In this document: positions 1 to 64,000 of the stretch, in pieces
How the letters are laid out: every line of letters starts with the position of its first letter
How positions within the stretch are numbered: position 1 is the stretch's first letter
NCBI RefSeq assembly: GCF_003205235.1
Contig: NZ_QJSM01000020.1
Span: 124,001 to 188,000, forward strand
Reading direction: 5' to 3'
DNA length: 64,000 nucleotides
DNA from: Thermoplasma sp. Kam2015
Lineage (GTDB): Archaea; Thermoplasmatota; Thermoplasmata; Thermoplasmatales; Thermoplasmataceae
Notes under the pieces: model-generated
What the model was told of the DNA's origin: nothing
What the model saw: the letters and a program-made list of their open reading frames with translations, nothing else
The model's database searches: none
Position numbers and translations under genes: made by a program

Positions 1-275
1 AATACCCTCTCATCACAAAAGGGACGGAAATTTCTTACTCGACGACATGCAGCTGATGTCCGCATGAATCAGGTATCCCGCTGGAGACGTTTTTGCGGAC
101 ATGCATTCGGATTTCAGCGATCTTACCAGAGACAGAGTTTTCGTGCAGAGCTAATGCCAAAATAATAAACAAGATAAAAATTGGAAAATCCGCAAAAATT
201 CTGAAAACAAAGATATCAGAAGGTATATTTTTATTAATACAAAGCTTTAAATAATAAGTCTAATTATTAAAATTA
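1..275. other. Left-edge non-coding stretch with a possible gene remnant
   Basis: No intact gene is visible. One forward frame from about position 3 to 168 is open except for a single TGA near 67-69. Its second half reads like protein (DVFADMHSDFSDL). It could be the decayed tail of a gene that begins left of the window, but it is too short to identify. The last 30 bases hold the promoter of the next gene. Confidence 0.2.
246..253 (+). promoter_or_regulatory. TATA box of the 276 gene
   Basis: TTTAAATA is centred about 26 nt before the ATG at 276. This is the spacing expected for an archaeal TATA box with transcription starting at the start codon. There is no Shine-Dalgarno sequence in front of the ATG, which supports a leaderless mRNA. 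Confidence 0.6.
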
Positions 276-1031
276 ATGGGTTCTTCTTCCCTTTCTAAAC
301 GGAAGGTCATAGTGATTTTCGTTTCTATCGTTTTAATTTCTGCTTTTGTAGCATGGTTGGCTCATATATCATTGAATAAAAACTCAAATAATGATCAGAC
401 TGGATCTGAAGCCAATTATAACGTGACTACGTTATATTTTAATGGATATCAATTCACATTAGTAGCAGGAAAACAGGTCATAATTTCTGGTCCAGATATG
501 TCGATTATGTTAAATTTCTCTCCCTTTGTGGGAAAGAATGGCAAGCTTTTGAATGATACTCTGGTCTTCACCGGATATCATATAATAAATGACAGTGTGC
601 AGAGATCTTTGGTGCTCATAGATACATATACAACCGGATCCATCAGCTACATATTCAATCCAGATAATAATACAATTGGCCTTGCATATGTGATGTCAGA
701 GGTTGACAATATGTATGTACGCTTCAATTTTTCAATTGGACAGGCTTACGAAATATATTCAGGAGAATTCCTTTATCAATACACCCCTAGCAACCCGAAT
801 TACGGAACTTATCTTGTTTCGTCCGGTTTTCAGCATAGGCAGCTTTTCTATGAGGAACTTCCGTTTACATCCGTCACAATTTCCTGGGAGCAAATGCCTA
901 CAAACTTGATCTGTTATGAAGATATTTCTATAACCCCCGGCGGAGATTATGTGCAACTATTAACCGGGCCATATAATATTCCACAGAACAGCTATTATTC
1001 CTATAATGCGTTTTCTATTCAGGTGGAATGA
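276..1031 (+). CDS. Membrane-anchored exported protein of unknown function
   Basis: A 251-residue protein with a short basic N-terminus followed by one hydrophobic segment (about residues 10-30), then a polar domain rich in N, S, T and Y with several N-x-S/T sequons. This fits an N-terminally anchored or secreted, probably beta-rich, extracytoplasmic protein. No family is recognised. The start is supported by a TATA box about 26 nt upstream. The following gene has the same architecture, and its start lies 25 nt after this stop, so the two probably form an operon of distant paralogues. Confidence 0.75.
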   Translation: MGSSSLSKRKVIVIFVSIVLISAFVAWLAHISLNKNSNNDQTGSEANYNVTTLYFNGYQFTLVAGKQVIISGPDMSIMLNFSPFVGKNGKLLNDTLVFTGYHIINDSVQRSLVLIDTYTTGSISYIFNPDNNTIGLAYVMSEVDNMYVRFNFSIGQAYEIYSGEFLYQYTPSNPNYGTYLVSSGFQHRQLFYEELPFTSVTISWEQMPTNLICYEDISITPGGDYVQLLTGPYNIPQNSYYSYNAFSIQVE

Positions 1032-1056
1032 CGCCAAGTGTTGTATGGTGATATTC

Positions 1057-1809
1057 ATGAATAAGAAGATTGCTGCAATCATTGCAACCATGATTGTCAT
1101 ACTGATCGTGAGCTTGCTCGCATTCTATTTCTCTCAGAGTCCAGTTCCGAAGGCTTCGGTCAGAAAGGTGTATCATGAATTCCATGAAGGGGCGCTACAT
1201 CTGGATAACATCACAGTAAACATACTAGGGGGAGGATATTCCAGTCTTAAGCGGGGAACAAGCAACCATACTATATTTTCTGGTTTCTATTTTAGCAATG
1301 AAAACGGTAATATTACAGGAGATTCCCTGACATTATCGGACTCAAATACGTCCGCCATTGAGATTATAAACATCACCAACCTGCAGCTGATCATAAAGTA
1401 TGACTTGTATAAGGATCGATTCACGGAGACATATGCCGTGAAGAATATGGGAAATTTTCAACAGCCATTGAACTTCGTATTGAACCTGTTTTCCTTCAAT
1501 TTGACAAACGTGACCATATTTGAGGGGTATCCCAACTCATCCACAAATATAACACTCTCTCCTCAGACATTCTTTGGAATTAGTGAAACATACGATATGT
1601 ATGATACTGCGATATATGGTGTTCAATGGGGAAACGGAACAAATGTTAGCGTGAATTGGTACAGCTTGGAGGGTATGCTGTCCAGTTCAGAATTGACGTT
1701 CGCAGGGGAACCGTCCTATATCTCAACGCAAATGTACGTCTATTTCTCAGGCGTCAAAATTCCGGAGGGGACCACGCTGGACATAGGAAATATATTCATG
1801 TCCTTCTAG
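1057..1809 (+). CDS. Second membrane-anchored exported protein
   Basis: A 250-residue protein with one N-terminal hydrophobic helix (about residues 4-24) and a polar, sequon-rich exterior domain. The frame is open from 1006, which would overlap the previous gene. I choose the ATG at 1057 because GGTGAT sits 4 nt before it and because the hydrophobic segment then lies at the N-terminus. It resembles the upstream gene in layout, and both end in a similar pattern (hydrophobic strand, I-P turn, hydrophobic strand). Function unknown; likely a cell-surface component. Confidence 0.7.
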   Translation: MNKKIAAIIATMIVILIVSLLAFYFSQSPVPKASVRKVYHEFHEGALHLDNITVNILGGGYSSLKRGTSNHTIFSGFYFSNENGNITGDSLTLSDSNTSAIEIINITNLQLIIKYDLYKDRFTETYAVKNMGNFQQPLNFVLNLFSFNLTNVTIFEGYPNSSTNITLSPQTFFGISETYDMYDTAIYGVQWGNGTNVSVNWYSLEGMLSSSELTFAGEPSYISTQMYVYFSGVKIPEGTTLDIGNIFMSF

Positions 1810-2302
1810 ACCGATCGATGGATACCAAATTGGCAAAATATATGAATCACTGAATTTGCTGTGATTCCCCTCTTTCGCTTAAGGAAAAATTGTCCAGCCA
1901 TCAAGATATCCGTTATCGACAGTTATGGCAAATATGATAGAAAGAAAAATAGTTGAAGGGAAATGAGAAAAAAACACAATGTGCACGATCGTATCATATT
2001 TAATCCCAATAAGTTCATCGCCATGAATATATGCAATGTAATATCGAATATCAAAAACATTAGAAGATCCGTCAGTGATGACTATATGCTTCTCAAAATG
2101 AAGGATATTTTTCTTATCGCACATCAGATAATAAAGAGTGGATTGCTTGGTCTCCAGAATGGATATTAAAAAAAATTCTTATGGTCAAGACAGTCAGATG
2201 TGCAATTATCCGAAAACTCCAGCGGATGTGGGATGTGACGTCAATCTTATATTTTCATAGATCTGACTAAAAGATATAAATATGATTAAAAGATACTAAA
2301 AT
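1810..2302. other. Intergenic region, no firm gene
   Basis: AT-rich spacer of about 490 bases. A short reverse-strand frame (1879-2124, 81 codons, open somewhat further upstream) has a fairly protein-like composition (VFDIRYYIAYIHGDELIGI), but it lacks a clear start signal or recognisable family. A forward 68-codon frame overlaps it. Neither is called as a gene. The right end carries the promoter of the 2303 gene. Confidence 0.4.
2273..2282 (+). promoter_or_regulatory. TATA box of the 2303 gene
   Basis: GATATAAATA is centred about 26 nt upstream of the ATG at 2303, with no ribosome site between them. This is the leaderless pattern. Confidence 0.6.
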
Positions 2303-3802
2303 ATGAAGAAGTCTATACCTAATATATTAGTGATCGTGATAGCTATAATAGTAGCTATTTCCGCCTTTTTCGTCGGATTCTATGTGCACCAACCTACAAC
2401 CAATAAATCGGAGGCCTACGTGGTGCATATGGATGGTATCGCCATCTATGATACCTATTACCCATCGAACCTCAGTGGCCTGCAAAAAATAGGCCCAACC
2501 TCCTGGACTCAGTATGCTGATAACCAGTCGAGAAATCCGGTATTCAATTCCGATCTCTCAGCGAAATGGCTGATAACGCAATATCAGAATTTCAGCAATA
2601 TCAGCGCCTTCATGACCGATTTCAAGAACCTTGGATATGGATGGATAACCGGGTACGCACAGATGACAGGCGATGTTGTTGGACCTAGCTTAGTGAACGG
2701 CATAGTTTATGTGACATCCAGTATGGGTATGCTCTATGCCATCAACGCAGCTACCGGTGGAGTCATATTCATGTTGAGCGTTCCCTCTTCATCATTCATG
2801 TCTGAAGCTTTGATATACAATGGCATAGGTTATATAGGATTGGGCAGCGCATTCTTCACCTACGGCCAGGGCCTACTGAATGCAGTTGGAGGCGGCCACC
2901 GTGGCATGTACACGGGAATAACGGGCGTTCTGGCATTCAATGCCACTAACGGTAAACCAATATGGTTTTACATGACAAAGTCGCAGGCAATGCCGACCGG
3001 CCTAATTGCAAACAATACGCTATACTGGGACGATGGGGATGGAAACGTATACGCCTTTAACCTGACCACAGGATCGATCATCCACAGGTTTTATTTTGAT
3101 GGCAGCGCCAATATGGCAAGCCTGGCCTACTATTCCGGGAAGCCCGATCTAATAATAGCCGGATTCTCCCCAGGTTATCCAGTCAATATGTCTGCGCTCG
3201 TTGAGCTTAATCTCAATCTAACTCCGTACAGGATAATAGACGTTCCATTTGGCGCAACATCAGGCGTGGGAGATGCAGTGCCAGCGGTCTATGGAAATTA
3301 TCTTGTGGACAGTTTCACGGGCTATCCCGTTTACGAAGGGCCAGAGCTGACGCAGATAATGGTGAAACAGGTGTTCATGGTGGCGAATGTTCTCACAGGG
3401 AAGATAATCTATGATGAGAATCTAACCGGTTTCTACCATGTGGGCGGCACGAATAACGGCAATTCGCCATTGGTGATAAACGGCACAGCCTATGTACCAT
3501 CGATCATCGATCACGCGGTCTTTGCCGTCAACATATCCACTGGAAAGATACTCTGGAAATCGGCCAGTCTGAACCAATATGCATTCCTGCATGATCAGCC
3601 GACATTCTACAAAGGTGATCTGCTGGTGCCTGATCTCAATAGCATCACTGTTCTGAATTCGTCGAACGGCAATATCATCGATAATTACACGACGCCATAC
3701 ATATATGCCATACAGCAGCCGCTTGTGATAGGCAACACGATGATCGAAAGTTCAATAATGAACTACGTTTATGCCGCACCATTGAATAACGTTATGGATT
3801 AA
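2303..3802 (+). CDS. Membrane-anchored PQQ-like beta-propeller protein
   Basis: A 499-residue protein with an N-terminal transmembrane helix (about residues 5-26) followed by repeats typical of PQQ/quinoprotein-like propeller blades, for example GNVYAFNLTTGSIIHRF and HAVFAVNISTGKILWKS, each with an aliphatic-A-hydrophobic-N-x-x-T-G core. These propellers usually act in extracytoplasmic oxidation or as protein-binding scaffolds. No obvious quinone-dehydrogenase active site is recognised, so a scaffold or binding role is as likely as an enzyme. The protein is anchored outside the membrane by its N-terminus. Confidence 0.8.
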   Translation: MKKSIPNILVIVIAIIVAISAFFVGFYVHQPTTNKSEAYVVHMDGIAIYDTYYPSNLSGLQKIGPTSWTQYADNQSRNPVFNSDLSAKWLITQYQNFSNISAFMTDFKNLGYGWITGYAQMTGDVVGPSLVNGIVYVTSSMGMLYAINAATGGVIFMLSVPSSSFMSEALIYNGIGYIGLGSAFFTYGQGLLNAVGGGHRGMYTGITGVLAFNATNGKPIWFYMTKSQAMPTGLIANNTLYWDDGDGNVYAFNLTTGSIIHRFYFDGSANMASLAYYSGKPDLIIAGFSPGYPVNMSALVELNLNLTPYRIIDVPFGATSGVGDAVPAVYGNYLVDSFTGYPVYEGPELTQIMVKQVFMVANVLTGKIIYDENLTGFYHVGGTNNGNSPLVINGTAYVPSIIDHAVFAVNISTGKILWKSASLNQYAFLHDQPTFYKGDLLVPDLNSITVLNSSNGNIIDNYTTPYIYAIQQPLVIGNTMIESSIMNYVYAAPLNNVMD

Positions 3803-3878
3803 AATAAACCATTAAAATGACTACCCATTTTATTTATTTTATTCTTGAGGAATTTGAAGATAGTGTATCCATCTATTC

Positions 3879-5162
3879 ATGTTTTCCTCGATGCTAACCA
3901 ATTTTCAAATATCAATCGGAACATGCCTTTTTAAGGGATGGTATCTGACAGAAAGGAATTCGGCCATAGAGCATCTTCCGTCTGTATTCTTTCGCTTTCT
4001 CATTTCAAGGGCATTTGCTGCTATTGCCGTAATGGCATACCTGACATTTTATATGTGGCTTATAATAGTACTATATCATTCGGTTTTTCTTTCCGGTATG
4101 ATCGTGACAATATACCTTAGCGTTGATATCCTACTCTCCTTTCCAATCGGGCATCTTATCGACAGGCATAACAGCACCGTTCTTAATATGTTCTCAAGTG
4201 TTCTGATGCTCTCTGGAATTTTATTGATGTTCACAGGCTTCAGTCTCCCACTTTTATATTTCAGCACAGGACTGCTTGTTTCAGGCTTCAGCCTCAAAGT
4301 GGACTCATTCCCAGCTGTAATGAAGAGGCATCTTCATGAAGTTCAGTTTAAGAGGGCCGTGTCGATAAATTATATGAGTGTTAGCGCATCCTCATTGATT
4401 GGAACTCTTGCGGGTGGGTTGTCCATCATCTTTCTGAGCAAATCATTTGATTATGCTATCCTAAGTCTGGTCATTGTCTCATTGGTGCTTTCCTGGCCCG
4501 TAGATGAAGTTTCATACAGATCTAGAGCCTCGGATATCTCCAGCAGGGGCGAGATGAAGTACATAGGATCATTTTTACTAAGGATCTCAGGATTTCTTAT
4601 ACTAGCATTCTTCATCAACGGATTATTCATCTCATTGAATACCTATTCATCTGGACTGTTTCACCTGATTCTCAAGGCATCCCCGGTGTATTATACGATG
4701 TTTAACATCGCATTACCATTAGGAATGATAGCTGGATCTCCGATCACAACAATTGGTTATTTCAAAAAAGATAGACCAATTCTGATATCGATCATGATAC
4801 TTCTGTTTTCACCGCTCATATTCGTCTTGGCCGTCAGCTCTAATCCATTACTTGATATCATCGATGCATTCGCTATCGGATTGATTCTTCCAATAATCAA
4901 TATTCCGATAACTGCAAATCTCATGCGTATAATTCCGCAGAACATATATGGGCGAGTGATGTCCTTCCTGAAGATATTCTCTAGCGGGGCCTCACCTGTT
5001 ATGGGTGCGGTGTTCTCCACTTTATCACTGTTTTCCTCAATCCCTAACATCCTCCTGCTGGTAGCTGTACTTGTTCTGCCTCTGGCTGTGTATGGGATGA
5101 TCATAATTCCAAGGTTCTTCAAGATTGGTGATCATGGCATACATCAAGATCTGGCAAAATAA
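3879..5162 (+). CDS. Major facilitator superfamily permease
   Basis: About 427 residues with 10-12 hydrophobic segments and an MFS-like inter-helix motif (IGHLIDRHN, a variant of G-x-x-x-D-R-x-G-R). It is probably a 12-helix secondary transporter or exporter. The substrate cannot be told from the sequence. The start is uncertain: ATG codons at 3879 and 3891 are both possible, no TATA box sits at the usual spacing, and the first 30 residues fit a cytoplasmic leader. The gene stands alone between the propeller gene and the zinc-ribbon gene. Confidence 0.8.
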   Translation: MFSSMLTNFQISIGTCLFKGWYLTERNSAIEHLPSVFFRFLISRAFAAIAVMAYLTFYMWLIIVLYHSVFLSGMIVTIYLSVDILLSFPIGHLIDRHNSTVLNMFSSVLMLSGILLMFTGFSLPLLYFSTGLLVSGFSLKVDSFPAVMKRHLHEVQFKRAVSINYMSVSASSLIGTLAGGLSIIFLSKSFDYAILSLVIVSLVLSWPVDEVSYRSRASDISSRGEMKYIGSFLLRISGFLILAFFINGLFISLNTYSSGLFHLILKASPVYYTMFNIALPLGMIAGSPITTIGYFKKDRPILISIMILLFSPLIFVLAVSSNPLLDIIDAFAIGLILPIINIPITANLMRIIPQNIYGRVMSFLKIFSSGASPVMGAVFSTLSLFSSIPNILLLVAVLVLPLAVYGMIIIPRFFKIGDHGIHQDLAK

Positions 5163-5240
5163 TCCTTGTATCTCGTACAGAATCTTAGATCAAGATATCT
5201 ATTTAATAGTACGACGCAGATCAAGGTCGTTATAACTACC

Positions 5241-5250
5241 TTTATATGTT
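5241..5250 (+). promoter_or_regulatory. TATA box of the zinc-ribbon gene
   Basis: TTTATATGTT is centred about 25 nt before the ATG at 5271. It decides the start: the mRNA would begin at 5271 and not at the in-frame TTG at 5259. Confidence 0.6.
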
Positions 5251-5270
5251 AATTTCTCTTGATCAGAACC

Positions 5271-5507
5271 ATGGAACACAAATGCAGCAATTGTGGAACT
5301 GAGATGGAGAATGTGGGAGATATGAAATTTAGAGTAGGGGGCTTCACTGGTATAGGCGGTATGTTCCTCGGAGGATGGAATGATATTATGGAAACAACAC
5401 AGACGTTCACCCTATATCGATGCCCTCAATGTGGAAAGGTCGATTTTTACGAGCCGAATGCTGGCAATATGGACACTCAGGGAACAAAGAAACATCATCT
5501 GCTTTAA
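5271..5507 (+). CDS. Small zinc-ribbon protein
   Basis: A 78-residue protein with two CxxC knuckles, C5/C8 (CSNC) and C51/C54 (CPQC), separated by a glycine-rich stretch (VGGFTGIGGMFLGGW). Four cysteines in this arrangement form a zinc ribbon. Similar small archaeal proteins are thought to bind nucleic acid or act as redox or metal proteins. The start at 5271 is preferred over an upstream TTG because of the TATA spacing. Single gene; function unknown. Confidence 0.75.
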   Translation: MEHKCSNCGTEMENVGDMKFRVGGFTGIGGMFLGGWNDIMETTQTFTLYRCPQCGKVDFYEPNAGNMDTQGTKKHHLL

Positions 5508-5588
5508 ATATATGTTTTCATTGAAATTATTCATAAAATAATTTATTACTGCTTATAATATTTAATTATTACAAGAGTTAGAGCAATA

Positions 5589-6222
5589 CATGATCTGACG
5601 GTAGCCTCAGAAACGTACATGCTTTTATGACCAACCAATTCACAGCTGGACATAAAACCACTTGGTACCATTGCAAGAGATGGATATAAGATAGAAACTA
5701 TGAATGGTGTAACGCATTCCGGCACTCACATCGATGCACCCGATCATATGCTCGAAAGTGGATCTTCGTTAGATAATATCGAAATTGATAGATTCGTGGG
5801 ACAGGACTCAGCTTGAAGGTAATACCAGATGGACATTTCATAGCATCAACCCACTTATAAGAGAATTGGAAGGAAGAATACGATGGATCCATAATTTTCA
5901 TAGAAACGGGCTGGTACAAGAGGCGCGGATATACCAGGGAATTTCAATTTGAGTTTCCGGGCATCCCGAAGATGCCGTTGAATTTTTGATAGAGCGAGAT
6001 GCGAAGGCGATCGGAATAGATACGTTCGGCATCGAACTATACGAGAACTCAGAATTCAGAGTTCATAGGCGGCTTCTATCGCAAGGGATACCGTCTATAG
6101 AAGATATTTGTTGTCTGGACGAACTTGAAAAAGGTAAACCACATATGATCGCTGCATTGCGTTTAAAAATAAAGGCCGCCGGTGGATCTATGGCTAGAGT
6201 GATCGCGAATGAATTTGAATAG
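5589..6222 (+). pseudogene. Decayed cyclase-family (kynurenine-formamidase-like) gene
   Basis: Consecutive fragments in different frames match the cyclase/arylformamidase family. These are HDLTVASETYM near 5589, then the metal motif HSGTHIDAPDH near 5728-5760, then VIPDGHFIAST near 5820, ETGWYKRRGYTREF near 5900, and a C-terminal part from 5986 (AIGIDTFGIELYEN, then PHMIAALRLKIKAAGGS). They are separated by frameshifts near 5620, 5810 and 5965 and a stop near 5858. The family normally has one continuous chain of about 210-260 residues. The gene is therefore inactive; the C-terminal frame alone would lack the metal site. Confidence 0.75.
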
Positions 6223-6272
6223 GATCTTACATATTAAAATATTATATTTTGATGGGGGTATGATCGAGAGCA

Positions 6273-6635
6273 ATGAGGGCTGGATATATTTACATGATCC
6301 TATTTTACGTGATATTCATAGTGGCATTTGAATTCCTTCTACCAGTATTTCTGCCGAGATACAGCGCATATTTTGGCTATGTGCCAATCTTCTTCTTTTT
6401 CCCATTCTTCATGTTTGGTAGAAGATATTCCGGCAGTGAACATCAGCATCCAACGCCCGCCTCGGATAGTGATAAAAAGGATAACATGGAAGATTATCAA
6501 TACGATTATAGAAACAATAACTATGATGAATTTGGAATTCCAAAAAGGCACAGGGATTCAATATTTTTCTATGCATTAGGCTTCGCCATACTGATAGCTG
6601 CTATCATAGTATTCTTCTTAAAGATACCTCTTTGA
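6273..6635 (+). CDS. Small integral membrane protein
   Basis: 120 residues. Two hydrophobic segments lie at about residues 4-45 (possibly two helices, with an FFFFPFF run), then comes a polar D/N/Y-rich stretch (about 55-95) and a C-terminal transmembrane helix (about 97-116). A TATA-like ATTATATTTT lies about 27 nt upstream of the ATG, which fits a leaderless start. No family is recognised. Confidence 0.6.
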   Translation: MRAGYIYMILFYVIFIVAFEFLLPVFLPRYSAYFGYVPIFFFFPFFMFGRRYSGSEHQHPTPASDSDKKDNMEDYQYDYRNNNYDEFGIPKRHRDSIFFYALGFAILIAAIIVFFLKIPL

Positions 6636-6724
6636 GTAAACATCATGAAAATTATCTGGAGTTCTCGGTGAAGAACTGAGAATATAAGATGAAGATAGCA
6701 TTTTTCATGATTCATAATTAGAGA

Positions 6725-7345
6725 TCACTGTGATGCCCTTCTGAGATCCTCCCTTGCTAGCAGGAGAAGTATACCTGCGATCACGCCGTTAAAGATCAAG
6801 GCCAGTACGCCAAGGCCAACACTGTCCTCTTCGTATGCAGAAGCTGCATCCCCGGACAATATGTATCTTCTTATCTTCAGTATTCTACTCAGTATGTAGA
6901 GGCTTATAATAGCCATGATGAGAAGAAATACCAAAGGTATCGCGAGGCCAGCAAACACAGGGTTCAACGTTGTAACTCCATTAGGCGAAACAGCGGTGAC
7001 CGATGTGACGGATATCAAGGTTATAACAATTATTCCAAGAAAGATAGCCACAACACCTATTATTGAGAAAACCTCGGCGATCAAAATCATTGTTGGCGCA
7101 GATCCCATATCCGAAGACGCTGCCTTTCCAAGATCCGAATAGGATACTATCTCACCATTGCTGTCCAGATTGAAAGAAAAACGCTTCTCTTCATTATTCA
7201 TTATGAAGGAGCATCTTGCATTCCAGTATCCATTACTCAGCTTCTTTACGGAGAATACATTAACGCTGTTTTCAATCACGCCGTAGTTCATCAACGCCCA
7301 TTCCTTTACCTTCTTTATAACGTACTCTGAGTTCACATCAGTCAA
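6725..7345 (-). CDS. Membrane protein with soluble N-terminal domain
   Basis: 206 residues: a soluble N-terminal domain of about 75 residues (pattern like a small alpha/beta domain, NGYWNARCSFIMNNEEKRF), then about three hydrophobic segments (about 85-115, 125-150, 175-197). The first codon of the frame is TTG (7345); GTG at 7336 is an alternative. No family is recognised and the start is not firm. Transcribed towards the 6273 gene (convergent). Confidence 0.6.
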   Translation of the reverse strand: MTDVNSEYVIKKVKEWALMNYGVIENSVNVFSVKKLSNGYWNARCSFIMNNEEKRFSFNLDSNGEIVSYSDLGKAASSDMGSAPTMILIAEVFSIIGVVAIFLGIIVITLISVTSVTAVSPNGVTTLNPVFAGLAIPLVFLLIMAIISLYILSRILKIRRYILSGDAASAYEEDSVGLGVLALIFNGVIAGILLLLAREDLRRASQ

Positions 7346-7749
7346 AGTAAATTACCCATTGAATATAATCTTTGCATTATTTAAACCTTTTTATTTAAAA
7401 ATGCACAACGAACATATGAAATATGAAAGAGAAACTAGGTCTTGTAACATGAATACAAACTGAAATCAAACGCCATCAATCGTGAGGCCTCTTTGTAGTT
7501 GTGTCCCCTATAAAGAATCAGCAAGCTGCTAAATATGCTGGAAAAGCCTATTTCCAAGATAAAGCGGATAGTTCCCAATTCCATCCTGTCCTATCATTAT
7601 TGACCAAAAATATTCTCACAGAAACATTAACAATATCTATCTTCATTGCGTCAGGGCTCTTTATTTGTACAAATTCATAACATCTCGAGAAAATCTCGTT
7701 TTAAATCCCTTCGGATAAGCCATATATTGGATCTATGGTCTGTTAGATG
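7346..7749. other. Intergenic region, nothing recognised
   Basis: About 400 bases between the membrane-protein gene and the broken toxin-antitoxin pair. No gene, tRNA or repeat is seen. A 78-codon forward frame starting at 7646 is the shadow of the antitoxin gene. Confidence 0.5.
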
Positions 7750-8096
7750 TCAGTTCTCTCGTGAAAAGAGACCAAAATCGTCCCTTATGACTACACCTTT
7801 TCTCAGTGCATCTACAATGAATTTGCTGTGTGTTCTCTGCATCTTAGAAACTTCCTCGGGAGTAAGCATAATATCCCCATAACCAGGTGGCAAGTCTAAA
7901 CTTTTGAGCCTCTCAAGAGGGTCCCCTTGAAATTTCCAATTATCAGAACATCCACATCGCCCCATAAGTTGAAGTCGCCTCTCGCGTAGGAACCGATTAA
8001 AACTACACTGCATCTGAAATCCAGACTCATGGCGAATCTCGAAATGTCCTCAATTACTTTGGTTCTTTTTTCTATGCGCTTCTGAATGATTCCCAT
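7750..8096 (-). pseudogene. MNT-type nucleotidyltransferase antitoxin, frameshifted
   Basis: The frame starting at 8096 gives MGIIQKRIEKRTKVIEDIS and then the nucleotidyltransferase motif GSYARGDFNLWGDVDVLII (GSxARGxxxxxSDxDLxV type). It ends early in the frame TLLRGSKV. The continuation GDPLERLKSLDLPPGYGD, ending at 7750, is in the next frame. The frames join at a run of four G near 7920-7925; one extra G would restore a chain of about 115 residues. In the family this protein is the antitoxin that modifies or inhibits the HEPN toxin encoded just upstream. Real mutation, sequencing error and recoding cannot be told apart from the sequence alone. Confidence 0.75.
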
Positions 8097-8480
8097 TTAT
8101 TTTCTACCTCGGAAATGATGGTTTCAGCACTGGTAATGGCCTCTTGAGCATCGTCCAGAGAATAGTAATCTTCATGGGAATCGTCAGACCGGGCATCTGT
8201 ATATCTTGTCTGGATATAGTACCTGTCAATTTTTTCGCTAAATTTATCAGATCTTCGCCGAACTTCGCCTTTCCAAGCAGCACTGAAACAGAATAGCCAA
8301 ATGAATCCTCGCCGATTCCACGAAGGTAAGCTTTGGCTGCAAATTCGGCTGTTTGCTTCGCCTTGAAGCACGCCAAACTATAGAAACCAGTACTCATATC
8401 CGCATGAGCCGACTTAGGCGTATATTTTGCATTTTTAACCACCTACCGAACTCCTCCTCATCGAGATAACTGCTCACCAT
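8072..8480 (-). pseudogene. HEPN-domain toxin, frameshifted twice
   Basis: Three frames together read as one HEPN protein. The ATG at 8480 gives MVSSYLDEEEFGRWLK. A second frame gives NAKYTPKSAHADMSTGFYS followed by AEFAAKAYLRGIGEDSFG. A third gives KIDRYYIQTRYTDAR and DYYSLDDAQEAITSAE, ending at 8072. Each junction lies in a poly-A run (near 8428-8432 and 8228-8233) and one extra A at each would give a single chain of about 135 residues. HEPN proteins of this type are RNase toxins or MNT partners. The family's RX4-6H site is not clearly seen here. A TATA-like TTTATATATC lies about 25 nt before the ATG. The 3' end overlaps the MNT start by 25 nt. Confidence 0.75.
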
Positions 8481-8534
8481 TTTCAGAACCTGAATTGATA
8501 TATAAATTCTAATAGCAAGTGCATTCGTACGGTA

Positions 8535-8571
8535 GTGAGCTACTCCTAAGCTAAAGCATCGGAGCTTCCCT
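8535..8571 (-). mobile_element. Probable right end of the TnpB element
   Basis: Directly after the tnpB stop, the minus strand reads GGAAGCTCCGATGCTTTAGC and then TTAGGAGTAGCTCAC. This position, the AGCTTAG core and the terminal TCAC are like IS200/IS605-type right ends, where the guide RNA of TnpB also ends. A related sequence is at 24302-24328. Confidence 0.4.
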
Positions 8572-9205
8572 TCATCGAAGAGACATCTGCCTTTCCGGAC
8601 ATCCGTACAAGCCCGAAGTAGCGATCTCTACAGGCGTGAATTCGGATCGCACCGATCCTACTTTTATCAAACCTATTTTCCTTATATTTTTTGATGCGTT
8701 GTGATCCCTGTCTATAGTTAATCCGCATACATCACAACGATATATGCGATCTGATAACTTCAGATCATGCTTTACGTTACCGCATGATGAACATATCTTA
8801 GATGATGGATCGAATCTTCCTATTTCGATAATGTTTTTACCATACTTCTCTGCCTTATAGAGAAGCTTTTGTTTGAAGGAATAGAAAGAAACATCACTTA
8901 GACTCTTTGCAATATGGTGGTTTCTAAACATGCCTGATACGTTCAGATCTTCGATGACTATGGTATCGTAATGCTTGGCTATCGCATTCGATACCTTGTC
9001 ATAGAAGTCATCCCGCATGTTTTTAAGATTCATGTACTCCTTCTGTAATCGTCTTTTCATTTTCTCTACCTTCTTTATGAACCTTGGATTCTCTATTGCT
9101 ATACCATTCGATAAGGTTGCAAATTTTTCGATGCCTAGATAGATACCAACGGAGTTCTCTGCAGATAATGGTTTCTTCTATGGTAACGACGGAGACGCCG
9201 GAACC
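8572..9205 (-). pseudogene. tnpB: IS200/IS605-family TnpB remnant with mutated RuvC aspartate
   Basis: The C-terminal half of TnpB is open from about 9180 down to the stop at 8572. It contains the RuvC-I strand as VGIYLGIEKFA, then TIVIEDLNVSGM (catalytic Glu), the zinc finger CSSCGN...CDVCG and DRDHNASKNI (catalytic Asp). In the usual VGIDLG motif the Asp is replaced by Tyr (codon at 9139-9141). A frameshift near 9170-9180 separates an upstream piece (VSVVTIEE), and the N-terminal half is not found. No TnpA is present. The protein would be nuclease-dead and the element non-autonomous. Confidence 0.8.
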
Positions 9206-9214
9206 TCCGAAGCT

Positions 9215-9513
9215 TCAGCGAGAAGAGTATGTCAGGTATTTGACGCTTATCTTCTTTCTATCATCGGCTGATACCTTAGAAACTACAACGCATTTCTTGC
9301 TCCTGGTGAGAATTATGAAACCATCTCTTCGTGAGATATCATATGCCACATTCACCGTGTGACGGTTCGCATAGAAAATGTACCCAAGGATTATGAAGGA
9401 CGATGGCTTATATTCAGCCCACCTGTGATAATGGCATCAACGATCTGATCGGATATGTTCCTGCAAAGAAGTACATGGCTATCCAAATTCAGTACTATCA
9501 GATCTAAGGACAT
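9215..9513 (-). pseudogene. Broken small gene next to the TnpB remnant
   Basis: From the ATG at 9513 the minus strand reads MSLDLIVLNLDSHVLLCRN, then SDQIVDAIITGGLNISHRPS, and stops. The adjacent frame continues with SSFIILGYIFYANRHTVNV and AYDISRRDGFIILTRSKKC, ending in KYLTYSSR at 9215. The alternating beta and amphipathic pattern suggests one alpha/beta domain of about 95 residues broken by a single frameshift near 9410. No family is named with confidence. It could have been the gene downstream of the nuclease-helicase. Confidence 0.45.
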
Positions 9514-9537
9514 GTGTTTTATGGTATATAGAGCCGC

Positions 9538-11349
9538 TTAAAGCTTATCATACCCCATAATCGCATCTTTTCTTATCCTATCTATAACATCCTTTATGTG
9601 CTGTCCCGTCTGCTGATCTTCGAAGAACAGATCTATCCCGCGAATTCCTCTTGTCATAAGAGTATAGTAACGGTTTCTTATCAGTGTCATCGCAACATCA
9701 TTGTCTTTTTTGGCCATTCTTTTCAGCGAATAATTATTGCCTATAGTATCAGTTATTGCGTCTGCGTTGATCTTCCAATTGTTGTTTCTCCAGACAAGAT
9801 CCCTGCCCCATACAAGCCCGATGTAATCTGCTTCGAACCCTTGGGCGCCATATACCGAGGCGCAGTACTTCAGAGGGTCTAGTTCACCCCTCCAATATCT
9901 TGGATATTCTGTCTTTTCATCCATAAGCCAATAAATATCTAGACCTGAATTTTTATACAAATCGAAGTTGGACGGGAGAGGGTACCCGATACGTCTGTTC
10001 TGAACGCTGGTCGGATTTTTCTTATCTCCTTTGGATTCTGTGAATGCACAAAGTAGTCCTATCTTGTTTCCATCAGTATGTTTTTTTCTCAGATCTTCGA
10101 TAAGATTCGATATGTGGTCGAACATATTGATCTCATAGTTCAGAGTATCAGGCGGCTTCTCATTCCATAGTATATGACGCACAAGCTGCAGATAGTTTCT
10201 CGAAATCCTGAACGAACCGGTGAGATGCATCTCGGTTGTGTTCGTGCAGTACCGCCTGAAGTTCTCTTGAGTCCCCGCTTCGTCCCCAATGAGTATCTGT
10301 GAATCATCGTAGAAGTAGACCTTAACATTTGACCTGGATTGCGTCGTCCTGATGACATCCTGAGTCATCCTCTGCGCCTCGTCGTAGATTATCAGATCCA
10401 TATTGCTGTATCTGGAAGCATCGAAATTCCGTTCTCCTATACCCACTCCTCTTCCTGTTGAATAGTACTGTATGAGGGAACTTATGTTAACGCTGCCGGC
10501 ATTAAGATTAAGAACCTGCCGCATGGTGTTCAGGAGCCTGTTGTTCCTGTATGCAAGCAATGCTTTGTATCCATTTTTAATGGCATCGAGGAGAAGCTGA
10601 AGGGCTAACAGCGTTTTCCCGGAACCGCTCTCACCTTTTATCAGAAATGTTTTATTTTCCCCGTTTTTGAGTGCATCTTGCACTTTGTGCATGATCATGG
10701 CCTGCTCCTCGCTCAGGCCATAGCCCTTTGACAAAAGCGTTAAGGAAGCGTTCCTGATGATACTGTTACCATTCTTTATTATTATATCTATGAGATCATC
10801 GCTTATGGTGAATCTTCCAGTGACTATTGTGTCAACATCATCGTTTCCTCCGGGCTTACCAATACTTCTTATTTCATGTATAAGATCCTCTTCGCTATAC
10901 GCTATTCTACAGGAATTAGACTTATACTCAGGATGATTGTACATATACAGAATCCCCGTGTAATTGACAATCTTTCCAGAGGTATGGAAAAACTTCATCT
11001 TTGAAACGTAATTATTCAGTTGATAGCATGGGTCTATGTGATAAGCATTATCAGCCAGAACGACCATATCGCTTATTCGTTTAACGTTTCTCCATCCTTT
11101 GACCTCCACAATGATCGCATTCCTCGTGTCAACTGCGATGAGATCTGCGCGATCGAGCCCAAAGAGAGGGACTTCAACGAGGATTGGATAATCCAGCTTC
11201 ATCTCTATTATATTCTTTCCTAAAAAAGTCCAAGCGCTCTTCTCTTCAGGTGACGGTTCATCTCCATAATAGCGGATAATCGCCTTACTGAGATCGCTTA
11301 CCATATCCTCGGGCTTGTCATATTGATTGATAAGAAGGGGAAGGCTCAT
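9538..11349 (-). CDS. Nuclease-helicase fusion (DUF2075-type ATPase with PD-(D/E)xK domain)
   Basis: 603 residues. The N-terminal region carries a restriction-type nuclease signature, D69 followed by E82-x-K84 (RADLIAVD...IIVEVKGW). The central part is a P-loop helicase of the DUF2075/Schlafen-like group: Walker A GESGSGKT at 239-246 and Walker B IIYDEAQ with D323/E324. The C-terminal part ends in a motif like helicase motif VI (YYTLMTRGIRG). Such fusions are common in defence or DNA-repair loci. It sits beside a toxin-antitoxin pair and a TnpB remnant, which favours defence, but this is inference. A TATA-like element lies about 24 nt before the ATG. Confidence 0.75.
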   Translation of the reverse strand: MSLPLLINQYDKPEDMVSDLSKAIIRYYGDEPSPEEKSAWTFLGKNIIEMKLDYPILVEVPLFGLDRADLIAVDTRNAIIVEVKGWRNVKRISDMVVLADNAYHIDPCYQLNNYVSKMKFFHTSGKIVNYTGILYMYNHPEYKSNSCRIAYSEEDLIHEIRSIGKPGGNDDVDTIVTGRFTISDDLIDIIIKNGNSIIRNASLTLLSKGYGLSEEQAMIMHKVQDALKNGENKTFLIKGESGSGKTLLALQLLLDAIKNGYKALLAYRNNRLLNTMRQVLNLNAGSVNISSLIQYYSTGRGVGIGERNFDASRYSNMDLIIYDEAQRMTQDVIRTTQSRSNVKVYFYDDSQILIGDEAGTQENFRRYCTNTTEMHLTGSFRISRNYLQLVRHILWNEKPPDTLNYEINMFDHISNLIEDLRKKHTDGNKIGLLCAFTESKGDKKNPTSVQNRRIGYPLPSNFDLYKNSGLDIYWLMDEKTEYPRYWRGELDPLKYCASVYGAQGFEADYIGLVWGRDLVWRNNNWKINADAITDTIGNNYSLKRMAKKDNDVAMTLIRNRYYTLMTRGIRGIDLFFEDQQTGQHIKDVIDRIRKDAIMGYDKL

Positions 11350-11440
11350 TGAAATATAACGAATTCTTAAATAAAAACATTAACGCGCCCAGTAAAGTAC
11401 CTATAGTATGGCGTATATTCTATGGTGAGATCACTCGACT

Positions 11441-12508
11441 ATGAAGGCGATCACCGTAAGACCTCATGGGGCTGGAGCCCGGGTAGAGCACGTTGAAATT
11501 AAAGAGAAGGGAATGAAGGTAAGAATAATTGAAAACGGAATATGCGGTACCGACAGGGAGATAGTGAAAGGCCTGATGTCAGCTGCGACCGTCCCAGAGA
11601 ATTACGATTTCCTTGTACTAGGCCATGAAGCATTGGGCATACTTGAAGATGATACCGACAATCTGAAGAGAGGGACTATTGTGATGCCCATCAACAGGCG
11701 TGGATGCAATAAATGCATCAACTGCCTGAACGGCCGTGCTGATTTCTGCGAGACAGACGATTTTGTGGAGGCAGGCATCAAGGGGATGCATGGCTTCATG
11801 CGCGAGTATATATATGACGATCCGAACTATCTTGTTCCGGTTCCACCGCAGATAAGGGACATAGCCATAATGGCACAGCCCCTATCGGATCTTGAAAAGT
11901 CAGTCGCGGAGATGATCGATGTTCAGGGCAGGCTGCACTGGAGATGTATTGATGCGACTTACGGCTGTAGGAAAATGCTTGTGACCGGTACGGGAACTAT
12001 CGGGATCCTTATCTCAATGCTCCTGAAGACCTATGGCTTCGATGTTAGTATAGCAAACAGGCGTGAACCCACCGATGTCGAAACGAGGATATTCGAGGAG
12101 GTTGGCCTGAAATTCGTCAACACGTCTGCGCACCGCGACGACGAGAAATATGACGGTGTGATAGAAGCCTCAGGATCGGACGCCTCTGTCATTGAATATG
12201 CTATAAGGAGGTTGAAGAATAATGGTTTTCTTGGGCTCTTCGGGTTCATTCGATCGGGTACGCTGTCCCTATCCCCTGTTGATCTGCAGTCCTTAGTTTA
12301 CAGATCAATATCCATCACCGGACTGATCAATGGCCAAAAGCCCCACTTCGAGACTGCCATTAATCATCTTGTGCAATGGAAGACTCAGTATCCTTTCACC
12401 ACATCTCATTTTATCACAAGGTCCGTGAATATATCTGATCAGAAATCAGTACTCAATGTTCTTGAAAACAGAATTCCAGGAGAGATAAAGACAAAGATAC
12501 TCTGGTGA
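11441..12508 (+). CDS. Glucose 1-dehydrogenase-family zinc MDR enzyme
   Basis: 355 residues of the medium-chain dehydrogenase superfamily, closest in pattern to archaeal glucose/aldose 1-dehydrogenases. The catalytic zinc site has C35 (GICGTD), H62 and E63 (GHE). The structural zinc site is C89, C92, C95 and C103. A Rossmann motif VTGTGTIGIL follows at about residue 182. The family oxidises aldoses to lactones with NAD(P), the first step of the non-phosphorylative Entner-Doudoroff route. It is likely a paralogue specialised for another sugar or polyol. No clear TATA box; a GGTGA lies 13 nt before the ATG, farther than usual. Confidence 0.8.
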   Translation: MKAITVRPHGAGARVEHVEIKEKGMKVRIIENGICGTDREIVKGLMSAATVPENYDFLVLGHEALGILEDDTDNLKRGTIVMPINRRGCNKCINCLNGRADFCETDDFVEAGIKGMHGFMREYIYDDPNYLVPVPPQIRDIAIMAQPLSDLEKSVAEMIDVQGRLHWRCIDATYGCRKMLVTGTGTIGILISMLLKTYGFDVSIANRREPTDVETRIFEEVGLKFVNTSAHRDDEKYDGVIEASGSDASVIEYAIRRLKNNGFLGLFGFIRSGTLSLSPVDLQSLVYRSISITGLINGQKPHFETAINHLVQWKTQYPFTTSHFITRSVNISDQKSVLNVLENRIPGEIKTKILW

Positions 12509-12561
12509 AGATTCAGTAGATATCCTACTATATGCATCAGAAAATATTAAATGTTAAATCA

Positions 12562-13197
12562 TCAGACATCGCTGCATTTTGATCTGAGACCGACCAGAAT
12601 ATATCGCCATGCTGCATTCTTTTTCTGGTCCCTTGGTTCCATCGCAAATTCAGGTTCAAAAATGTTCGATATCTTCGACATATCTCTTCTGAACGGATCC
12701 ACCAGAATGGATGAGATTCCTTTCCTTATGAAGCCATCGGCATCTATGAAGTAGCTCCCGCACCTGAGTATATTCCACACGTTCCTGTAGACATCGAACC
12801 TATGCCTTCCCGTATTGTGCAGCACCAGGTTTGATACAGCCAGATCAAATTTATCATCCACGCGAATGCTCTTGGTAATATCAGCCTCGACGATGGCAAC
12901 TCGATCGGAGACTCCAGCTATCTTCAGATTCTCCATAAGCTTTTCTTTGGAATTATCCGCAATCGATGGATCGGAAAACGTATCTATCGCAGTTATCCTC
13001 GCATTTTTAAAGTATGTAGCGCAGAGTACCGTAAGGAAACCAAGGCCACAACCAATATCGACTATTCGAATGCTTGCATCCTCATCCATTCCGATCTTCC
13101 TGAACGCCTCTACAAACATGACCCTGGCCAATACACGCAGTTTCTCCGAATCTTCCCTGGACGAATGATGATACACTCCATAGTCTGGATCGGGCAT
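12562..13197 (-). CDS. SAM-dependent class I methyltransferase
   Basis: 211 residues with a Rossmann methyltransferase core: motif I VDIGCGLGFLTVL at about residue 49, an acidic end of strand 2 (TAIDTFS), ADIT at strand 3, and LAVSNLVLHNTG (motif IV region). The substrate is unknown. The ATG at 13197 is preceded by AGGTG with a 6-nt spacer. Convergent with the 11441 gene. Confidence 0.75.
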   Translation of the reverse strand: MPDPDYGVYHHSSREDSEKLRVLARVMFVEAFRKIGMDEDASIRIVDIGCGLGFLTVLCATYFKNARITAIDTFSDPSIADNSKEKLMENLKIAGVSDRVAIVEADITKSIRVDDKFDLAVSNLVLHNTGRHRFDVYRNVWNILRCGSYFIDADGFIRKGISSILVDPFRRDMSKISNIFEPEFAMEPRDQKKNAAWRYILVGLRSKCSDV

Positions 13198-13288
13198 CCA
13201 TACACCTAATGATATGATCCATAATACTCTTGTTCATGCGATAGCTGCCTTTAAAGATAAAATGGTCAAAAAAATAAGGGGATGATGA

Positions 13289-13951
13289 TCACTGCCTCAC
13301 GATCAGCTTTGCGGCAAGCTGGAAGAGTGATATGGAATGTATCCAGACCCTCCCAGGGCCTCGCATGTGGGCAAAGAACAGACCCTCACCTTCCAGACCA
13401 CCGAGTATCATCGTTCGAAGACCACCTATACGCTCTACATTGTACTGAACGGAGTCGTCGAAAGCAAGCACATGGCTGAGCTCGACATTTATCTCGTCAC
13501 CAGGGCCAAGATCCTTTTCTATAACCTGCCCATGGCCGTGTAGAAATATGGATCCGCTTCCGCTGAAATGCTCAAGGAACAGACCCTCGCCACCGAGAAG
13601 CCCCTGCCATATACCTGCGAACTTAGTCGAATACTGAATTCCTGAATCCATGCATAGAAACGCATTGAACTCTGCGATGATACCATTTCCTTTCAGATCG
13701 ATCCGGTGTATCTTTCCGGGCAAAAAACCTGCAGAGGCTATCTCACCAGGTCCATCGACCTTCAGAAGAAAAACGGCGGAACCGCCAAGCATGTGCGAAA
13801 AAACACCTCGGAGTCCTCCAGCTCTGACATCAAGCCTTGAGGATCGATCCTTGTATATCAAATGGCCCGGTTCAACATAAACTGATTCACCATCGGAAAG
13901 CTTTGCCTTCAGATACTGAACATCTGTACCCTGAATCTCATAATCTACCAT
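13289..13951 (-). CDS. AIM24/TIGR00266-family protein
   Basis: 220 residues of repeated glycine-rich beta hairpins typical of the AIM24 family (LLGGEGLFLEHFSGSGSIFL and LGGLEGEGLFFAHMRGPG). Members are widespread trimeric beta-prism proteins whose function is not settled; mitochondrial AIM24 affects membrane organisation. A TATA-like TTTAATAATT about 27 nt upstream supports a leaderless start at 13951. Monocistronic. Confidence 0.85.
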   Translation of the reverse strand: MVDYEIQGTDVQYLKAKLSDGESVYVEPGHLIYKDRSSRLDVRAGGLRGVFSHMLGGSAVFLLKVDGPGEIASAGFLPGKIHRIDLKGNGIIAEFNAFLCMDSGIQYSTKFAGIWQGLLGGEGLFLEHFSGSGSIFLHGHGQVIEKDLGPGDEINVELSHVLAFDDSVQYNVERIGGLRTMILGGLEGEGLFFAHMRGPGRVWIHSISLFQLAAKLIVRQ

Positions 13952-14025
13952 ACGATGAGATGTAAAATAATTATTAAATTTTTGTTCTTATAAAAAAGAT
14001 GTGTATAAAAAATTTGAAATACTGT

Positions 14026-17000
14026 TCACAGCCCGTAAGCTATGAGCAGTGTATCAAGATAGTAATTCGCCAGATCCACTGTCATGTTGAACGCATTGAA
14101 CGATCCGATGCCGACGAAATCATTCCATCCCTGTCCAAGGTAGCCGCTTCCCACCATGTTTGGATAGGGCTGCACGTAATCCACCATGTAGTACGCGGGC
14201 AGACCGAATTCGTTTCCATATCCGAGATCGTAGAGCGCGGGTTGTATCCATCCGAAGTATCCAACAGATCCATCAGCGTACACGAATGCTGATTCTATAT
14301 CTGCAAATATCCCAGCGGATATTGGAGTGGCAAAACTTGTCCCTCCAGCAACACCAAAGTAATGCTTGAATGCGAAGACCATCTTAGCTGCCGGCATGGC
14401 AATATCAGGCTGACCCCGGTTGGTGAACGTTGATGGTACAACTATCAGCTCCGAGCTCTGATATGTTGGCCTAGCGAAGAAGAAACTGTTACCTCCTCCT
14501 GATCCGACAGGGCCACCATACCAGCTGAATTCAGGCTGATACCATGCGTACTGTCCGACGATGTATCCTGACTGGTTAAGAACTGGATATACGCCTCCAA
14601 CGGACACAATGTATTCCGATGCCATGACTGTTAGATAGTAAATGCTGTGGCTGTCAGCTGATCCAAGGAATATTGTCGTACCCTCTGCTGCTGCCTGCAG
14701 CCCTATTAAGTTGTATATCTGAGCGAATCCAGCATCATGGTGGAACTGTAATTCTGCCCAGCTACCAGATATTATCTGAGGATGTATTACATTCAGCATG
14801 TAGTAGATCTCAAGGTTTATAGCATTGTCACCTATTCCCGTCAAATTGAAGGGCTGCATCACATCGTAGATGGTGGCATTTGGCGCCATGGCTCCAGACC
14901 ACTCAACATCAAGATCCGCCTCAACACCCTCTGGATATGGGTTTTTTCCATTGGGTGTAAGATTGACAAAGACGACCTGCGGATTGTGTATTCCATACTC
15001 ATCCCAGAACATGGAGATCGCGCTCATATTTGCTGATTCGCCGACGCCCAGTATTCCTATCTTGATACCGTGGCCTGTGAATCCCATATTCTCAAGCCCT
15101 GTAACGTTATAGAATTCCGCGAGGTGAACCGGCGTAAGGAGACTGCTAGAACCGTTTATACCGCTGGTTGGGACCAATGCTGTATTCGATATCTCTGTCT
15201 TGACTTCCTGCCTATTTTTAACGCTCAATAGGGCTTCGCTTGAATAGCTCAGGCCGTAGACATGCATTATGAGGCCGGAGAACTGCGCCGGTATATATGG
15301 ATTGGCAGTATTGGTCATGAATACCGCACCGCTGCCCCCCGGATACGTGAACTCGTAGTTGAACAATACCGTACCGAAGACCCTCTCAAACATTCCAACC
15401 GTTCCATGAAGCACTATGACGAGAGGAGCATAACTGTATGACCAGACCTTGAAGCCCATATTGGAATAATATGCTTCCACCTGCATGATCTGAGACTCCG
15501 ATGGATAATAATGCGCCATGAATTCCTGAGGCGTGAGATAGTCATGGAAATACGGACTCATGGGAGAATTCACAGCGGATACGAACTGTTCAAGTTCGCT
15601 GAGGTTTGTCAGGTTGAGATAAAGCGTCACGTTTATGACATCATCTGGATTGACTGGCCCAAGATTGAGTAGATACCGCTGGAAATACGGAGAGGTCATA
15701 AGATAAGGTACATTTCCATTCAGTGTGACTGAATTGGCCGGCTTCAGGTCTATGAGATTGAGCGGTTCATAGTCCCCGCCGTATTCGATCATCCCATCAT
15801 CATTGTACGGAACAGTTCCATTGAAGTTATACCAGAAGTTACCTCCCTGGTAATTTCCACCCACTATACTGCCAGTAAGAATCTGCCCATCAAACATATG
15901 AACGTTGGTGGCCGGCTGCACTGTGATGTTCCACATGTTAGTATACATGGCGGGATTTCCACTGTATATGCTGATGGATGGGCTTATGGCAGTGATCTCC
16001 GTGGAGAAGAAATTATTGTATATGGTGTTGTTTGAAGAGTATACGGCAAGCCCCAGAGGTTCACCCCAGAGATTCCATGCCTGCTCAAGCTCCGCATTGG
16101 CCAGCTTGGGCGAGTTCACAAAGTAGTTGCCCCATACCGTATTATTTGACCCTCCATATATCAATGCAGAGGAATCCATGGACATGAAGACATTGGACGA
16201 GATGAGTGAGTCCGAAGTATTCCAGAAGACCACATTGGCCAATGGCTCTCCGCTGTCATAGGCCGTGAACCAGCCAGTTATCTGGCTGTCTCTGAGGATG
16301 AAATGCGAGGATTGGAATATCCAGTAACCAAGATAATTGTACGGAATCATTCCCTCGAAGAGCGCATATTCCTGGAATATGCCCTGATACAGCACCGGTA
16401 ATGTCGGCATGCTTGAAGCCATCACATAGGCCGAAGTATTCATGAGCATGACGCCTGCAAACTGTGGGTATGAGTAATCGTTTATCTCTCCAAAGAGCGG
16501 GCTAATGTATCCATATTCATTGTTGAAGAGAACGTATGGATCAGATACAGAACCATCACCAGACATGGATATGTTCCTGATCTGGTTATTGTTAACAGCC
16601 ATCAGCGGAGTGTACAGACCGGCTGACATGTCCAGTGGAAGTACAAATGTGTTGGATGAAGACAGCATCTGTGCCTGTGCGCGGTGATCGCTGAGCAGGG
16701 CCAGAGCCGCATATTCTCCGGCTGGGAGCCAGAAGCTGTATGAACCTGAAGCCGTCAGCGGAACATAGCCTGCCTGACTGTAATTCACGACGTTACCTGG
16801 GCTTATGAACAGGAACGCATTGCTTGGACTCACATCTCCCGTGAAATGATCCATAACCTTAGCTGAAGAAACATTCCACATGCCATACAGAAGCGAGGGG
16901 CCTGTGCTTAGGATTGCCTGATCCTGAGAATTCCATGCTACGGCAGCACCAACGGACGTTTCTCCAGTATCTGTTCCGAAATCGAATGCATTTGGAACGT

Positions 17001-18042
17001 TAGCATACGATTTGGGAACAGCGGGCTTACCTGGCGGTGATGGTGGTGGAGGTGGTGCGGGAGGATGCATCGGATTGGTCGCAGAGATGTATTTCAGCTG
17101 CATCATCCCGTTAATATCGGTGAACGTCGTCGTCGATCCTCCGCCTGGGCCTCCCATCATTATCTCAGCATCATAGAGCAGTCCGGCCGGATTAAGCTGG
17201 GTTCCGCTGACCCTGAAATAGGAAGGTGGCGCTTTGTAAGCTGGCGGCATGCCATAAGTGGAGTTAAATGTCACGCGATCATATGTGCCACTAACACCTA
17301 TCGTCGGTATGGAATAGTTGAAATAGAAGACGTTATTGCCATCGATCTCTGAGGTGTTCATATAGAGCAAGAGGGTGAAGGGTGTCGGAAGATAGAATGT
17401 TGGACCAAGCGCTATGTGAACTCCTGGATACGGATATATGGTTCCGGTTGAGTTGAGTATCGCGTTGCTTGTCACCTCTGCACCTGGACTGCTGAAATTC
17501 CAGATATTATCAACGAAGCTTATTTCATGCGTTCTGACGGAGTATGTAGCCACGTTCTGAGTCCAGAAGGTATAGGATGAATTTCCGAACAGCGTCGTGT
17601 TTGCGGTAACGGTGTTGAGTTGGAATGTGAGAGATGAAGGTGCATCATCTGCAAGATTGAAGACGCTAAGATTGTTAATATCAATAACCGCCTCAAAGCT
17701 GGATGCATAATAATTGTTTCCAATCAGTGTACCTGACATGTTTTCAAGCCCGAAGAAACCTATACCCATCGGGGCAGGTGATTGCGTGTACAGTGGTTCA
17801 ACAGTTCCGTTCTGATACAGAAATCTGTGGTACTTTGCCGGAAGATAAAGATAATTATTCACTGGTTTCAGCATGCTGGTGGGTAACTGTTTCACCGGCT
17901 CTGTTTTGCCTGGGCTGCTGGCTATTCTATGCGTCGATATATTCGATGCGTCGTTGAAGGCAAAATTCACACCCAGGAAACCTGTTACAGCAATGACAGC
18001 CACAATGACTGTCAGCAGAAATATCCTTCTTTGGTTCATCAT
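14026..18042 (-). CDS. Secreted thermopsin-sedolisin double acid protease
   Basis: 1338 residues. A signal or anchor helix spans about 7-29. A thermopsin (peptidase A5)-like region, about 60-300, starts GIGFFGLENMSGTLIG. A Pro-rich linker (326-340) follows. Residues about 500-720 contain beta-helix-like turns (NNTVWGNYF, NNTIYNNFF). A pro-kumamolisin domain lies at about 775-935. The C-terminal S53 catalytic domain carries E1041 and D1045 (VEADLDVEW), the oxyanion Asp D1130 (GSADSHS) and the nucleophile S1236 (GGTSFATP). All S53 catalytic residues are present. The many N-x-S/T sequons fit an exported glycoprotein, so it is likely an extracellular acid protease that feeds peptide uptake. A TATA-like TATTTATC lies about 28 nt before the start. 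Confidence 0.85.
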   Translation of the reverse strand: MMNQRRIFLLTVIVAVIAVTGFLGVNFAFNDASNISTHRIASSPGKTEPVKQLPTSMLKPVNNYLYLPAKYHRFLYQNGTVEPLYTQSPAPMGIGFFGLENMSGTLIGNNYYASSFEAVIDINNLSVFNLADDAPSSLTFQLNTVTANTTLFGNSSYTFWTQNVATYSVRTHEISFVDNIWNFSSPGAEVTSNAILNSTGTIYPYPGVHIALGPTFYLPTPFTLLLYMNTSEIDGNNVFYFNYSIPTIGVSGTYDRVTFNSTYGMPPAYKAPPSYFRVSGTQLNPAGLLYDAEIMMGGPGGGSTTTFTDINGMMQLKYISATNPMHPPAPPPPPSPPGKPAVPKSYANVPNAFDFGTDTGETSVGAAVAWNSQDQAILSTGPSLLYGMWNVSSAKVMDHFTGDVSPSNAFLFISPGNVVNYSQAGYVPLTASGSYSFWLPAGEYAALALLSDHRAQAQMLSSSNTFVLPLDMSAGLYTPLMAVNNNQIRNISMSGDGSVSDPYVLFNNEYGYISPLFGEINDYSYPQFAGVMLMNTSAYVMASSMPTLPVLYQGIFQEYALFEGMIPYNYLGYWIFQSSHFILRDSQITGWFTAYDSGEPLANVVFWNTSDSLISSNVFMSMDSSALIYGGSNNTVWGNYFVNSPKLANAELEQAWNLWGEPLGLAVYSSNNTIYNNFFSTEITAISPSISIYSGNPAMYTNMWNITVQPATNVHMFDGQILTGSIVGGNYQGGNFWYNFNGTVPYNDDGMIEYGGDYEPLNLIDLKPANSVTLNGNVPYLMTSPYFQRYLLNLGPVNPDDVINVTLYLNLTNLSELEQFVSAVNSPMSPYFHDYLTPQEFMAHYYPSESQIMQVEAYYSNMGFKVWSYSYAPLVIVLHGTVGMFERVFGTVLFNYEFTYPGGSGAVFMTNTANPYIPAQFSGLIMHVYGLSYSSEALLSVKNRQEVKTEISNTALVPTSGINGSSSLLTPVHLAEFYNVTGLENMGFTGHGIKIGILGVGESANMSAISMFWDEYGIHNPQVVFVNLTPNGKNPYPEGVEADLDVEWSGAMAPNATIYDVMQPFNLTGIGDNAINLEIYYMLNVIHPQIISGSWAELQFHHDAGFAQIYNLIGLQAAAEGTTIFLGSADSHSIYYLTVMASEYIVSVGGVYPVLNQSGYIVGQYAWYQPEFSWYGGPVGSGGGNSFFFARPTYQSSELIVVPSTFTNRGQPDIAMPAAKMVFAFKHYFGVAGGTSFATPISAGIFADIESAFVYADGSVGYFGWIQPALYDLGYGNEFGLPAYYMVDYVQPYPNMVGSGYLGQGWNDFVGIGSFNAFNMTVDLANYYLDTLLIAYGL

Positions 18043-18193
18043 TCAAAAACATGGCATATACTTGATAAATATTATGAAAAAATGATATGTAACTTTTATA
18101 CGTATCAGAGTTAAGATCGTGATATAATTCAATTTGTTGTATCGGTGTCTGACATGGAACTATTTTGTATGACGCTGTCATGTCACAGCATCC

Positions 18194-19063
18194 ATGAAAA
18201 TAATTGTTGAACCAGACGAGGGAATCGGTCCTGTAATAGATATGATAAAAAAGGCCAGGAAATTCATATATGCCAATTTCTATCTGATTGACAATGATCA
18301 GATACTCAGCGCTTTGAAGGAAAAGAAAAGGAAGAAGGTCGACGTCAGAATAATCTATGATGGTCGCCCATATGGTGAGGCAAATTTGAGTCAGGAATCG
18401 GATGCAATAAAAAATTATGGGTTAAACTACAAAACGGCTCCAAAGCAGTTTGACTCACCCGGAGTATTCGACCACGCGAAATATATGGTAAGCGAGAAGA
18501 TCGCAATAATAGGAACAGCAAATGCAACGGACGCGTCCTTTAGCAAGAACAGGGAATACATCTACATATCAAAAGACCGACGAATAAGAAAGGCTTTAAA
18601 GGCACTCTTTCTCGCTGACTGGAATGATGTAGGTACAAAACGGATAAGAATGCCACACGTACTTGTGATATCTCCCGGATCAGAGAGGATCATCTGCACG
18701 TTGATAAGAAGGGCAAAATTCATCGAAACAGAGGAGATGGGCGATGATCCTGCTGTACTGGATGCCTTGAAGAAGAGGAAGCGTATAAAAATGATACTTC
18801 CATCTTCCGTAAGTTCCGAGGACAGGCAGCGGCTTATGGAATTGAAGAAGGCCGGACTCAGGATCAGGTTGATGCCCGTCAACAAACGCTACATGCATGC
18901 CAAGATGATATACGGGGATAGGGTCTTCATAGGATCTGAGAATTTCAGCTCCACCTCCCTGAACAAAAACAGGGAAGTCGGGATAGTATTCGATGGATTT
19001 CTATCGAAGAGAAAAGTGAAACGTCACTTCAGGAAAGACTGGAAGATATCTATAAAATTCTAG
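18194..19063 (+). CDS. Phospholipase D-like (HKD) protein
   Basis: 289 residues with two PLD-type halves. The second half has a full HxKx4D motif (H235, K237, D242, then GSENFSS). The first has H94 and K96 but Glu at the Asp position (E101), followed by GTANAT. HKD enzymes cleave or transfer phosphodiesters of lipids or nucleic acids through a His intermediate. Conservation of both His-Lys pairs favours activity. No signal peptide is seen, so it is probably cytoplasmic, and a nuclease or ligase-like role is as possible as a lipid role. Confidence 0.75.
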   Translation: MKIIVEPDEGIGPVIDMIKKARKFIYANFYLIDNDQILSALKEKKRKKVDVRIIYDGRPYGEANLSQESDAIKNYGLNYKTAPKQFDSPGVFDHAKYMVSEKIAIIGTANATDASFSKNREYIYISKDRRIRKALKALFLADWNDVGTKRIRMPHVLVISPGSERIICTLIRRAKFIETEEMGDDPAVLDALKKRKRIKMILPSSVSSEDRQRLMELKKAGLRIRLMPVNKRYMHAKMIYGDRVFIGSENFSSTSLNKNREVGIVFDGFLSKRKVKRHFRKDWKISIKF

Positions 19064-19101
19064 CATTGAAGAATGGCAGGATGAGGACCAGATCGTTCTG
19101 T

Positions 19102-19470
19102 TCATATGTACTGCCATATTGGATCTTCCCACAGGTCATATTCCTCGTGTACCTCCTTTATTGATTTATCGGGTATCTTCCCTTCTTGCATCAGATTGTG
19201 ATATTTAGCTATTAGGTCCAGATACTGCATTTTCGAATTCTGATCGAATCTCTCCCTAACCTTTTTTCTCTCCTCAGGATGAAGATCCGTTAATTTCCTG
19301 GAAAGGAACAGTATTCTGAAAAATTTCTGATCCCCAAGTGTCACCAGGAAAATATTGTAGTCTATATTCATGTCGCTAAATTCGTGAGCCGTTATCCCGG
19401 CCAGTGCCTTGACGAGCTCTTCATCCAGTCCATGCACGGTCTGAAAAGCTATCTCCAATCCCTTCTGCAT
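19102..19470 (-). CDS. Conserved-looking hypothetical protein
   Basis: 122 residues, soluble, charged, with a beta-rich first half (YNIFLVTLGDQKFFRILFL) and a helical, charged second half. No motif is recognised. A TATA-like CTATTTAAGT lies about 27 nt before the ATG, which supports a real leaderless gene. It lies just outside the rhamnose island and is convergent with the PLD gene. Confidence 0.6.
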   Translation of the reverse strand: MQKGLEIAFQTVHGLDEELVKALAGITAHEFSDMNIDYNIFLVTLGDQKFFRILFLSRKLTDLHPEERKKVRERFDQNSKMQYLDLIAKYHNLMQEGKIPDKSIKEVHEEYDLWEDPIWQYI

Positions 19471-19665
19471 GGCCAGCTTACAAAAACATCACTTAAATAG
19501 TTTATGCATGATGCGAAATCGATCGTTATGTTGGAATTCATAATTGAGAATCAATAGGAAAATAATTCCACTGCATAAGTCTTATAATCCTCAGTTTATG
19601 GGCATTGAAAGAACGTACTTTTCATTAGCCTGTCCTTAGAGAAACGATGGAACCGTCCGGTGATT

Positions 19666-19675
19666 GATATTTATC
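19666..19675 (+). promoter_or_regulatory. TATA box of the mutarotase gene
   Basis: GATATTTATC is centred about 26 nt before the ATG at 19696; no ribosome site intervenes. Confidence 0.6.
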
Positions 19676-19695
19676 GTCTTTGATGATAAGGAAAT

Positions 19696-20001
19696 ATGAA
19701 ATATGCATTTCATCTTAAGATAAAGGAGGGAAAGGAACTCGAATACAGAAAAAGGCATCAGAACGTGTGGCCTGAAATGCTGGATCTTCTAAGGAAAGCT
19801 GGCGTAAGAAACTATTCAATTTTCATCGAAAATCAGGATATCTTTGGATGCTGGGAATGCGATGACATTGATCATACCCTGCGCATAATAAATGAGAGTG
19901 ATGTGAACAGGAAATGGCAAGAATATATGAGCGACATAATAATTACACCGAGCGAGAGAAGAACCGCCAAGGGTATGGATGAAGTGTTCTATCTCCCATA
20001 G
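19696..20001 (+). CDS. rhaM: L-rhamnose mutarotase
   Basis: 101 residues, the family's usual length (about 104). The signature RKRHQNVWPEM holds the catalytic-type H21, and the protein ends with the characteristic EVFYLP. The enzyme interconverts alpha and beta anomers of L-rhamnose, supplying the anomer used by the dehydrogenase. It opens the rhamnose island and faces the aldolase gene convergently. A TATA box at the leaderless spacing supports the start. Confidence 0.88.
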   Translation: MKYAFHLKIKEGKELEYRKRHQNVWPEMLDLLRKAGVRNYSIFIENQDIFGCWECDDIDHTLRIINESDVNRKWQEYMSDIIITPSERRTAKGMDEVFYLP

Positions 20002-20013
20002 ATCTTACAGAAT

Positions 20014-20898
20014 TCAGAAATATAATTCAAGCACAGATATGAGAGATTCAAGTCTGCGTATGAGAATCTTTGAGAGATGCGGGCATGGTTCTCTACATCT
20101 GTAGTTGTTTATAATGCCCCTTTTTTTCAATACATACTTCTCGATCTCCACGAATCTGTCCAGATGATTCACCTCGACCTTCAGGAATTCTCTGATTTTG
20201 TCTCGATCAGCTGTATCACCGTTAAGCATCATCCTGTTCACCACATCTGGCATCGAGGATCCGATTATGCTTCCGTTTGATCCTGCTTTTCTCTCCCGTA
20301 TAATGTCGAGACCAAGGTATCCACCATAGATCGGAATATCAGGATAAGCGATTCGGATCTTTCTCATCTTGGTCACAGATCCTCTCCCCTCTATCTTGAA
20401 GCCTGCGACCTTACCTGAATATATATACCTTCTCCAGAATTCAATATCTGGCAGGTACGATGACGGGATGTTGGTATCCTGGAATATAACTGGAATATCC
20501 AGCATTTCAATAGCTTGGGAAACAAATTTTTCTACAAATTTTTTATTCAATTTGTAGAACGGAACATACTGTGGGGGCGAAATTATCAAGTAGTCAACGC
20601 CGTATTTATCCGCTACTTTAGATAGCTCTTTCATGGCGAATAATGAATTATCATTTATGCCCACCATGATCTCGCCCGACCAGAAAGTGGAGGAGGAAAG
20701 GTATTCAATTATCTTCTTTTTCTCATCCATGGTAAGTCTGTAATATTCGCCGCCAAAGATCAATATGGCCGTAGACTTTATCTTTATTTTTTCCAGAAAC
20801 TCGAGAATATCAGCCGTTTCATCATAGTTTACAGTCTGATCTTCATTAAATACCGTAGGACATGCGGACACTATACTGAAGTCCTTATGGTAGATCAT
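20014..20898 (-). CDS. DapA-family aldolase, likely 2-keto-3-deoxy-L-rhamnonate aldolase
   Basis: A (beta/alpha)8 class I aldolase of the dihydrodipicolinate synthase/KDG aldolase family, about 294 residues from the ATG at 20898. The frame is open 15 codons further, to 20943, but those residues are not typical and TATA-like sequences lie within them. The Schiff-base lysine is in AGFKIEGRG and tyrosines lie in SPPQYVPFY. In the non-phosphorylative pathway such an enzyme splits the 2-keto-3-deoxy acid to pyruvate and, for the rhamnose-derived acid, L-lactaldehyde. The rhamnose assignment rests on its place between the mutarotase and the permease. Confidence 0.78.
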   Translation of the reverse strand: MIYHKDFSIVSACPTVFNEDQTVNYDETADILEFLEKIKIKSTAILIFGGEYYRLTMDEKKKIIEYLSSSTFWSGEIMVGINDNSLFAMKELSKVADKYGVDYLIISPPQYVPFYKLNKKFVEKFVSQAIEMLDIPVIFQDTNIPSSYLPDIEFWRRYIYSGKVAGFKIEGRGSVTKMRKIRIAYPDIPIYGGYLGLDIIRERKAGSNGSIIGSSMPDVVNRMMLNGDTADRDKIREFLKVEVNHLDRFVEIEKYVLKKRGIINNYRCREPCPHLSKILIRRLESLISVLELYF

Positions 20899-21120
20899 AT
20901 AGTGATATGATTTAAACCAGAACTTAAAGGGATCGGAGAACACGTCCGGCCTCTATACGGTGAAATGAACACGTATAAACGATGGTATAATCGTCTTCAA
21001 ATGAAGGCATGAAATGCATTAGACACTAAGAATAGTCTCATATTCAGTATGGGCTTGAGCATCTAATCCTATGGATGGATAATTATGTATATATCTAATA
21101 TGGACAGGTATGATACATTC

Positions 21121-21130
21121 TTTAAATATG
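21121..21130 (+). promoter_or_regulatory. TATA box that sets the permease start
   Basis: TTTAAATATG is centred about 26 nt upstream of the ATG at 21151. It would lie inside the coding region if the in-frame ATG at 21085 were used, so it favours 21151. Confidence 0.6.
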
Positions 21131-21150
21131 CATTAGATGATAATATATAC

Positions 21151-22515
21151 ATGGCTGATAAGTCAAATCCAATCGAGATGTTAGATAACGCGAAGCTTAC
21201 TGGCACGCATGTGTCGTGGACACTGATAGCTTCCCTTGGAGACTTTCTCGATGCTGGTATGTTTGCAGGAACTGGTATAACATTATCTGCTATTTTGGCC
21301 TATCTACATGTAACGTCGACACTTCTTGCAGGCTTTCCAGCTCTGATCACCCTCCTTGGAACAGCTTTCGGAGCGCTCATTTTCGGACCACTCGGTGACA
21401 GATATGGTAGAAAATTCATTTATCAGGCTGATATGATTATTTATGCTGTTGCCGCAATACTACTCGCTTTTTCATTCAATTTCATATGGGCCATGATATT
21501 CTATGCGTTGATCGGTATAGCGGTGGGCGCTGACGTGCCGACCTCATGGTCTCTGATCTCCGAATTTGCACCTAAAGCTGGAAGAGGGAAGCTCATGACG
21601 TACACCAACATAATGTGGTACGTCGGCGTACTCGTGGAACTGGCAATAGCTATAGCGATATACAACACTGGAATCACATTATTTAGAACTATATGGATAA
21701 TGCTCGGGGTTATAGCTATAATAGCTTGGGTCTTAAGGCGCAGGCTCACAGAATCACCGAGATTTGACGTTCTGAAGGGCAGATACAAAGATCTTCACAA
21801 TGCAACAAAGGTTCTCGGTGCGGCTCAAGAGGCTGATGTTTCGGCGTCAGCCGCACCTAAATACAGAGAGTACAGATATAAGGAGCTGTTCACAAAGTAC
21901 GGTGGTCCTCTCCTCTTCGCCTGGTTCCTATATCTGATGTGGGGAATTCCTGCATCCACTTACGGTGAATTCTTCCCATACATCTTCAGCTCGCTTCATC
22001 TGGTATCTACCAGAGTAGTGTTTGCCTTCGAGGCCATTTACTTCGGTAGCGCAATAGTACCGGGTCTGCTGATATACTATTTCCTAACGGATAAGGTCGG
22101 TGTAGGCAGGTATCCACTTTATCTCACCAGTGCTGCTATGTCCGCGGTATCCTTCCTGTTGCTAGTTTACAAACCGTTCCTTTACAATGTACCAGTTCTT
22201 CTTGTGTCTTTCCTGTTGTTCGGTATAGGGCAGGGATTGGGTGTATGGCCCATCACAAGATTATATTCACTGGAGCATTTCCCCACAAGTCTGAGAAACT
22301 CAGGACAGGGTTTCGTTTGGTTCACCATGAGATTCGAGGGTGCAATATTCGGGCTGTTCACACCGCTGATCGTAAAGGCAAGTGTCACATACATTGGATG
22401 GATCGCTGGGATATTCTTCCTAGCCGCGTTCATAGTGGTCGGGATCATGGGATTCGCTGCACCCAGCTATGTGAGAACCGAAGCGAGATCTCTTGAGCAG
22501 ACTGCAGAAGAATAA
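21151..22515 (+). CDS. MFS sugar permease, probably for L-rhamnose
   Basis: 454 residues from 21151 with about 12 transmembrane segments. The sugar-porter style loop is FGPLGDRYGRKF between helices 2 and 3. Helix 1 begins SWTLIASLGDFLDAGMF, a pattern of the archaeal sugar/acid symporter group. It is likely a proton symporter in the cytoplasmic membrane. The SDR gene starts 15 nt after its stop, so the two are co-transcribed, which is the basis for the rhamnose assignment; other 6-deoxy sugars are possible. Confidence 0.8.
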   Translation: MADKSNPIEMLDNAKLTGTHVSWTLIASLGDFLDAGMFAGTGITLSAILAYLHVTSTLLAGFPALITLLGTAFGALIFGPLGDRYGRKFIYQADMIIYAVAAILLAFSFNFIWAMIFYALIGIAVGADVPTSWSLISEFAPKAGRGKLMTYTNIMWYVGVLVELAIAIAIYNTGITLFRTIWIMLGVIAIIAWVLRRRLTESPRFDVLKGRYKDLHNATKVLGAAQEADVSASAAPKYREYRYKELFTKYGGPLLFAWFLYLMWGIPASTYGEFFPYIFSSLHLVSTRVVFAFEAIYFGSAIVPGLLIYYFLTDKVGVGRYPLYLTSAAMSAVSFLLLVYKPFLYNVPVLLVSFLLFGIGQGLGVWPITRLYSLEHFPTSLRNSGQGFVWFTMRFEGAIFGLFTPLIVKASVTYIGWIAGIFFLAAFIVVGIMGFAAPSYVRTEARSLEQTAEE

Positions 22516-22529
22516 GCGAGTGATGGGAA

Positions 22530-23294
22530 ATGTTGGATTTCAAGGGAAAAAATGCTGTAATTACGGGAGGATCCAGGGGAATCGGTAGGGCGATTGCTCT
22601 GGGTCTCGCCAAGCAGGGCGCCAACATACTGATAAGCTATGCATCTCATGACTCAGAGGCCGATGAAGTGTTGGAAGCTGCTAGAGGCTTCGGAGTCAAA
22701 GCATACAAGGTTAAAGTGGATCAAAGTGACCCATATGAGAGTATTCGATTCGCAGATAAGGCCATTGAAATGCTTGGCAAGGTTCACGTGCTTGTTGATA
22801 ACGCAGGCATATGTCCTTTCGAAAATTTTTTCAAGATAAGCGTTGATCTGTTTGAAAAAGTATGGAAAGTGAACGTTGAAAGCCATTATTTCATAACACA
22901 GCGCATAGCCAGTAACATGATCGAGAACAAGATCAAGGGAAGGATATTGCTGATAAGCTCTATCAGCGCACATGTTGGCGGAGAATTTCAGACCCATTAT
23001 ACTACAACTAAATCCGCTCTGAATGGTTTCATGCATTCCATAGCCATAGTCCTTGGAAAGTATGGGATACTCGTAAACAGCCTAGAACCTGGAACTATAC
23101 TAACAGATATAAATAAGGAGGATCTTTCTAACAAGGAAAAACGCGAATACATGGAACGCAGGACGGTGGTTGGCAGGCTGGGATTGCCGGAAGACATGGT
23201 TGCCCCTGCGCTTTTCCTTGTATCGGATGATAATACCTATGTGACTGGTACGGAACTGCTGGCCGATGGGGGTATGCTCATAAATCTTCAATAG
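22530..23294 (+). CDS. SDR-type L-rhamnose 1-dehydrogenase
   Basis: 254-residue short-chain dehydrogenase: nucleotide motif GGSRGIGRA at 13-21, DNAG in place of NNAG (about 90), the catalytic Ser around 143-144, and Y157/K161 (YTTTK). It oxidises L-rhamnose to L-rhamnono-lactone with NAD(P). From memory, an SDR L-rhamnose dehydrogenase has been characterised from Thermoplasma acidophilum, and the operon context here agrees. The start follows the permease stop by 14 nt, with GTGATGGG just before the ATG acting as the ribosome site. Confidence 0.85.
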   Translation: MLDFKGKNAVITGGSRGIGRAIALGLAKQGANILISYASHDSEADEVLEAARGFGVKAYKVKVDQSDPYESIRFADKAIEMLGKVHVLVDNAGICPFENFFKISVDLFEKVWKVNVESHYFITQRIASNMIENKIKGRILLISSISAHVGGEFQTHYTTTKSALNGFMHSIAIVLGKYGILVNSLEPGTILTDINKEDLSNKEKREYMERRTVVGRLGLPEDMVAPALFLVSDDNTYVTGTELLADGGMLINLQ

Positions 23295-23383
23295 AGTAGA
23301 AAAAATATTCCTATATTTTTAACAAATAAGATTTATGTTAATGAAGTTAGTAAATATTAAATAATGTTCTAATATACTTAACT

Positions 23384-24103
23384 ATGATACTCAAATATGC
23401 TCCGAGGAATCTTGATGATAAATTTTCAATGGTATATTTCAGGATGACTCATGATAACTGCTGGAGCAGAATCACGGAAAACTATGATGTGATGGTACAT
23501 ACATTGAAGCTTTTGCCATTTAAGGACAGAGATGTCATATATGGCCTATTTGAGCTTAAGGTTAAGGGTAAGCATACCCTGCGAGATTTCATGCGAGAAT
23601 TAAGCAGATCCGGTACCGTGAAGAAACTTGTAGGACTCAGCATTAGTGAACTTAAGGGAAACGTTTACATAGTGGATCTTTACGAAACGTACAGCGGCAT
23701 GATACAGGGAAAACTCAGTGATTACAATAGTATCTTTGACTTTGATCTTGTCAAACACGGCGTAGAGGAAAAATATGCAGTCATACCTTCGGAGAACGTG
23801 AATGATCTAAAGAACGAGCTGCAAACGCTAGGGCACGTTTATGAATTCAGGGCGAAATATTTCCCTAATTTCTATGAGGTTCTGATGCCCTATTTCAACT
23901 TCTCACCAATTGAGATGCAGATCATGCTGGAAGCATATAATCAGGGTTATTATGATATACCGCGGAGAGCAGGAATCAGGGAGATTGCTGAATATTTCGG
24001 ACTTTCCAAGTCAACTGTTCAGGAATATATAAGGAATGCAGAATCGAAGACCATGACGAGCATGAAGCTCTTCAAACTGATGAATGATCTCAAAAGACTA
24101 TGA
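23384..24103 (+). CDS. HTH_10 (bacterio-opsin activator-type) transcription regulator
   Basis: 239 residues. An N-terminal sensor domain of about 180 residues has no recognised fold. The C-terminal HTH_10 domain begins at about 182: SPIEMQIMLEAYNQGYYDIP, followed by IREIAEYFGLSKSTVQEYI as the helix-turn-helix. A TATA-like AATATTAAAT lies about 28 nt before the ATG. Its place in the middle of the rhamnose genes makes it the likely pathway regulator. Its own promoter and single-gene layout fit a locally acting regulator. Confidence 0.8.
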   Translation: MILKYAPRNLDDKFSMVYFRMTHDNCWSRITENYDVMVHTLKLLPFKDRDVIYGLFELKVKGKHTLRDFMRELSRSGTVKKLVGLSISELKGNVYIVDLYETYSGMIQGKLSDYNSIFDFDLVKHGVEEKYAVIPSENVNDLKNELQTLGHVYEFRAKYFPNFYEVLMPYFNFSPIEMQIMLEAYNQGYYDIPRRAGIREIAEYFGLSKSTVQEYIRNAESKTMTSMKLFKLMNDLKRL

Positions 24104-24498
24104 TCTTCGCGAACGATTAGGCATGAACGCAAGCAGCATTTAAGGAGAAGTGAAGGACTTGGAGGGAGCTGTAATTCTCCTTCTTCGGACAGGAGATACA
24201 CGGATCTCTTCCAATAGAATGATTTATAGACTGTCTTTTCATAATTTTTCCATCATCCACGATAAACAAGTGGATGACGCTCGAGCAGGATCTGTGCGAT
24301 CCGAAGCTTCAGCTTAGAAGTCATTCACTTGATATTCCATAGATGCAAAATATGTATTGTAAAGGATATCTGAGACCATGAGATATTGATCGTGCATGAT
24401 CAACCTATGAATAGAAATCCCCGAAATTACGGATTCGGCTCATATACGGCTAATGATCCTTCTATGCTGATGGTGGACGTTTCCGATTATACCTTTTT
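24104..24498. other. Intergenic region with IS605-like right-end remnant
   Basis: About 400 bases with no gene. Its middle holds a hairpin (24253-24260 TCATCCAC pairing with 24270-24277 GTGGATGA, 9-nt loop), a GGATC/GATCC stem-loop near 24288-24302, and a sequence similar to the right end of the TnpB element (see the separate entry). The last 25 bases form the promoter of the MDR gene. Confidence 0.5.
24251..24328 (+). mobile_element. Possible solo IS200/IS605-type right end
   Basis: CGAAGCTTCAGCTTAGAAG followed by TCATTCAC at 24302-24328 resembles the sequence after tnpB at 8535-8571 (GAAGCTCCGATGCTTTAGC then TTAGGAGTAGCTCAC). Both share GAAGCT, AGCTTAG, AGT and a terminal TCAC. Stem-loops lie directly upstream, as expected of a TnpB guide-RNA scaffold end. 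No tnpB is nearby, so this would be a remnant or a non-autonomous copy. Confidence 0.35.
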
Positions 24499-24501
24499 AT
24501 G
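24493..24501 (+). promoter_or_regulatory. TATA box of the MDR dehydrogenase gene
   Basis: CTTTTTATG is centred about 23 nt before the ATG at 24520. It overlaps the upstream in-frame ATG at 24499, which is therefore unlikely to be the start. Confidence 0.5.
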
Positions 24502-24519
24502 TGTGTTAAAAATAGTTAC

Positions 24520-25518
24520 ATGGCGATAACAACGAAGGCATTGATTTGGACCGATATTAGAAAGATGGCTGTTGAGGATAGGGAGCCAGAAGATCCAAAA
24601 CCTGGATTCGTCACGCTGAAGGTGAACTATTCCGGGATATGCGGTTCTGAACTGTCCGCGTTCGTTGGTCAGAACGAACTCAGAAAGCCTCCCTCGATAA
24701 TGGGTCATGAATTCACAGGCAAGGTTGTCAAGGTAGGATCAGATTCCGATAGATATCTCTTAGGGAAAAACGTTGCAGTGAATCCCCTTGTCACATGTGG
24801 AAAATGCAGATACTGCAGAACTGGTAACAGACAGCTTTGTCCAGAGAGAAAATTGATAGGTGTCGACTATCCCGGAGGCTTTGAGGAATACGTCAACGTA
24901 CCGGACTATTCATGCTATGAGATAGTTGAGAAGCCTGAGGGATCGCTTGCTGAACCTCTTGCCACTGCGTTCAGGGCAGTCTTCCATGCTATGCCAGAGA
25001 TTGACGATAGGGCCCTCATAATAGGTGCAGGAACAATTGGACTGCTGTCTACAAAATTACTGGAGACTTACGGGACCGTTGATCGCGTGGTTGTCGATAT
25101 CAATGATTTCAGGCTTGAACATGCATTGCACTGGGGAGCCACAAAAGTGATAAACAACAAGAAAGAGAAGGGCATACCAAAGGACTTCGATGTCGTTATA
25201 GATGCCGTGGGCACTCAGGATACAAGGATGATGGCGATCAACTCTGTCGCCCGGGGCGGCCGGATTGTTTTCGTCGGTCTGCATGAACCGCAGGCAGCAG
25301 TGCCCATCAACTATATGATAAGAAGCGAGATCGAAACATACGGCTCATTCTGCTACTCTGATGATAATTTCAGAAGATCGGTCGATCTCATCAACAGGGG
25401 TTTTCTCGATATAAACGAGAGATGGTACGACATCAGGCCCCTGGAAAAAGGTGAAGATTCTTTCAATGAGGAGCTTTCTCCAGAGTCCAGATATTCGAAG
25501 ATCATACTGAAACCATAG
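24520..25518 (+). CDS. Zinc MDR dehydrogenase, candidate 2-keto-3-deoxy-L-rhamnonate 4-dehydrogenase
   Basis: 332 residues from the ATG at 24520. It is a medium-chain dehydrogenase with the catalytic zinc residues in GICGSE and GHEF, the structural zinc site CGKCRYCRTGNRQLC (C-x2-C-x2-C-x7-C), and the Rossmann motif IIGAGTIGLL. The FAH-type hydrolase starts 8 nt after its stop. In the diketo-hydrolase route, a dehydrogenase oxidises C4 of the keto-deoxy acid to give the hydrolase substrate. MDR enzymes with this activity are known from acidophiles, as far as I recall. Other secondary alcohols are possible substrates. Confidence 0.78.
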   Translation: MAITTKALIWTDIRKMAVEDREPEDPKPGFVTLKVNYSGICGSELSAFVGQNELRKPPSIMGHEFTGKVVKVGSDSDRYLLGKNVAVNPLVTCGKCRYCRTGNRQLCPERKLIGVDYPGGFEEYVNVPDYSCYEIVEKPEGSLAEPLATAFRAVFHAMPEIDDRALIIGAGTIGLLSTKLLETYGTVDRVVVDINDFRLEHALHWGATKVINNKKEKGIPKDFDVVIDAVGTQDTRMMAINSVARGGRIVFVGLHEPQAAVPINYMIRSEIETYGSFCYSDDNFRRSVDLINRGFLDINERWYDIRPLEKGEDSFNEELSPESRYSKIILKP

Positions 25519-25526
25519 GGATAAAC

Positions 25527-26387
25527 ATGAAGACACTCAATTTCCTATCTGAACATGGCCCTGCCGGAGCTATCGCCCGGGGCGATGCTATCTATCCATT
25601 CAGCGAGATAGCCAGATTCATGAGTAAATTCAAGGATTTCACTGTAACAGATGATCTCATCGCATCAGATGTTGATCTGAACGAGGTTGATAGATCGATA
25701 GACGATCATATTGATGAATTGTCTGGAAAAAATATGAAAGACGTTAAGATCCTGTCTCCCGTATTGAGGCCGAAAAAAATACTGTGCATCGGTGTCAATT
25801 ATCGAGAACATGCCAAGGAGTCAAAGCAGAGCGTAATGGAGTATCCCACCATATTCTCAAAGTTTCCGGATAGCGTCATAGGCACTGGCGAAAATATAAG
25901 ACCGCCAAGCGACGTAACGCAACTGGACTATGAGGGGGAACTGGTCGTGGTCATAGGCCGCGAACGCGGTAAATCAGGAGATCGCATCTTTGGATACACC
26001 GTGGGAAACGACGTATCAGCACGCGATCTGCAGTTCAGGACGTCGCAATGGCTTCTTGGAAAGGCTCTTCCCACCTTCGCACCCATCGGGCCTCTGATCA
26101 CGGGTAAAAACGAGCTGGGAGATGCTGAAAATCTTAGAATTCAGACGAAGGTCAACGGCCAGGTCAGGCAGGATGGAAATACCGCTGATATGATATTCAA
26201 TGTTCCGAAGATAATAGAATACCTATCCAGATATTTCAGACTGGAGCCTGGAGACCTGGTATTTACAGGAACACCAGAAGGGGTGATCCTCGGAATGCCG
26301 GAAGAAAAGCGGGTGTGGCTGAAGCATGGAGATGTCATAGAGGTGAACATAACCGGCATAGGAACGCTCACTAACGCAGTGGAATAG
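25527..26387 (+). CDS. FAH-family hydrolase, candidate 2,4-diketo-3-deoxy-L-rhamnonate hydrolase
   Basis: 286 residues. N-terminal region of about 75 residues, then the fumarylacetoacetate-hydrolase fold: KILCIGVNYREHAKE at about 85, metal ligands E136 and E138 (DYEGE) and D162 (GNDVSARD), then LGKALPTFAPIGP and FTGTPEGV. The family cleaves C-C bonds of diketo acids. In the L-rhamnose diketo-hydrolase pathway it yields pyruvate and L-lactate. It is in an operon with the MDR dehydrogenase just upstream and convergent with the MBL gene. Confidence 0.82.
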   Translation: MKTLNFLSEHGPAGAIARGDAIYPFSEIARFMSKFKDFTVTDDLIASDVDLNEVDRSIDDHIDELSGKNMKDVKILSPVLRPKKILCIGVNYREHAKESKQSVMEYPTIFSKFPDSVIGTGENIRPPSDVTQLDYEGELVVVIGRERGKSGDRIFGYTVGNDVSARDLQFRTSQWLLGKALPTFAPIGPLITGKNELGDAENLRIQTKVNGQVRQDGNTADMIFNVPKIIEYLSRYFRLEPGDLVFTGTPEGVILGMPEEKRVWLKHGDVIEVNITGIGTLTNAVE

Positions 26388-26392
26388 TCAGG

Positions 26393-27154
26393 TCATTCTA
26401 TCTGAAGGCCGTCTATGGATGGATCATAGGCAGGGAGTAAATTGCCTATTTTTTCAATTTTCTCGTATGCGGAAAGGCATTCATAGATATCCTCGGCTAT
26501 CCCGATTGGTATCTTCCTGGCAAGATTCTCAGCCTTAAATGACGCATCCGTGAAGACATATTTACCAGAATTCGTGTTTATTATAAATGCTACAGATGAT
26601 CTGTGATGGCATCCCACAGGAATGGCCCTTATACCCGGAACAAGCTCCACTTCACCATCATAGAAAATTACGTTCTTCCAGCCTTCACCGTAGATGAAAT
26701 CAAAGATCTTCCTCGGTATGAAGAGATCTCTGTTGTGAAAATATGCAAATGCAGGAGCAGCTATGTCCTTTATCCATCCATCCCTGTATATGAATATCCT
26801 TGATCTTCTGAACTCGTCGAGACGGCCAACTGTGTAATCCTGAACCGGTGTGAATGCTATGAAGTCTATATTGTCCGGATCGAATCCAGCATCATGGATC
26901 ACAGATATTGTGTCTAGCGATCTGAACAGGGCTCTATCGCCGGCGAACTTCCTCATCTCCTCGTTTCTCAGGCTGAGATCAAGCGGCATACCTGTATTTA
27001 TCATGAATGTACGATGATCATTGTATGCCAGCACCACGTGGAATGATAATTGCTCCCAGGTCCAGAAGTCCTTCATCCAGAAAACCTCTGCCCCTGGAAC
27101 CTCAGATTCGCCAACCTTCAACACCTTGATTGAATAAACTTCCTCAGAGGTCAT
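26393..27154 (-). CDS. MBL-fold protein lacking the metal motif
   Basis: 253 residues with the layout of a metallo-beta-lactamase/lactonase-type protein: HVVLAYNDHRTFMINTG (strands 1-2), a later CHHRSS and VFTDAS. The HxHxDH metal motif is replaced by FTPVQDYTVG (102-111), and the late His is replaced in PAYDPS. It should therefore not bind the usual two zinc ions. It overlaps the dehydratase stop by 11 nt, so it is translationally coupled. A role with the rhamnono-lactone (binding, or an unusual lactonase) is inference from position only. Confidence 0.7.
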   Translation of the reverse strand: MTSEEVYSIKVLKVGESEVPGAEVFWMKDFWTWEQLSFHVVLAYNDHRTFMINTGMPLDLSLRNEEMRKFAGDRALFRSLDTISVIHDAGFDPDNIDFIAFTPVQDYTVGRLDEFRRSRIFIYRDGWIKDIAAPAFAYFHNRDLFIPRKIFDFIYGEGWKNVIFYDGEVELVPGIRAIPVGCHHRSSVAFIINTNSGKYVFTDASFKAENLARKIPIGIAEDIYECLSAYEKIEKIGNLLPAYDPSIDGLQIE

Positions 27155-28256
27155 ATCTTATCCCGAATCCTGCATCCTTTCCGAGCGTGAACCTTGCATT
27201 GACAGGTTTGGGTACATTCACTATATGCTGCTCCATCCAGTCTCTGTATCTTGTCAGATACTCTGCCATGGGCGTGATGGCCTCAGGCTCAGAGGCTATG
27301 AAGTGAAGGTTGTATATATTTCCGGCGTGCGGAATGACCTGAGCACCATATGACTCAGCCAGTCCAGCTATCTTCTTCATCGGTGTTATTCCACCGACCC
27401 AGGTTGCATCAGGCTGCAAAATCGTCACTCCTGCATCCAATAGGCGTTTGAAATCAAATACATGATAATGGTGTTCGCCTGCTGAGATTGGAATTTCCAC
27501 CTTCCTCGTCAGCCTTGCATAGCCTTCGAAATCATCCGGTAGAAGCGGCTCCTCTATCCATGCAAGTTCATATTTTTCCAAAGCTCTTATCATTTTGTAA
27601 GCGAAATTGTAGTTGAGAGACATCCAGAAGTCTCCGGCTAGGTTGACAGAGTATCCAACGACATCCCTTATCACCTTGACAAGCTGCAGGTTCTTTTCCA
27701 CTGCATATGGATCGGAAGGCGAAGCTATGAATCTCATCTTCATGTCCGTGTATCCCTCTTCGAGATAGCCTCTTGCTTCAGCCTCGAGATTTTCCTCCTT
27801 ATCTGGATGCAGATGGCTTGCATAGGCCCTAATCTCATGCCTTGTGGAACCACCGATGAGATTATACACCGGTACACCTATCTCCTTGGCGTAGGCGTCG
27901 TACATCAGCAGGTTGATCGCGCTTATAGCGTGCAAGGCAAGACCTGATCGGCCGTTCGGGAGCGTGATCCTGTAAAGGAAATCCCATGCCTTGCTGATCT
28001 CTGAGACATCGAAGAGCTTTACATATTTTCTTATGCCATCGAGATAGTTCCAAACAGGTTCAGTCACGGAGATTATGCTTTCTGTTCCATTCTCCGTCCT
28101 CATCTTTACAAAAACTATATTCGTGATCATAGCTGCCTCAGCAGGTGAAACCTCCCCTATCATATCTTTGTAGTAATCGGTTGGCTTTGTATATGGAAAT
28201 ACCTGCTGTGACACCTTTTCTTCTGTTATCTTTTCAATAGAAGCTATCTTGCTCAT
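27144..28256 (-). CDS. Enolase-superfamily sugar-acid dehydratase, likely L-rhamnonate dehydratase
   Basis: 370 residues from the ATG at 28256. The frame is open 56 codons further, but a TATA-like TTATTTTA about 25 nt before 28256 and the typical N-terminus favour the shorter form. Mandelate-racemase group features: TDMKMRF (catalytic Lys/Arg), metal ligands in AGDFWMS, IEEPL and SAGEHH, and the late His in VIPHAGN. It removes water from the aldonic acid to give the 2-keto-3-deoxy acid. SAGEHHYH and DATWVGGIT resemble rhamnonate dehydratases more than gluconate dehydratases. Confidence 0.82.
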   Translation of the reverse strand: MSKIASIEKITEEKVSQQVFPYTKPTDYYKDMIGEVSPAEAAMITNIVFVKMRTENGTESIISVTEPVWNYLDGIRKYVKLFDVSEISKAWDFLYRITLPNGRSGLALHAISAINLLMYDAYAKEIGVPVYNLIGGSTRHEIRAYASHLHPDKEENLEAEARGYLEEGYTDMKMRFIASPSDPYAVEKNLQLVKVIRDVVGYSVNLAGDFWMSLNYNFAYKMIRALEKYELAWIEEPLLPDDFEGYARLTRKVEIPISAGEHHYHVFDFKRLLDAGVTILQPDATWVGGITPMKKIAGLAESYGAQVIPHAGNIYNLHFIASEPEAITPMAEYLTRYRDWMEQHIVNVPKPVNARFTLGKDAGFGIRYDL

Positions 28257-28526
28257 GATAATAACAAGATCAATCAATAAAATAAGGTTATTACCGTACT
28301 TGTCCACGAACGGATCGATTATCCTATCAATATATGAAGACATGGAGAAGGAAACGCTGAAGATATCATGAAAATACGGGCAGATCTTAGCTACAATATA
28401 TGGGATGATATTCTCCGAATGCAAGATTCTTATTTTTCATAAATATGGTATATCGTTACATAATATACGATCATGGATCATCGTCATATTGGATAAGATT
28501 AAAGCCATCAAAGGGAATATGATAAT

Positions 28527-30089
28527 ATGATAAATAGAGACATCGCCAGAATCTTCAATGAAATAGCCTACATGATACAGGCCAGTGGCGATCAAAGATC
28601 CAGCTTTGAGGCGAATGCTTATCTGAGGGCGGCCAGGTCTCTGGAATCGCTTCAGGACGATATAGAAACAATATACAGATCTGGCGGAAAGGAGGCGTTG
28701 ATGAAGATACCTGGCATAGGTAAGGGGATTGCAGACAGAATTGCAGAATACATCGATTCAGGAACCATAAAGAAATATGAGGATCTCAGAAAAAATTATC
28801 CAATAGATTTCGAGACGCTGACAAAGATAGAGGGGCTCGGTCCAAAGAGAATTCTGATGCTGTACAGATCGATCGGTGTTAAGGATCTGAACGATCTGAA
28901 GAAGGCTATCGAAGATCATAGAATACGGGATCTCCCAGGATTTGGTGAGAAAAGTGAAGAAATCCTGTCCCAGAGCCTGAAGATCTATGAATCCTCAGCT
29001 GGCAGGATACCGTTACCCCTAGGATATGCTAGAGCCGTTGAGATAAGAGATTATCTGATCCAGACAGGACTTGCGGAGAGGATAGAGATTGCCGGTTCAA
29101 CAAGAAGAATGAAAGACACGCTGGGAGATATTGATATATTGGCCGTCACGGAAAAACCTTTGCAGATGATGGATGCATTCACATCAATGCCCAAAGTAAA
29201 ATCCGTGATCGCAAAGGGAGAGAAAAAATCCACCGTTGCATTGGATATTGGAACAACTTGCGATCTGCGCATCATATCTAGGGAGAGTTTCGGCGCCGCA
29301 CTACAGTATTTCACAGGAAGCAAGGATCACAACATAAGGATGAGGAAGATCGCCATAGATCATGGAATGAAGCTCAATGAGTATGGTTTATTCAGGGATC
29401 AGGAAAATGTTGCGGCTGGACATGATGAAGATTACATATACAGGACGCTTGGCCTATCCTACATAGATCCAGAGTTACGGGAAGATAGGGGCGAGCTTGA
29501 GGCCGCCCAGATGGGCAAGCTGCCCAATATAGTAAAATACGATTCTCTAAATGCTGATCTGTGCGTTAAATTTGATATTTCCAAGGCTCAAGATAAGATG
29601 AGGGCATATGGATACGCTTACATTCTGGCCTATGCTGGATCGGAGGATGAACGTGGGATTTTTAGGATCAGATCATACACATTGAATAGAAATGATTCGG
29701 TAGAGGGGACTGAAACCACATTCAGATGTGCCGATGCATCATCGTTCAAGGATGATGTTGATAGCCTTATTAAATACATAAGGGATGGAAAAGTTCGTTT
29801 TCTGACCAATTTGGATGCTATTGGCACACCTGGTGAGGAAAAGGTATCGAAGATAATAGAAGCATGCACAGCATCCAGATGTTCTATAATGATCGATTCT
29901 AAATCGATGAGGCCATCCAGTGATTTCCTGTTCTCATTGAGGAAAAACGACGTACGCATTGCTATAGCTTCTTTCGCTGGGAATCCAGATGAACTTTCCT
30001 ACATACGCTTTGGTATAGGTATTACAAGACGCGCCTGGATATCAACCGATAGGATAGACAATTTGCTACCTGTGGAGGAACTTGCATAG
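28527..30089 (+). CDS. polX: Family X DNA polymerase with degenerate PHP domain
   Basis: 520 residues. Helix-hairpin-helix motifs lie at about 58-75 (IPGIGKGIADRI), 100-112 (IEGLGPKRILML) and 136-148. The nucleotidyltransferase site is GSTRRMKDTLGDIDILAV with D201 and D203, and a third Asp at 247 (CDLRII). The C-terminal part (about 340-520) matches the PHP domain in layout, but its metal ligands are gone: the usual DLHxHT reads DLCVKFD and the final DAH reads FAG. It is likely a gap-filling repair polymerase without the PHP exonuclease seen in bacterial PolX. Monocistronic. Confidence 0.85.
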   Translation: MINRDIARIFNEIAYMIQASGDQRSSFEANAYLRAARSLESLQDDIETIYRSGGKEALMKIPGIGKGIADRIAEYIDSGTIKKYEDLRKNYPIDFETLTKIEGLGPKRILMLYRSIGVKDLNDLKKAIEDHRIRDLPGFGEKSEEILSQSLKIYESSAGRIPLPLGYARAVEIRDYLIQTGLAERIEIAGSTRRMKDTLGDIDILAVTEKPLQMMDAFTSMPKVKSVIAKGEKKSTVALDIGTTCDLRIISRESFGAALQYFTGSKDHNIRMRKIAIDHGMKLNEYGLFRDQENVAAGHDEDYIYRTLGLSYIDPELREDRGELEAAQMGKLPNIVKYDSLNADLCVKFDISKAQDKMRAYGYAYILAYAGSEDERGIFRIRSYTLNRNDSVEGTETTFRCADASSFKDDVDSLIKYIRDGKVRFLTNLDAIGTPGEEKVSKIIEACTASRCSIMIDSKSMRPSSDFLFSLRKNDVRIAIASFAGNPDELSYIRFGIGITRRAWISTDRIDNLLPVEELA

Positions 30090-30191
30090 AACTGAAGATC
30101 TTGATAAGACTCACTTATGGAAAGACATGGATAGAAAATACAGTTTATTTTTCTTTATAAAATCTTAAATATTATAAATTAATTATTAAGT

Positions 30192-30554
30192 ATGGAACCT
30201 TTCTATTTTAAATCATACGATCGCTTGATCGGCATAGCCTGCGATGAGAAGAGTCTTCTTTATGAAATGAAATGTCTGAATCAATACGATGGTGCCGCCC
30301 TGTATTATCATCTGAAGGAAGGCCATATAGCGATGTGGCTGGAATATATCGGGAGGAAAGATCTGGCTGACGCTATAAGATTCTCTGAAAGCGTAGAGGG
30401 GGCAATATCAACACTGGATCGCATGATCGAATCCAAGGGAATGCATCCGCACAGGGGTAGACCTAAGGGATCTGCCGGCGGCCGCGGCAAGGGGAGAGCA
30501 AAGAAGGAGGAGCCTGAAGGATGGAGCAATGAGGGCGGCAGAAATATAGAATAA
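30192..30554 (+). CDS. Small protein with AT-hook-like basic tail
   Basis: 120 residues. The N-terminal 85 residues are helical with aromatic and acidic positions (YYHLKEGHIAMWLEYIGRKD), perhaps like the DUF5752 family. The tail contains RGRPKG (88-93) followed by GGRGKGRAKK, an AT-hook-like motif that would bind the minor groove of A/T-rich DNA. A TATA-like TAAATATTA about 26 nt before the ATG supports the start. A nucleoid or regulatory DNA-binding role is an inference from the tail. Confidence 0.65.
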   Translation: MEPFYFKSYDRLIGIACDEKSLLYEMKCLNQYDGAALYYHLKEGHIAMWLEYIGRKDLADAIRFSESVEGAISTLDRMIESKGMHPHRGRPKGSAGGRGKGRAKKEEPEGWSNEGGRNIE

Positions 30555-30581
30555 ACGCAAAAAAAGTGAATACGGAGCGTT

Positions 30582-31319
30582 CTATCTTCTTGCCCATTCC
30601 CTGTCTATAATGAAGGCATCCAGCAGCTCTGATATATATCTTTTTAAAAAGGATGTACCATTCACTATCTTGGATTTCCCCCTCTCTCTGTCTCTGAATT
30701 GATAGCCAATATCGCACACACGGCTCTTTCTGTTTTCAGCGAGGATTATGAGCAGTATCTTTGCCCCCATGTCTGTGAGTCGAAATCTGTTTCTGTGGTT
30801 GAAGTCATGGTTAAGAGACATCCTGAAACCGAATAGCCCGGACATGGGGTCCGTTGTAAGCCTCGAGGACGGTAAGATCGCGTATGCCATGTACTGCGCA
30901 CCTATGGACAGTATTGCCCTGTAGCTATTCCTGTCTCCAGCCGATCCACCATCCGTATACCTGCTTCCTACAACTATATCGCAACCGTGCTGGAGCTTAT
31001 CAATTATCCTGGAAATGACCTCCGGCGGATGCTGCAGATCAGCATCCATGACTATGCAGTATTCCCCATTCGCCCTATCTATACCCATCTTCAACGAACC
31101 TAGCATCCCAACCCTTATTGCATTCTCTATAACCCTGAGATGTTCGTCATCCGCCATCCTCTTTGCCAGATATTCCTTCGTACCGTCTCTGCTGTTATCG
31201 TCGACGATTATTATCTCAAAGGTATATCCGGCAAGCTGCTTTTCAACTTCGTCCAGAAATATCTCTATGTTATCCATTTCGTTAAGAGTTGCAGCCACTA
31301 CGCTGATCTGAAGGTTCAA
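30582..31319 (-). CDS. Family 2 glycosyltransferase, dolichyl-phosphate mannose synthase-like
   Basis: 245 residues with the GT-A core: VVAATLNEMDNI at the N-terminus, IIVDDNSRDGT (nucleotide binding) and VMDADLQHPPE (DxD). The length and the single-domain form without clear C-terminal membrane helices match DPM1-like enzymes that move a sugar from a nucleotide to a polyprenyl phosphate for glycoprotein or glycolipid assembly. The frame starts with TTG at 31319, about 26 nt after a TATA-like TAAATATAA. Convergent with the AT-hook gene. Confidence 0.8.
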   Translation of the reverse strand: MNLQISVVAATLNEMDNIEIFLDEVEKQLAGYTFEIIIVDDNSRDGTKEYLAKRMADDEHLRVIENAIRVGMLGSLKMGIDRANGEYCIVMDADLQHPPEVISRIIDKLQHGCDIVVGSRYTDGGSAGDRNSYRAILSIGAQYMAYAILPSSRLTTDPMSGLFGFRMSLNHDFNHRNRFRLTDMGAKILLIILAENRKSRVCDIGYQFRDRERGKSKIVNGTSFLKRYISELLDAFIIDREWARR

Positions 31320-31421
31320 ATGAACTACCTTCCGAGATTATATTTAGAGAATACTTTAATTTTTCACGTGTGGATAAAATAATTAACCATCAAATAATGC
31401 CCAGATGTATCGGTGCTTCAC

Positions 31422-32006
31422 ATGGTTGAATACGATGGTGCTGATCTCGATCCCGGGAATTCTATGATAGTGCTGATGAATGCAACACTTGATAACTTCA
31501 AGCAGATATTCAGCAAGCTTGAGTTCATCACCTCTATGAATTTCATAATTTCTGCTGCCAAAAGATACGGGATACCGATGTTGGCCATAGAGCGAAAGTT
31601 TCGACAGTCACGTTTGTCGTCGTACATAAGCAGAAAGTACAGTCAGAAACTCATAAGCCTCATGTCTCCATCGAGCTACGACGATGATTATGTAAGACAG
31701 TTCAACGATCTTGACCTGATCCAGAGCATAGAGGTGTACAATGAGGACATATTCTCGAGCGAAGACGTGGCCAGAATCATAACGGAATCTGGGAAGACGA
31801 CGATCGTCTTCACCGGCTTCTTCACCGAATCTGATATATACATATCAGCCATGGAATCACTTCTTCATGACTATTACACATTCGTGGTTTCCGACGCAAC
31901 GTCCACCATATCAGAGAGAACCTATTTCGAGGCCTTGGATCTGCTGTCCCAGCATGTAGAGGTGATAGACTCCAGGGATCTGATGAGGTACTGGGAGGTG
32001 ATCTGA
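31422..32006 (+). CDS. Isochorismatase-fold protein without the catalytic residues
   Basis: About 194 residues. The central sheet and the VFTGFFTESDIYISAMESLL...TFVVSDATSTIS pattern are those of the isochorismatase/cysteine-hydrolase fold, where the equivalent VTGxxTxxCV carries the catalytic Cys. Here that Cys is absent, and the N-terminal catalytic Asp (usually in a hydrophobic-D-xQ motif) reads VLMNAT. The protein is probably not a hydrolase. The ATG at 31422 has GGTG 6 nt before it; the GTG at 31413 is part of this site. The next gene begins directly after the stop. Confidence 0.6.
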   Translation: MVEYDGADLDPGNSMIVLMNATLDNFKQIFSKLEFITSMNFIISAAKRYGIPMLAIERKFRQSRLSSYISRKYSQKLISLMSPSSYDDDYVRQFNDLDLIQSIEVYNEDIFSSEDVARIITESGKTTIVFTGFFTESDIYISAMESLLHDYYTFVVSDATSTISERTYFEALDLLSQHVEVIDSRDLMRYWEVI

Positions 32007-32609
32007 ATGGACTCGCGTATACTGTTCATCGGCGGTGTACCTGGCGTAGGAAAGACGAGCATATCAGGATCGATCGCGAGGGAATTCGGTATAAACATAA
32101 TGCTGTCCGGCGACTACCTCCGCGAATTCTTGAGGCCTCTCATGAAAAGCGAACAGCTCATACAGAAGAGCGTTTACGACGCCTGGCAGCCATATGGAAC
32201 TATGTCCCAGGAGAACATAATAAGGGGATACAGGGATCAGGCTGGGCTGATGATGACAGGTATAGAATGGATGCTTCGTAGAGCCATATCCAACGGTGAG
32301 GATCTGATAGTTGAATCACTTTATTTTTTGCCAGAGATGATCCCCGCCGATGTTATGGGTGGAATACGTATGATATATCTGTACATAGAAGATGAGGAAA
32401 CCCACAGGAAGAGACTTGTGGAACGTATAAATTACACACACAGAAACTCACCCGGAACGAGACTGGCCTCGCACCTTTACGAATACAGAACCATAATGAG
32501 ATACAGCATCGAAAAGTCGTCCGGATATCCAGTCTATATGGTGGATACATCAAACTACCAGGCTGCAAAGGAAGAGATAATAAAGAAATTGAAAGAAGAT
32601 GGCTTCTAA
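32007..32609 (+). CDS. P-loop kinase, 2-phosphoglycerate kinase-like
   Basis: 200 residues with Walker A GVPGVGKTS at about 10-18, LSGDYLREFL (acceptor/lid side), a central LIVESLYFLP and a C-terminal basic lid (KRLVERINYTHRN). The pattern is that of 2-phosphoglycerate kinase-like P-loop proteins, which in archaea can serve cyclic 2,3-bisphosphoglycerate synthesis. Other small-molecule kinases are possible. Its ATG touches the stop of the isochorismatase-fold gene, and its end overlaps the PIN gene by 11 nt, so the three form one operon. Confidence 0.7.
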   Translation: MDSRILFIGGVPGVGKTSISGSIAREFGINIMLSGDYLREFLRPLMKSEQLIQKSVYDAWQPYGTMSQENIIRGYRDQAGLMMTGIEWMLRRAISNGEDLIVESLYFLPEMIPADVMGGIRMIYLYIEDEETHRKRLVERINYTHRNSPGTRLASHLYEYRTIMRYSIEKSSGYPVYMVDTSNYQAAKEEIIKKLKEDGF

Positions 32610-32964
32610 TATCCCGAACTATGTGATCGTTGATACAAACGTCCTCATATACGCGGTGCAGAGGAGGATAAGGCTTGAAGATGCCGTGTTGGAAATACCG
32701 GGCATAAGCACTATAGTCATACCATCATGCGTCATGGCTGAATTATACGGCCTGTCCAGAAGAAACGTGGATGCAAAGGTTGCTTATGAATACTGCAGGA
32801 GGTTCAGAATAATCGAAGCTCCTGGTAAGGGAGACGAGTGCATAATATCCGCAGCGAAGCAGACCGGCGCTATGGTCATAACAAATGATAAGGAGCTGGC
32901 TCAACGTCTGATTAGATCTGGCCTGAGAGCAGGAATGCTGTCAGGGAAAAAGATAATTTTTTGA
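32599..32964 (+). CDS. PIN-domain ribonuclease (Fcf1/Nob1-like)
   Basis: 121 residues covering a PIN domain: VDTNVLIYAV with the first Asp, a Glu in MAELYGLS, Asp/Glu in GKGDECIISAAK and the final Asp in VITNDKELAQRL. All four acidic metal ligands are present. The GKGDE and TNDKEL motifs resemble archaeal Fcf1/Nob1-like PIN proteins linked to rRNA processing more than typical VapC toxins, and no VapB-like partner is adjacent. Last gene of a three-gene operon. Confidence 0.8.
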   Translation: MASNIPNYVIVDTNVLIYAVQRRIRLEDAVLEIPGISTIVIPSCVMAELYGLSRRNVDAKVAYEYCRRFRIIEAPGKGDECIISAAKQTGAMVITNDKELAQRLIRSGLRAGMLSGKKIIF

Positions 32965-32968
32965 TATT

Positions 32969-33640
32969 TTACAGATCTATTGGTTTCTCTATCTCCGGTA
33001 TTATCACGTATGTGCCTATAGTCGCGGCAAGGTTCTTGAATCTGATCGGATCGGCTTTGATCACATCGAATGTATTGTAATGCATTGGTATGGCTATGGG
33101 CGATCTCAGCATCTTAAGAGCCTCGATAGCCCCATCAACGTCCATGGTGTAATGGCCACCTATGGGTAACAGCGATATCTCCGGCCTATCTACTGAACCT
33201 ATTATCTCCATGTCCTTGAAGTATCCAGTGTCTCCAGCATGATATATGCGTCTGCCCATATCGATCACGTAGCCCACTGGATTTCCTGCATATCTACCAT
33301 CATAGCTGGATGAATGCGTTGCTATAGTTGCCTTCACCGAAATTCCATCGAAGTCCACTGTCCCGCCAGGATTGATATCTATGGTTTTGATGCCGGACTC
33401 CTTGAATATCTCAGACAGTTCGAACACGCTCAGTATAGGTGAACCTGTTCTCTTGGCTATGGCAACAGCGTCGGCCGCATGATCATAATGGCCATGCGTT
33501 ACGAGTATGAGATCTGGATTGAGATCCTCCACCTTGACCTTTGCCACGGGATTGTCCTTTATGAACGGATCTATCAGAATATTCTTCTTCCCCTCTATGG
33601 AGAAACAAGCATGTCCATGCCAGGTTATCCTCACGGTCAT
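32969..33640 (-). CDS. UPF0173-type metal-dependent hydrolase
   Basis: 223 residues from the ATG at 33640 (the frame is open six codons further). Metallo-beta-lactamase fold of the UPF0173 group: [11 protein letters not shown], the HxHxDH motif [16 protein letters not shown] and a late His in PMHYNTFD. The complete metal site indicates an active hydrolase; the natural substrate is not known for the family. A TATA-like GATTTTAAAT about 23 nt upstream supports the shorter start. Convergent with the PIN gene. Confidence 0.85.
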
Positions 33641-33787
33641 AGTATTGCATGCGATCAAGATTTAAAATCCTTTTCCGCCACGGTTCAATATATCAAGATA
33701 TCGCGGTATATCCGGAGGCAAAAATGCTGTCATATTGTCCATGATATTACCTAATAATTTATATGATGATTCAAAATCAACCCCCGT

Positions 33788-34948
33788 ATGAAACAATCAA
33801 TCATAGGCAGGAACGTGGTAGACGATATTTCCTTCGGGGCAATCGTCAAGATAAGGGATCAGCTTCTTGAGATGCAGAGGAACGGTAAGAAGGTCTACAG
33901 GCTGGAATCCGGAGATCCGTCTTTTTCCCTTCCGCCCCATGTCAAAGAAGCCATAAAACAGGCCATAGAGAACAACAAGACTCATTACACTGATTCCACT
34001 GGAATACCAGAACTGCGAAGGGCCATTGCTGAGAAACTAGTAAAGAAGAACGGCATTAAGAATGCGACACCTGAAAATGTCATAGTCTCCAACGGCGGAA
34101 TGAATGCCCTCTACGTAACGTTCAGATCACTCATCAGTCCAGGCGACGAGGTCATCATTCCGGATCCCATGTGGACTGAGATAGCTGAGATAATAAAGCT
34201 CGCGGAAGGCGTTCCAGTGAGGGTTCCTGTTGAGAACTATACCGAGAATCTGCTGAAGTACGAGGATGACGAAAGGATCAAGGCTGTATTCATAAACAGC
34301 CCGCACAACCCAACAGGTCTGGTATTCACGCCCAAGCAGATCGACGATATCATATCATTCGCTGAGTCCAAGGGGATATTCATCGTTAGTGATGAGGCCT
34401 ATGAGGACGTGATATTTGACGGAAGAAAGCATGTGAGCCCTGCATCAAAGTACGATGATACCATATCGCTCTTCTCCATGTCAAAGACTTATGCAATGAG
34501 CGGCCTCAGAATCGGCTATGCACACACAAACAACGATCTGCTATACGAGAGGATGAAGAAGTTGCTTAGATGCACGATTAACGGTGTAAACTCGGCAACT
34601 CAGTACGGCGCCGTTGCGGCTTTAACAGGACCGCAGGAGTTTGTAGGCCAGATGAGGGATGAGTATCAAAAGCGTCGCGATATCATATACAATGCAGTGC
34701 TGAAATCACCATATCTCGAACCCATAAAACCAGGCGGAACCTTCTACCTGTGGTGCAGGATAAAGAAGTTTCCAGAGGGTGTCAAAGATTCATGGGATAT
34801 GACCTACTATCTTCTGGATAAGACCGGAGTGGGATCATCTCCTGGCCCCGTCTTCGGACCTGCAGGAGAGGGATACATAAGATTCGCATTCAGCGCAGAT
34901 ACAGAACAGATAAAAGAAGCATCGGAACTTCTGGAGAAGTTCCATTGA
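33788..34948 (+). CDS. Class I aminotransferase (aspartate-type)
   Basis: 386 residues. PLP lysine K233 in SMSKTYAMSGLRIGY, the phosphate-binding Arg in the same motif (R241), the NPTG motif (NSPHNPTG) and SDEAYED with the PLP-ring Asp. The I-gamma type aspartate/aromatic aminotransferases of archaea fit best; the exact amino donor is not determined. A TATA-like ATTTATATGA lies about 27-30 nt upstream. Monocistronic, convergent with the oxidoreductase operon. Confidence 0.85.
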   Translation: MKQSIIGRNVVDDISFGAIVKIRDQLLEMQRNGKKVYRLESGDPSFSLPPHVKEAIKQAIENNKTHYTDSTGIPELRRAIAEKLVKKNGIKNATPENVIVSNGGMNALYVTFRSLISPGDEVIIPDPMWTEIAEIIKLAEGVPVRVPVENYTENLLKYEDDERIKAVFINSPHNPTGLVFTPKQIDDIISFAESKGIFIVSDEAYEDVIFDGRKHVSPASKYDDTISLFSMSKTYAMSGLRIGYAHTNNDLLYERMKKLLRCTINGVNSATQYGAVAALTGPQEFVGQMRDEYQKRRDIIYNAVLKSPYLEPIKPGGTFYLWCRIKKFPEGVKDSWDMTYYLLDKTGVGSSPGPVFGPAGEGYIRFAFSADTEQIKEASELLEKFH

Positions 34949-34951
34949 TAT

Positions 34952-34967
34952 TATTTTTCAAAAAAAA
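34952..34967. terminator. Bidirectional oligo-T terminator
   Basis: TATTTTTC followed by seven A lies between the convergent stops at 34948 and 34968. Each strand therefore ends in a T run, as used for archaeal transcription termination. Confidence 0.45.
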
Positions 34968-35897
34968 TCAGACAATTATCTTGTCCTTGAAGGTTTCGAA
35001 TGGATCCAGTATGGGTCTTCCATCCGGCGTCTTGACATCCTGCGCTGCTGGGGGGACATTTTCGTAGTTGTCAACGTACTGCTTCAGTCTCTCTGTGAAC
35101 GGTGGGATCTTCTTATTCACATAGAAGATACCGATGGGTATACGATCGCCCCATTCGAAGGATTTCTCTATGGCTCTGTTGTACTTCTCTTCGGCCTTTG
35201 GATCGTTCTCGGTCACGACAGGATCCCACGACTTGTCGTCGTCAAGTTTGTAGACCCTCTTCTTGTACCAGTCCATCGTGTTTATGTTGTTGTAGGTTGG
35301 GCAGGGCTGCAGAATGTCGATAAAGGCAGATCCAGGAAACATGACGGCCTGCTTTATTATGTTCTTCAGGTGCGCGATCTCAAAGCTGAATCCACGGGCA
35401 ACAAACGAGTATCCAGTTGAAATGGCCAGCATGATCGGGTTAATGGCATCGTATATGTTCGGCCTTGCGAGGCTCTTCGTCTGAACGCCAAGCTTCAATG
35501 TGGGTGCGGCCTGCCCCTTCGTCAGACCGTATACGGCGTTATCGTACATCAGAACCGTTATACCACTGTTCCTCCTTCCTTCAGCAACCAGATGGCCCGC
35601 TCCGATGCTCATCAGATCGCCGTCACCACCCGTTACGATGACCTTCAGCTTGGGGTTCGTCAGCTTAACACCTACGGCAACAGGTATTGCCCTGCCATGG
35701 AGCGTGTGTGCACCAGCTGCGTTGACGTAATGCGGTGTCTTTCCAGAGCACCCTATACCAGATATCACAGCAACATCGTGAGCGCCCAGATTCAATTCCT
35801 GCAGTGCCGACGTCAATGCGGTCAATATACCAAAATCTCCGCATCCCGGGCACCAATCAACCGTTATATCATTTCTAAAATTATGAACCATCTTCAA
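34968..35897 (-). CDS. 2-oxoacid:ferredoxin oxidoreductase beta subunit
   Basis: 309 residues carrying the thiamine diphosphate site GGDGDLMSIG...DNAVYG and four cysteines for one [4Fe-4S] cluster (CPGCGDFG, GIGCSGK, PCPTYN). With the alpha subunit it oxidatively decarboxylates pyruvate and other 2-oxoacids to acyl-CoA and reduces ferredoxin, in the cytoplasm. The length is typical of the two-subunit archaeal enzymes. Its start overlaps the alpha stop by 17 nt, so it is translated from the same mRNA. Confidence 0.9.
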   Translation of the reverse strand: MKMVHNFRNDITVDWCPGCGDFGILTALTSALQELNLGAHDVAVISGIGCSGKTPHYVNAAGAHTLHGRAIPVAVGVKLTNPKLKVIVTGGDGDLMSIGAGHLVAEGRRNSGITVLMYDNAVYGLTKGQAAPTLKLGVQTKSLARPNIYDAINPIMLAISTGYSFVARGFSFEIAHLKNIIKQAVMFPGSAFIDILQPCPTYNNINTMDWYKKRVYKLDDDKSWDPVVTENDPKAEEKYNRAIEKSFEWGDRIPIGIFYVNKKIPPFTERLKQYVDNYENVPPAAQDVKTPDGRPILDPFETFKDKIIV

Positions 35898-37770
35898 GCA
35901 CCACCATCAAACTTTCCTTATTCAATATCTCCTTTGCAGACTTCAGGATCTCATCCTCTGTCATATGCCTGCCGTTGTACTTCAGTATCTTGTTCTTGAT
36001 ATCGATGCCAGTGTAGAGTTTGATCATCTGTGCTGCCTGAGCAGTGTAATTGCTCTCCACATCGATAACAAGTCTTGCCTTGCTTATAACATCCTTAACA
36101 AATTCTGCTGGGAATGGCGAGAACATCTTGAGGTAGAGGAGATTGGCAGAGATACCCTCTTCCTTCAGATCTTCGATAACATCGAGTATCGGTCCCTTCT
36201 GGCTTCCCCATGTGACGAACGTTACATCGGCTTCCTTATCTCCTATTAAAACTGCCTTTTCCTCCAGCGGGATCTCCTTGTCCGCCGTTTCCAGCTTCTT
36301 GAATCTCTTCTCCATCATCCTATCTCTGATGTCCGAATCTTCGGTGACATGTCCAAGTTCGTCGTGTTCATCTCCGGTCATCCAGAATATGTTTCTCCCC
36401 ATGGTTGTGTATGGAGAAACGCCGTTTTCCGTATTGAGATCGTAACGCTTGACATCGTCACCCTCCTTCGCGAGCTTTACCGTTTCTATCTTTATATTGT
36501 CAAGGTCAATCTTTGATATCAGATCTAGCGTATTGGCCAGATTCTTATCTATAAGGTGTATAACCGGGAGCTGATATTTTGCTGCATAGTTAAGGGCCTT
36601 TGCAGCGTCGTATATGCATTCATCAACCGTTCCTGAGGAGAACACTATCCTCGGATATTCGCCATGTCCAGCATTCAGAGCAAAGAGCAGATCGGATTGG
36701 CCGTTCCTAGTCGGAAGACCTGTGCTCGGCCCGCCCCTCTCATAGAATGTGACGACTAGCGGTACCTCATCCATACCGGCGAATGACAGACCCTCAGCCA
36801 TCAGTGAAAAACCAGGGCCACTGGTTGCAGTAGCGGATCTAACACCTGTTAATGCACCGCCTATGGCCATGTTTATTGCGGATAGCTCATCTTCTGTCTG
36901 AACTATGACAACACCGCCCTTCTTAAGACTCTTAGCCTCGTTTGCCAGCCACTTTATATTCTGATGTTCCTCTATCGTTGTACTCTCATCGCTTGCAGGC
37001 GTTATCGGGTAGTATGTCTGAAATCTCAACCCACCCAGAAGTTTGCCCAGTGCGGATGCATCATTCCCGGTGAGCAACAGCTTCCTCGGTGTAGGCAAAG
37101 CGGGGAGTGTCTTACCCGCAACCTTGCTGTCCTGAGCGAACTTGTAAGAAGCATCAACCACCTTTACATTCTCCTCGATAACCTGCTGCTTGCCCTTGAA
37201 TATATAGGATATCGCATCATCAGCGAATTTTCTGTCTATTCCTATTATGGCCAGTGTTATGGCTGCTCCAATGGTGTTGTAATATCTGCTCGGAGTTCCA
37301 TCCGGAACTGCCTCGGTTGCAATATCAGAGAATGGTATGGGTAGCAGATGCGCACCGCGCTTCTTCATGTATTCTAGAGCCCCCCTTATGGTGGTCTCGA
37401 ATCCATTCTCCGTTAGTATTCTCCTGATCTTGGCAGAGGTATCTCTCATTATCATTCTAGCAGCCTGCAGATCGTAATCTTCGGTTGTCTTATCATAGAG
37501 AACGGTGGACACCTCAGATACGTCATCTAGGTGCTCGAATATCGTGTCAGGATCAAGTGCGACAAAAATATTCACAGGGTACTTTAGAGACCTCGGCTGC
37601 TTTTCCATCACCCTCATATGGGTATAACTGTGGCGCCCCTTTATATTTGAGTGGTATTCTCTAACGCTGAGAACACCGTATCCAGAAGTTGCAACTGCTT
37701 TTCCAACAAGGTTAGCGGCTGTATCTATACCGCCTCCTTGCGGACCGCCTATGAGTATATTGAAATCCAT
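35881..37770 (-). CDS. 2-oxoacid:ferredoxin oxidoreductase alpha subunit (gamma-alpha fusion)
   Basis: 629 residues. An N-terminal gamma-type domain (about 1-190; GGPQGGGIDTAANLVGKAV) is fused to the alpha domain, which contains the YPITPASDES motif at about 255 that marks broad-range two-subunit archaeal oxidoreductases. A later stretch (TFVTWGSQKGPILDVIEDL) is the CoA-binding-type domain. This is the standard archaeal ab-type layout. It precedes the beta gene, overlapping it by 17 nt. Substrate range beyond pyruvate is likely but unproven. Confidence 0.9.
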   Translation of the reverse strand: MDFNILIGGPQGGGIDTAANLVGKAVATSGYGVLSVREYHSNIKGRHSYTHMRVMEKQPRSLKYPVNIFVALDPDTIFEHLDDVSEVSTVLYDKTTEDYDLQAARMIMRDTSAKIRRILTENGFETTIRGALEYMKKRGAHLLPIPFSDIATEAVPDGTPSRYYNTIGAAITLAIIGIDRKFADDAISYIFKGKQQVIEENVKVVDASYKFAQDSKVAGKTLPALPTPRKLLLTGNDASALGKLLGGLRFQTYYPITPASDESTTIEEHQNIKWLANEAKSLKKGGVVIVQTEDELSAINMAIGGALTGVRSATATSGPGFSLMAEGLSFAGMDEVPLVVTFYERGGPSTGLPTRNGQSDLLFALNAGHGEYPRIVFSSGTVDECIYDAAKALNYAAKYQLPVIHLIDKNLANTLDLISKIDLDNIKIETVKLAKEGDDVKRYDLNTENGVSPYTTMGRNIFWMTGDEHDELGHVTEDSDIRDRMMEKRFKKLETADKEIPLEEKAVLIGDKEADVTFVTWGSQKGPILDVIEDLKEEGISANLLYLKMFSPFPAEFVKDVISKARLVIDVESNYTAQAAQMIKLYTGIDIKNKILKYNGRHMTEDEILKSAKEILNKESLMVVLEDGS

Positions 37771-38688
<918 letters not shown>

Positions 38689-38828
38689 TATTTATTCCTT
38701 ATGCCATATTTTGATATTTGCTTTCATCGCCATCTCCGTTTTTAAGGAATCCATATATCTTGAACATGAGTGAATATAGCACTATATCCTATAAGGAATA
38801 AAATTAATATTTCCCTACCTCTGATCGC

Positions 38829-40253
38829 ATGATGGAAGCGAATTCAAATGCAAAGGCAACAAAGGTGCCAGGAAGGTCTGTAATGACCTCGCTCTCCGCG
38901 ATGGGATATTTTCTTGATGGTTACGACCTAAGCGTGATATCCGTTTTCACGCTGGTTCTGGTGACCTACAAGATCTTCAAGTACACGGCGTTCACAGAGT
39001 CGTTTGTCACTGGATCTGCTCTGCTGGGAGCTTTTGTCGGTGCGGTGCTATTTGGGCACTATGCAGACAGGATCGGCAGAAGATACCTGTACATATTCGA
39101 TCTGATATTTTTCGCGATCTTTGCAATTCTGACAGCTCTCGCCACGAATATATATGAGATGATCGCGTTCAGGTTCTTTGTCGGTCTGGGTGTGGGTGCT
39201 GATTATGCCCTCAGTCCTGTCTACACAACAGAGATGTATCCCAATAGACAGAGAGGCGGAGGCTATGGCTGGGTCTGGACTTTCTGGAGCCTAGGCGCAG
39301 CCACGGCATTCATAATCGGATACGCCTTCTATCTTGTCGATCCGTTGACAGGATGGCGCTGGACGCTTGGTCTTGGTGCAATCCCTGCCATCATAGTTGT
39401 GGTCATGAGGATGAAAATGCCAGAATCCATAAGATGGAAGGCTGCAGATAAAAGCGTATCTGAACAGGAAATAAGAGACGTTGCAGACAGCATAGGCATT
39501 AAGAAGGAGGAGATGGACAGCATACTGGCGGAGAGGAATAGGGAATCCAGAATCCGATCAGGTTCGCTGAGATCTCTCTTCAAGGGTGAATACGGCAAGA
39601 GAACGTTGATAGTCTGGATTCAGTGGATCCTGTATGACATAGCCGGATACGGCATAGGCCTGTACTCTCCACTCATCCTGAAGGAACTGGGCGTCGTTGG
39701 TTCCTATACGCTCCTCTATTCATTCGTATTCTACATGCCCATAGGCTTCATGGGCGCGTTCGGTGCAGTAATGCTGAATGACCGTGTGGGCAGAAGGCCG
39801 CTGCAGATACTCGGCTTCGGATCCATGGCTCTTGCCATGCTGCTGTTTTTCTTTGCCGCAAGCGGAAGAGGGCAAATATTCCTAGCCATAGGCATACTCG
39901 CGTTCATAATAGACTATGCACTTGGAAACCTTGGACCTGGAAATACCATGGGCCTCTATGCCATAGAGCTGCTTCCGACCAAGCTGAGGAGCTCGTCCAT
40001 GGGCAGCGCCACAGGTATAACAAGGATAGTTTCGTTCCTCTCGGCGTTCCTCTTTCCATATCTGTCAAAATCGACCGTTCTTGGAAAGGAGGGTTTCTTC
40101 TTTGTCCTCTTTGTGGTGATGCTGCTGGCACTGTTCTTCACCATATTCTTCACACCTGAAACCAAGGGTCTCAGCCTTGAGGAGATAACCGTAGCAAAGT
40201 ACAGACACGAAGGATGGAAACCGGTACTTGCACTTGACGATTCCAAAAAATAA
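38829..40253 (+). CDS. MFS symporter of the sugar/phosphate type
   Basis: 474 residues, about 12 transmembrane helices. Two copies of the D-R-x-G-R loop are GHYADRIGRRY and NDRVGRRPL. Helix 1 region MGYFLDGYDLSVISVFT and the end TPETKGLSLEEIT match phosphate:H+/sugar symporters. The substrate is uncertain. A TATA-like ATTAATATTT about 27 nt upstream supports the start, with ATG codons at 38829 and 38832. A T8 run follows the gene. Confidence 0.82.
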   Translation: MMEANSNAKATKVPGRSVMTSLSAMGYFLDGYDLSVISVFTLVLVTYKIFKYTAFTESFVTGSALLGAFVGAVLFGHYADRIGRRYLYIFDLIFFAIFAILTALATNIYEMIAFRFFVGLGVGADYALSPVYTTEMYPNRQRGGGYGWVWTFWSLGAATAFIIGYAFYLVDPLTGWRWTLGLGAIPAIIVVVMRMKMPESIRWKAADKSVSEQEIRDVADSIGIKKEEMDSILAERNRESRIRSGSLRSLFKGEYGKRTLIVWIQWILYDIAGYGIGLYSPLILKELGVVGSYTLLYSFVFYMPIGFMGAFGAVMLNDRVGRRPLQILGFGSMALAMLLFFFAASGRGQIFLAIGILAFIIDYALGNLGPGNTMGLYAIELLPTKLRSSSMGSATGITRIVSFLSAFLFPYLSKSTVLGKEGFFFVLFVVMLLALFFTIFFTPETKGLSLEEITVAKYRHEGWKPVLALDDSKK

Positions 40254-40260
40254 TAAATCA

Positions 40261-40268
40261 TTTTTTTT
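40261..40268 (+). terminator. Oligo-T terminator after the MFS gene
   Basis: A run of eight T begins 7 nt after the stop at 40253. Archaeal polymerases terminate at such runs without needing a hairpin. Confidence 0.45.
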
Positions 40269-40373
40269 AAATATACATAAAATTTAAATTCATCATCGTT
40301 CGCGAAACAGATAGGCGTATAATTTTCAATCTCAATATTTTCAGCAAAAATGATTCTGATTTTACAGAGAGGA

Positions 40374-41624
40374 TCACCACATTCCTCTGGCCTTCATTGC
40401 GTCAGCTACTTTCTTGACTGATACAACATACGCAGCCGTCCTAGGATTCACCTTATAGCGATCCATAGCATCAAAGACATCGTGCGCCGCCTTGGTCATC
40501 TTCTGATCAAGCTTCTTATATACGTCATCAGCGGTCCAATATTCGCCATAGTTGTTCTGAACCCACTCAAAGTACGACACTGTGACACCACCTGAGTTTG
40601 ACAGGAAATCTGGAAGATCGAGTATTCCGCGCTTGAAGAGGATCTCATCAGCTTCAGGTGTTGTTGGTCCATTTGCCAGCTCAAGAACGATCTTTGCCTT
40701 TATCCTGTTCGCATTTTTTCCGGTTATCTGCTCCTCTATGGCGGCAGGTATGAGAACGTCCACCTCTGATTCCAGGAGTTCTTCATTCGTGATCGGAGTG
40801 GATCCAGGAAAACCGACGACGGATCCTGTCTTCCTCTTGTGATCAAGCAGAGAACTGTAATCTATACCGTCTTTCTTGAATATTCCGCCCTTCGTATCAG
40901 ATACGGCCACGACCTTTGCACCGAACATCTCCTGAACAAACTTGACCGCGAACTGCCCTGCATTTCCGAAACCCTGAACGGCCACGCGCGCCTTTGAAAG
41001 ATCGAGACCGATCCTCTTTGCACCCTCCCTGAGAACGAACATTCCACCCTTTGCGGTGGAGTCTCCACGACCTTCGGATCCTCCTACCTCGATAGGTTTT
41101 CCGGTTATTACGTTTGGAGCACTGTGCCTCACTATATTTTCGTATTCATCCATCATCCATGCCATGATCTGTGGATTCGTATAGACATCAGGTGCTGGTA
41201 CATCGACATCTGGTCCTATGAAATCAGCGATTGCCCTTATATAACCACGGCTGAGCCTCTCCAGCTCACCCTGGCTCATGGATTTGGGATCGCAGATCAC
41301 TCCACCCTTAGCGCCTCCAAAGGGTATGTCAACTATAGCGCATTTCCATGTCATCCATGCGGCCAGAGCCTTTACCGTTGAAAGGGTCTCCTCCGGATGA
41401 TACCTTATACCACCCTTGCCAGGGCCTCTGGCGGTATTGTATCTGACCCTGAAGCCTGTAAATACCTTCACCTTACCGTCATCCATCTTTACAGGTATGC
41501 TCACCTGAAGGATCTTCTCAGGCTGCCTCAGTATCTCCAGAGCCTGCTCATCCAGCTTCAAAACTGCGGCCGCTTTCTCAAGCTGCTGCAAGGCCATCTC
41601 AAAAGGATCCATGCTTTCCGGCAT
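40374..41624 (-). CDS. gdhA: Glutamate dehydrogenase
   Basis: 416 residues with the Glu/Leu/Phe/Val dehydrogenase signature [16 protein letters not shown] (catalytic Lys), the substrate-binding K in GKGGIRYHP and the nucleotide motif [10 protein letters not shown]. It converts glutamate to 2-oxoglutarate and ammonia, or the reverse. The frame opens with GTG at 41633, but the same bases form GGTGA 6 nt before an ATG at 41624, which I take as the true start. Length agrees with the hexameric archaeal enzymes. Monocistronic. Confidence 0.9.
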
Positions 41625-41707
41625 ATATGTCACCTTATTTTTAAATATTTAAATACATGTAGACATGCATTAATAATATATGAAATTAATTATCTTGGCA
41701 TTTTTAA

Positions 41708-44392
41708 TCATGAAATATATATGACCGGTTTGCCGGGAAGTGCAATTTTTCCGTTTATGACATCGCCCCTCTGTATCCTTATGGGACAGCCTATCTCCTT
41801 GGATATGTAAACCTGATTCCTCTGGAGGACGTCATACTCATCGAAACCGTAGATCATTATGTCCTTTCTGCGCTTCACCAGATACTGCATGTATTTCTTG
41901 GACTGCCCTGAAACCGAATTGTTGAGAAATTCCTGGGCAGCCCTCATGACATCATCATTTGCAACCGTTATTTCAACGGATTTTGGCTCCATGCCGGTGA
42001 CCTGAACTATATTTTTGATGTCCTGCAGCACCCTCTCAACATAATCCATGGCATTATACATCTGATCGCATGTCATTGCGAATTTCCTGACTATGCGTTC
42101 GTATCTGTCCATGAAGTTCTCTTGGAACGGATCCACGGACACGTATGTATCGGAGACATACATGTGCCAGTATTCCTCCGCATGATGTGGTATGACAGGC
42201 ATCAAAGACCTGATCCAGTCAGCGAGTACCGGTGTAATAGCTCTGTTCACATCTCCGCCTCTGGATGCAAGATATTTCAAATCGTTCAGAACCCCGTAGA
42301 ATATGTTGATGTATGCATCCCTTATCTGATATTTATCCATGCTCTCGAAGAACTGCTTAAGCCTCACTGCGAACCTGGCTACGAACCATGCCTCATAGAA
42401 GTTTAGATCAGATTCGTCAGCCTTGAATTTTGAAAGTAAATCCTTGAATTCATTGAATCTCCTGGTTATGCCTGCCAGATCTGTTTCATTCCAGTCCATC
42501 GTGGACGATATATCCGCCTGGACTGCCACATAAAGCCTATATATATCGGCTGAATATTTTTTCGTTATTTCCAGAAGCGATATGACGTTGCCCTTGCTCT
42601 TGGAGATCTTAGCGCCGTTCGAAACCACAAGACCAGATATTATGAGTCCAGCGGGCCATTTTTCCTTAGGAAATATGGCGGCATGGTTGAGAACATAGAA
42701 AGAGAGGTGATTGGATATGTGCGGAATGGCCGTGAGCCTTATATCTACAGGATACCAGTAACTGAACTGCTTCTTGGCCTCTTCTTCTTTGTCGTTCAAC
42801 GGAGATCCTTCCAGAAATATTCTTGTCATGACCTCATCGTTCAGGTCGCCTTTGACGTATAGATCCCTAAGCTGCAGAGAGTTTGTGTAAACAGCTGGAT
42901 ATATGGTCGAATCGGAGAGAGATTCGATCACCCATCTGTCATCGAAAGGCAGTTTTGTTCCGAGTCCCCTTCTTCTGGCGCAGGGACGTTCACGCAGCCA
43001 ATCGATCGCGTCGTTCATGACGCTCCTGTATAATTCTGGATGCATCACCATGGAATTTATCATGCTGTGGCCTAGATCCTTGAGCCATGTCTGGGAATAA
43101 TCCAGAAACCACTGATCCGGAAGCACCGCTACGATGACCTTCGATCCAGATCTAGTCACCGCATGCCTTGACGTCTCGTAGAATATGAACGCATTTCCAT
43201 CATCTATGAGATCCTTTTTCACCGCCTCTCGGGCCTCACGGACAGGCATACCTGTATAACTCCCTGAGTTGATCAGCTTGCCGTAATAGAACTCATTCCT
43301 GTAGAGATCCCTCGTTGCCTCCTCGCGCCCTTCATCTGAATTCAAATCGTATTTGGCCTCTATATCCACCATTTTGATGGGCGCTTCTATCACGACTGGG
43401 AATTCATGCCCCCTCTTCTTTTTGTAATAAACGTAATCGTATACTGAATGTGATGGGACAGAGTACACTATGCCAGTCCCGTTATCCGGATCCACAAAAT
43501 CGGCCTGATACACCTTGACCTGCTTCTTTGTTGGGGTCTCATAGGTGTACTTCTGTATCGTAGCTGTACTGATCTCTCCCAGCAGATCGACATCATCCCT
43601 TTGGAATTTCAGCTTGGTGAGACAATTCTCGGAGACGACAGCCTCACGACCTGCTATACGGATCTTAACGTATTTTGCGTTCGGATTGATCCACAGATTT
43701 GTTATCCCGTATATGGTCTCTGGCCTTAACGAGGCGGCGATCAGATCGAAGGATCTGCCGTGAAAGAATATCGCGGTATATTCCTCTATCGTGACCTTAT
43801 CGGTGTCTCCGTCCTTTATGTCGTCCTCGCCAACCGCATTGTCATCATCCAGGCTGTAGAGTATTGGATATTTTCCCTGCTTTATCAGACCCTTGTCGTT
43901 CAGTCTCCTGAACTGCCACTGCACAAACTTCTGATAGAATTCATCAGCGGATGTGAAACGCCTGCTCCAGTCTATGGAGTATCCGAGCCGCTTGAAATCG
44001 TTTATTATGGCATTGGAAAAGTAATCTGCGATATTTTTTGGATCCTTGAAACTCTCGATTATAGAATCTACATCCTTTTCTCCATATTCCTGAAGATACG
44101 ATCTGTAGAGATCGATCGTGGCCCTGTCTCCTACCCTTATCCTTTCTGAAAAGGCTAATATCGGCGTACCACTCTGGTGGAATCCCATGGGAAACAGCAC
44201 ATTATAATTTCTGGATCTCTTGTATCTCGCTATGATGTCTCCAAGCGTATATGTCCTGCCATGCCCAACATGAAGCGATCCATTGGTATATGGCCACGGT
44301 ACCGTTATCATGAACTTCTTCCGTTCATCTATCTTCGGGACAAATATTCCGTCCCTTTCCCAGGCATTCTGCCACTTCGTCTCTATGTCCAC
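41708..44392 (-). CDS. leuS: Leucyl-tRNA synthetase, archaeal type
   Basis: About 894 residues from the GTG at 44392. The HIGH motif reads HVGH (NGSLHVGHGRTY), and the KMSKS motif reads KISKSKGN at about two thirds of the chain. There is an editing-domain insertion (TATIQKYTYETPTKKQVK region) and a C-terminal anticodon-binding part, as in archaeal and eukaryotic-cytosolic LeuRS. It charges tRNA-Leu. The frame is open to an ATG at 44440, but GGAGTGAT lies 4 nt before the GTG at 44392, only 5 nt after the pdaD stop. That start avoids overlap and is preferred. Confidence 0.92.
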   Translation of the reverse strand: MDIETKWQNAWERDGIFVPKIDERKKFMITVPWPYTNGSLHVGHGRTYTLGDIIARYKRSRNYNVLFPMGFHQSGTPILAFSERIRVGDRATIDLYRSYLQEYGEKDVDSIIESFKDPKNIADYFSNAIINDFKRLGYSIDWSRRFTSADEFYQKFVQWQFRRLNDKGLIKQGKYPILYSLDDDNAVGEDDIKDGDTDKVTIEEYTAIFFHGRSFDLIAASLRPETIYGITNLWINPNAKYVKIRIAGREAVVSENCLTKLKFQRDDVDLLGEISTATIQKYTYETPTKKQVKVYQADFVDPDNGTGIVYSVPSHSVYDYVYYKKKRGHEFPVVIEAPIKMVDIEAKYDLNSDEGREEATRDLYRNEFYYGKLINSGSYTGMPVREAREAVKKDLIDDGNAFIFYETSRHAVTRSGSKVIVAVLPDQWFLDYSQTWLKDLGHSMINSMVMHPELYRSVMNDAIDWLRERPCARRRGLGTKLPFDDRWVIESLSDSTIYPAVYTNSLQLRDLYVKGDLNDEVMTRIFLEGSPLNDKEEEAKKQFSYWYPVDIRLTAIPHISNHLSFYVLNHAAIFPKEKWPAGLIISGLVVSNGAKISKSKGNVISLLEITKKYSADIYRLYVAVQADISSTMDWNETDLAGITRRFNEFKDLLSKFKADESDLNFYEAWFVARFAVRLKQFFESMDKYQIRDAYINIFYGVLNDLKYLASRGGDVNRAITPVLADWIRSLMPVIPHHAEEYWHMYVSDTYVSVDPFQENFMDRYERIVRKFAMTCDQMYNAMDYVERVLQDIKNIVQVTGMEPKSVEITVANDDVMRAAQEFLNNSVSGQSKKYMQYLVKRRKDIMIYGFDEYDVLQRNQVYISKEIGCPIRIQRGDVINGKIALPGKPVIYIS

Positions 44393-44396
44393 GGTG

Positions 44397-44404
44397 ATCA
44401 CTCC
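44397..44404 (-). promoter_or_regulatory. Ribosome binding site for leuS
   Basis: Minus-strand GGAGTGAT overlaps the pdaD stop codon and lies 4 nt before a GTG. It decides the leuS start (44392, not 44440) and couples leuS translation to pdaD. Confidence 0.6.
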
Positions 44405-44946
44405 ACTATAAGAACGGCGGCTGCCACCACGGTGGTCCACTCACCCGGTTCGAGAACAACAGCAGTGGATGATATTGAACCGGTCGTGAGTATCTTATCC
44501 TCCAGCACGTATTCCTCCTTCTGCTTATCATAGGCAAGCTGTGCCGACGATCCTATGGTTGATGCAAGCATCTCGGCCGCAAGCTTCTCGGCAAATGATC
44601 CGGCCGCCTTCTCCGTCTCTCCGAAACTGTGGTGCTCGCTAAGATATCCCCATTTGCTCCTGTCACGAGGTATCGCATATCCTATTGCAGCTGATATCAT
44701 CCTGTTCAGCTCGTTAGATGTGTTTCTAGCCAGCACTGTGAACAGTATCTGACCTGGATTCAATTTTTTCAGTCCCTCTTCCCTGGTTATCATCTGTGCA
44801 TGTGGTGGAAAAATGGAACTGATGCTGGACAGGTTATAAGGAGCTATACCTGCATCTCTAAGAGCTGCCTCGAATGATACAAGCTGTGTTTCTCCCCTCC
44901 CCACGCCTCTCGTGAAGAAGATATGCGTCGGCACAAATCCTGACAT
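44398..44946 (-). CDS. pdaD: Pyruvoyl-dependent arginine decarboxylase
   Basis: 182 residues. The self-cleavage site is in SSISSIFPP; by analogy with the family, cleavage between S43 and S44 makes the pyruvoyl group. Downstream family motifs are [20 protein letters not shown] and WGYLSEHH. It forms agmatine from arginine, needed for polyamines and for agmatidine in archaeal tRNA-Ile2. It is the first gene of an operon with leuS. A TATA-like AATATAAGA about 27 nt before the ATG supports the start. Confidence 0.9.
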
Positions 44947-45065
44947 AGAAAACCGATATTCTGCGTTCTTATATTACTTTTGATCGACATTTCATCCACA
45001 GCGATTGCAAATTTTTCAGCCATCATCTCGAAGGATAGATGACGGGATGCCGCTATCCGGCAAAG

Positions 45066-45075
45066 TATATATATT
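45066..45075 (+). promoter_or_regulatory. TATA box of the hydroxyacid dehydrogenase operon
   Basis: TATATATATT is centred about 24 nt before the ATG at 45095; it would be inside the gene if the in-frame ATG at 45005 were used. Confidence 0.55.
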
Positions 45076-45094
45076 ATATAAAACTTATTTAAAT

Positions 45095-46024
45095 ATGAAA
45101 ATACTGGTAGTGGTACCGGAATTTCTTCCGTTGGATCAGATAAAAGCTGCCGTCTCAACGATATCCTCCGATCTTGATGTACGCAATGACACTAACTTCG
45201 AAAGAAGTGATGCAGAAATTCTCATCGTCACGACGTTCACCCCCGTAAACGCCGAACTTTTGAAAAAAATGCCAAGATTGAGATTCGTGCAGGTTGCGAG
45301 TATAGGATATGACAACGTAGATCTAAACGCCATGAAAGGAAACGGAATAATCGTTTCGAATATACCAACGGCTAGCGCTGACAGCGTTGCTGAGCATGCG
45401 CTCTCCATGGTACTGTCTCTGCTGAAGGATCAGAGATTTCTGGATTCGGAGATCCGGTCTGGCCGGTGGCCAAAGATAACGAGATCGACGGATCTTATGG
45501 GCAAGACGTTTGGCATCGTTGGAATGGGATCCATAGGCCGTGCGCTGGCATCCAGGCTTCTACCGTTCAAAACGGCCATCATCTATTATGATATTAAGAG
45601 GATGAGCGAGGCTGAGGAGGAGGAATACGGTGCAACGTATGTCGATCTGAATAGATTGCTTTCCGATGCAGATATCGTTTCCGTTCATGTGCCACTTACC
45701 GAAACAACGAGACATCTCTTCAACAAGAGCAAATTCTATCTTATGAAGGACGGATCAATATTCATAAATACTTCAAGAGGTGAGGTCGTTGTGGAGAAGG
45801 ACCTCATTGAGGCTATAAAGAAGAAAGGCTTAAGGGCGGGTCTTGACGTTTTCGAGACGGAACCGCCTGATCCCAAATCAGAACTTCTGAAGCTTGACAA
45901 CACCATACTCTCACCGCACATAGCTGGCGTGACCATTGAAAGTCAGATGCGTTTCTTCAAGGAAACCATCGCAAACGTCATGCGCTACATGCAGGGATAT
46001 GAACCAAACTTCAGGGTGGCCTGA
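45095..46024 (+). CDS. D-isomer-specific 2-hydroxyacid dehydrogenase
   Basis: 309 residues from 45095. Rossmann motif GIVGMGSIGRALASRL, catalytic Arg in NTSRGEVV, Glu in DVFETEPP and His in LSPHIAGV. All three catalytic residues are present. It interconverts D-2-hydroxyacids and 2-oxoacids with NAD(P). The next gene, a benzoylformate-decarboxylase-like enzyme, starts directly at the stop codon. This suggests a shared 2-oxoacid, for example an aromatic or branched hydroxyacid that is oxidised and then decarboxylated. Confidence 0.85.
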   Translation: MKILVVVPEFLPLDQIKAAVSTISSDLDVRNDTNFERSDAEILIVTTFTPVNAELLKKMPRLRFVQVASIGYDNVDLNAMKGNGIIVSNIPTASADSVAEHALSMVLSLLKDQRFLDSEIRSGRWPKITRSTDLMGKTFGIVGMGSIGRALASRLLPFKTAIIYYDIKRMSEAEEEEYGATYVDLNRLLSDADIVSVHVPLTETTRHLFNKSKFYLMKDGSIFINTSRGEVVVEKDLIEAIKKKGLRAGLDVFETEPPDPKSELLKLDNTILSPHIAGVTIESQMRFFKETIANVMRYMQGYEPNFRVA

Positions 46025-47563
46025 ATGAAGGGATACAAAATATTCGGGAATGTTCTCAGAGATTTGAAACTCTCACCGGTTCTGGGTAATCCTGGAACAA
46101 CTGAACTACCCATGCTGAGAGACATCTCAAACTATGTGCTCACGCTTCATGACGGAATCGCGGTGGGCATGGCTGATGGGATCGCCCTTTGGACAAGGAA
46201 GCCTGTCCTCGTTAACCTGCACACAGATCTTGGATTGGGAAATGCCATGGCCTTTCTGATGACCGCAGCAAGGAACCACTCCCCCCTGATAGTCACGGCA
46301 GGACAGCAGGATCAGAGACATCTGGCCTACGAACCGCTTCTCTCCGGAAATCTGACGGAGATGGCCGATAACTTCGCAAAATACAGGACAGAGGTGAGAA
46401 AACCAGATGACATAGCCTATGAGATCAGAAAGGCGTATCAGATAGCTGAAGAGCCACCGAGGGGCCCTGTATTCCTTTCATTTCCCATGGACGTCATGGA
46501 GGCGGAAGGATCATACGTATACGAAGATGTCGCGAGATCGACTCACAATGTGATGGACGAAGACGATGTAATAGCGGTGGCAAACGCTATAAATGATGCC
46601 AAGAATCCTGCCGTGATCTTCGGATCGGAGATCGATGAATTCGATGCCTTCTCAGAAGCCATGGCCTTTGCGGAGAAACTTGGTTGTCCTGTCTATTCGG
46701 AGCCGTTGGGAAACAGATCGAGTTATCCCTCAGATGATCCGCATTACGCGGGAGAACTTTATCCTGCAGCAGCTCTTGTGGATCTGGACCTGATGCAGTA
46801 CGATCTCCTTCTCTTTATAGGATCCGATCTCACGCTGTATCCTTATACTACGGATCTAATACTGCCCGGTAAGAGGAAGATAGTCATAGGCCTCAACAAC
46901 AGACGAATGATAGGTGAAACGTATCGGGCGAATCCAAAGATATTCCTTGCGAGAATACTGGATCTTGTGCACAGAAAGTGCAATTTCAGACGTAGCAGGG
47001 ACTATATGAAGCTCACGGACGCAGTCAGGGATAAAAAGAAGATGGGGCAGAAATACGTCTCATACAGGATATCGAAGTATTTCAGTGATTTTACCATGAT
47101 GGATGAAGCAATATCTGTTTCAGAAACACTCAGACATTACTTCGGATACAGGCCAAACGGTTACTTCACTGCAAGGAGCGGACAAATAGGATGGGCGCTG
47201 CCTGCATCTCTCGGCATAGCGATGTACAATCCAAAAGTTGTAACTGTGGTTGGTGATGGGTCTCTCATGTACTCCATACAGGCGCTGTGGACGGCAAAGC
47301 ATTACGGAATACCACTCAAACTAATAGTTCTGGAAAATGGCGGATACAATATTCTGAGGAGCTATGCCATGTCCTATTTTCCGGAGATCAGTGATGCTGA
47401 ATATCTCAGGCCAGAGATGGATATAGAGAGCATCGTATCATCGTATGACATAGACGTGCGTATTGCCGATGCTGAGCTGAAGGAACTTGAGTGGCTGAGG
47501 TCAGGATCTGATCAGAAGGCTCTGATCGTGAAGATGGACAGATCCATCCCAAGCATGTTCTGA
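46025..47563 (+). CDS. Thiamine-diphosphate decarboxylase, benzoylformate decarboxylase-like
   Basis: 512 residues in the usual Pyr/PP-domain order. The N-terminal GNPGTTELPML and NLHTDLGLGNAM (with H66) resemble benzoylformate decarboxylase. The ThDP/Mg motif is GDGSLMYSIQALW...ENGGYNI at the C-terminal domain. The glutamate that activates ThDP, normally in a hydrophobic-E-x2 motif, is Asp43 (LTLHDGIAVGMADG). A nonoxidative 2-oxoacid decarboxylase is expected, but the E-to-D change may alter rate or reaction. It starts with no gap after the hydroxyacid dehydrogenase stop. Confidence 0.8.
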   Translation: MKGYKIFGNVLRDLKLSPVLGNPGTTELPMLRDISNYVLTLHDGIAVGMADGIALWTRKPVLVNLHTDLGLGNAMAFLMTAARNHSPLIVTAGQQDQRHLAYEPLLSGNLTEMADNFAKYRTEVRKPDDIAYEIRKAYQIAEEPPRGPVFLSFPMDVMEAEGSYVYEDVARSTHNVMDEDDVIAVANAINDAKNPAVIFGSEIDEFDAFSEAMAFAEKLGCPVYSEPLGNRSSYPSDDPHYAGELYPAAALVDLDLMQYDLLLFIGSDLTLYPYTTDLILPGKRKIVIGLNNRRMIGETYRANPKIFLARILDLVHRKCNFRRSRDYMKLTDAVRDKKKMGQKYVSYRISKYFSDFTMMDEAISVSETLRHYFGYRPNGYFTARSGQIGWALPASLGIAMYNPKVVTVVGDGSLMYSIQALWTAKHYGIPLKLIVLENGGYNILRSYAMSYFPEISDAEYLRPEMDIESIVSSYDIDVRIADAELKELEWLRSGSDQKALIVKMDRSIPSMF

Positions 47564-47581
47564 TCAATCCTCATGGAACCA

Positions 47582-48535
47582 TCATCTTCTGTACATTTCA
47601 AGAACAACATCAAGATTCCTGAGGGCATTTTCCGGTGGATATGGTACATCGATATCCTTCTCCACGCTTTCTATGAATCCACCAATTTCGGATTCATAGA
47701 CGTCCTTCCATTCTACATTAAGCATCGTGCCGTTCAAAACTGGAGGATTGAGCACCGTGCGGATCTCGTCTGGTTTCATGAGGCTTGATCCTGCCATCTC
47801 ATATATAGATCCATCTGTGCCTATGACCTCATACGCGGGAAGTCTAGGTGGATCCTGGTAGCTCCATGAATAATAGAAAATGCCGTATGCACCGTTCCTG
47901 AATGTAAAAAGCGCAGCTGTATTGTCCTCGCCTTCCAGAGAGGTTCCGCCTTTATAGTTATGGCATGAAATATCCTTCCATTCTCCACCGAAGTCGAGGA
48001 AAAGTTCAAGAAAATGGACACCTCCGTCGATCAGAGATCCTCCCATCATCTCGCTTCTCCTGCTCCTCCAGCCCGGCGCATCGTATCTCTGCTGATCCCT
48101 GACGATGATGGTGCGTATAGATCCTATCTTACCATTTTCGATGGCCTCCATAGCCCTCTTGAACGAGGGATCGAAGAAGAACTGTTCCGCGACCATGAAT
48201 TTCAGATTCCTCCTTTTGGACTGATTGATGAGTTTGATGGCCTCATCTATCCTCCCCGTTATTGGCTTCTCTATCAAAACATGCTTTCCGGCTTCAAGCG
48301 CCTTCATGGCTACTTCATAGTGAAGATGGTGAGGCAGTACTATGTCCACGATGTCGCTGTTGCTGCTGAGAGCCTCAGTCAAGTCAGAATAGGTACCATG
48401 TATACCATAGTCCTTCCGGTACAAGTTAAGAACCTGATCATTTCTATCATATACTGAAAAATCAAAGCCAAGACGCCTGTAGGTTTCTGCATGTACCTTT
48501 CCAAATCCGTTGCCTCCAATGAGAAGTATATTCAT
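47582..48535 (-). CDS. Gfo/Idh/MocA-family oxidoreductase
   Basis: 317 residues. Rossmann motif LIGGNGFGKVHAETY at the N-terminus, the family motif HVLIEKPIT at about 95 (Glu-Lys-Pro), and VDIVLPHHLHY. The family reduces or oxidises sugars, cyclitols or their acids with NAD(P). Substrate unknown; it is not adjacent to sugar genes here. A TATA-like ATATATAAG about 27 nt before the ATG supports the start. Convergent with the decarboxylase. Confidence 0.83.
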   Translation of the reverse strand: MNILLIGGNGFGKVHAETYRRLGFDFSVYDRNDQVLNLYRKDYGIHGTYSDLTEALSSNSDIVDIVLPHHLHYEVAMKALEAGKHVLIEKPITGRIDEAIKLINQSKRRNLKFMVAEQFFFDPSFKRAMEAIENGKIGSIRTIIVRDQQRYDAPGWRSRRSEMMGGSLIDGGVHFLELFLDFGGEWKDISCHNYKGGTSLEGEDNTAALFTFRNGAYGIFYYSWSYQDPPRLPAYEVIGTDGSIYEMAGSSLMKPDEIRTVLNPPVLNGTMLNVEWKDVYESEIGGFIESVEKDIDVPYPPENALRNLDVVLEMYRR

Positions 48536-48783
48536 AACTCATAGGAGTATTATCTTATATATTATTCTTTATGCATAGATATATAGCGATAAGGCTGTAT
48601 ATCAACGCATGATTTCGCTAGGCATAGTCCAGACAGCCCGCAAAAGCACATGGGGACAGCGTCATGTATAAATACGATGGATCTATAAAGTGTGGAACTA
48701 AGGCATGGGTTATTGATTGATGAGGCTTCAGACCCATAGTTTGACGAAAAAGTTAAAAGCAAAGTAGCTCTATCGGTCTTAGT

Positions 48784-48856
48784 GCCGCTGTAGCTCAGTT
48801 GGTAGAGCACTCGGCTGTTAACCGAGCGGTCATCGGTTCGAGACCGATCAGCGGCG
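48784..48856 (+). tRNA. tRNA-Asn(GTT)
   Basis: A 73-nt cloverleaf: acceptor stem GCCGCTG pairing with CAGCGGC, D-arm GCTC...GAGC, anticodon arm CTCGG-CTGTTAA-CCGAG with anticodon GTT, T-arm ATCGG-TTCGAGA-CCGAT, discriminator G. All stems pair fully. No intron and no encoded CCA. A TATA-like AGTTAAAAGC about 30 nt upstream is the likely box A. The next tRNA begins one base after it. Confidence 0.95.
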
Positions 48857-48857
48857 T

Positions 48858-48931
48858 GGGGATGTAGCTCAGCTAGGCAGAGCGCCTGGCTCATAACCAG
48901 GTGGTCGTCGGTTCAAACCCGGCCATCCCCA
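48858..48931 (+). tRNA. tRNA with CAT anticodon (elongator Met, or Ile2)
   Basis: A 74-nt cloverleaf: acceptor GGGGATG/CATCCCC, D-arm GCTC...GAGC, anticodon arm CCTGG-CTCATAA-CCAGG, T-arm GTCGG-TTCAAAC-CCGGC with one G-U pair, discriminator A. The anticodon stem lacks the three G-C pairs of the initiator tRNA, so it is either elongator Met or the agmatidine-modified Ile2 tRNA; I cannot decide between these. No intron. Separated from tRNA-Asn by one base, so probably co-transcribed. Confidence 0.92.
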
Positions 48932-49428
48932 TACGGTTATAAGTTTAAGGATTCTTCATAAGCTATCATTTTTATTTACATCATTTATGGCCTTTCCAGA
49001 AGATCGAGAATATTTAATGATATGGCATTTTTGAAATAAATAGGATCGTTAAAATTGAATCAAGAAAACGATGTTGAATCATACAGGGGAAAGGAGACCT
49101 GATAATAGCGTGAGCAGCCATCGCTGTAGTTATTTCCACATCAATCGATTTTTACGATATATACCCAATATAAAGGAAATGACAACATATCAAACCTATT
49201 TTTCAAATGGATCGATAAGCTTTCTAATTCTGCATACTTTTCCTGAGATGATCCGTATCAACGACGCTACAGTGATCTTTGAAGATGGATCATGCGAATT
49301 GCCTGATACTATACGAATAGGCTGAGGTTTGCTATCTCTGCAGGCATTAATTCTGATTAAATAAATGAATCTTCAAACAGCTATGCTATCCATAAGGAAT
49401 TTAATATAGTAGAAATCAATAAATTATC
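48932..49428. other. Region with one doubtful small ORF
   Basis: About 500 bases between the tRNAs and the 49429 gene. An 84-codon forward frame (49071-49325) contains a plausible C-terminal half (SFLILHTFPEMIRINDATVI), but it has no clear promoter or ribosome site and no family. A GTG at 49110 follows AAAGGAGA at a long spacing. It is left as uncertain. Confidence 0.3.
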
Positions 49429-50370
49429 ATGCAGTTGATCGACATCGATCATGCACTGGATATGGATCTTGTGCTAAAACTGAGAGAGGATACGCCGTTC
49501 ATAAAATCATCTGCAGATCTGGACTTCAGGATCCCGGTTATGATTCATAATATCGACGGAAAACTTATGATGAGTGCTTTTTTTCCAAAGTTCAAATCGG
49601 GAAAAAAGATCAACATCAATCTGAGTGCCTTCAATCCCATTGAGAAGGAAGATATGTACGTGGTTGACGAGAGGATAAACAACATCCATGGATATGAGAT
49701 AATAAACGAGCTGATCAATGCGCCATCATGCGTTATGAGCAATGCTGATATTTTCAGAGGAGACCTGAATGTTTATCTAAGATTCCACAGTTCGAAAATT
49801 GAAAAGATTTCAGATCTGTTATCAAAATACATAATCCATGGCGATCATTCAAGAATCGAATACTTGGGTCCAACCATAGGCATTCAAGAAATGCTGGAGC
49901 GTTTGGACTCCGATTACGGTCTATCTGTCGTTTCATATGTTATGCCGCTGGGTGATGAGGAAAAGGAAATCGCCAAAGAATTATCATCGACACCATTCAT
50001 AGGTGAGCTCAAGAACGATTCGGTTCAGAAGAACCGTATTGAAACGATCATATATATACAGAAATCTAGATTGAACAGGCATTTCAGCCAGCTACTGACT
50101 CCAATATCCGAGGAAAGCGGAATATTTGAAGCGATAATCGAGAGCAAGAACGTCTCGGAGATCAGGAGAATATCAAATAATCTGCATATACCTAGGTTCA
50201 GATTTTTCTTCAAACTCTACAAAGATATGCTTGAGATAGATACATTCCTGCCTTCATCTTCGCTCTACGATTATTATACGGAGATATTCAAACTGGTGCA
50301 GAGGATTGATGATGGAATATATGTAAAATATATTTCTAAATACAATCAGGATATATGGAAATATATATGA
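49429..50370 (+). CDS. Hypothetical protein, possibly regulatory
   Basis: 313 residues, soluble, mixed alpha/beta, no membrane segment or known motif. A TATA-like TTTAATAT lies about 30 nt before the ATG and the codon use looks like its neighbours, so the gene is probably real. The mean hydrophobic pattern resembles lineage-specific sensor domains seen in front of HTH_10 regulators in these archaea, but no HTH is found, so I do not assign a function. Confidence 0.55.
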   Translation: MQLIDIDHALDMDLVLKLREDTPFIKSSADLDFRIPVMIHNIDGKLMMSAFFPKFKSGKKININLSAFNPIEKEDMYVVDERINNIHGYEIINELINAPSCVMSNADIFRGDLNVYLRFHSSKIEKISDLLSKYIIHGDHSRIEYLGPTIGIQEMLERLDSDYGLSVVSYVMPLGDEEKEIAKELSSTPFIGELKNDSVQKNRIETIIYIQKSRLNRHFSQLLTPISEESGIFEAIIESKNVSEIRRISNNLHIPRFRFFFKLYKDMLEIDTFLPSSSLYDYYTEIFKLVQRIDDGIYVKYISKYNQDIWKYI

Positions 50371-50437
50371 CAATTTCACATTCGATTAGATATATGTAAA
50401 GTAGTTAGTTAAATTATGATTTATACAAAAGGGAAAT

Positions 50438-50447
50438 ATTTATATTA
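50438..50447 (+). promoter_or_regulatory. TATA box of the DUF998 gene
   Basis: ATTTATATTA is centred about 27 nt before the ATG at 50470, the leaderless spacing. Confidence 0.55.
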
Positions 50448-50469
50448 ACTTATATGAATACATTTTCGA

Positions 50470-51093
50470 ATGAATACAATGAAAAATGAACAAATGCCTC
50501 CAGCCATTCTTGGCATAACCGGAATCGCAGGCCCAATAATAGCCATATCCTTCATTCTGATAGACGTCGGAGTGAGCCCTTGGTTCCTGTGGTCAAGAAA
50601 TGCTCTCAGCGATCTTGGGGTACATCAGTACGGATATCTTTTCAACTCCGGCCTGATAGTAGAGGGTATACTTAACGTGTTCTTCGTGATATCTTTGAAG
50701 CGGATCGGCATAGCCAGATATGTGCAGGCAATGATGATCGCCTCCGGTCTGTCGCTCGCGATGGTTGGCGTGTTCAATGAGCACTTTGGCTACCTCCACC
50801 TGTTATTCGCACTGATATACTTCATACTCTTCCCTGTCTCCATAATTATTGCCAGTGCTTCAGCTACACTTCCCGGATCCCTGAGAATCTATGGTATTGC
50901 AGGATCTGCCACGGCCATCGCTGTTATAATAGTTGGTATAGGTTTTGTCTTCCATTTCGTAACCATCAAGAACGTTGGTCTTGCTGTACCTGAATTCATT
51001 GAAGCCGTGATCCTTGCACTGTGGTCTATCTTCGCCGGTTTAGTTGTCTATGGAACCGACAAAAATAAAGTTTCTAACAGATCAGTATCCTGA
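50470..51093 (+). CDS. DUF998-family membrane protein
   Basis: 207 residues with about six transmembrane segments. The family hallmark is the pattern S-x-N-A-L-S-D-L-G followed by LFNSGLIVEGIL after the first helix (residues about 40-70). DUF998 proteins are integral membrane proteins of unsettled function. Monocistronic. Confidence 0.8.
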   Translation: MNTMKNEQMPPAILGITGIAGPIIAISFILIDVGVSPWFLWSRNALSDLGVHQYGYLFNSGLIVEGILNVFFVISLKRIGIARYVQAMMIASGLSLAMVGVFNEHFGYLHLLFALIYFILFPVSIIIASASATLPGSLRIYGIAGSATAIAVIIVGIGFVFHFVTIKNVGLAVPEFIEAVILALWSIFAGLVVYGTDKNKVSNRSVS

Positions 51094-51261
51094 CGCAGCA
51101 TCATCTTCCACAGATCTTCGAATACATGGACAATCCCTTTTTCCTACAACTTCGTGAAACAACAGCCATGAATAGCGAAAAAGAGATATCGTTTAATTGA
51201 CCGACGGAGGCTATATATAGAAGAGAAATTAATTAGCAGTACGCATCTGAGGCGAGACAAA

Positions 51262-51996
51262 TCAAGATAATTTTCTTATGATCACATCACCCTCTGGATC
51301 GTCCTGTATCAGCTCTATACGGCCTTTATTATGCAGAAATAGCGAATATAAGAAGAATGAGGCCTGATCCCTTCTGGTGCTGCCCCATACCTTCGACATT
51401 GGCACTGTGTCCGATGGATAGGCATCGATTATGTCCATCACCCTGGCCATCTCGTCCTCGGGATTATCCCTGTTTAGCTTCTCTACGGAAAATGATACAG
51501 GCAGCGTCTTCTGCCTGGGTGAATGTTTCCTTGTGAGGTTCTGCCTTACCTCATCTATCACCTCAATAAGTGAAACTGGCCTTCTGACCGGGACTGATAT
51601 CACAGGAGTCAGCTCAATCGGTTCTATCGCCCTAGGCATATCCTGAACCTGGTCTTCTAGAAAGTCTGATTCCTCCTGCATATCATCCTTCACCGAGAGA
51701 TCCGACTTCCTGTGTAAGACATACCATGCCTCCGCTAGAGCCTTGCCGGCAAACTGAAAATCAATGATCTCTCCCTCAGTGAACCTGATCATTATCTCCG
51801 AAAATTTGGTCAGATCAACATTCCATGGATCGATGAGCCCGTCTGCGCACATCTCAAGTATCTTGATCACGGCCGCTTTCGACGGATCCATGACCTTTCT
51901 GGATCTTATCGATCTCTCAAGATCCCTGTAATATTCGGCCTGATCCTCATCGGACGACTGGATAATGAGATCCTCTATGATCTCCTCGATATTCAT
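51262..51996 (-). CDS. scpA: Segregation and condensation protein A
   Basis: 244 residues of the kleisin family. An N-terminal helical part (EIIEDLIIQSSDEDQAEYY) and the kleisin motif region DPWNVDLTKFSEIMIRF fit SMC neck binding. A variable acidic linker sits in the middle, and a C-terminal winged-helix region ends SFFLYSLFLHNKGRIEL. It bridges the two SMC heads in the condensin complex that compacts and separates chromosomes. Its start overlaps the smc stop by 4 nt, so it is co-translated with smc. No ScpB is seen in the window. Confidence 0.88.
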   Translation of the reverse strand: MNIEEIIEDLIIQSSDEDQAEYYRDLERSIRSRKVMDPSKAAVIKILEMCADGLIDPWNVDLTKFSEIMIRFTEGEIIDFQFAGKALAEAWYVLHRKSDLSVKDDMQEESDFLEDQVQDMPRAIEPIELTPVISVPVRRPVSLIEVIDEVRQNLTRKHSPRQKTLPVSFSVEKLNRDNPEDEMARVMDIIDAYPSDTVPMSKVWGSTRRDQASFFLYSLFLHNKGRIELIQDDPEGDVIIRKLS

Positions 51997-54900
51997 GATA
52001 CAGCCTCCAGCGAACCGTCAAAGTGCTTTATGAAAACGAACGATTCGCCATTCACGCTCGTAACGCCTATCGCGTTCGATGCATAGCTGAATACCAGGGA
52101 TTTAAGCGATATTATTATGGTCTGAGACTCTCCGGCATTCTGGCTTATCATCTTTATCATATTCTCGGCGTTGTATCCGTCTAGATACATATCAACCTCA
52201 TCCAGAAAGTATATGGAACTGGGCATGAGTATCTGAACCGCAGTTATGAAGGAAAGGGCAGCCACGCTTTTCTCCCCACCGCTGAGCGCCTGGATCTTTA
52301 CCGTTGCCTTATCCTTCGGTGTTACGCTTACCTCTATTGACGATGTGAGCGGATCATCGCCCACCATCATGAGACTGGCTGAACCCCCATTTATTATACC
52401 ATAGACGTAGTTCATCTTCTCGCTTATCTCGGAAAACGTCTTCATGAAAACCTCGCGTTTTCTCTGGTTCAGCATTGCAGTTGTATCCTCGAGCGCCTTC
52501 TTCTCATTCATCAGTTGTTCGTGTTTCCTAATGTATTCTTCAAGATCCTTCTCGGCCTTATTGTACTCATCGTAGGCAGCATGATTTATCTCACCAAGAT
52601 CAGACAATGCGTTCTCGATCTCCAGTTTCATAGAAGACAGATCTCCAGAAACAAGATTTGCGCCCGTGTATGAGGACAGCGACTGATCGAGTGTCGATAT
52701 GCGTTCCTCTAGAACGCTGATCTTGATCTTCAGTTCGTTTCTCATCTCGTTCTTCAATTCTACGCTGGCCCTGGTATCGTTGATCTTCCCCTCGATCTCC
52801 CTCATCTGCCTCTCCGCTTCCTTCATCTGCGCAGAAAGATCGCCGTACTTACCCTCAAGGTCGTTGAGGACATACTGGTATTTCTTCGCTTTCTCTTCGA
52901 ACTCCTTCTTCTCCTTTACGGACTCTTCTATATCTGCAGTAATGGCATTTTCCTGAAGTTTCGTATCGACCATCTGATCCTCGGCATGCTTCCTCTCGCT
53001 GATCAGAATGTTCCTCGTGTTCATCGCTTTATTAAGATCTGAGTCTATATTATCAAGCTCGGATCTCGCTGAGTTCAGATCTGCGGAGATGTCCCCCATC
53101 TTCTTGAAGAAATCCGGATCGACCCTATCATACAGATCGTTCAGGGCTTCCTGATATTTATGCAGGTCGCGCGTCTTATCGTCTATGAGGCGGGTATCAT
53201 TTTCAACAGCTGATCTCTTCAGCTTCATCTCCTCATCGATCTTACTTATCTCAGCTATGATCTGCGAAAGTTCATTTTTGGATCTTTCAACCTCCCTCTT
53301 GATCATCTCCTGCTCCTTCATGATCTCTCCGGATCTTCTCGATGCCTCGCTCATTTCGTTGAACGCCTGATCAAGTTCCCTCTTTATCCTTGATCTCTCC
53401 TCCGTAAGGGACGAAAGCTGCACCTTCATGCCCTCAAGTTCATGCTGTATTCTGGCTGCGGAGGCATAGTCCGATGCATAGTTTCTGTAACCGCCCGTGA
53501 TCGAACCGCCAGGATCGAATATATCACCATCCAGCGTGACCAGACGGAAGACACCCATCAATCTCCTTCCGGCATCGATATCCGCAACGAGTATCGTATC
53601 ACGAAGGGCATAGTAAACGGCAGATCTGTACTCTTCCTCGAAATCTATGAAGTCAATCAATACACCAAGATATCCAGGATCCTTTGATATCCTGCTAAGA
53701 TCCCGATCTATGGAATTCTTCCGAAGTTTGTTGAGAGGTAAAAAGGTCATGGGAGATATCTTTCTCTCCTTGAGCAGATCGATGCATTCCTTCGCGACCT
53801 CATCATCCCTCACAACAACAGCATTGAGTCTCGATCCGCCGGCGCTTTCAACTGCTTTCACATATTTTTCACCATAAGATATGAGATCCCTGACCAGACC
53901 AATTACGCCATCCACGGACCGCTTCAGCATTTCAACGTTCTTCACATATTCCGGAACTCTGCTTGATGCTGTCCTCGCGGCAGCCTCCTTCTCAGCGATC
54001 TCACTCTTCAGATCGGATATCCGATCGTTCATCTGATCGTATTTAGCCTTGAGATCATAGTACTTTTTGCTGTATTTTCCTATATCCTCTGAAGATTCCT
54101 TTGCCTTCCATTCCGAGGTGCGGATCTTCAGATCAAGATCCTCCTTTCTCTCCTCCAGCCCAGATCTCTTCTGCATAAGTGCAGCTATATCTGCATTTGT
54201 CGAAGATATCCTGTCCCTGATACGTTCGATCTCAGACTCAAGATCCTCTATCTTTTCCTGGTACTCCTTTGATTTTTTGCGGGTCTCAGCCGCATCTATG
54301 GCCTTTGCCTGCGCCATGCTGAACAGATCATCGTATTCCTTTTTGATCCTTTCATATCTTTCTTCAAGCAATTTCCTTTTTTCCTTCTTCTCCTGGATCT
54401 GCGCATCCAGATCATCTATCTGTCTGTCCAGCCTATCCCTATCTCCTTCGTATTTTGCTATTATCTCCTCGAGCTTTTCGATATTCCTGTTCTTCTCCTC
54501 TATGGTGCCACGGATCTTGGCTATTTCTACCTCCACCGCGTGAAGATCCGTTTTGACCCTGTTCATTTCACCGCTGCTGAGTTCATCGATCCTCTTCGCA
54601 AATTCCTCCCTCTTCGATCTGGCAATTTCTAGGCCTTTCTCCAGATCTACACGTTCATTCTCCAGCCTTGATATATCTGCAGTAAGTTCTGATATCTGAG
54701 ATTCTATGGTGCGTTTCTGCCTCTCCGCCGTGTTTCTCTGGGACGTTATCTCTGTATATTCTATATCGCGCTTCCTCTTCACAAGATCATCGTATCTTTC
54801 CTTGCGTTCCTTTTCCACACGCAGTCTCTCAAGATTCTGTTTCTTCTCCTCTATTATACTCTGATTTATCTCCATATTTCTGCTGACGGCTTCGATGTCA

Positions 54901-55415
54901 TCTCTGACCTTTTCTAACTCAGCATCAAACTGATCGACGCCAGATATCCTCTCCAGAAGCTTTCTGCGTTCCTGGCCAGTGTAAGATATGAAATCGTTTA
55001 TATCTCCCTGGAGAACAAAGCTGTACGTCCCAAAATTGATGCCCATGGAGGCTAGTGCATCATCGATCTCAGACAGCTTCGACCTGACGCCGTTCACAAA
55101 GTAATAGGACTTCGGCTCATCCTCTATAACCAATTTGCGTTCTATCACCAGCGTTCGACCGTCGTCATTTTTGAATGTTACGGAAACGCTGCACTCATTT
55201 CCTGAACCCTTGCTCACGAGATCTAAGAGTCTGTCCGCCCTCACCGCATGTATCGATTTTGTACCAAGAACAAATAGAAGCATGTCGCCTATATTGCTCT
55301 TACCGCTTCCGTTGGGGCCGCTTATCACGTTGAGACCCTTAGTGAAATTTATCACCTTTTTCTTGCGGAAGGATTTAAAATTGTACGCTTCTATCCTCTC
55401 TATGTACGACGACAA
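51993..55415 (-). CDS. smc: Chromosome segregation protein SMC
   Basis: 1140 residues. Walker A GPNGSGKSN at 33-41, a long coiled coil (about 165-490), a hinge domain (about 500-650, with FDPGGSITGG), a second coiled coil, signature LSGGEKS from 1044 and Walker B FLDEVDMYL with D1072/E1073. This is the full ABC-ATPase layout of archaeal SMC. It starts with TTG, preceded by the perfect ribosome site AAGGAGGT. It is the first gene of a smc-scpA operon. Confidence 0.95.
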   Translation of the reverse strand: MSSYIERIEAYNFKSFRKKKVINFTKGLNVISGPNGSGKSNIGDMLLFVLGTKSIHAVRADRLLDLVSKGSGNECSVSVTFKNDDGRTLVIERKLVIEDEPKSYYFVNGVRSKLSEIDDALASMGINFGTYSFVLQGDINDFISYTGQERRKLLERISGVDQFDAELEKVRDDIEAVSRNMEINQSIIEEKKQNLERLRVEKERKERYDDLVKRKRDIEYTEITSQRNTAERQKRTIESQISELTADISRLENERVDLEKGLEIARSKREEFAKRIDELSSGEMNRVKTDLHAVEVEIAKIRGTIEEKNRNIEKLEEIIAKYEGDRDRLDRQIDDLDAQIQEKKEKRKLLEERYERIKKEYDDLFSMAQAKAIDAAETRKKSKEYQEKIEDLESEIERIRDRISSTNADIAALMQKRSGLEERKEDLDLKIRTSEWKAKESSEDIGKYSKKYYDLKAKYDQMNDRISDLKSEIAEKEAAARTASSRVPEYVKNVEMLKRSVDGVIGLVRDLISYGEKYVKAVESAGGSRLNAVVVRDDEVAKECIDLLKERKISPMTFLPLNKLRKNSIDRDLSRISKDPGYLGVLIDFIDFEEEYRSAVYYALRDTILVADIDAGRRLMGVFRLVTLDGDIFDPGGSITGGYRNYASDYASAARIQHELEGMKVQLSSLTEERSRIKRELDQAFNEMSEASRRSGEIMKEQEMIKREVERSKNELSQIIAEISKIDEEMKLKRSAVENDTRLIDDKTRDLHKYQEALNDLYDRVDPDFFKKMGDISADLNSARSELDNIDSDLNKAMNTRNILISERKHAEDQMVDTKLQENAITADIEESVKEKKEFEEKAKKYQYVLNDLEGKYGDLSAQMKEAERQMREIEGKINDTRASVELKNEMRNELKIKISVLEERISTLDQSLSSYTGANLVSGDLSSMKLEIENALSDLGEINHAAYDEYNKAEKDLEEYIRKHEQLMNEKKALEDTTAMLNQRKREVFMKTFSEISEKMNYVYGIINGGSASLMMVGDDPLTSSIEVSVTPKDKATVKIQALSGGEKSVAALSFITAVQILMPSSIYFLDEVDMYLDGYNAENMIKMISQNAGESQTIIISLKSLVFSYASNAIGVTSVNGESFVFIKHFDGSLEAVS

Positions 55416-55420
55416 GTCAG

Positions 55421-55428
55421 ACCTCCTT
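55421..55428 (-). promoter_or_regulatory. Strong ribosome binding site for the TTG start of smc
   Basis: Minus-strand AAGGAGGT lies 5 nt before the TTG at 55415. It is the clearest Shine-Dalgarno sequence in the window and fixes the unusual start codon. Confidence 0.75.
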
Positions 55429-55534
55429 ATGACATTATCTTGAGACTATATAAATATTATGAAATCATTTTATTGCATTCATATGTTTTTCTCTGAATGC
55501 CCTCATTTCCATCTCACGGAGACACCACAGGATC

Positions 55535-56740
55535 TCATACAACCGCGGAGAGAAAGTCAGAAAAATCCTCTCTTCTCCGTATCAACCTATCAGTACCGTC
55601 CTCCATGATCATGACCTCTGCAGGCCTCGGTCTGCCGTTGTATCTGGAGCTCATCGAATAAACATATGCTCCCGCGCACAGAACCATCAACCTGTCGCCT
55701 TCCATGACCCTGTATGCTATTTGCCCTATGCGATCTGTATTCTCGCAGATCTGACCTGTAACGGTCATCTCTTCGCCTTCAGTCCTCTCAGACAGCGGCA
55801 GGATCGTATGTCTCGCTCCGTACAGTGCTGGCCTTATGTTGATATTCATACCAATATCTGTACCCACAAAACCATTGTGAACATCGTTGACCGTACCAAT
55901 TATGATGCCGGCGTCTCCCACAATATACCTTCCAGGCTCCAGCACAAGGTGGCCAAATCCGTGCCTGGAAAATTCATCGGTCGTCATCGATCCAAGTGAA
56001 GCTATATCCAGATCCTTATCAGCGCTTGAATATGGAATTCCAAGACCCCCGCCTATATCGACAAATTCAAATTTTACTCCGGCCTCCTTTGATATCCTAT
56101 CTGCAACCTTAAAAAAGCTGGAATAGGCTTCGTAAAGCTGCAGATGATTCCGGTTGTTCGATCCGATCATCATGTGTATTCCGAATTCTGAGGATCCGTC
56201 TTCCCTGGCCTTCTCATAGGCCAGGACGGCCGAATCAGGGTCCAGCCCAAATTTGGTATTCGATCCGCCGGTTGTGATGCCACCGAACTCACCCAGGCCA
56301 AACCCTGGATTTATCCTGAAGGAGATCCTTTCCATCTTTCCACGCATCTTTGAATACTGCGTGAAGCTGTTGAAATTTATCGTGATGCCTCTGTCGTATG
56401 CAAACTCAAGATCGCGCAGAGAAGCGTTATTGGGGGAATACAGTATATTTCCCGTATCTATTCCTGCAAAGATCGACATTGAGATCTCGAATGGACTCGC
56501 CGTATCCGCCCCCGAGCCCATGCCTCCAAGAAGCTCGATTATCCTCGGATTGTCATTTGCCTTCACAGAATAAAATATACTGGCCTCAGGAAAGGCCTTT
56601 TTTAGTCTGGTAAAGTTATCCCTTATTCGCCTGGCCGAGTACACGATCACTGGTGTGCCGTATATATCCGCAATCCTGTCCAGCGATACGCCGGAAATCG
56701 TGGATCTTGATCCATTATCAAATATATCGAAGACACCCAT
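55535..56740 (-). CDS. lysA: Diaminopimelate decarboxylase
   Basis: 401 residues, fold-type III PLP enzyme. The PLP lysine is K60 (YSVKANDNPR), the phosphate-binding glycines are in DIGGGLGIPY, followed by LVLEPGRYIVGDAG. The C-terminal catalytic Cys is in GQICENTD and the Tyr region is CAGAYVYSMSSRYNGRPRP. It decarboxylates meso-diaminopimelate to lysine as the last step of the DAP route. The other DAP genes are not in the window. It lies upstream of smc on the same strand with a 119-nt gap. Confidence 0.9.
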   Translation of the reverse strand: MGVFDIFDNGSRSTISGVSLDRIADIYGTPVIVYSARRIRDNFTRLKKAFPEASIFYSVKANDNPRIIELLGGMGSGADTASPFEISMSIFAGIDTGNILYSPNNASLRDLEFAYDRGITINFNSFTQYSKMRGKMERISFRINPGFGLGEFGGITTGGSNTKFGLDPDSAVLAYEKAREDGSSEFGIHMMIGSNNRNHLQLYEAYSSFFKVADRISKEAGVKFEFVDIGGGLGIPYSSADKDLDIASLGSMTTDEFSRHGFGHLVLEPGRYIVGDAGIIIGTVNDVHNGFVGTDIGMNINIRPALYGARHTILPLSERTEGEEMTVTGQICENTDRIGQIAYRVMEGDRLMVLCAGAYVYSMSSRYNGRPRPAEVMIMEDGTDRLIRRREDFSDFLSAVV

Positions 56741-56934
56741 ACTTCATCGCCCATCCAGCCGAAGATATACGGATTTATAAAAAAAGGAATGCTCAAACAT
56801 TGCTGATAGATCGACGATAATAATATAAAATCTTTGTGAACGGATTCTAGTTTGCATATGGTACATCCATGACCGACCTCCTCCAGCACCTCACTTTATT
56901 CTTTATTACGATATTCGTATCAGCAATTCGAAAA

Positions 56935-56942
56935 TTTATATA
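56935..56942 (+). promoter_or_regulatory. TATA box of the APC permease gene
   Basis: TTTATATA is centred about 25 nt before the ATG at 56964; no ribosome site is present. Confidence 0.6.
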
Positions 56943-56963
56943 TGGCCATGATATTACGATAAG

Positions 56964-58736
56964 ATGAATCAAGATACGAACTTCGTAAATGGAAAACTAA
57001 GAAGAAGTTTGGGCGTCTGGGATCTCTTCTTTCTTTCCATAACCGGAATGATAGGATCCGGATGGCTCTTCGCTGCGCTTGATGCTGCGGACTATGTTGG
57101 GCCTGCATCAATCTTCACCTGGCTGATCGCCGCGCTATTCTTCTTCATCATTGCGCTGACCTATGCCGAACTGTCGGGCATGATTCCGTATTCAGGTTCC
57201 ATCGTGAGGTTCAACCAGTATTCACACGGATCCATGTCCAATTTTCTCATAGGATGGGCCTATCTCATAGGCGCGGTGTCTACGGTTACCGTTGAGGCTA
57301 TATCCGTTGTGACTTACACGTCCACATATATGCCTCAGTTCTACAACAGCAGCCTCGGTGTTCTGACCCCACTTGGCATCCTTGTATCGATAGTGCTGAT
57401 AGCCTTCTTCTTCTTCGTTCAGTTCATAGGCGTCAACGTCTATGGCAGGATCAACACCATAATGACTGCATGGAAGCTTGCAATACCCATCATAACCATA
57501 GCCCTCATAATGTCTCTATCCTTCAATCCCAGGAACTTCTATGTCGCACATGGCTTCCTGCCCTACGGGTCATCCGCCATATTTGCGGCGCTGATACCCA
57601 GCGGCGTTGTTTATGCATTTGAGGGGTTCAGACAGGGAATAGAGTATGCCGGCGAGGCTAAGAATCCGCAGAGAGACGTACCAATAAGTCTGATAGCCGC
57701 AATGCTTGCGACCATAGGTATATACGTTGCGCTGGAGATAGCCTTCATAGGATCAATAAAATGGGGTATCATCGGCATAAGCCCTGGCGACTGGTCTGCA
57801 CTCAGTAAATCCTCATGGGCATCAGGACCGTTCTACTATGCAACCCGTTATTCCGGCGTGGCCATACTTTCAGTCTTCGCAGTGGTCATTCTGATAGACG
57901 CATTCATATCCCCATTCGCATCTCTTGGCGTCTACGAAGGCACGTCAGCCAGATCGTTTTACGGAATGGCAAGGCTAAACGTCATACCAGAATTCTTCGG
58001 TTCCATACATCCAAAGTTCAGAACACCATGGGTTGGACTGATATTTACACTGATACTGTCAACGCTGTTTCTCGCACCGTTTCCCAGCTGGTATCTTATC
58101 GTTGGGATCAATGCATCGTTCACGGTCTACGCATATCTATCTGCCGGCATAACCAACACAGTCATAAGGAAGAATGCACCTGACATCAACAGGCCCTTCA
58201 AACTTCCGTTCGCATCAATACTTAGTCCGGTGGCCTTCACCGTCGCATCCATGCTCGTCTACTGGTCGGGCTTTTCCATAGTGGATTTCTTAATACTGAT
58301 CGTGTACGCCGGGTTGCCTTTGATACTCCTGAGCAAATTCAGGGAGAAGATCAACCTGACGATGATGAACTCGATCTTGATATCCGCCGTATACTGGATC
58401 CTGATTGCGGTCATAGGATACTTCGGGTACACCGGCAGGCTGCCCTTCGTATATTACTGGACCATGCTTTCTGCGGTACCTTCAGCCACGTTCCTGTACG
58501 CATATGTTCGATCGAGATCGGTGGAGATCGTCTCGTCGGTATGGGTCATCGTTTACAACATAATCCTTGGAATCGTATCCTATTACGGATCACTGGGCAC
58601 AGACGTCATAGGATACCCATACGATTACCTGATCTTCGCAGTACTGAGCATTGGAATATACTACCTTGCAGTTCGCACCGGATACAACACGGAGGATCTG
58701 AAGAATCTGGTCGCTTTCGGCCCCGTGGCCGAGTGA
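56964..58736 (+). CDS. APC-superfamily amino acid permease
   Basis: 590 residues with 12 or more transmembrane helices. The first helix has the GMIGSGWL glycine motif (FLSITGMIGSGWLFAA) typical of amino acid/polyamine antiporters, followed by ELSGMIPYSGSIVRF. It takes up an amino acid in symport or exchange; the exact substrate is not seen. The chain is longer than the family's usual 430-500 residues, with two or more extra C-terminal helices. Leaderless by TATA spacing, monocistronic, convergent with the nth gene. Confidence 0.85.
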   Translation: MNQDTNFVNGKLRRSLGVWDLFFLSITGMIGSGWLFAALDAADYVGPASIFTWLIAALFFFIIALTYAELSGMIPYSGSIVRFNQYSHGSMSNFLIGWAYLIGAVSTVTVEAISVVTYTSTYMPQFYNSSLGVLTPLGILVSIVLIAFFFFVQFIGVNVYGRINTIMTAWKLAIPIITIALIMSLSFNPRNFYVAHGFLPYGSSAIFAALIPSGVVYAFEGFRQGIEYAGEAKNPQRDVPISLIAAMLATIGIYVALEIAFIGSIKWGIIGISPGDWSALSKSSWASGPFYYATRYSGVAILSVFAVVILIDAFISPFASLGVYEGTSARSFYGMARLNVIPEFFGSIHPKFRTPWVGLIFTLILSTLFLAPFPSWYLIVGINASFTVYAYLSAGITNTVIRKNAPDINRPFKLPFASILSPVAFTVASMLVYWSGFSIVDFLILIVYAGLPLILLSKFREKINLTMMNSILISAVYWILIAVIGYFGYTGRLPFVYYWTMLSAVPSATFLYAYVRSRSVEIVSSVWVIVYNIILGIVSYYGSLGTDVIGYPYDYLIFAVLSIGIYYLAVRTGYNTEDLKNLVAFGPVAE

Positions 58737-58748
58737 CCTAACCATTTT

Positions 58749-59393
58749 TTATTTGCCAGAACGTTCTGAATAGAACTTGCAGTATTCTGATACGGGACAG
58801 CGATCGCACAGCGGCTTTATTGGTCTGCATATCGCCTTCCCGAACTCAACCATCATCGGGTTGAAACCTATCTGTATATCTTTTGGTATCAGATTCTCCA
58901 GATCCACAGAGGTCTCCTCCGGTGTTCTGGCTGAAGACCATCCTATCCTATGCGATATTCTGAAGACATGCGTGTCCACGGCAATTGATGGCACATGAAA
59001 GCCTTCCGCCAGCACCACCTTGGCAGTCTTGAGACCTACCCCTCGAAGCGAGGTGAGATCATCGATACTTTCCGGAACCTTCCCACCATAACGATCCCTG
59101 ATTATTCGTGCTATCTCAACTATCTTCTTGCTCTTCACACGCCAGAATCCAACCTTCCCAATTATGCGTCCAACATCTTCTGGATCTGCATTAGCAAGGC
59201 TATCCACGTCCCTGTACCTTTCGAAAAGGGATCTGGCGGCTGCATCCGTGGTTTCGTCCTTCGTTCTCTGCGAGAGAACCGTGGTGATGAGCATCCAGAA
59301 TGGATCTGTGAAGACAAACCTGTGTGCAGGAACGGATCTCCTTATCCTCTCCACCATTTCTCTTATAGCATCGGGACTCCTGTTATCCTTCAA
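58749..59393 (-). CDS. nth: Endonuclease III (DNA glycosylase/AP lyase)
   Basis: 214 residues. The helix-hairpin-helix LRGVGLKTAKVVL carries the catalytic K122 and is followed by D140 (AVDTHVFR). The [4Fe-4S] cluster cysteines are C189, C196, C199 and C205 (C-x6-C-x2-C-x5-C), and LSQRTKDETT is a family motif. It removes oxidised pyrimidines and cuts AP sites in base-excision repair. It starts with TTG, which overlaps the carB stop (TTGA), and GGGTGG lies just upstream, so it is translated from the carAB mRNA. Confidence 0.92.
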   Translation of the reverse strand: MKDNRSPDAIREMVERIRRSVPAHRFVFTDPFWMLITTVLSQRTKDETTDAAARSLFERYRDVDSLANADPEDVGRIIGKVGFWRVKSKKIVEIARIIRDRYGGKVPESIDDLTSLRGVGLKTAKVVLAEGFHVPSIAVDTHVFRISHRIGWSSARTPEETSVDLENLIPKDIQIGFNPMMVEFGKAICRPIKPLCDRCPVSEYCKFYSERSGK

Positions 59394-62300
59394 GCTTCCA
59401 CCCGCAGATATTCGCTTATCTCCCTGTATTCCAGCCTGACATCTCCAAGAGAATCCGCATAAGCCCTTGCGAGATTAACGTTCATGATCAGGGGAACGCC
59501 TCGCATTATACAGAGCCGTCTTATTCTAAAACCATCTCTGACCGCTCCTGTGCTCATCTCCGTGGTATTTATCACCATATCGATGGCACCTGATGAAAGT
59601 AGATCGAGGATCTTAGGTTCCCTTCTGTCCCTTATCCTGTACAGCGTCTGCGCCTTGATGCCATGATCCCGGAGATATATGGACGTTCCTGCGGTTGCGT
59701 ATATGGTTATTCCCTTTTCCTGCAGGATCCTTGCTGTTTCAAGGATCCTTGGTTTATCCTCGTCCCTGACCGTTATCAGGACGGATCTCACATCCTTCTG
59801 CAGGCTCTTTCTCAGGGCCTCAGGCAGCGTTCTCCCAGGATACATGGCCTCCCCCGTTGACTTCATCTCTGGACCGAATACAACGTCCATATCCTGGAAT
59901 TTAGAGAAAGGAAAGACAGATACCTTGACAAAATAGCTGGATGCTTCGATTCGCATTGGACGTAGCGGACTGCCCATCATGCATTCGACCGCAAGGCGAA
60001 CCCAGTCCATGCCAGTGGCCTTGGATATGAAGGGCAGCGACCTGCTGGATCTTGCGTTCAGCTCGATGACGTAAACGTCTTCACCCCTTACGGCTATCTG
60101 CAGATTTGAGAGACCGATGAGCCTGAACTCCTTAACCAGGCTTTCCACTATCCTTTCGATCCTTTCCCTTACCCTCTTATTCACCATGTCTGGACCGTAT
60201 ATCATCGTGGCATCTCCAGAATGTACTCCAGCCTCCTCTATGTGCACCAGCACTCCGCAGATGCTGTACGATGATCCGTCCGATACGAAGTCCACATCCA
60301 TCTCAGTCGCATTTTCAAGATATTTGCTGACAAGAACGTTCCTGGAGACCGCGAAAATTTCCCTTGCCCTCTCTGCAAGATAATCCATGTCGTATATTAT
60401 CTCCATGGATCTGCCACCTATCACATGGCTGGAACGCAGTATAATTGGCAGACCGAGCGTCAGAGCCTTCTTAACAGTGTCGTTCTCGTTCTCAGCAATG
60501 GCAAAGGGCGGTTGCAGTATCTGAAGAGATTCCAAAGTTCGTGAAAATACTGTTCTGTCTTCAACCCGCTCAATGTCTTCTGTGGATGTTCCCAGCACGA
60601 TGGATCTACCAAGTATATCCTCTATCCTTCTGGCTATATTCTGGCCCGTCTGCCCTGAAAACTGCACTATCAGCCCGGAGCATGATGTCTTAACTATAAC
60701 GTTAACGATGTATTCGGGCGTGACAGGCTCGAAGAAGAGCGCATCAGAGATATCGAAATCCGTGGAAACAGTCTCTGGATTGGAATTCAGCATTATGCTC
60801 TTATAGCCCATATCGCGCAATGCAAGTATTGCCTTCACAGATCCGTAGTCAAACTCGAGTCCCTGAGCTATCCTGTTTGGACCGGATCCTATTATCATGA
60901 CAGAGTTCTTCAGATCCGGAATTTCATCCTCATCCTCATAGGTTGAATACATATATGGGACGATGACCTCGAATTCTCCTGAGCATGTGTCTATCCTCTT
61001 GTAGACTGGCATTATGTTTTTATCGATCCTGTAGCGGGTTATATCATCGGCCGGGATCCCGCAGAAGCTCGAGATTATCTCATCCGGTATACCAATCTTC
61101 TTCAGCTGCATCAGATTCTCAGGTATGTGACCCAGATCTATGTTTCTTAGAAGCCTCACGATGTTGTTCATCTTGTGTATGAAATATTCGTCATATCCTG
61201 ACAGGCGTGACATTTTCTTTATGTCGAAGTTCCTGAAGAGACCCTCGAACACAGCGAGCATCCTCCTGTCATTGGGTTTCTCGATGAGGGCCCACAGATC
61301 ATCGTCCTTCAGACGCAGCCGTATGGAGGTTGCGAAGGAGTTGTCAAGGCTGGCCATGGCCTTCATCAGCGCCTCCTCAAATGTGCGACCTATACCCATG
61401 ACCTCGCCGATGGATTTCATCTGCACGCCTATGGTGCGATCAACCGAGAATTTATCGAACGGCCATCTGGGAATCTTAACGGTTACGTAGTCCAGCGAAG
61501 GCTCGAAGGCAGCATAGGTATTCTTGGTTATTGGATTCACGATCTCGTGAAGACCATAGCCCGCTGCTATCTTTGCCGCTATTCGCGCTATCGGATATCC
61601 TGTGGCCTTGGATGCCAGCGCTGAGGATCTGGATGTTCTGGGATTGACCTCAATTATGTAGTATTTTCCCTCAGACAGCGCAAACTGTATATTGCATGCA
61701 CCCTGTATACCAAGTCCTGATATTATGCGAATGGCAGAATCTCTCAGCATCTGATATTCGATGTCGCTTAGCGTCTGCGAGGGCGTGACCACTATGCTCT
61801 CGCCTGTGTGGACACCCATTGGATCTATATTCTCCATGTTGCAAACCGTTATACAGTTTCCAAAGGAATCGCGTATGACCTCGTACTCTATCTCCTTCAT
61901 ACCCTCTAGAGATTCGTTGACCTCAACGTAATCAACATCGAAGGATCTGAAGATACTCTCAGCCATGGATCTCAGAGCCTCCCTGTTACGTGCTATGTTT
62001 CCACCCGTACCTCCCAGTGAAAACGATGTCCTGACTATGACCGGTCTGTCCGGAATTGCCGCGATATCATCCTCAAAATTCTCTCTCCTTATCTTATACC
62101 GCGCAGGTTGCGGTTCATTCAGCTTCAGAAGGAATTCGTAGAACTTCTCCCTGTCCTCCGCAAGCTCTATGGATTCAACTGGTGTACCAATGATCTTTAT
62201 GCCGTATCTGTCCAAAACGCCAGCCCTCTTAAGCTTCACCGCAAGATTAAGCGCAGTTTGACCGCCCATATGCGGTTCTATGGCGTCTATATTCTCCTTC

Positions 62301-62536
62301 TCTATGATGCGTTCTACGGCTTCCACCGTTATGGGCTCAATGTAAACCCGGTCAGCAATGCGGTGATCTGTCTGTATCGTTGCGGGATTTGAATTGAGCA
62401 GGACAACGTAGTAGCCCTCCTCGCGAAGAGAGAGGCAGGCCTGCGATCCTGAATAATCAAATTCGGCTGCCTGCCCGATCACGACCGGACCGGAGCCTAT
62501 CACCAGTATCCTGTGGATGTCATCTCTTCGCGGCAT
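59390..62536 (-). CDS. carB: Carbamoyl-phosphate synthase large subunit
   Basis: 1048 residues with two ATP-grasp halves. The first begins GSGPVVIGQAAEFDYSG and the second, after the central oligomerisation part, GSGPNRIAQGLEFDYG; each is followed by a LLNSNP/MLNSNP motif. A C-terminal methylglyoxal-synthase-like regulatory domain (ITIYATAGTSIYLRDHGI) closes the chain. It builds carbamoyl phosphate from bicarbonate, ammonia and two ATP for pyrimidines and arginine. Its start overlaps carA by 17 nt and its stop overlaps nth. Confidence 0.95.
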   Translation of the reverse strand: MPRRDDIHRILVIGSGPVVIGQAAEFDYSGSQACLSLREEGYYVVLLNSNPATIQTDHRIADRVYIEPITVEAVERIIEKENIDAIEPHMGGQTALNLAVKLKRAGVLDRYGIKIIGTPVESIELAEDREKFYEFLLKLNEPQPARYKIRRENFEDDIAAIPDRPVIVRTSFSLGGTGGNIARNREALRSMAESIFRSFDVDYVEVNESLEGMKEIEYEVIRDSFGNCITVCNMENIDPMGVHTGESIVVTPSQTLSDIEYQMLRDSAIRIISGLGIQGACNIQFALSEGKYYIIEVNPRTSRSSALASKATGYPIARIAAKIAAGYGLHEIVNPITKNTYAAFEPSLDYVTVKIPRWPFDKFSVDRTIGVQMKSIGEVMGIGRTFEEALMKAMASLDNSFATSIRLRLKDDDLWALIEKPNDRRMLAVFEGLFRNFDIKKMSRLSGYDEYFIHKMNNIVRLLRNIDLGHIPENLMQLKKIGIPDEIISSFCGIPADDITRYRIDKNIMPVYKRIDTCSGEFEVIVPYMYSTYEDEDEIPDLKNSVMIIGSGPNRIAQGLEFDYGSVKAILALRDMGYKSIMLNSNPETVSTDFDISDALFFEPVTPEYIVNVIVKTSCSGLIVQFSGQTGQNIARRIEDILGRSIVLGTSTEDIERVEDRTVFSRTLESLQILQPPFAIAENENDTVKKALTLGLPIILRSSHVIGGRSMEIIYDMDYLAERAREIFAVSRNVLVSKYLENATEMDVDFVSDGSSYSICGVLVHIEEAGVHSGDATMIYGPDMVNKRVRERIERIVESLVKEFRLIGLSNLQIAVRGEDVYVIELNARSSRSLPFISKATGMDWVRLAVECMMGSPLRPMRIEASSYFVKVSVFPFSKFQDMDVVFGPEMKSTGEAMYPGRTLPEALRKSLQKDVRSVLITVRDEDKPRILETARILQEKGITIYATAGTSIYLRDHGIKAQTLYRIRDRREPKILDLLSSGAIDMVINTTEMSTGAVRDGFRIRRLCIMRGVPLIMNVNLARAYADSLGDVRLEYREISEYLRVEA

Positions 62537-63563
62537 CTGTTCTCCTCCTCATCTCTGAAAAGAACCATCTTGTGTCATGGGGTCCAGGCGACGCCTCAGG
62601 ATGATACTGAACGGCCATCATCATCTCGTCCTCTATCATCTCTACAGTACCATCATTAACGTCTCTTTCCGTGACGTGGAAATCCCTTATCGTGTCTGGA
62701 TCGACTGCATATCCATGGTTGTGCGTGGTTATGAATACCCTTCTGCCGTCGCTCACCGCATGGTTTGATCCCCTGTGGCCGAACTTCATCTTGTACGTCT
62801 TCGATCCATAGGCAAGCGCTATTATCTGCAGACCGAAACATATACCGAATACAGGTTTTCTTCCCAGGTTCTTCCTGATAAATTCTACCACTGGCTTCAG
62901 CGATGGGTGTTGCGGATCGCCAGGTCCATTGGAGACGAAGATCGCATCATAGTGATCTATGGAATCAAGATCCGAATCCGGCGACGCCACGGTGAGAGAG
63001 AAGTAGTTGAGCATCATATCGCGAAGCGTCTTCTTAGAACCTAAATCGATGAAAAGTATGCGTTCTTCACTGCCACCCTTAATATTCCTGATGCCCGTGC
63101 TGTCAAGTGCCTTTGTCACAAGATTCTCGTTCATAGGATCTGGGAAGTCGTTGACTGCCTCCGGATCATCGGTTATGTAGGCCTTGAGAACGCCTCCCTG
63201 TCTTATCTTTCTGACTATGAACCTGGTATCTACACCGTCTATGGCAGGAATACCCTCGTCCCTCAGAAAGCGATCGAAATCCCCTCCGAGAGGGCCTGCC
63301 GGCAGCTCCATATGGGCATCTCTCGTGATCACCCCGGATACCTTCACCCTCTCGCTCTCCATGACGCCTTTGTGCAGTTCATAGTTTGAAATGGTGGGAG
63401 AGGCAAAGACCAGTATCTGTCCAACGTAGGATGGATCGGTCAGGCTCTCAAGATAACCTGTCATTGACGTTGTGAAAACGAGCTCTCCATATCCGGTGAC
63501 GGGAGAACCGTATCCAGAACCAACGATGACGGCCCCGTCCTCGGTTATCAAGTATCGCTTCAT
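62520..63563 (-). CDS. carA: Carbamoyl-phosphate synthase small (glutaminase) subunit
   Basis: 347 residues. The N-terminal CPSase domain starts GYGELVFTTSMTGYLESLTD. The C-terminal class I glutaminase has C242 (VFGICFGLQI), H321 and E323 (QYHPEASPGPHD). All triad residues are present. It supplies ammonia to CarB from glutamine. First gene of the carA-carB-nth operon. A GGTTGAA just before the ATG is a weak ribosome site. Confidence 0.94.
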   Translation of the reverse strand: MKRYLITEDGAVIVGSGYGSPVTGYGELVFTTSMTGYLESLTDPSYVGQILVFASPTISNYELHKGVMESERVKVSGVITRDAHMELPAGPLGGDFDRFLRDEGIPAIDGVDTRFIVRKIRQGGVLKAYITDDPEAVNDFPDPMNENLVTKALDSTGIRNIKGGSEERILFIDLGSKKTLRDMMLNYFSLTVASPDSDLDSIDHYDAIFVSNGPGDPQHPSLKPVVEFIRKNLGRKPVFGICFGLQIIALAYGSKTYKMKFGHRGSNHAVSDGRRVFITTHNHGYAVDPDTIRDFHVTERDVNDGTVEMIEDEMMMAVQYHPEASPGPHDTRWFFSEMRRRTDAAKR

Positions 63564-63653
63564 TTCAACCTTTTCCTCGGGTATTGCCTATCATTTAATA
63601 AATTTTGCATGATTGCGCTATAGCTGGGTTCATTCTTCCCTGATCTTCAGTAT

Positions 63654-64000
63654 CTACTCGTAGGGACCAACAAGGCTAAGGATTCTCCAGATGATCGTAA
63701 CGATCCTGAATCCATGCACGAAGTCCACAGCATAGGCTGGATCTATCGAGACAAGCGCACCGTAAAGTATGCCAGATATAGGCGCCTTCGAAATGTATGT
63801 CGCAGTATGATTGATGCAATAATTATGACGAAAAGCTGTCCGAGGGACCGCATCTTTCCTAAGAAGCCGGTTACTATGTCGGAGAATCTTGGATCAATGG
63901 AGCCCATGCTTGCATGCATCCCTGTCTGCATGCAATCTGTATACGCTTTCACCCGCAATACTTGAGGCAGATTGCAGAGGCGTTCATAACCAGTACCTGA
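63654..64000 (-). pseudogene. Frameshifted MFS exporter gene, right edge
   Basis: Two overlapping minus-strand frames read as the C-terminal part of a drug-exporter-type MFS protein. One gives GSIDPRFSDIVTGFLGKM, then RSLGQLFVIIIASIIL. The next frame gives PISGILYGALVSIDPAYAVD, then FVHGFRIVTIIWRILSLVG, and stops at 63654. The second frame has a stop where the first is open, so a frameshift lies between about 63780 and 63830. The gene runs off the window; its N-terminal part and state there are unknown. Confidence 0.55.

Follow-up and report, generated by a model that had tools for sequence, protein, structure and literature searches.

Domain organization of the A5-S53 chain

The window analyzed here, 64,000 nucleotides of Thermoplasma sp. 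Kam2015, carries on its minus strand one coding frame (positions 14026-18042) for a protein of 1338 amino acids, stop codon included in the coordinates, in which a thermopsin (peptidase family A5) module, a beta-helix region and a sedolisin (peptidase family S53) are joined; its extent is supported by Pfam matches and by full-length orthologs. The protein begins with a signal peptide or signal-anchor (residues 1-31, 17950-18042, minus strand, as is every feature of the frame), with a hydrophobic peak at residues 7-25, and a hydropathy scan predicts no other membrane segment in the chimera. Upstream of the start codon, reading of the sequence alone picks out a possible archaeal TATA box, TATAAAAG (18093-18100, minus strand). 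The same neighbours, a PLD-like gene, AIM24, a methyltransferase and a DUF2004 gene, recur in four Thermoplasma genomes; the AIM24 family protein (13289-13951, minus strand, E=3e-57) lies directly downstream on the same strand and stands beside the chimera in four Thermoplasma genomes. A further minus-strand gene of the window (9538-11349) has a Schlafen group 3 helicase domain (E=6e-63) and a weak NERD nuclease match, and may be a defence gene.

The thermopsin similarity that an initial annotation had proposed for the N-terminal third is borne out by a domain search, with the Pfam family PF05317 (Thermopsin) matching residues 81-323 (17074-17802) at E=4.6e-56 (5e-56 rounded; score 190.6 bits, cut-off 25), and by the family alignment. 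Q141, N143, W160, Q162, N179, W181, N182, D255, D291 and E293 are each found in 43 of 43 members of the wider family. The A5 candidate residues (motifs DN-WN, YD, DAE and DTG/E) are present in the chimera as D178, D255, D291 and D358/E361, and its QDV position is occupied by Asn, like that of most A5 members reported in PMC3842238. A Pro-rich hinge, also described earlier, does exist at residues 326-348 (16999-17067), where it is disordered and variable, but its supposed place between the thermopsin-like region and the beta-helix did not hold: since the second part of the conserved A5 core (D354 to D358-T-G-E361, 16960-16983; motif from PMC3842238) comes after it, the hinge is a disordered insertion within the A5 module. 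The A5 domain and its conserved residues are shared with Sulfolobus acidocaldarius thermopsin and with SsMTP-1, the latter resembling the chimera also in having a repeat region after the A5 domain; compared with both, the chimera adds the S53 half and the Pro-rich insertion before the DTGE motif.

The region that follows (residues 365-765, 15748-16950) is beta-rich, and the beta-helix-like repeats noticed there at the outset agree with two kinds of evidence. NosD/Beta_helix profiles match relatives (NosD in 14/43 family members, best E=4.4e-6; E=0.27 for the chimera itself), and the helix part of an AlphaFold2 model of residues 60-769 (pLDDT 89, pTM 0.87) is matched by Foldseek to pectin-lyase-type helices, namely polygalacturonase and pectate lyase. 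Both marks of a NosD-type right-handed beta-helix, a profile match and a parallel beta-helix fold, are thus found.

The C-terminal half carries a sedolisin with its own prodomain, as first suggested. The activation domain (Pro-kuma_activ, PF09286, E=2.4e-30) occupies residues 793-932 (15247-15666), a linker modelled partly at low confidence spans residues 936-985 (15088-15237) and is the likely region of activation cleavage, and the catalytic domain extends over residues ~965-1338 (14029-15150). The complete S53 site named in the annotation stands at its predicted residues: E1041 and D1045 (14908-14922), the oxyanion-hole D1130 (14653-14655) and the nucleophile S1236 within GGTS (14335-14337) align with kumamolisin E78, D82, D164 and S278, and are conserved in 43/43, 43/43, 43/43 and 42/43 members of the wider family. 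The chain therefore has two marks of family S53, the catalytic Glu/Asp/Ser with an oxyanion Asp and an N-terminal Pro-kumamolisin activation domain. Kumamolisin (PDB 1t1e) is matched with E=4e-24 by phmmer and E=8e-104 by profile. The top PDB fold match of an AlphaFold2 model of residues 770-1338 (pLDDT 85, pTM 0.90, 43 sequences) is intact pro-kumamolisin (Foldseek, E=1.6e-32), followed by the precursor of tripeptidyl-peptidase 1.

Kumamolisin and the chimera thus share a prodomain and catalytic domain, the E/D/D/S site and the fold, at 24% identity in the fold alignment; the chimera differs in its A5 and beta-helix N-terminus and in its eroded calcium Asp positions. The C-terminal calcium site of kumamolisin we take to consist of D316, I317, G334, G336 and D338. 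In the chimera the Gly region is retained; all members of the fusion clade have Asn at the position of D338, and the position of D316 varies (D/N/E). The Asp positions of this site (residues 1271-1338, window 14029-14230) are eroded in the S53 subclade with the active site invariant, so that the stability or activity of the S53 half may differ.

A different label was attached to this half in 2008, when a T. acidophilum protein was named Thermopsin-Subt (PMC2605481), and a weak match to Peptidase_S8 (PF00082, an S53 clan relative) at residues 1049-1253 points the same way. We give next to no credence to a subtilisin (S8) identity and reject it: the Asp-His-Ser triad is not there, Glu and Asp replacing His/Asp, while the kumamolisin prodomain, the Glu-Asp/Asp/Ser site and the GGTS motif are, and S53 is the best match by sequence and by fold with subtilisins far behind. 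On these comparisons, the C-terminal half is reassigned from the 'Subt' label to S53.

Distribution, selection and origin of the fusion

A whole-genome protein search recovered the A5-S53 frame in all five Thermoplasma genomes searched, the other four copies being 72-97% identical to that of the window. Three further genomes (G071, G104 and G106) carry it at 60-61% identity, and two more (G102 and G103) have copies ended by contig ends, at 59-62% identity. Among the matches listed, 10 genomes from 4 genera thus carry a fusion frame; 8 of these frames are full-length and 2 are ended by contig ends. A scan of contigs with six peptide patterns found the same chain in Thermoplasma sp. KMA_Bin19, Thermoplasma sp. 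FL and Thermogymnomonas acidicola JCM 13583. In the draft of the last (L003/L159) the chain is split into several frames, reflecting either sequencing indels or a decaying gene.

Nothing was found in favor of an assembly join or frame artefact, interrupted frames being confined to that draft (L003). We reject this explanation and regard its chance as negligible, since the frame recurs at 60-97% identity in independent and complete genomes, three of which (G098, G101 and G104) consist of a single contig, and since orthologs are found in other Thermoplasma genomes and in three other genera. The claim that both families lie in one 1338-residue frame, and not in two genes joined by assembly, accordingly stands.

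Purifying selection acts strongly on both halves. All tested key residues of A5 and S53 are identical in the 8/8 full-length orthologs. For the closest pair (G000 and G100), A5 has a dN/dS of 0.03 and the stretch that follows the hinge, beta-helix included, one of 0.04, and the prodomain and S53 each reach 0.07; for G071 and G104 the values are 0.04-0.06, and most of the remaining ortholog pairs have saturated synonymous sites. The hinge evolves much faster than the folded domains and the 936-985 linker somewhat faster. In the alignment, the residues that connect helix and prodomain (755-800) show good conservation.

The S53 tree groups the fusion members into a single clade (support 100/99), with stand-alone S53 proteins outside it, and the A5-beta-helix tree does likewise (SH-aLRT 99), with a chain from genome G114 as sister; long branches elsewhere in the trees make other placements unsure. 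Both halves also exist as separate genes in Thermoplasmata: stand-alone A5-beta-helix proteins of ~760 residues (~50% identity to the corresponding half) are found in many genera, and stand-alone S53 proteins of ~600-785 residues (50-58% identity) in G003, G070, G072, G073 and G135. Given a single fusion clade for each half and the stand-alone forms of both, the simplest reading of these sequences is a single fusion in an ancestor within the Thermoplasmatales. No independent A5-S53 fusion was seen among the matches listed from 117 order-level genomes, nor among the S53-half matches listed from 300 class-level genomes; rare cases may have escaped these listings and the six-pattern contig scan. 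On L139, ~480 residues precede the S53 prodomain of one protein, but this candidate for a further fusion was rejected for want of a thermopsin match. Two oddities were seen along the way. The G071 fusion (L098) is nearly identical to that of G104 (L099), which belongs to another genus, and three other members of the G071 genus have stand-alone S53, a similarity that may reflect horizontal transfer or a mixed bin. In addition, one frame of 1559 residues in G072 (C161; L090:778-5457) has two separate thermopsin matches.

Beyond the fusion clade, the nearest relative by A5 is the sister chain of G114 (L152:3671-7699, plus strand). Its C-terminus likewise holds a hydrolase, but this is a PNGase A-like amidase (PF12222, E=2.5e-12) where the chimera has S53. 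The substitution suggests that the A5-beta-helix unit could serve as a carrier for exchangeable C-terminal hydrolases.

A proposed zymogen and its alternatives

In the reading that we favor, and to which we give a probability of about 0.6, the chain is an exported zymogen serving extracellular protein digestion. An A5-beta-helix module would have been joined to a complete pro-sedolisin in a Thermoplasmatales ancestor. The product, going by its N-terminal hydrophobic segment, would be exported and would fold as a zymogen; in the acid outside the cell, to judge from S53 biology, the S53 domain would cleave itself within the linker at residues 936-985. Sedolisins are known to have a large prosegment and linker removed at low pH (PMC6278154). 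A pepstatin-insensitive acid endopeptidase of ~40 kDa would be released (residues 961-1338, computed mass 40.9 kDa), and an A5-beta-helix-prodomain remnant of ~99 kDa would be left over (residues 60-960, computed mass 99 kDa); because the cut would fall in the linker between prodomain and catalytic domain, the A5 product would still carry the sedolisin prodomain. The A5 half, with its conserved residues all kept, would probably add a second acid protease activity, and the beta-helix might act as a spacer or as a substrate- or surface-binding part. The two activities together would serve to break down extracellular protein for nutrition. T. volcanium has been reported, as cited in PMC3958906, to have a pepstatin-insensitive acid protease, and the S53 half is a candidate for this enzyme.

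The part played by the A5 half can also be read differently. The thermopsin-family protein Saci1846 is an S-layer anchor (PMC12207459), the catalytic residues of A5 are unproven (PMC3842238) and were given as unknown in the 2013 family review, and the A5-beta-helix unit of G114 bears its PNGase A-like domain as a carrier module would. It is conceivable, then, that only the sedolisin is enzymatic, and that the A5 beta-sandwich and the beta-helix are non-catalytic and anchor, space or target the C-terminal hydrolase. We consider this possible but doubtful, in view of the retention of all widely conserved acidic and amide residues of A5, a dN/dS for A5 as low as that for S53, and the purification of SsMTP-1, a related A5 protein, as an acid protease (PMC3958906). 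Both domains could also be active on a chain that is never cleaved, giving one tethered bifunctional enzyme, which would suit the persistence of the joined chain across genera and the good conservation of residues 755-800. This we hold to be quite improbable, as sedolisin activation takes away the prosegment linker at low pH, the prodomain here is complete, and the linker evolves fast.

Earlier record and implications for thermopsin

The combination of an A5 module with a sedolisin half is not unprecedented, having been tabulated in a 2008 survey as 'Thermopsin-Subt NP_394205.1' of T. acidophilum, one S8 architecture (PMC2605481). The chimera, which has the same domain order and comes from the same genus, is almost certainly an ortholog of that protein. 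The survey entered it as one S8 case and gave no prodomain, S53 assignment, relatives or mechanism for it. In the literature searched we found no paper that discusses thermopsin and sedolisin together and no functional test of the chain, and an NCBIfam search returned no model that covers it. What the present analysis adds is the S53 assignment and the prodomain, the distribution of the chain, the single clade for each half, the conservation of residues and the selection acting on them, together with the PNGase A sister chain and a hint, from the fold of A5, toward glutamic peptidases.

This hint comes from the model of residues 60-769. A sequence search of solved structures found no relative of the A5-beta-helix half. 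By fold, Foldseek ranks HC7, a mucinase, first (8pn5, E=1.9e-7, with a TM of 0.34 to the target), with further matches to ulvan lyase, neprosin (7zu8, E=2.7e-3) and lectin-like sandwiches; the TM-scores of the HC7 and neprosin matches are low and the rmsd large for a two-domain query, and they compare overall fold, not residues. HC7 is a di-glutamate enzyme (PMC13003899) and neprosin a glutamate peptidase (PMC9343461), and the two matches hint that thermopsin may be a glutamic-peptidase-like sandwich; glutamic peptidases are marked by a lectin-like beta-sandwich that bears a catalytic Glu pair or Gln/Glu. Profile and sequence searches found no sequence link from A5 to neprosin or to peptidase A4. 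A bolder proposal, in which our confidence is low, is that A5 would be a beta-sandwich carboxyl-dyad peptidase, not a pepsin-like aspartic one, and distant kin of the glutamic peptidases (neprosin, HC7 and eqolisins), with acidic and amide residues that are invariant (Q141, Q162 and D178; D255, D291 and E293) lining the cleft.

The fusion of two peptidase families unrelated in sequence and mechanism, selectively kept across genera, is unusual, and it makes the chimera a clear case in which the joint secretion of two acid-stable proteases can be tested. The long-open mechanism of thermopsin gains a handle as well, for which the model and the conserved residues name specific candidates. If the carboxyl-dyad proposal is true, the chain would couple two acid-adapted enzymes that both work through carboxyl groups. 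The Thermoplasmatales would then use the A5-beta-helix unit as a general carrier for different acid hydrolases, S53 in the fusion clade and PNGase A in G114.

Follow-up and report, generated by a model that had tools for sequence, protein, structure and literature searches.

An L-rhamnose gene cluster of Thermoplasma encodes a probable MDR/FAH exit and a DapA-superfamily protein with glutamine at the place of the catalytic tyrosine

Results

We found a cluster at 19696–28256 of the window (the whole stretch of 64,000 nucleotides analysed here, from the 1.79 Mb genome of a Thermoplasma, an acid-loving archaeon) that, on balance, we believe to encode one co-regulated, non-phosphorylative L-rhamnose pathway in which two enzymes act on the last common intermediate, 2-keto-3-deoxy-L-rhamnonate (KDR). 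Most parts of the cluster are of known kinds, and the rhamnose regulon is real and well-conserved; the new points are the double exit in a promoter-linked cluster, a DapA/NAL-superfamily enzyme with glutamine in place of the catalytic tyrosine (the Gln-type protein), and an MBL-fold partner without the zinc motif.

A sequence-only reading had called this region an L-rhamnose island, and that call holds: the genes it listed are all real, open and intact at their coordinates, and the short-chain dehydrogenase (SDR; 22530–23294, + strand) scores 474.8 bits against the cut-off of 450 of NF041159, the curated Thermoplasmatales model for L-rhamnose 1-dehydrogenase. The list lacked one gene, that of a protein of putative MBL fold (the MBL-fold protein; 26393–27154, − strand). 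The remaining genes at the front of the pathway are rhaM, for an L-rhamnose mutarotase (19696–20001, +; PF05336, 92 bits), an MFS permease (21085–22515, likely start 21151, +; PF00083), whose orthologues are present at 67–94% in all clusters, and an HTH_10 regulator (23384–24103, +; PF04967). Gene order was compared across the Thermoplasmatales, as the same reading had suggested: gene content and order are repeated in T. acidophilum and one further Thermoplasma, and the exit varies across the order. Of the cluster, T. volcanium retains no more than the HTH_10 gene plus a single chimeric frame. Two of the genomes compared, G098 and G101, we take to be T. acidophilum DSM 1728 and T. volcanium GSS1, respectively. 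The SDR is 94% identical to its orthologue in G098 and 91% identical to that of the closest named relative, and the sole close one, in a GTDB scan, 'Thermoplasma sp. isolate FL'. L-Lyxose and L-mannose are further substrates of the T. acidophilum L-rhamnose dehydrogenase (PMC12028159), and this SDR is the only one of the cluster proteins for which our search of the literature found biochemical data. We infer the substrate of every cluster enzyme except the SDR, for which the curated model is an equivalog, and likewise the lactonase role considered below.

The L-rhamnonate-type dehydratase, a member of the enolase superfamily (27144–28256, −; start judged from homologues, and coinciding with the end coordinate given in the sequence-only reading), has NF011968 (L-rhamnonate dehydratase) as its best model, at 201.4 bits and thus below the cut-off of 393; its metal-binding acids and the barrel active-site histidine are kept, with GDFW, IEEP, GEHH and PHAG in register with 3ssz/3sqs. 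The MBL-fold gene overlaps the dehydratase gene by 11 nt and adjoins it in 19/19 relative loci (in one, G060, the two are separated by the DapA-type gene). Because of this adjacency in all 19 loci, the MBL-fold protein is the best lactonase candidate by neighbourhood comparison, and lactone opening is probably its task. We did not find in it the HxHxDH zinc motif of AiiA-type metallo-lactonases: its family has an invariant TPxQDYT instead, together with an invariant GCHHR and one invariant Asp. Its profile match to an MBL protein is 1.2e-12, and a structure model built from this protein alone reached a pLDDT of only 33. If the protein is a lactonase, its mode of action would be unlike that of AiiA.

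The oxidising exit, for which the sequence-only reading had named an MDR dehydrogenase and an FAH-type hydrolase yielding pyruvate and lactate, is well supported at the level of genes and domains as a route to pyruvate and L-lactate, because KDR dehydrogenases of the MDR type have been described and because genes for L-lactate oxidation come right after the FAH gene in three relatives. The probable KDR 4-dehydrogenase (24499–25518, likely start 24520, +) has PF08240 and PF00107, the two domains stated for an MDR-superfamily KDR dehydrogenase of Sulfobacillus thermosulfidooxidans (PMC5674754). According to the papers that cite it, that enzyme was characterised by Bae 2015, a study with a title that refers to rhamnose metabolism in archaea (cited in PMC5674754, PMC6336799); the likeness to the window protein noted here is one of domain content. 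The FAH protein (25527–26387, +; PF01557) has as its best NCBIfam model NF053535, 2,4-didehydro-3-deoxy-L-rhamnonate hydrolase, at 176.4 bits and below the cut-off of 500. About 45 bp downstream of the FAH gene in G102, G104 and G107 lies a gene pair for a CCG-domain (LutA-like) protein and a protein of L-lactate oxidation resembling LutB/LldF; Haloferax grows less well on rhamnose once its LudBC pair is deleted (PMC8305020). In T. acidophilum, the MDR gene carries one single-base frameshift and is otherwise undamaged; the frameshift is either an artefact of sequencing or the trace of a recent loss. FAH by itself was rejected as an indicator of rhamnose breakdown, since genomes that lack the dehydratase have FAH relatives of 46–53% identity; the neighbours of one FAH relative (locus L060) are unrelated.

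The second exit is assigned to the Gln-type protein (20014–20943, likely start 20898, −; PF00701). Its gene was present in 14 of 117 genomes from the order, every one of them belonging to the 19 with the dehydratase (hypergeometric p 2.5e-14 over the 117 genomes, relatedness not corrected). On this comparison of gene content the protein belongs to the rhamnose pathway, and to that extent the earlier assignment of a DapA-type aldolase to the pathway stands. Both exits are encoded in the window, G098, G099, G100, G102 and G106, and the MDR/FAH exit alone in G095 and G104; the DapA-type exit is the only one in six good assemblies without MDR/FAH orthologues (G060, G066, G067, G068, G069 and G089), a class from which G108 and G109, which have no MDR, were left out as incomplete assemblies. 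An ordinary KDG aldolase (KDGA) adjoins the dehydratase in G064, where it is the sole PF00701 protein of the genome, and in G066, where the Gln type is also found, on another contig; neither exit lies inside the cluster in G042 and G043. From G064 it follows that a real aldolase can fill the exit role. The Gln-type gene and rhaM form a convergent pair in the window and in G067–G069, genomes from which an MDR orthologue is absent, and in G067 and G069 this pair is located 36–41 kb from the remaining cluster.

What does not hold is the aldolase label. The Schiff-base lysine (K183), the Gln and a Glu are invariant across genera in all 13 aligned members of the family. The catalytic tyrosine (YN motif) of KDGA-like aldolases is absent, however, with Gln in every Gln-type member, and so is the GxxG motif with Ser/Thr, at whose place all have [GA]GE[YFH]Y; as controls, 12/12 KDGA-like proteins from the same genomes keep both Tyr and GxxG. 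A separate KDGA-like gene is found at G000:C19:40385-41206. Because Tyr is replaced and GxxG is lost in all members, the Gln-type protein is not a conventional aldolase. Its nearest characterised relative is a dehydratase, that of L-2-keto-3-deoxyarabinonate (L-KDA), in which Gln143 replaces Tyr, Lys171 forms the Schiff base, and Glu173, described as special to this enzyme, and Glu200 act as bases (reviewed in PMC9795676).

One could thus envision that the Gln-type protein is itself a dehydratase, converting KDR to 2,5-dioxohexanoate or an enone as L-KDA dehydratase does, and would then not be a cleaving exit. Gln143, Lys171 and Glu173 all have invariant counterparts in the Gln-type family, and the L-KDA dehydratase structure 7C0C is the second-best PDB profile match. 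However, Glu200, the proposed C5 base, is missing in all members, which have GG[YM][LV]G there; the ketone product would have no evident next step; and LutAB-type lactate-oxidation genes adjoin the SDR in G089, a cluster with the Gln-type exit only. We therefore regard this reading as possible, if unlikely. The best profile match (8.7e-30) is 3DZ1, an uncharacterised DapA-superfamily protein of Rhodopseudomonas palustris that likewise has Gln at the Tyr place, a KxE motif and no Glu200; look-alikes on rhizobial plasmids have amino-acid-type or unrelated genes as neighbours. Because Gln, Lys and Glu173 are present and Glu200 is missing, a pattern shared by this closest structure, we conclude that the Gln-type proteins are a third subgroup. 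A structure predicted for the DapA-type protein together with a single relative (pLDDT 58) matched the DapA/NAL fold with Z of 15–18 throughout, and this match did not separate aldolases from 7C0C.

Alternatively, the Gln-type protein could act on a different sugar acid delivered by the shared dehydrogenase and dehydratase, chiefly 2-keto-3-deoxy-L-lyxonate (which is L-KDA) from L-lyxose, giving ketoglutarate semialdehyde and leaving MDR/FAH as the sole KDR exit. The T. acidophilum SDR does accept L-lyxose and L-mannose, L-lyxonate would be expected to yield the very substrate of L-KDA dehydratase, and that enzyme, the closest characterised relative, acts on L-KDA. Bacterial relatives of the Gln-type protein adjoin genes for ketoglutarate semialdehyde dehydrogenases or other aldehyde dehydrogenases, and there are 5 aldehyde dehydrogenase-family matches in the organism's own genome. 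Against a separate substrate, the Gln-type protein is the sole cluster-encoded exit in the six good assemblies named above, paired with rhaM there; the cluster in the window contains no semialdehyde dehydrogenase gene; and Glu200 is missing here as well. This too we think unlikely.

A gene without catalytic role in rhamnose breakdown, whether a leftover or one for a binding protein, might account for its absence from G095 and G104, where the rest is kept without visible loss, and for its faster divergence (51–54% identity between Thermoplasma species, as compared to 91–94% for the SDR). The invariance of the Schiff-base Lys, the Gln and the Glu in 13/13 aligned members and the strict co-occurrence with the dehydratase argue against it, and we give this explanation very little weight. 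Among the chemistries open to an active enzyme, aldol cleavage of KDR is slightly favoured because a KDG aldolase adjoins the dehydratase in G064, because LutAB-type genes adjoin a cluster with the Gln-type exit only (G089), and because there is no evident use for the ketone that dehydration would form.

A common promoter element, GGAC-N15-TTTWWD, lies before the DapA-type gene (20923–20947, −), before permease/SDR (21102–21126, +) and before MDR/FAH (24475–24499, +), with variants before dehydratase/MBL (GGAC...TTATT; 28281–28305, −) and rhaM (GGAA...TATTTA; 19649–19673, +). Its distance from the inferred starts is ∼45–50 nt, and 60 nt for one uncertain start. T. acidophilum and G099 have the same arrangement and G095 has part of it; in G100 the DapA-type gene has no element, which was lost together with exchanged neighbours. 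The element came from inspection of conserved promoters rather than from prior prediction. GGAC-N15-TATA has 37 matches in the 1.79 Mb genome, and this cluster holds 3 of these against 0.16 expected (P 6e-4, post hoc); it is not enriched genome-wide, because the reversed pattern gives 69 matches. It also lies ∼57–59 nt upstream of lutAB in 5/5 Thermoplasma genomes, T. volcanium included. An unbiased 12-mer search for a common operator yielded nothing above shuffles, and the palindrome-like ACCGGACGGT was rejected as an operator, being not enriched.

The proposal that the exits are alternatives, switched between a reducing and an oxidising branch by redox state or energy supply, has in its favour that their chemistry differs, in that one exit reduces a cofactor and the other does not. 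It fares poorly in view of the single regulator gene in the cluster and of the element shared by both units, which in Thermoplasma lies a comparable distance ahead of each, and we find it highly improbable. Because the element precedes both exits and lutAB, we predict instead, from these promoter sequences, that both exits and lactate use are jointly expressed.

Discussion

In the pathway that we favour, L-rhamnose would be taken up by the MFS permease, with its anomers exchanged by the rhaM product, and oxidised by the SDR in an NADP-linked step to the lactone, which would be opened, probably by the MBL-fold protein, before the dehydratase forms KDR. At the first exit, the MDR would oxidise KDR at C4 and FAH would cleave the diketo acid to pyruvate and L-lactate, the latter then being oxidisable by the cell's LutAB-type system. 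At the second, the Gln-type protein would form a Schiff base between KDR and Lys183 and split KDR into pyruvate and L-lactaldehyde through a Glu-based rather than Tyr-based site, a course somewhat likelier than dehydration, and the two exits would be expressed together. Gene content, residues, co-occurrence and the promoter element are computed; the chemistry of the second exit and the regulation are what we infer.

The expected chemistry is that of the diketo-hydrolase pathway for L-rhamnose as outlined for Sphingomonas (LRA5/LRA6) and, in work cited in PMC8305020, for Haloferax volcanii (Reinhardt 2019), comprising a dehydrogenase, lactonase, dehydratase, KDR dehydrogenase and diketo hydrolase with lactate as product. 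The KDR dehydrogenase is of the MDR superfamily here, in contrast to the SDR type in Sphingomonas, and the Thermoplasma cluster differs further in its MBL-fold lactonase candidate, its additional Gln-type DapA-superfamily gene and its HTH_10 regulator. In a genome reconstruction of SAR202 bacteria, the end of rhamnose breakdown is drawn as 'lactate or lactaldehyde' (PMC10444878).

The Gln-type protein shares superfamily, fold, Lys171, Glu173 and the replacement of Tyr by Gln143 with the L-KDA dehydratase of Azospirillum brasilense (3FKK/7C0C), but at ∼15% identity it lacks Glu200, has a GGE[YFH]Y-type motif where that enzyme has FSEQF, and is surrounded by rhamnose genes. With archaeal KDG/KDPG aldolase it has in common the superfamily and the Schiff-base lysine, whereas the GT[TN]G and YN motifs of KDGA are both absent. 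We tentatively propose that, within the DapA/NAL superfamily, the Gln-type proteins may form a new subgroup by catalysis, using a Schiff base without a Tyr proton shuttle. Such an enzyme would act on KDR as a retro-aldolase with a Glu-based site or else as a dehydratase, the latter providing a third end of L-rhamnose breakdown, and in Thermoplasma it would work alongside the oxidising exit in one regulon.

If this is true, two enzymes serve one intermediate in one regulon, and the relatives, whose clusters contain either exit alone, the two together, an ordinary aldolase or no exit at all, offer natural variation for testing why. The Gln-type enzyme could reveal how the DapA superfamily shifts between C–C cleavage and dehydration, and its MBL-fold neighbour might represent a novel type of aldonolactonase in which the usual zinc motif is missing. 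The promoter element, for its part, predicts an archaeal regulon joining rhamnose breakdown and lactate oxidation.

Results and Discussion

The rhamnonate-type dehydratase gene is accompanied by a gene for an MBL-fold protein in all 19 of 19 loci, and in the window the two adjoin one another, the latter at 26393-27154 (-). This protein carries TPxQDYT in place of the HxHxDH zinc motif, and a GCHHR motif is invariant; it is a candidate lactonase with an unusual site. On the 5' side of the rhamnose cluster, a 1338-aa frame (14026-18042, -) appears by eye to resemble a sedolisin-type protease that is secreted and contains a repeat region, and a PLD-family protein (18194-19063, +) gives a weak match to DrmC of DISARM (59.8 bits; cut-off 133).

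GGAC-N15-TATA, the predicted promoter element of the rhamnose cluster, also occurs ~57-59 nt upstream of the L-lactate oxidation genes lutAB in 5/5 Thermoplasma genomes (L182 4018-4042, equivalent to G000:C18:204517-204541 in the genome of the window; other copies in loci L183, L184, L186 and L187).

In the T. acidophilum record (G098), the gene for MDR, the probable KDR 4-dehydrogenase, contains a single-base frameshift and is otherwise intact (L080 10810-11798). T. volcanium has a chimeric open frame (L082 7697-8800) in which the first ~200 residues of MDR, with Arg at one zinc-site Cys, continue into the C-terminal portion of rhamnose dehydrogenase, and both the HTH_10 gene and the promoter element are retained upstream; this frame is a remnant of a lost rhamnose pathway.

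Where the window has its permease/SDR block, genome G100 instead carries two different MFS genes along with a cyclase-family gene of PF04199 (L081 1370-4778), and no rhaM was seen there. Despite this exchange, the remaining rhamnose-pathway genes are retained, with 95-97% identity to the window for MDR, MBL and dehydratase and 89% for FAH and the DapA-type gene; perhaps, then, the G100 pathway has a different entry compound.
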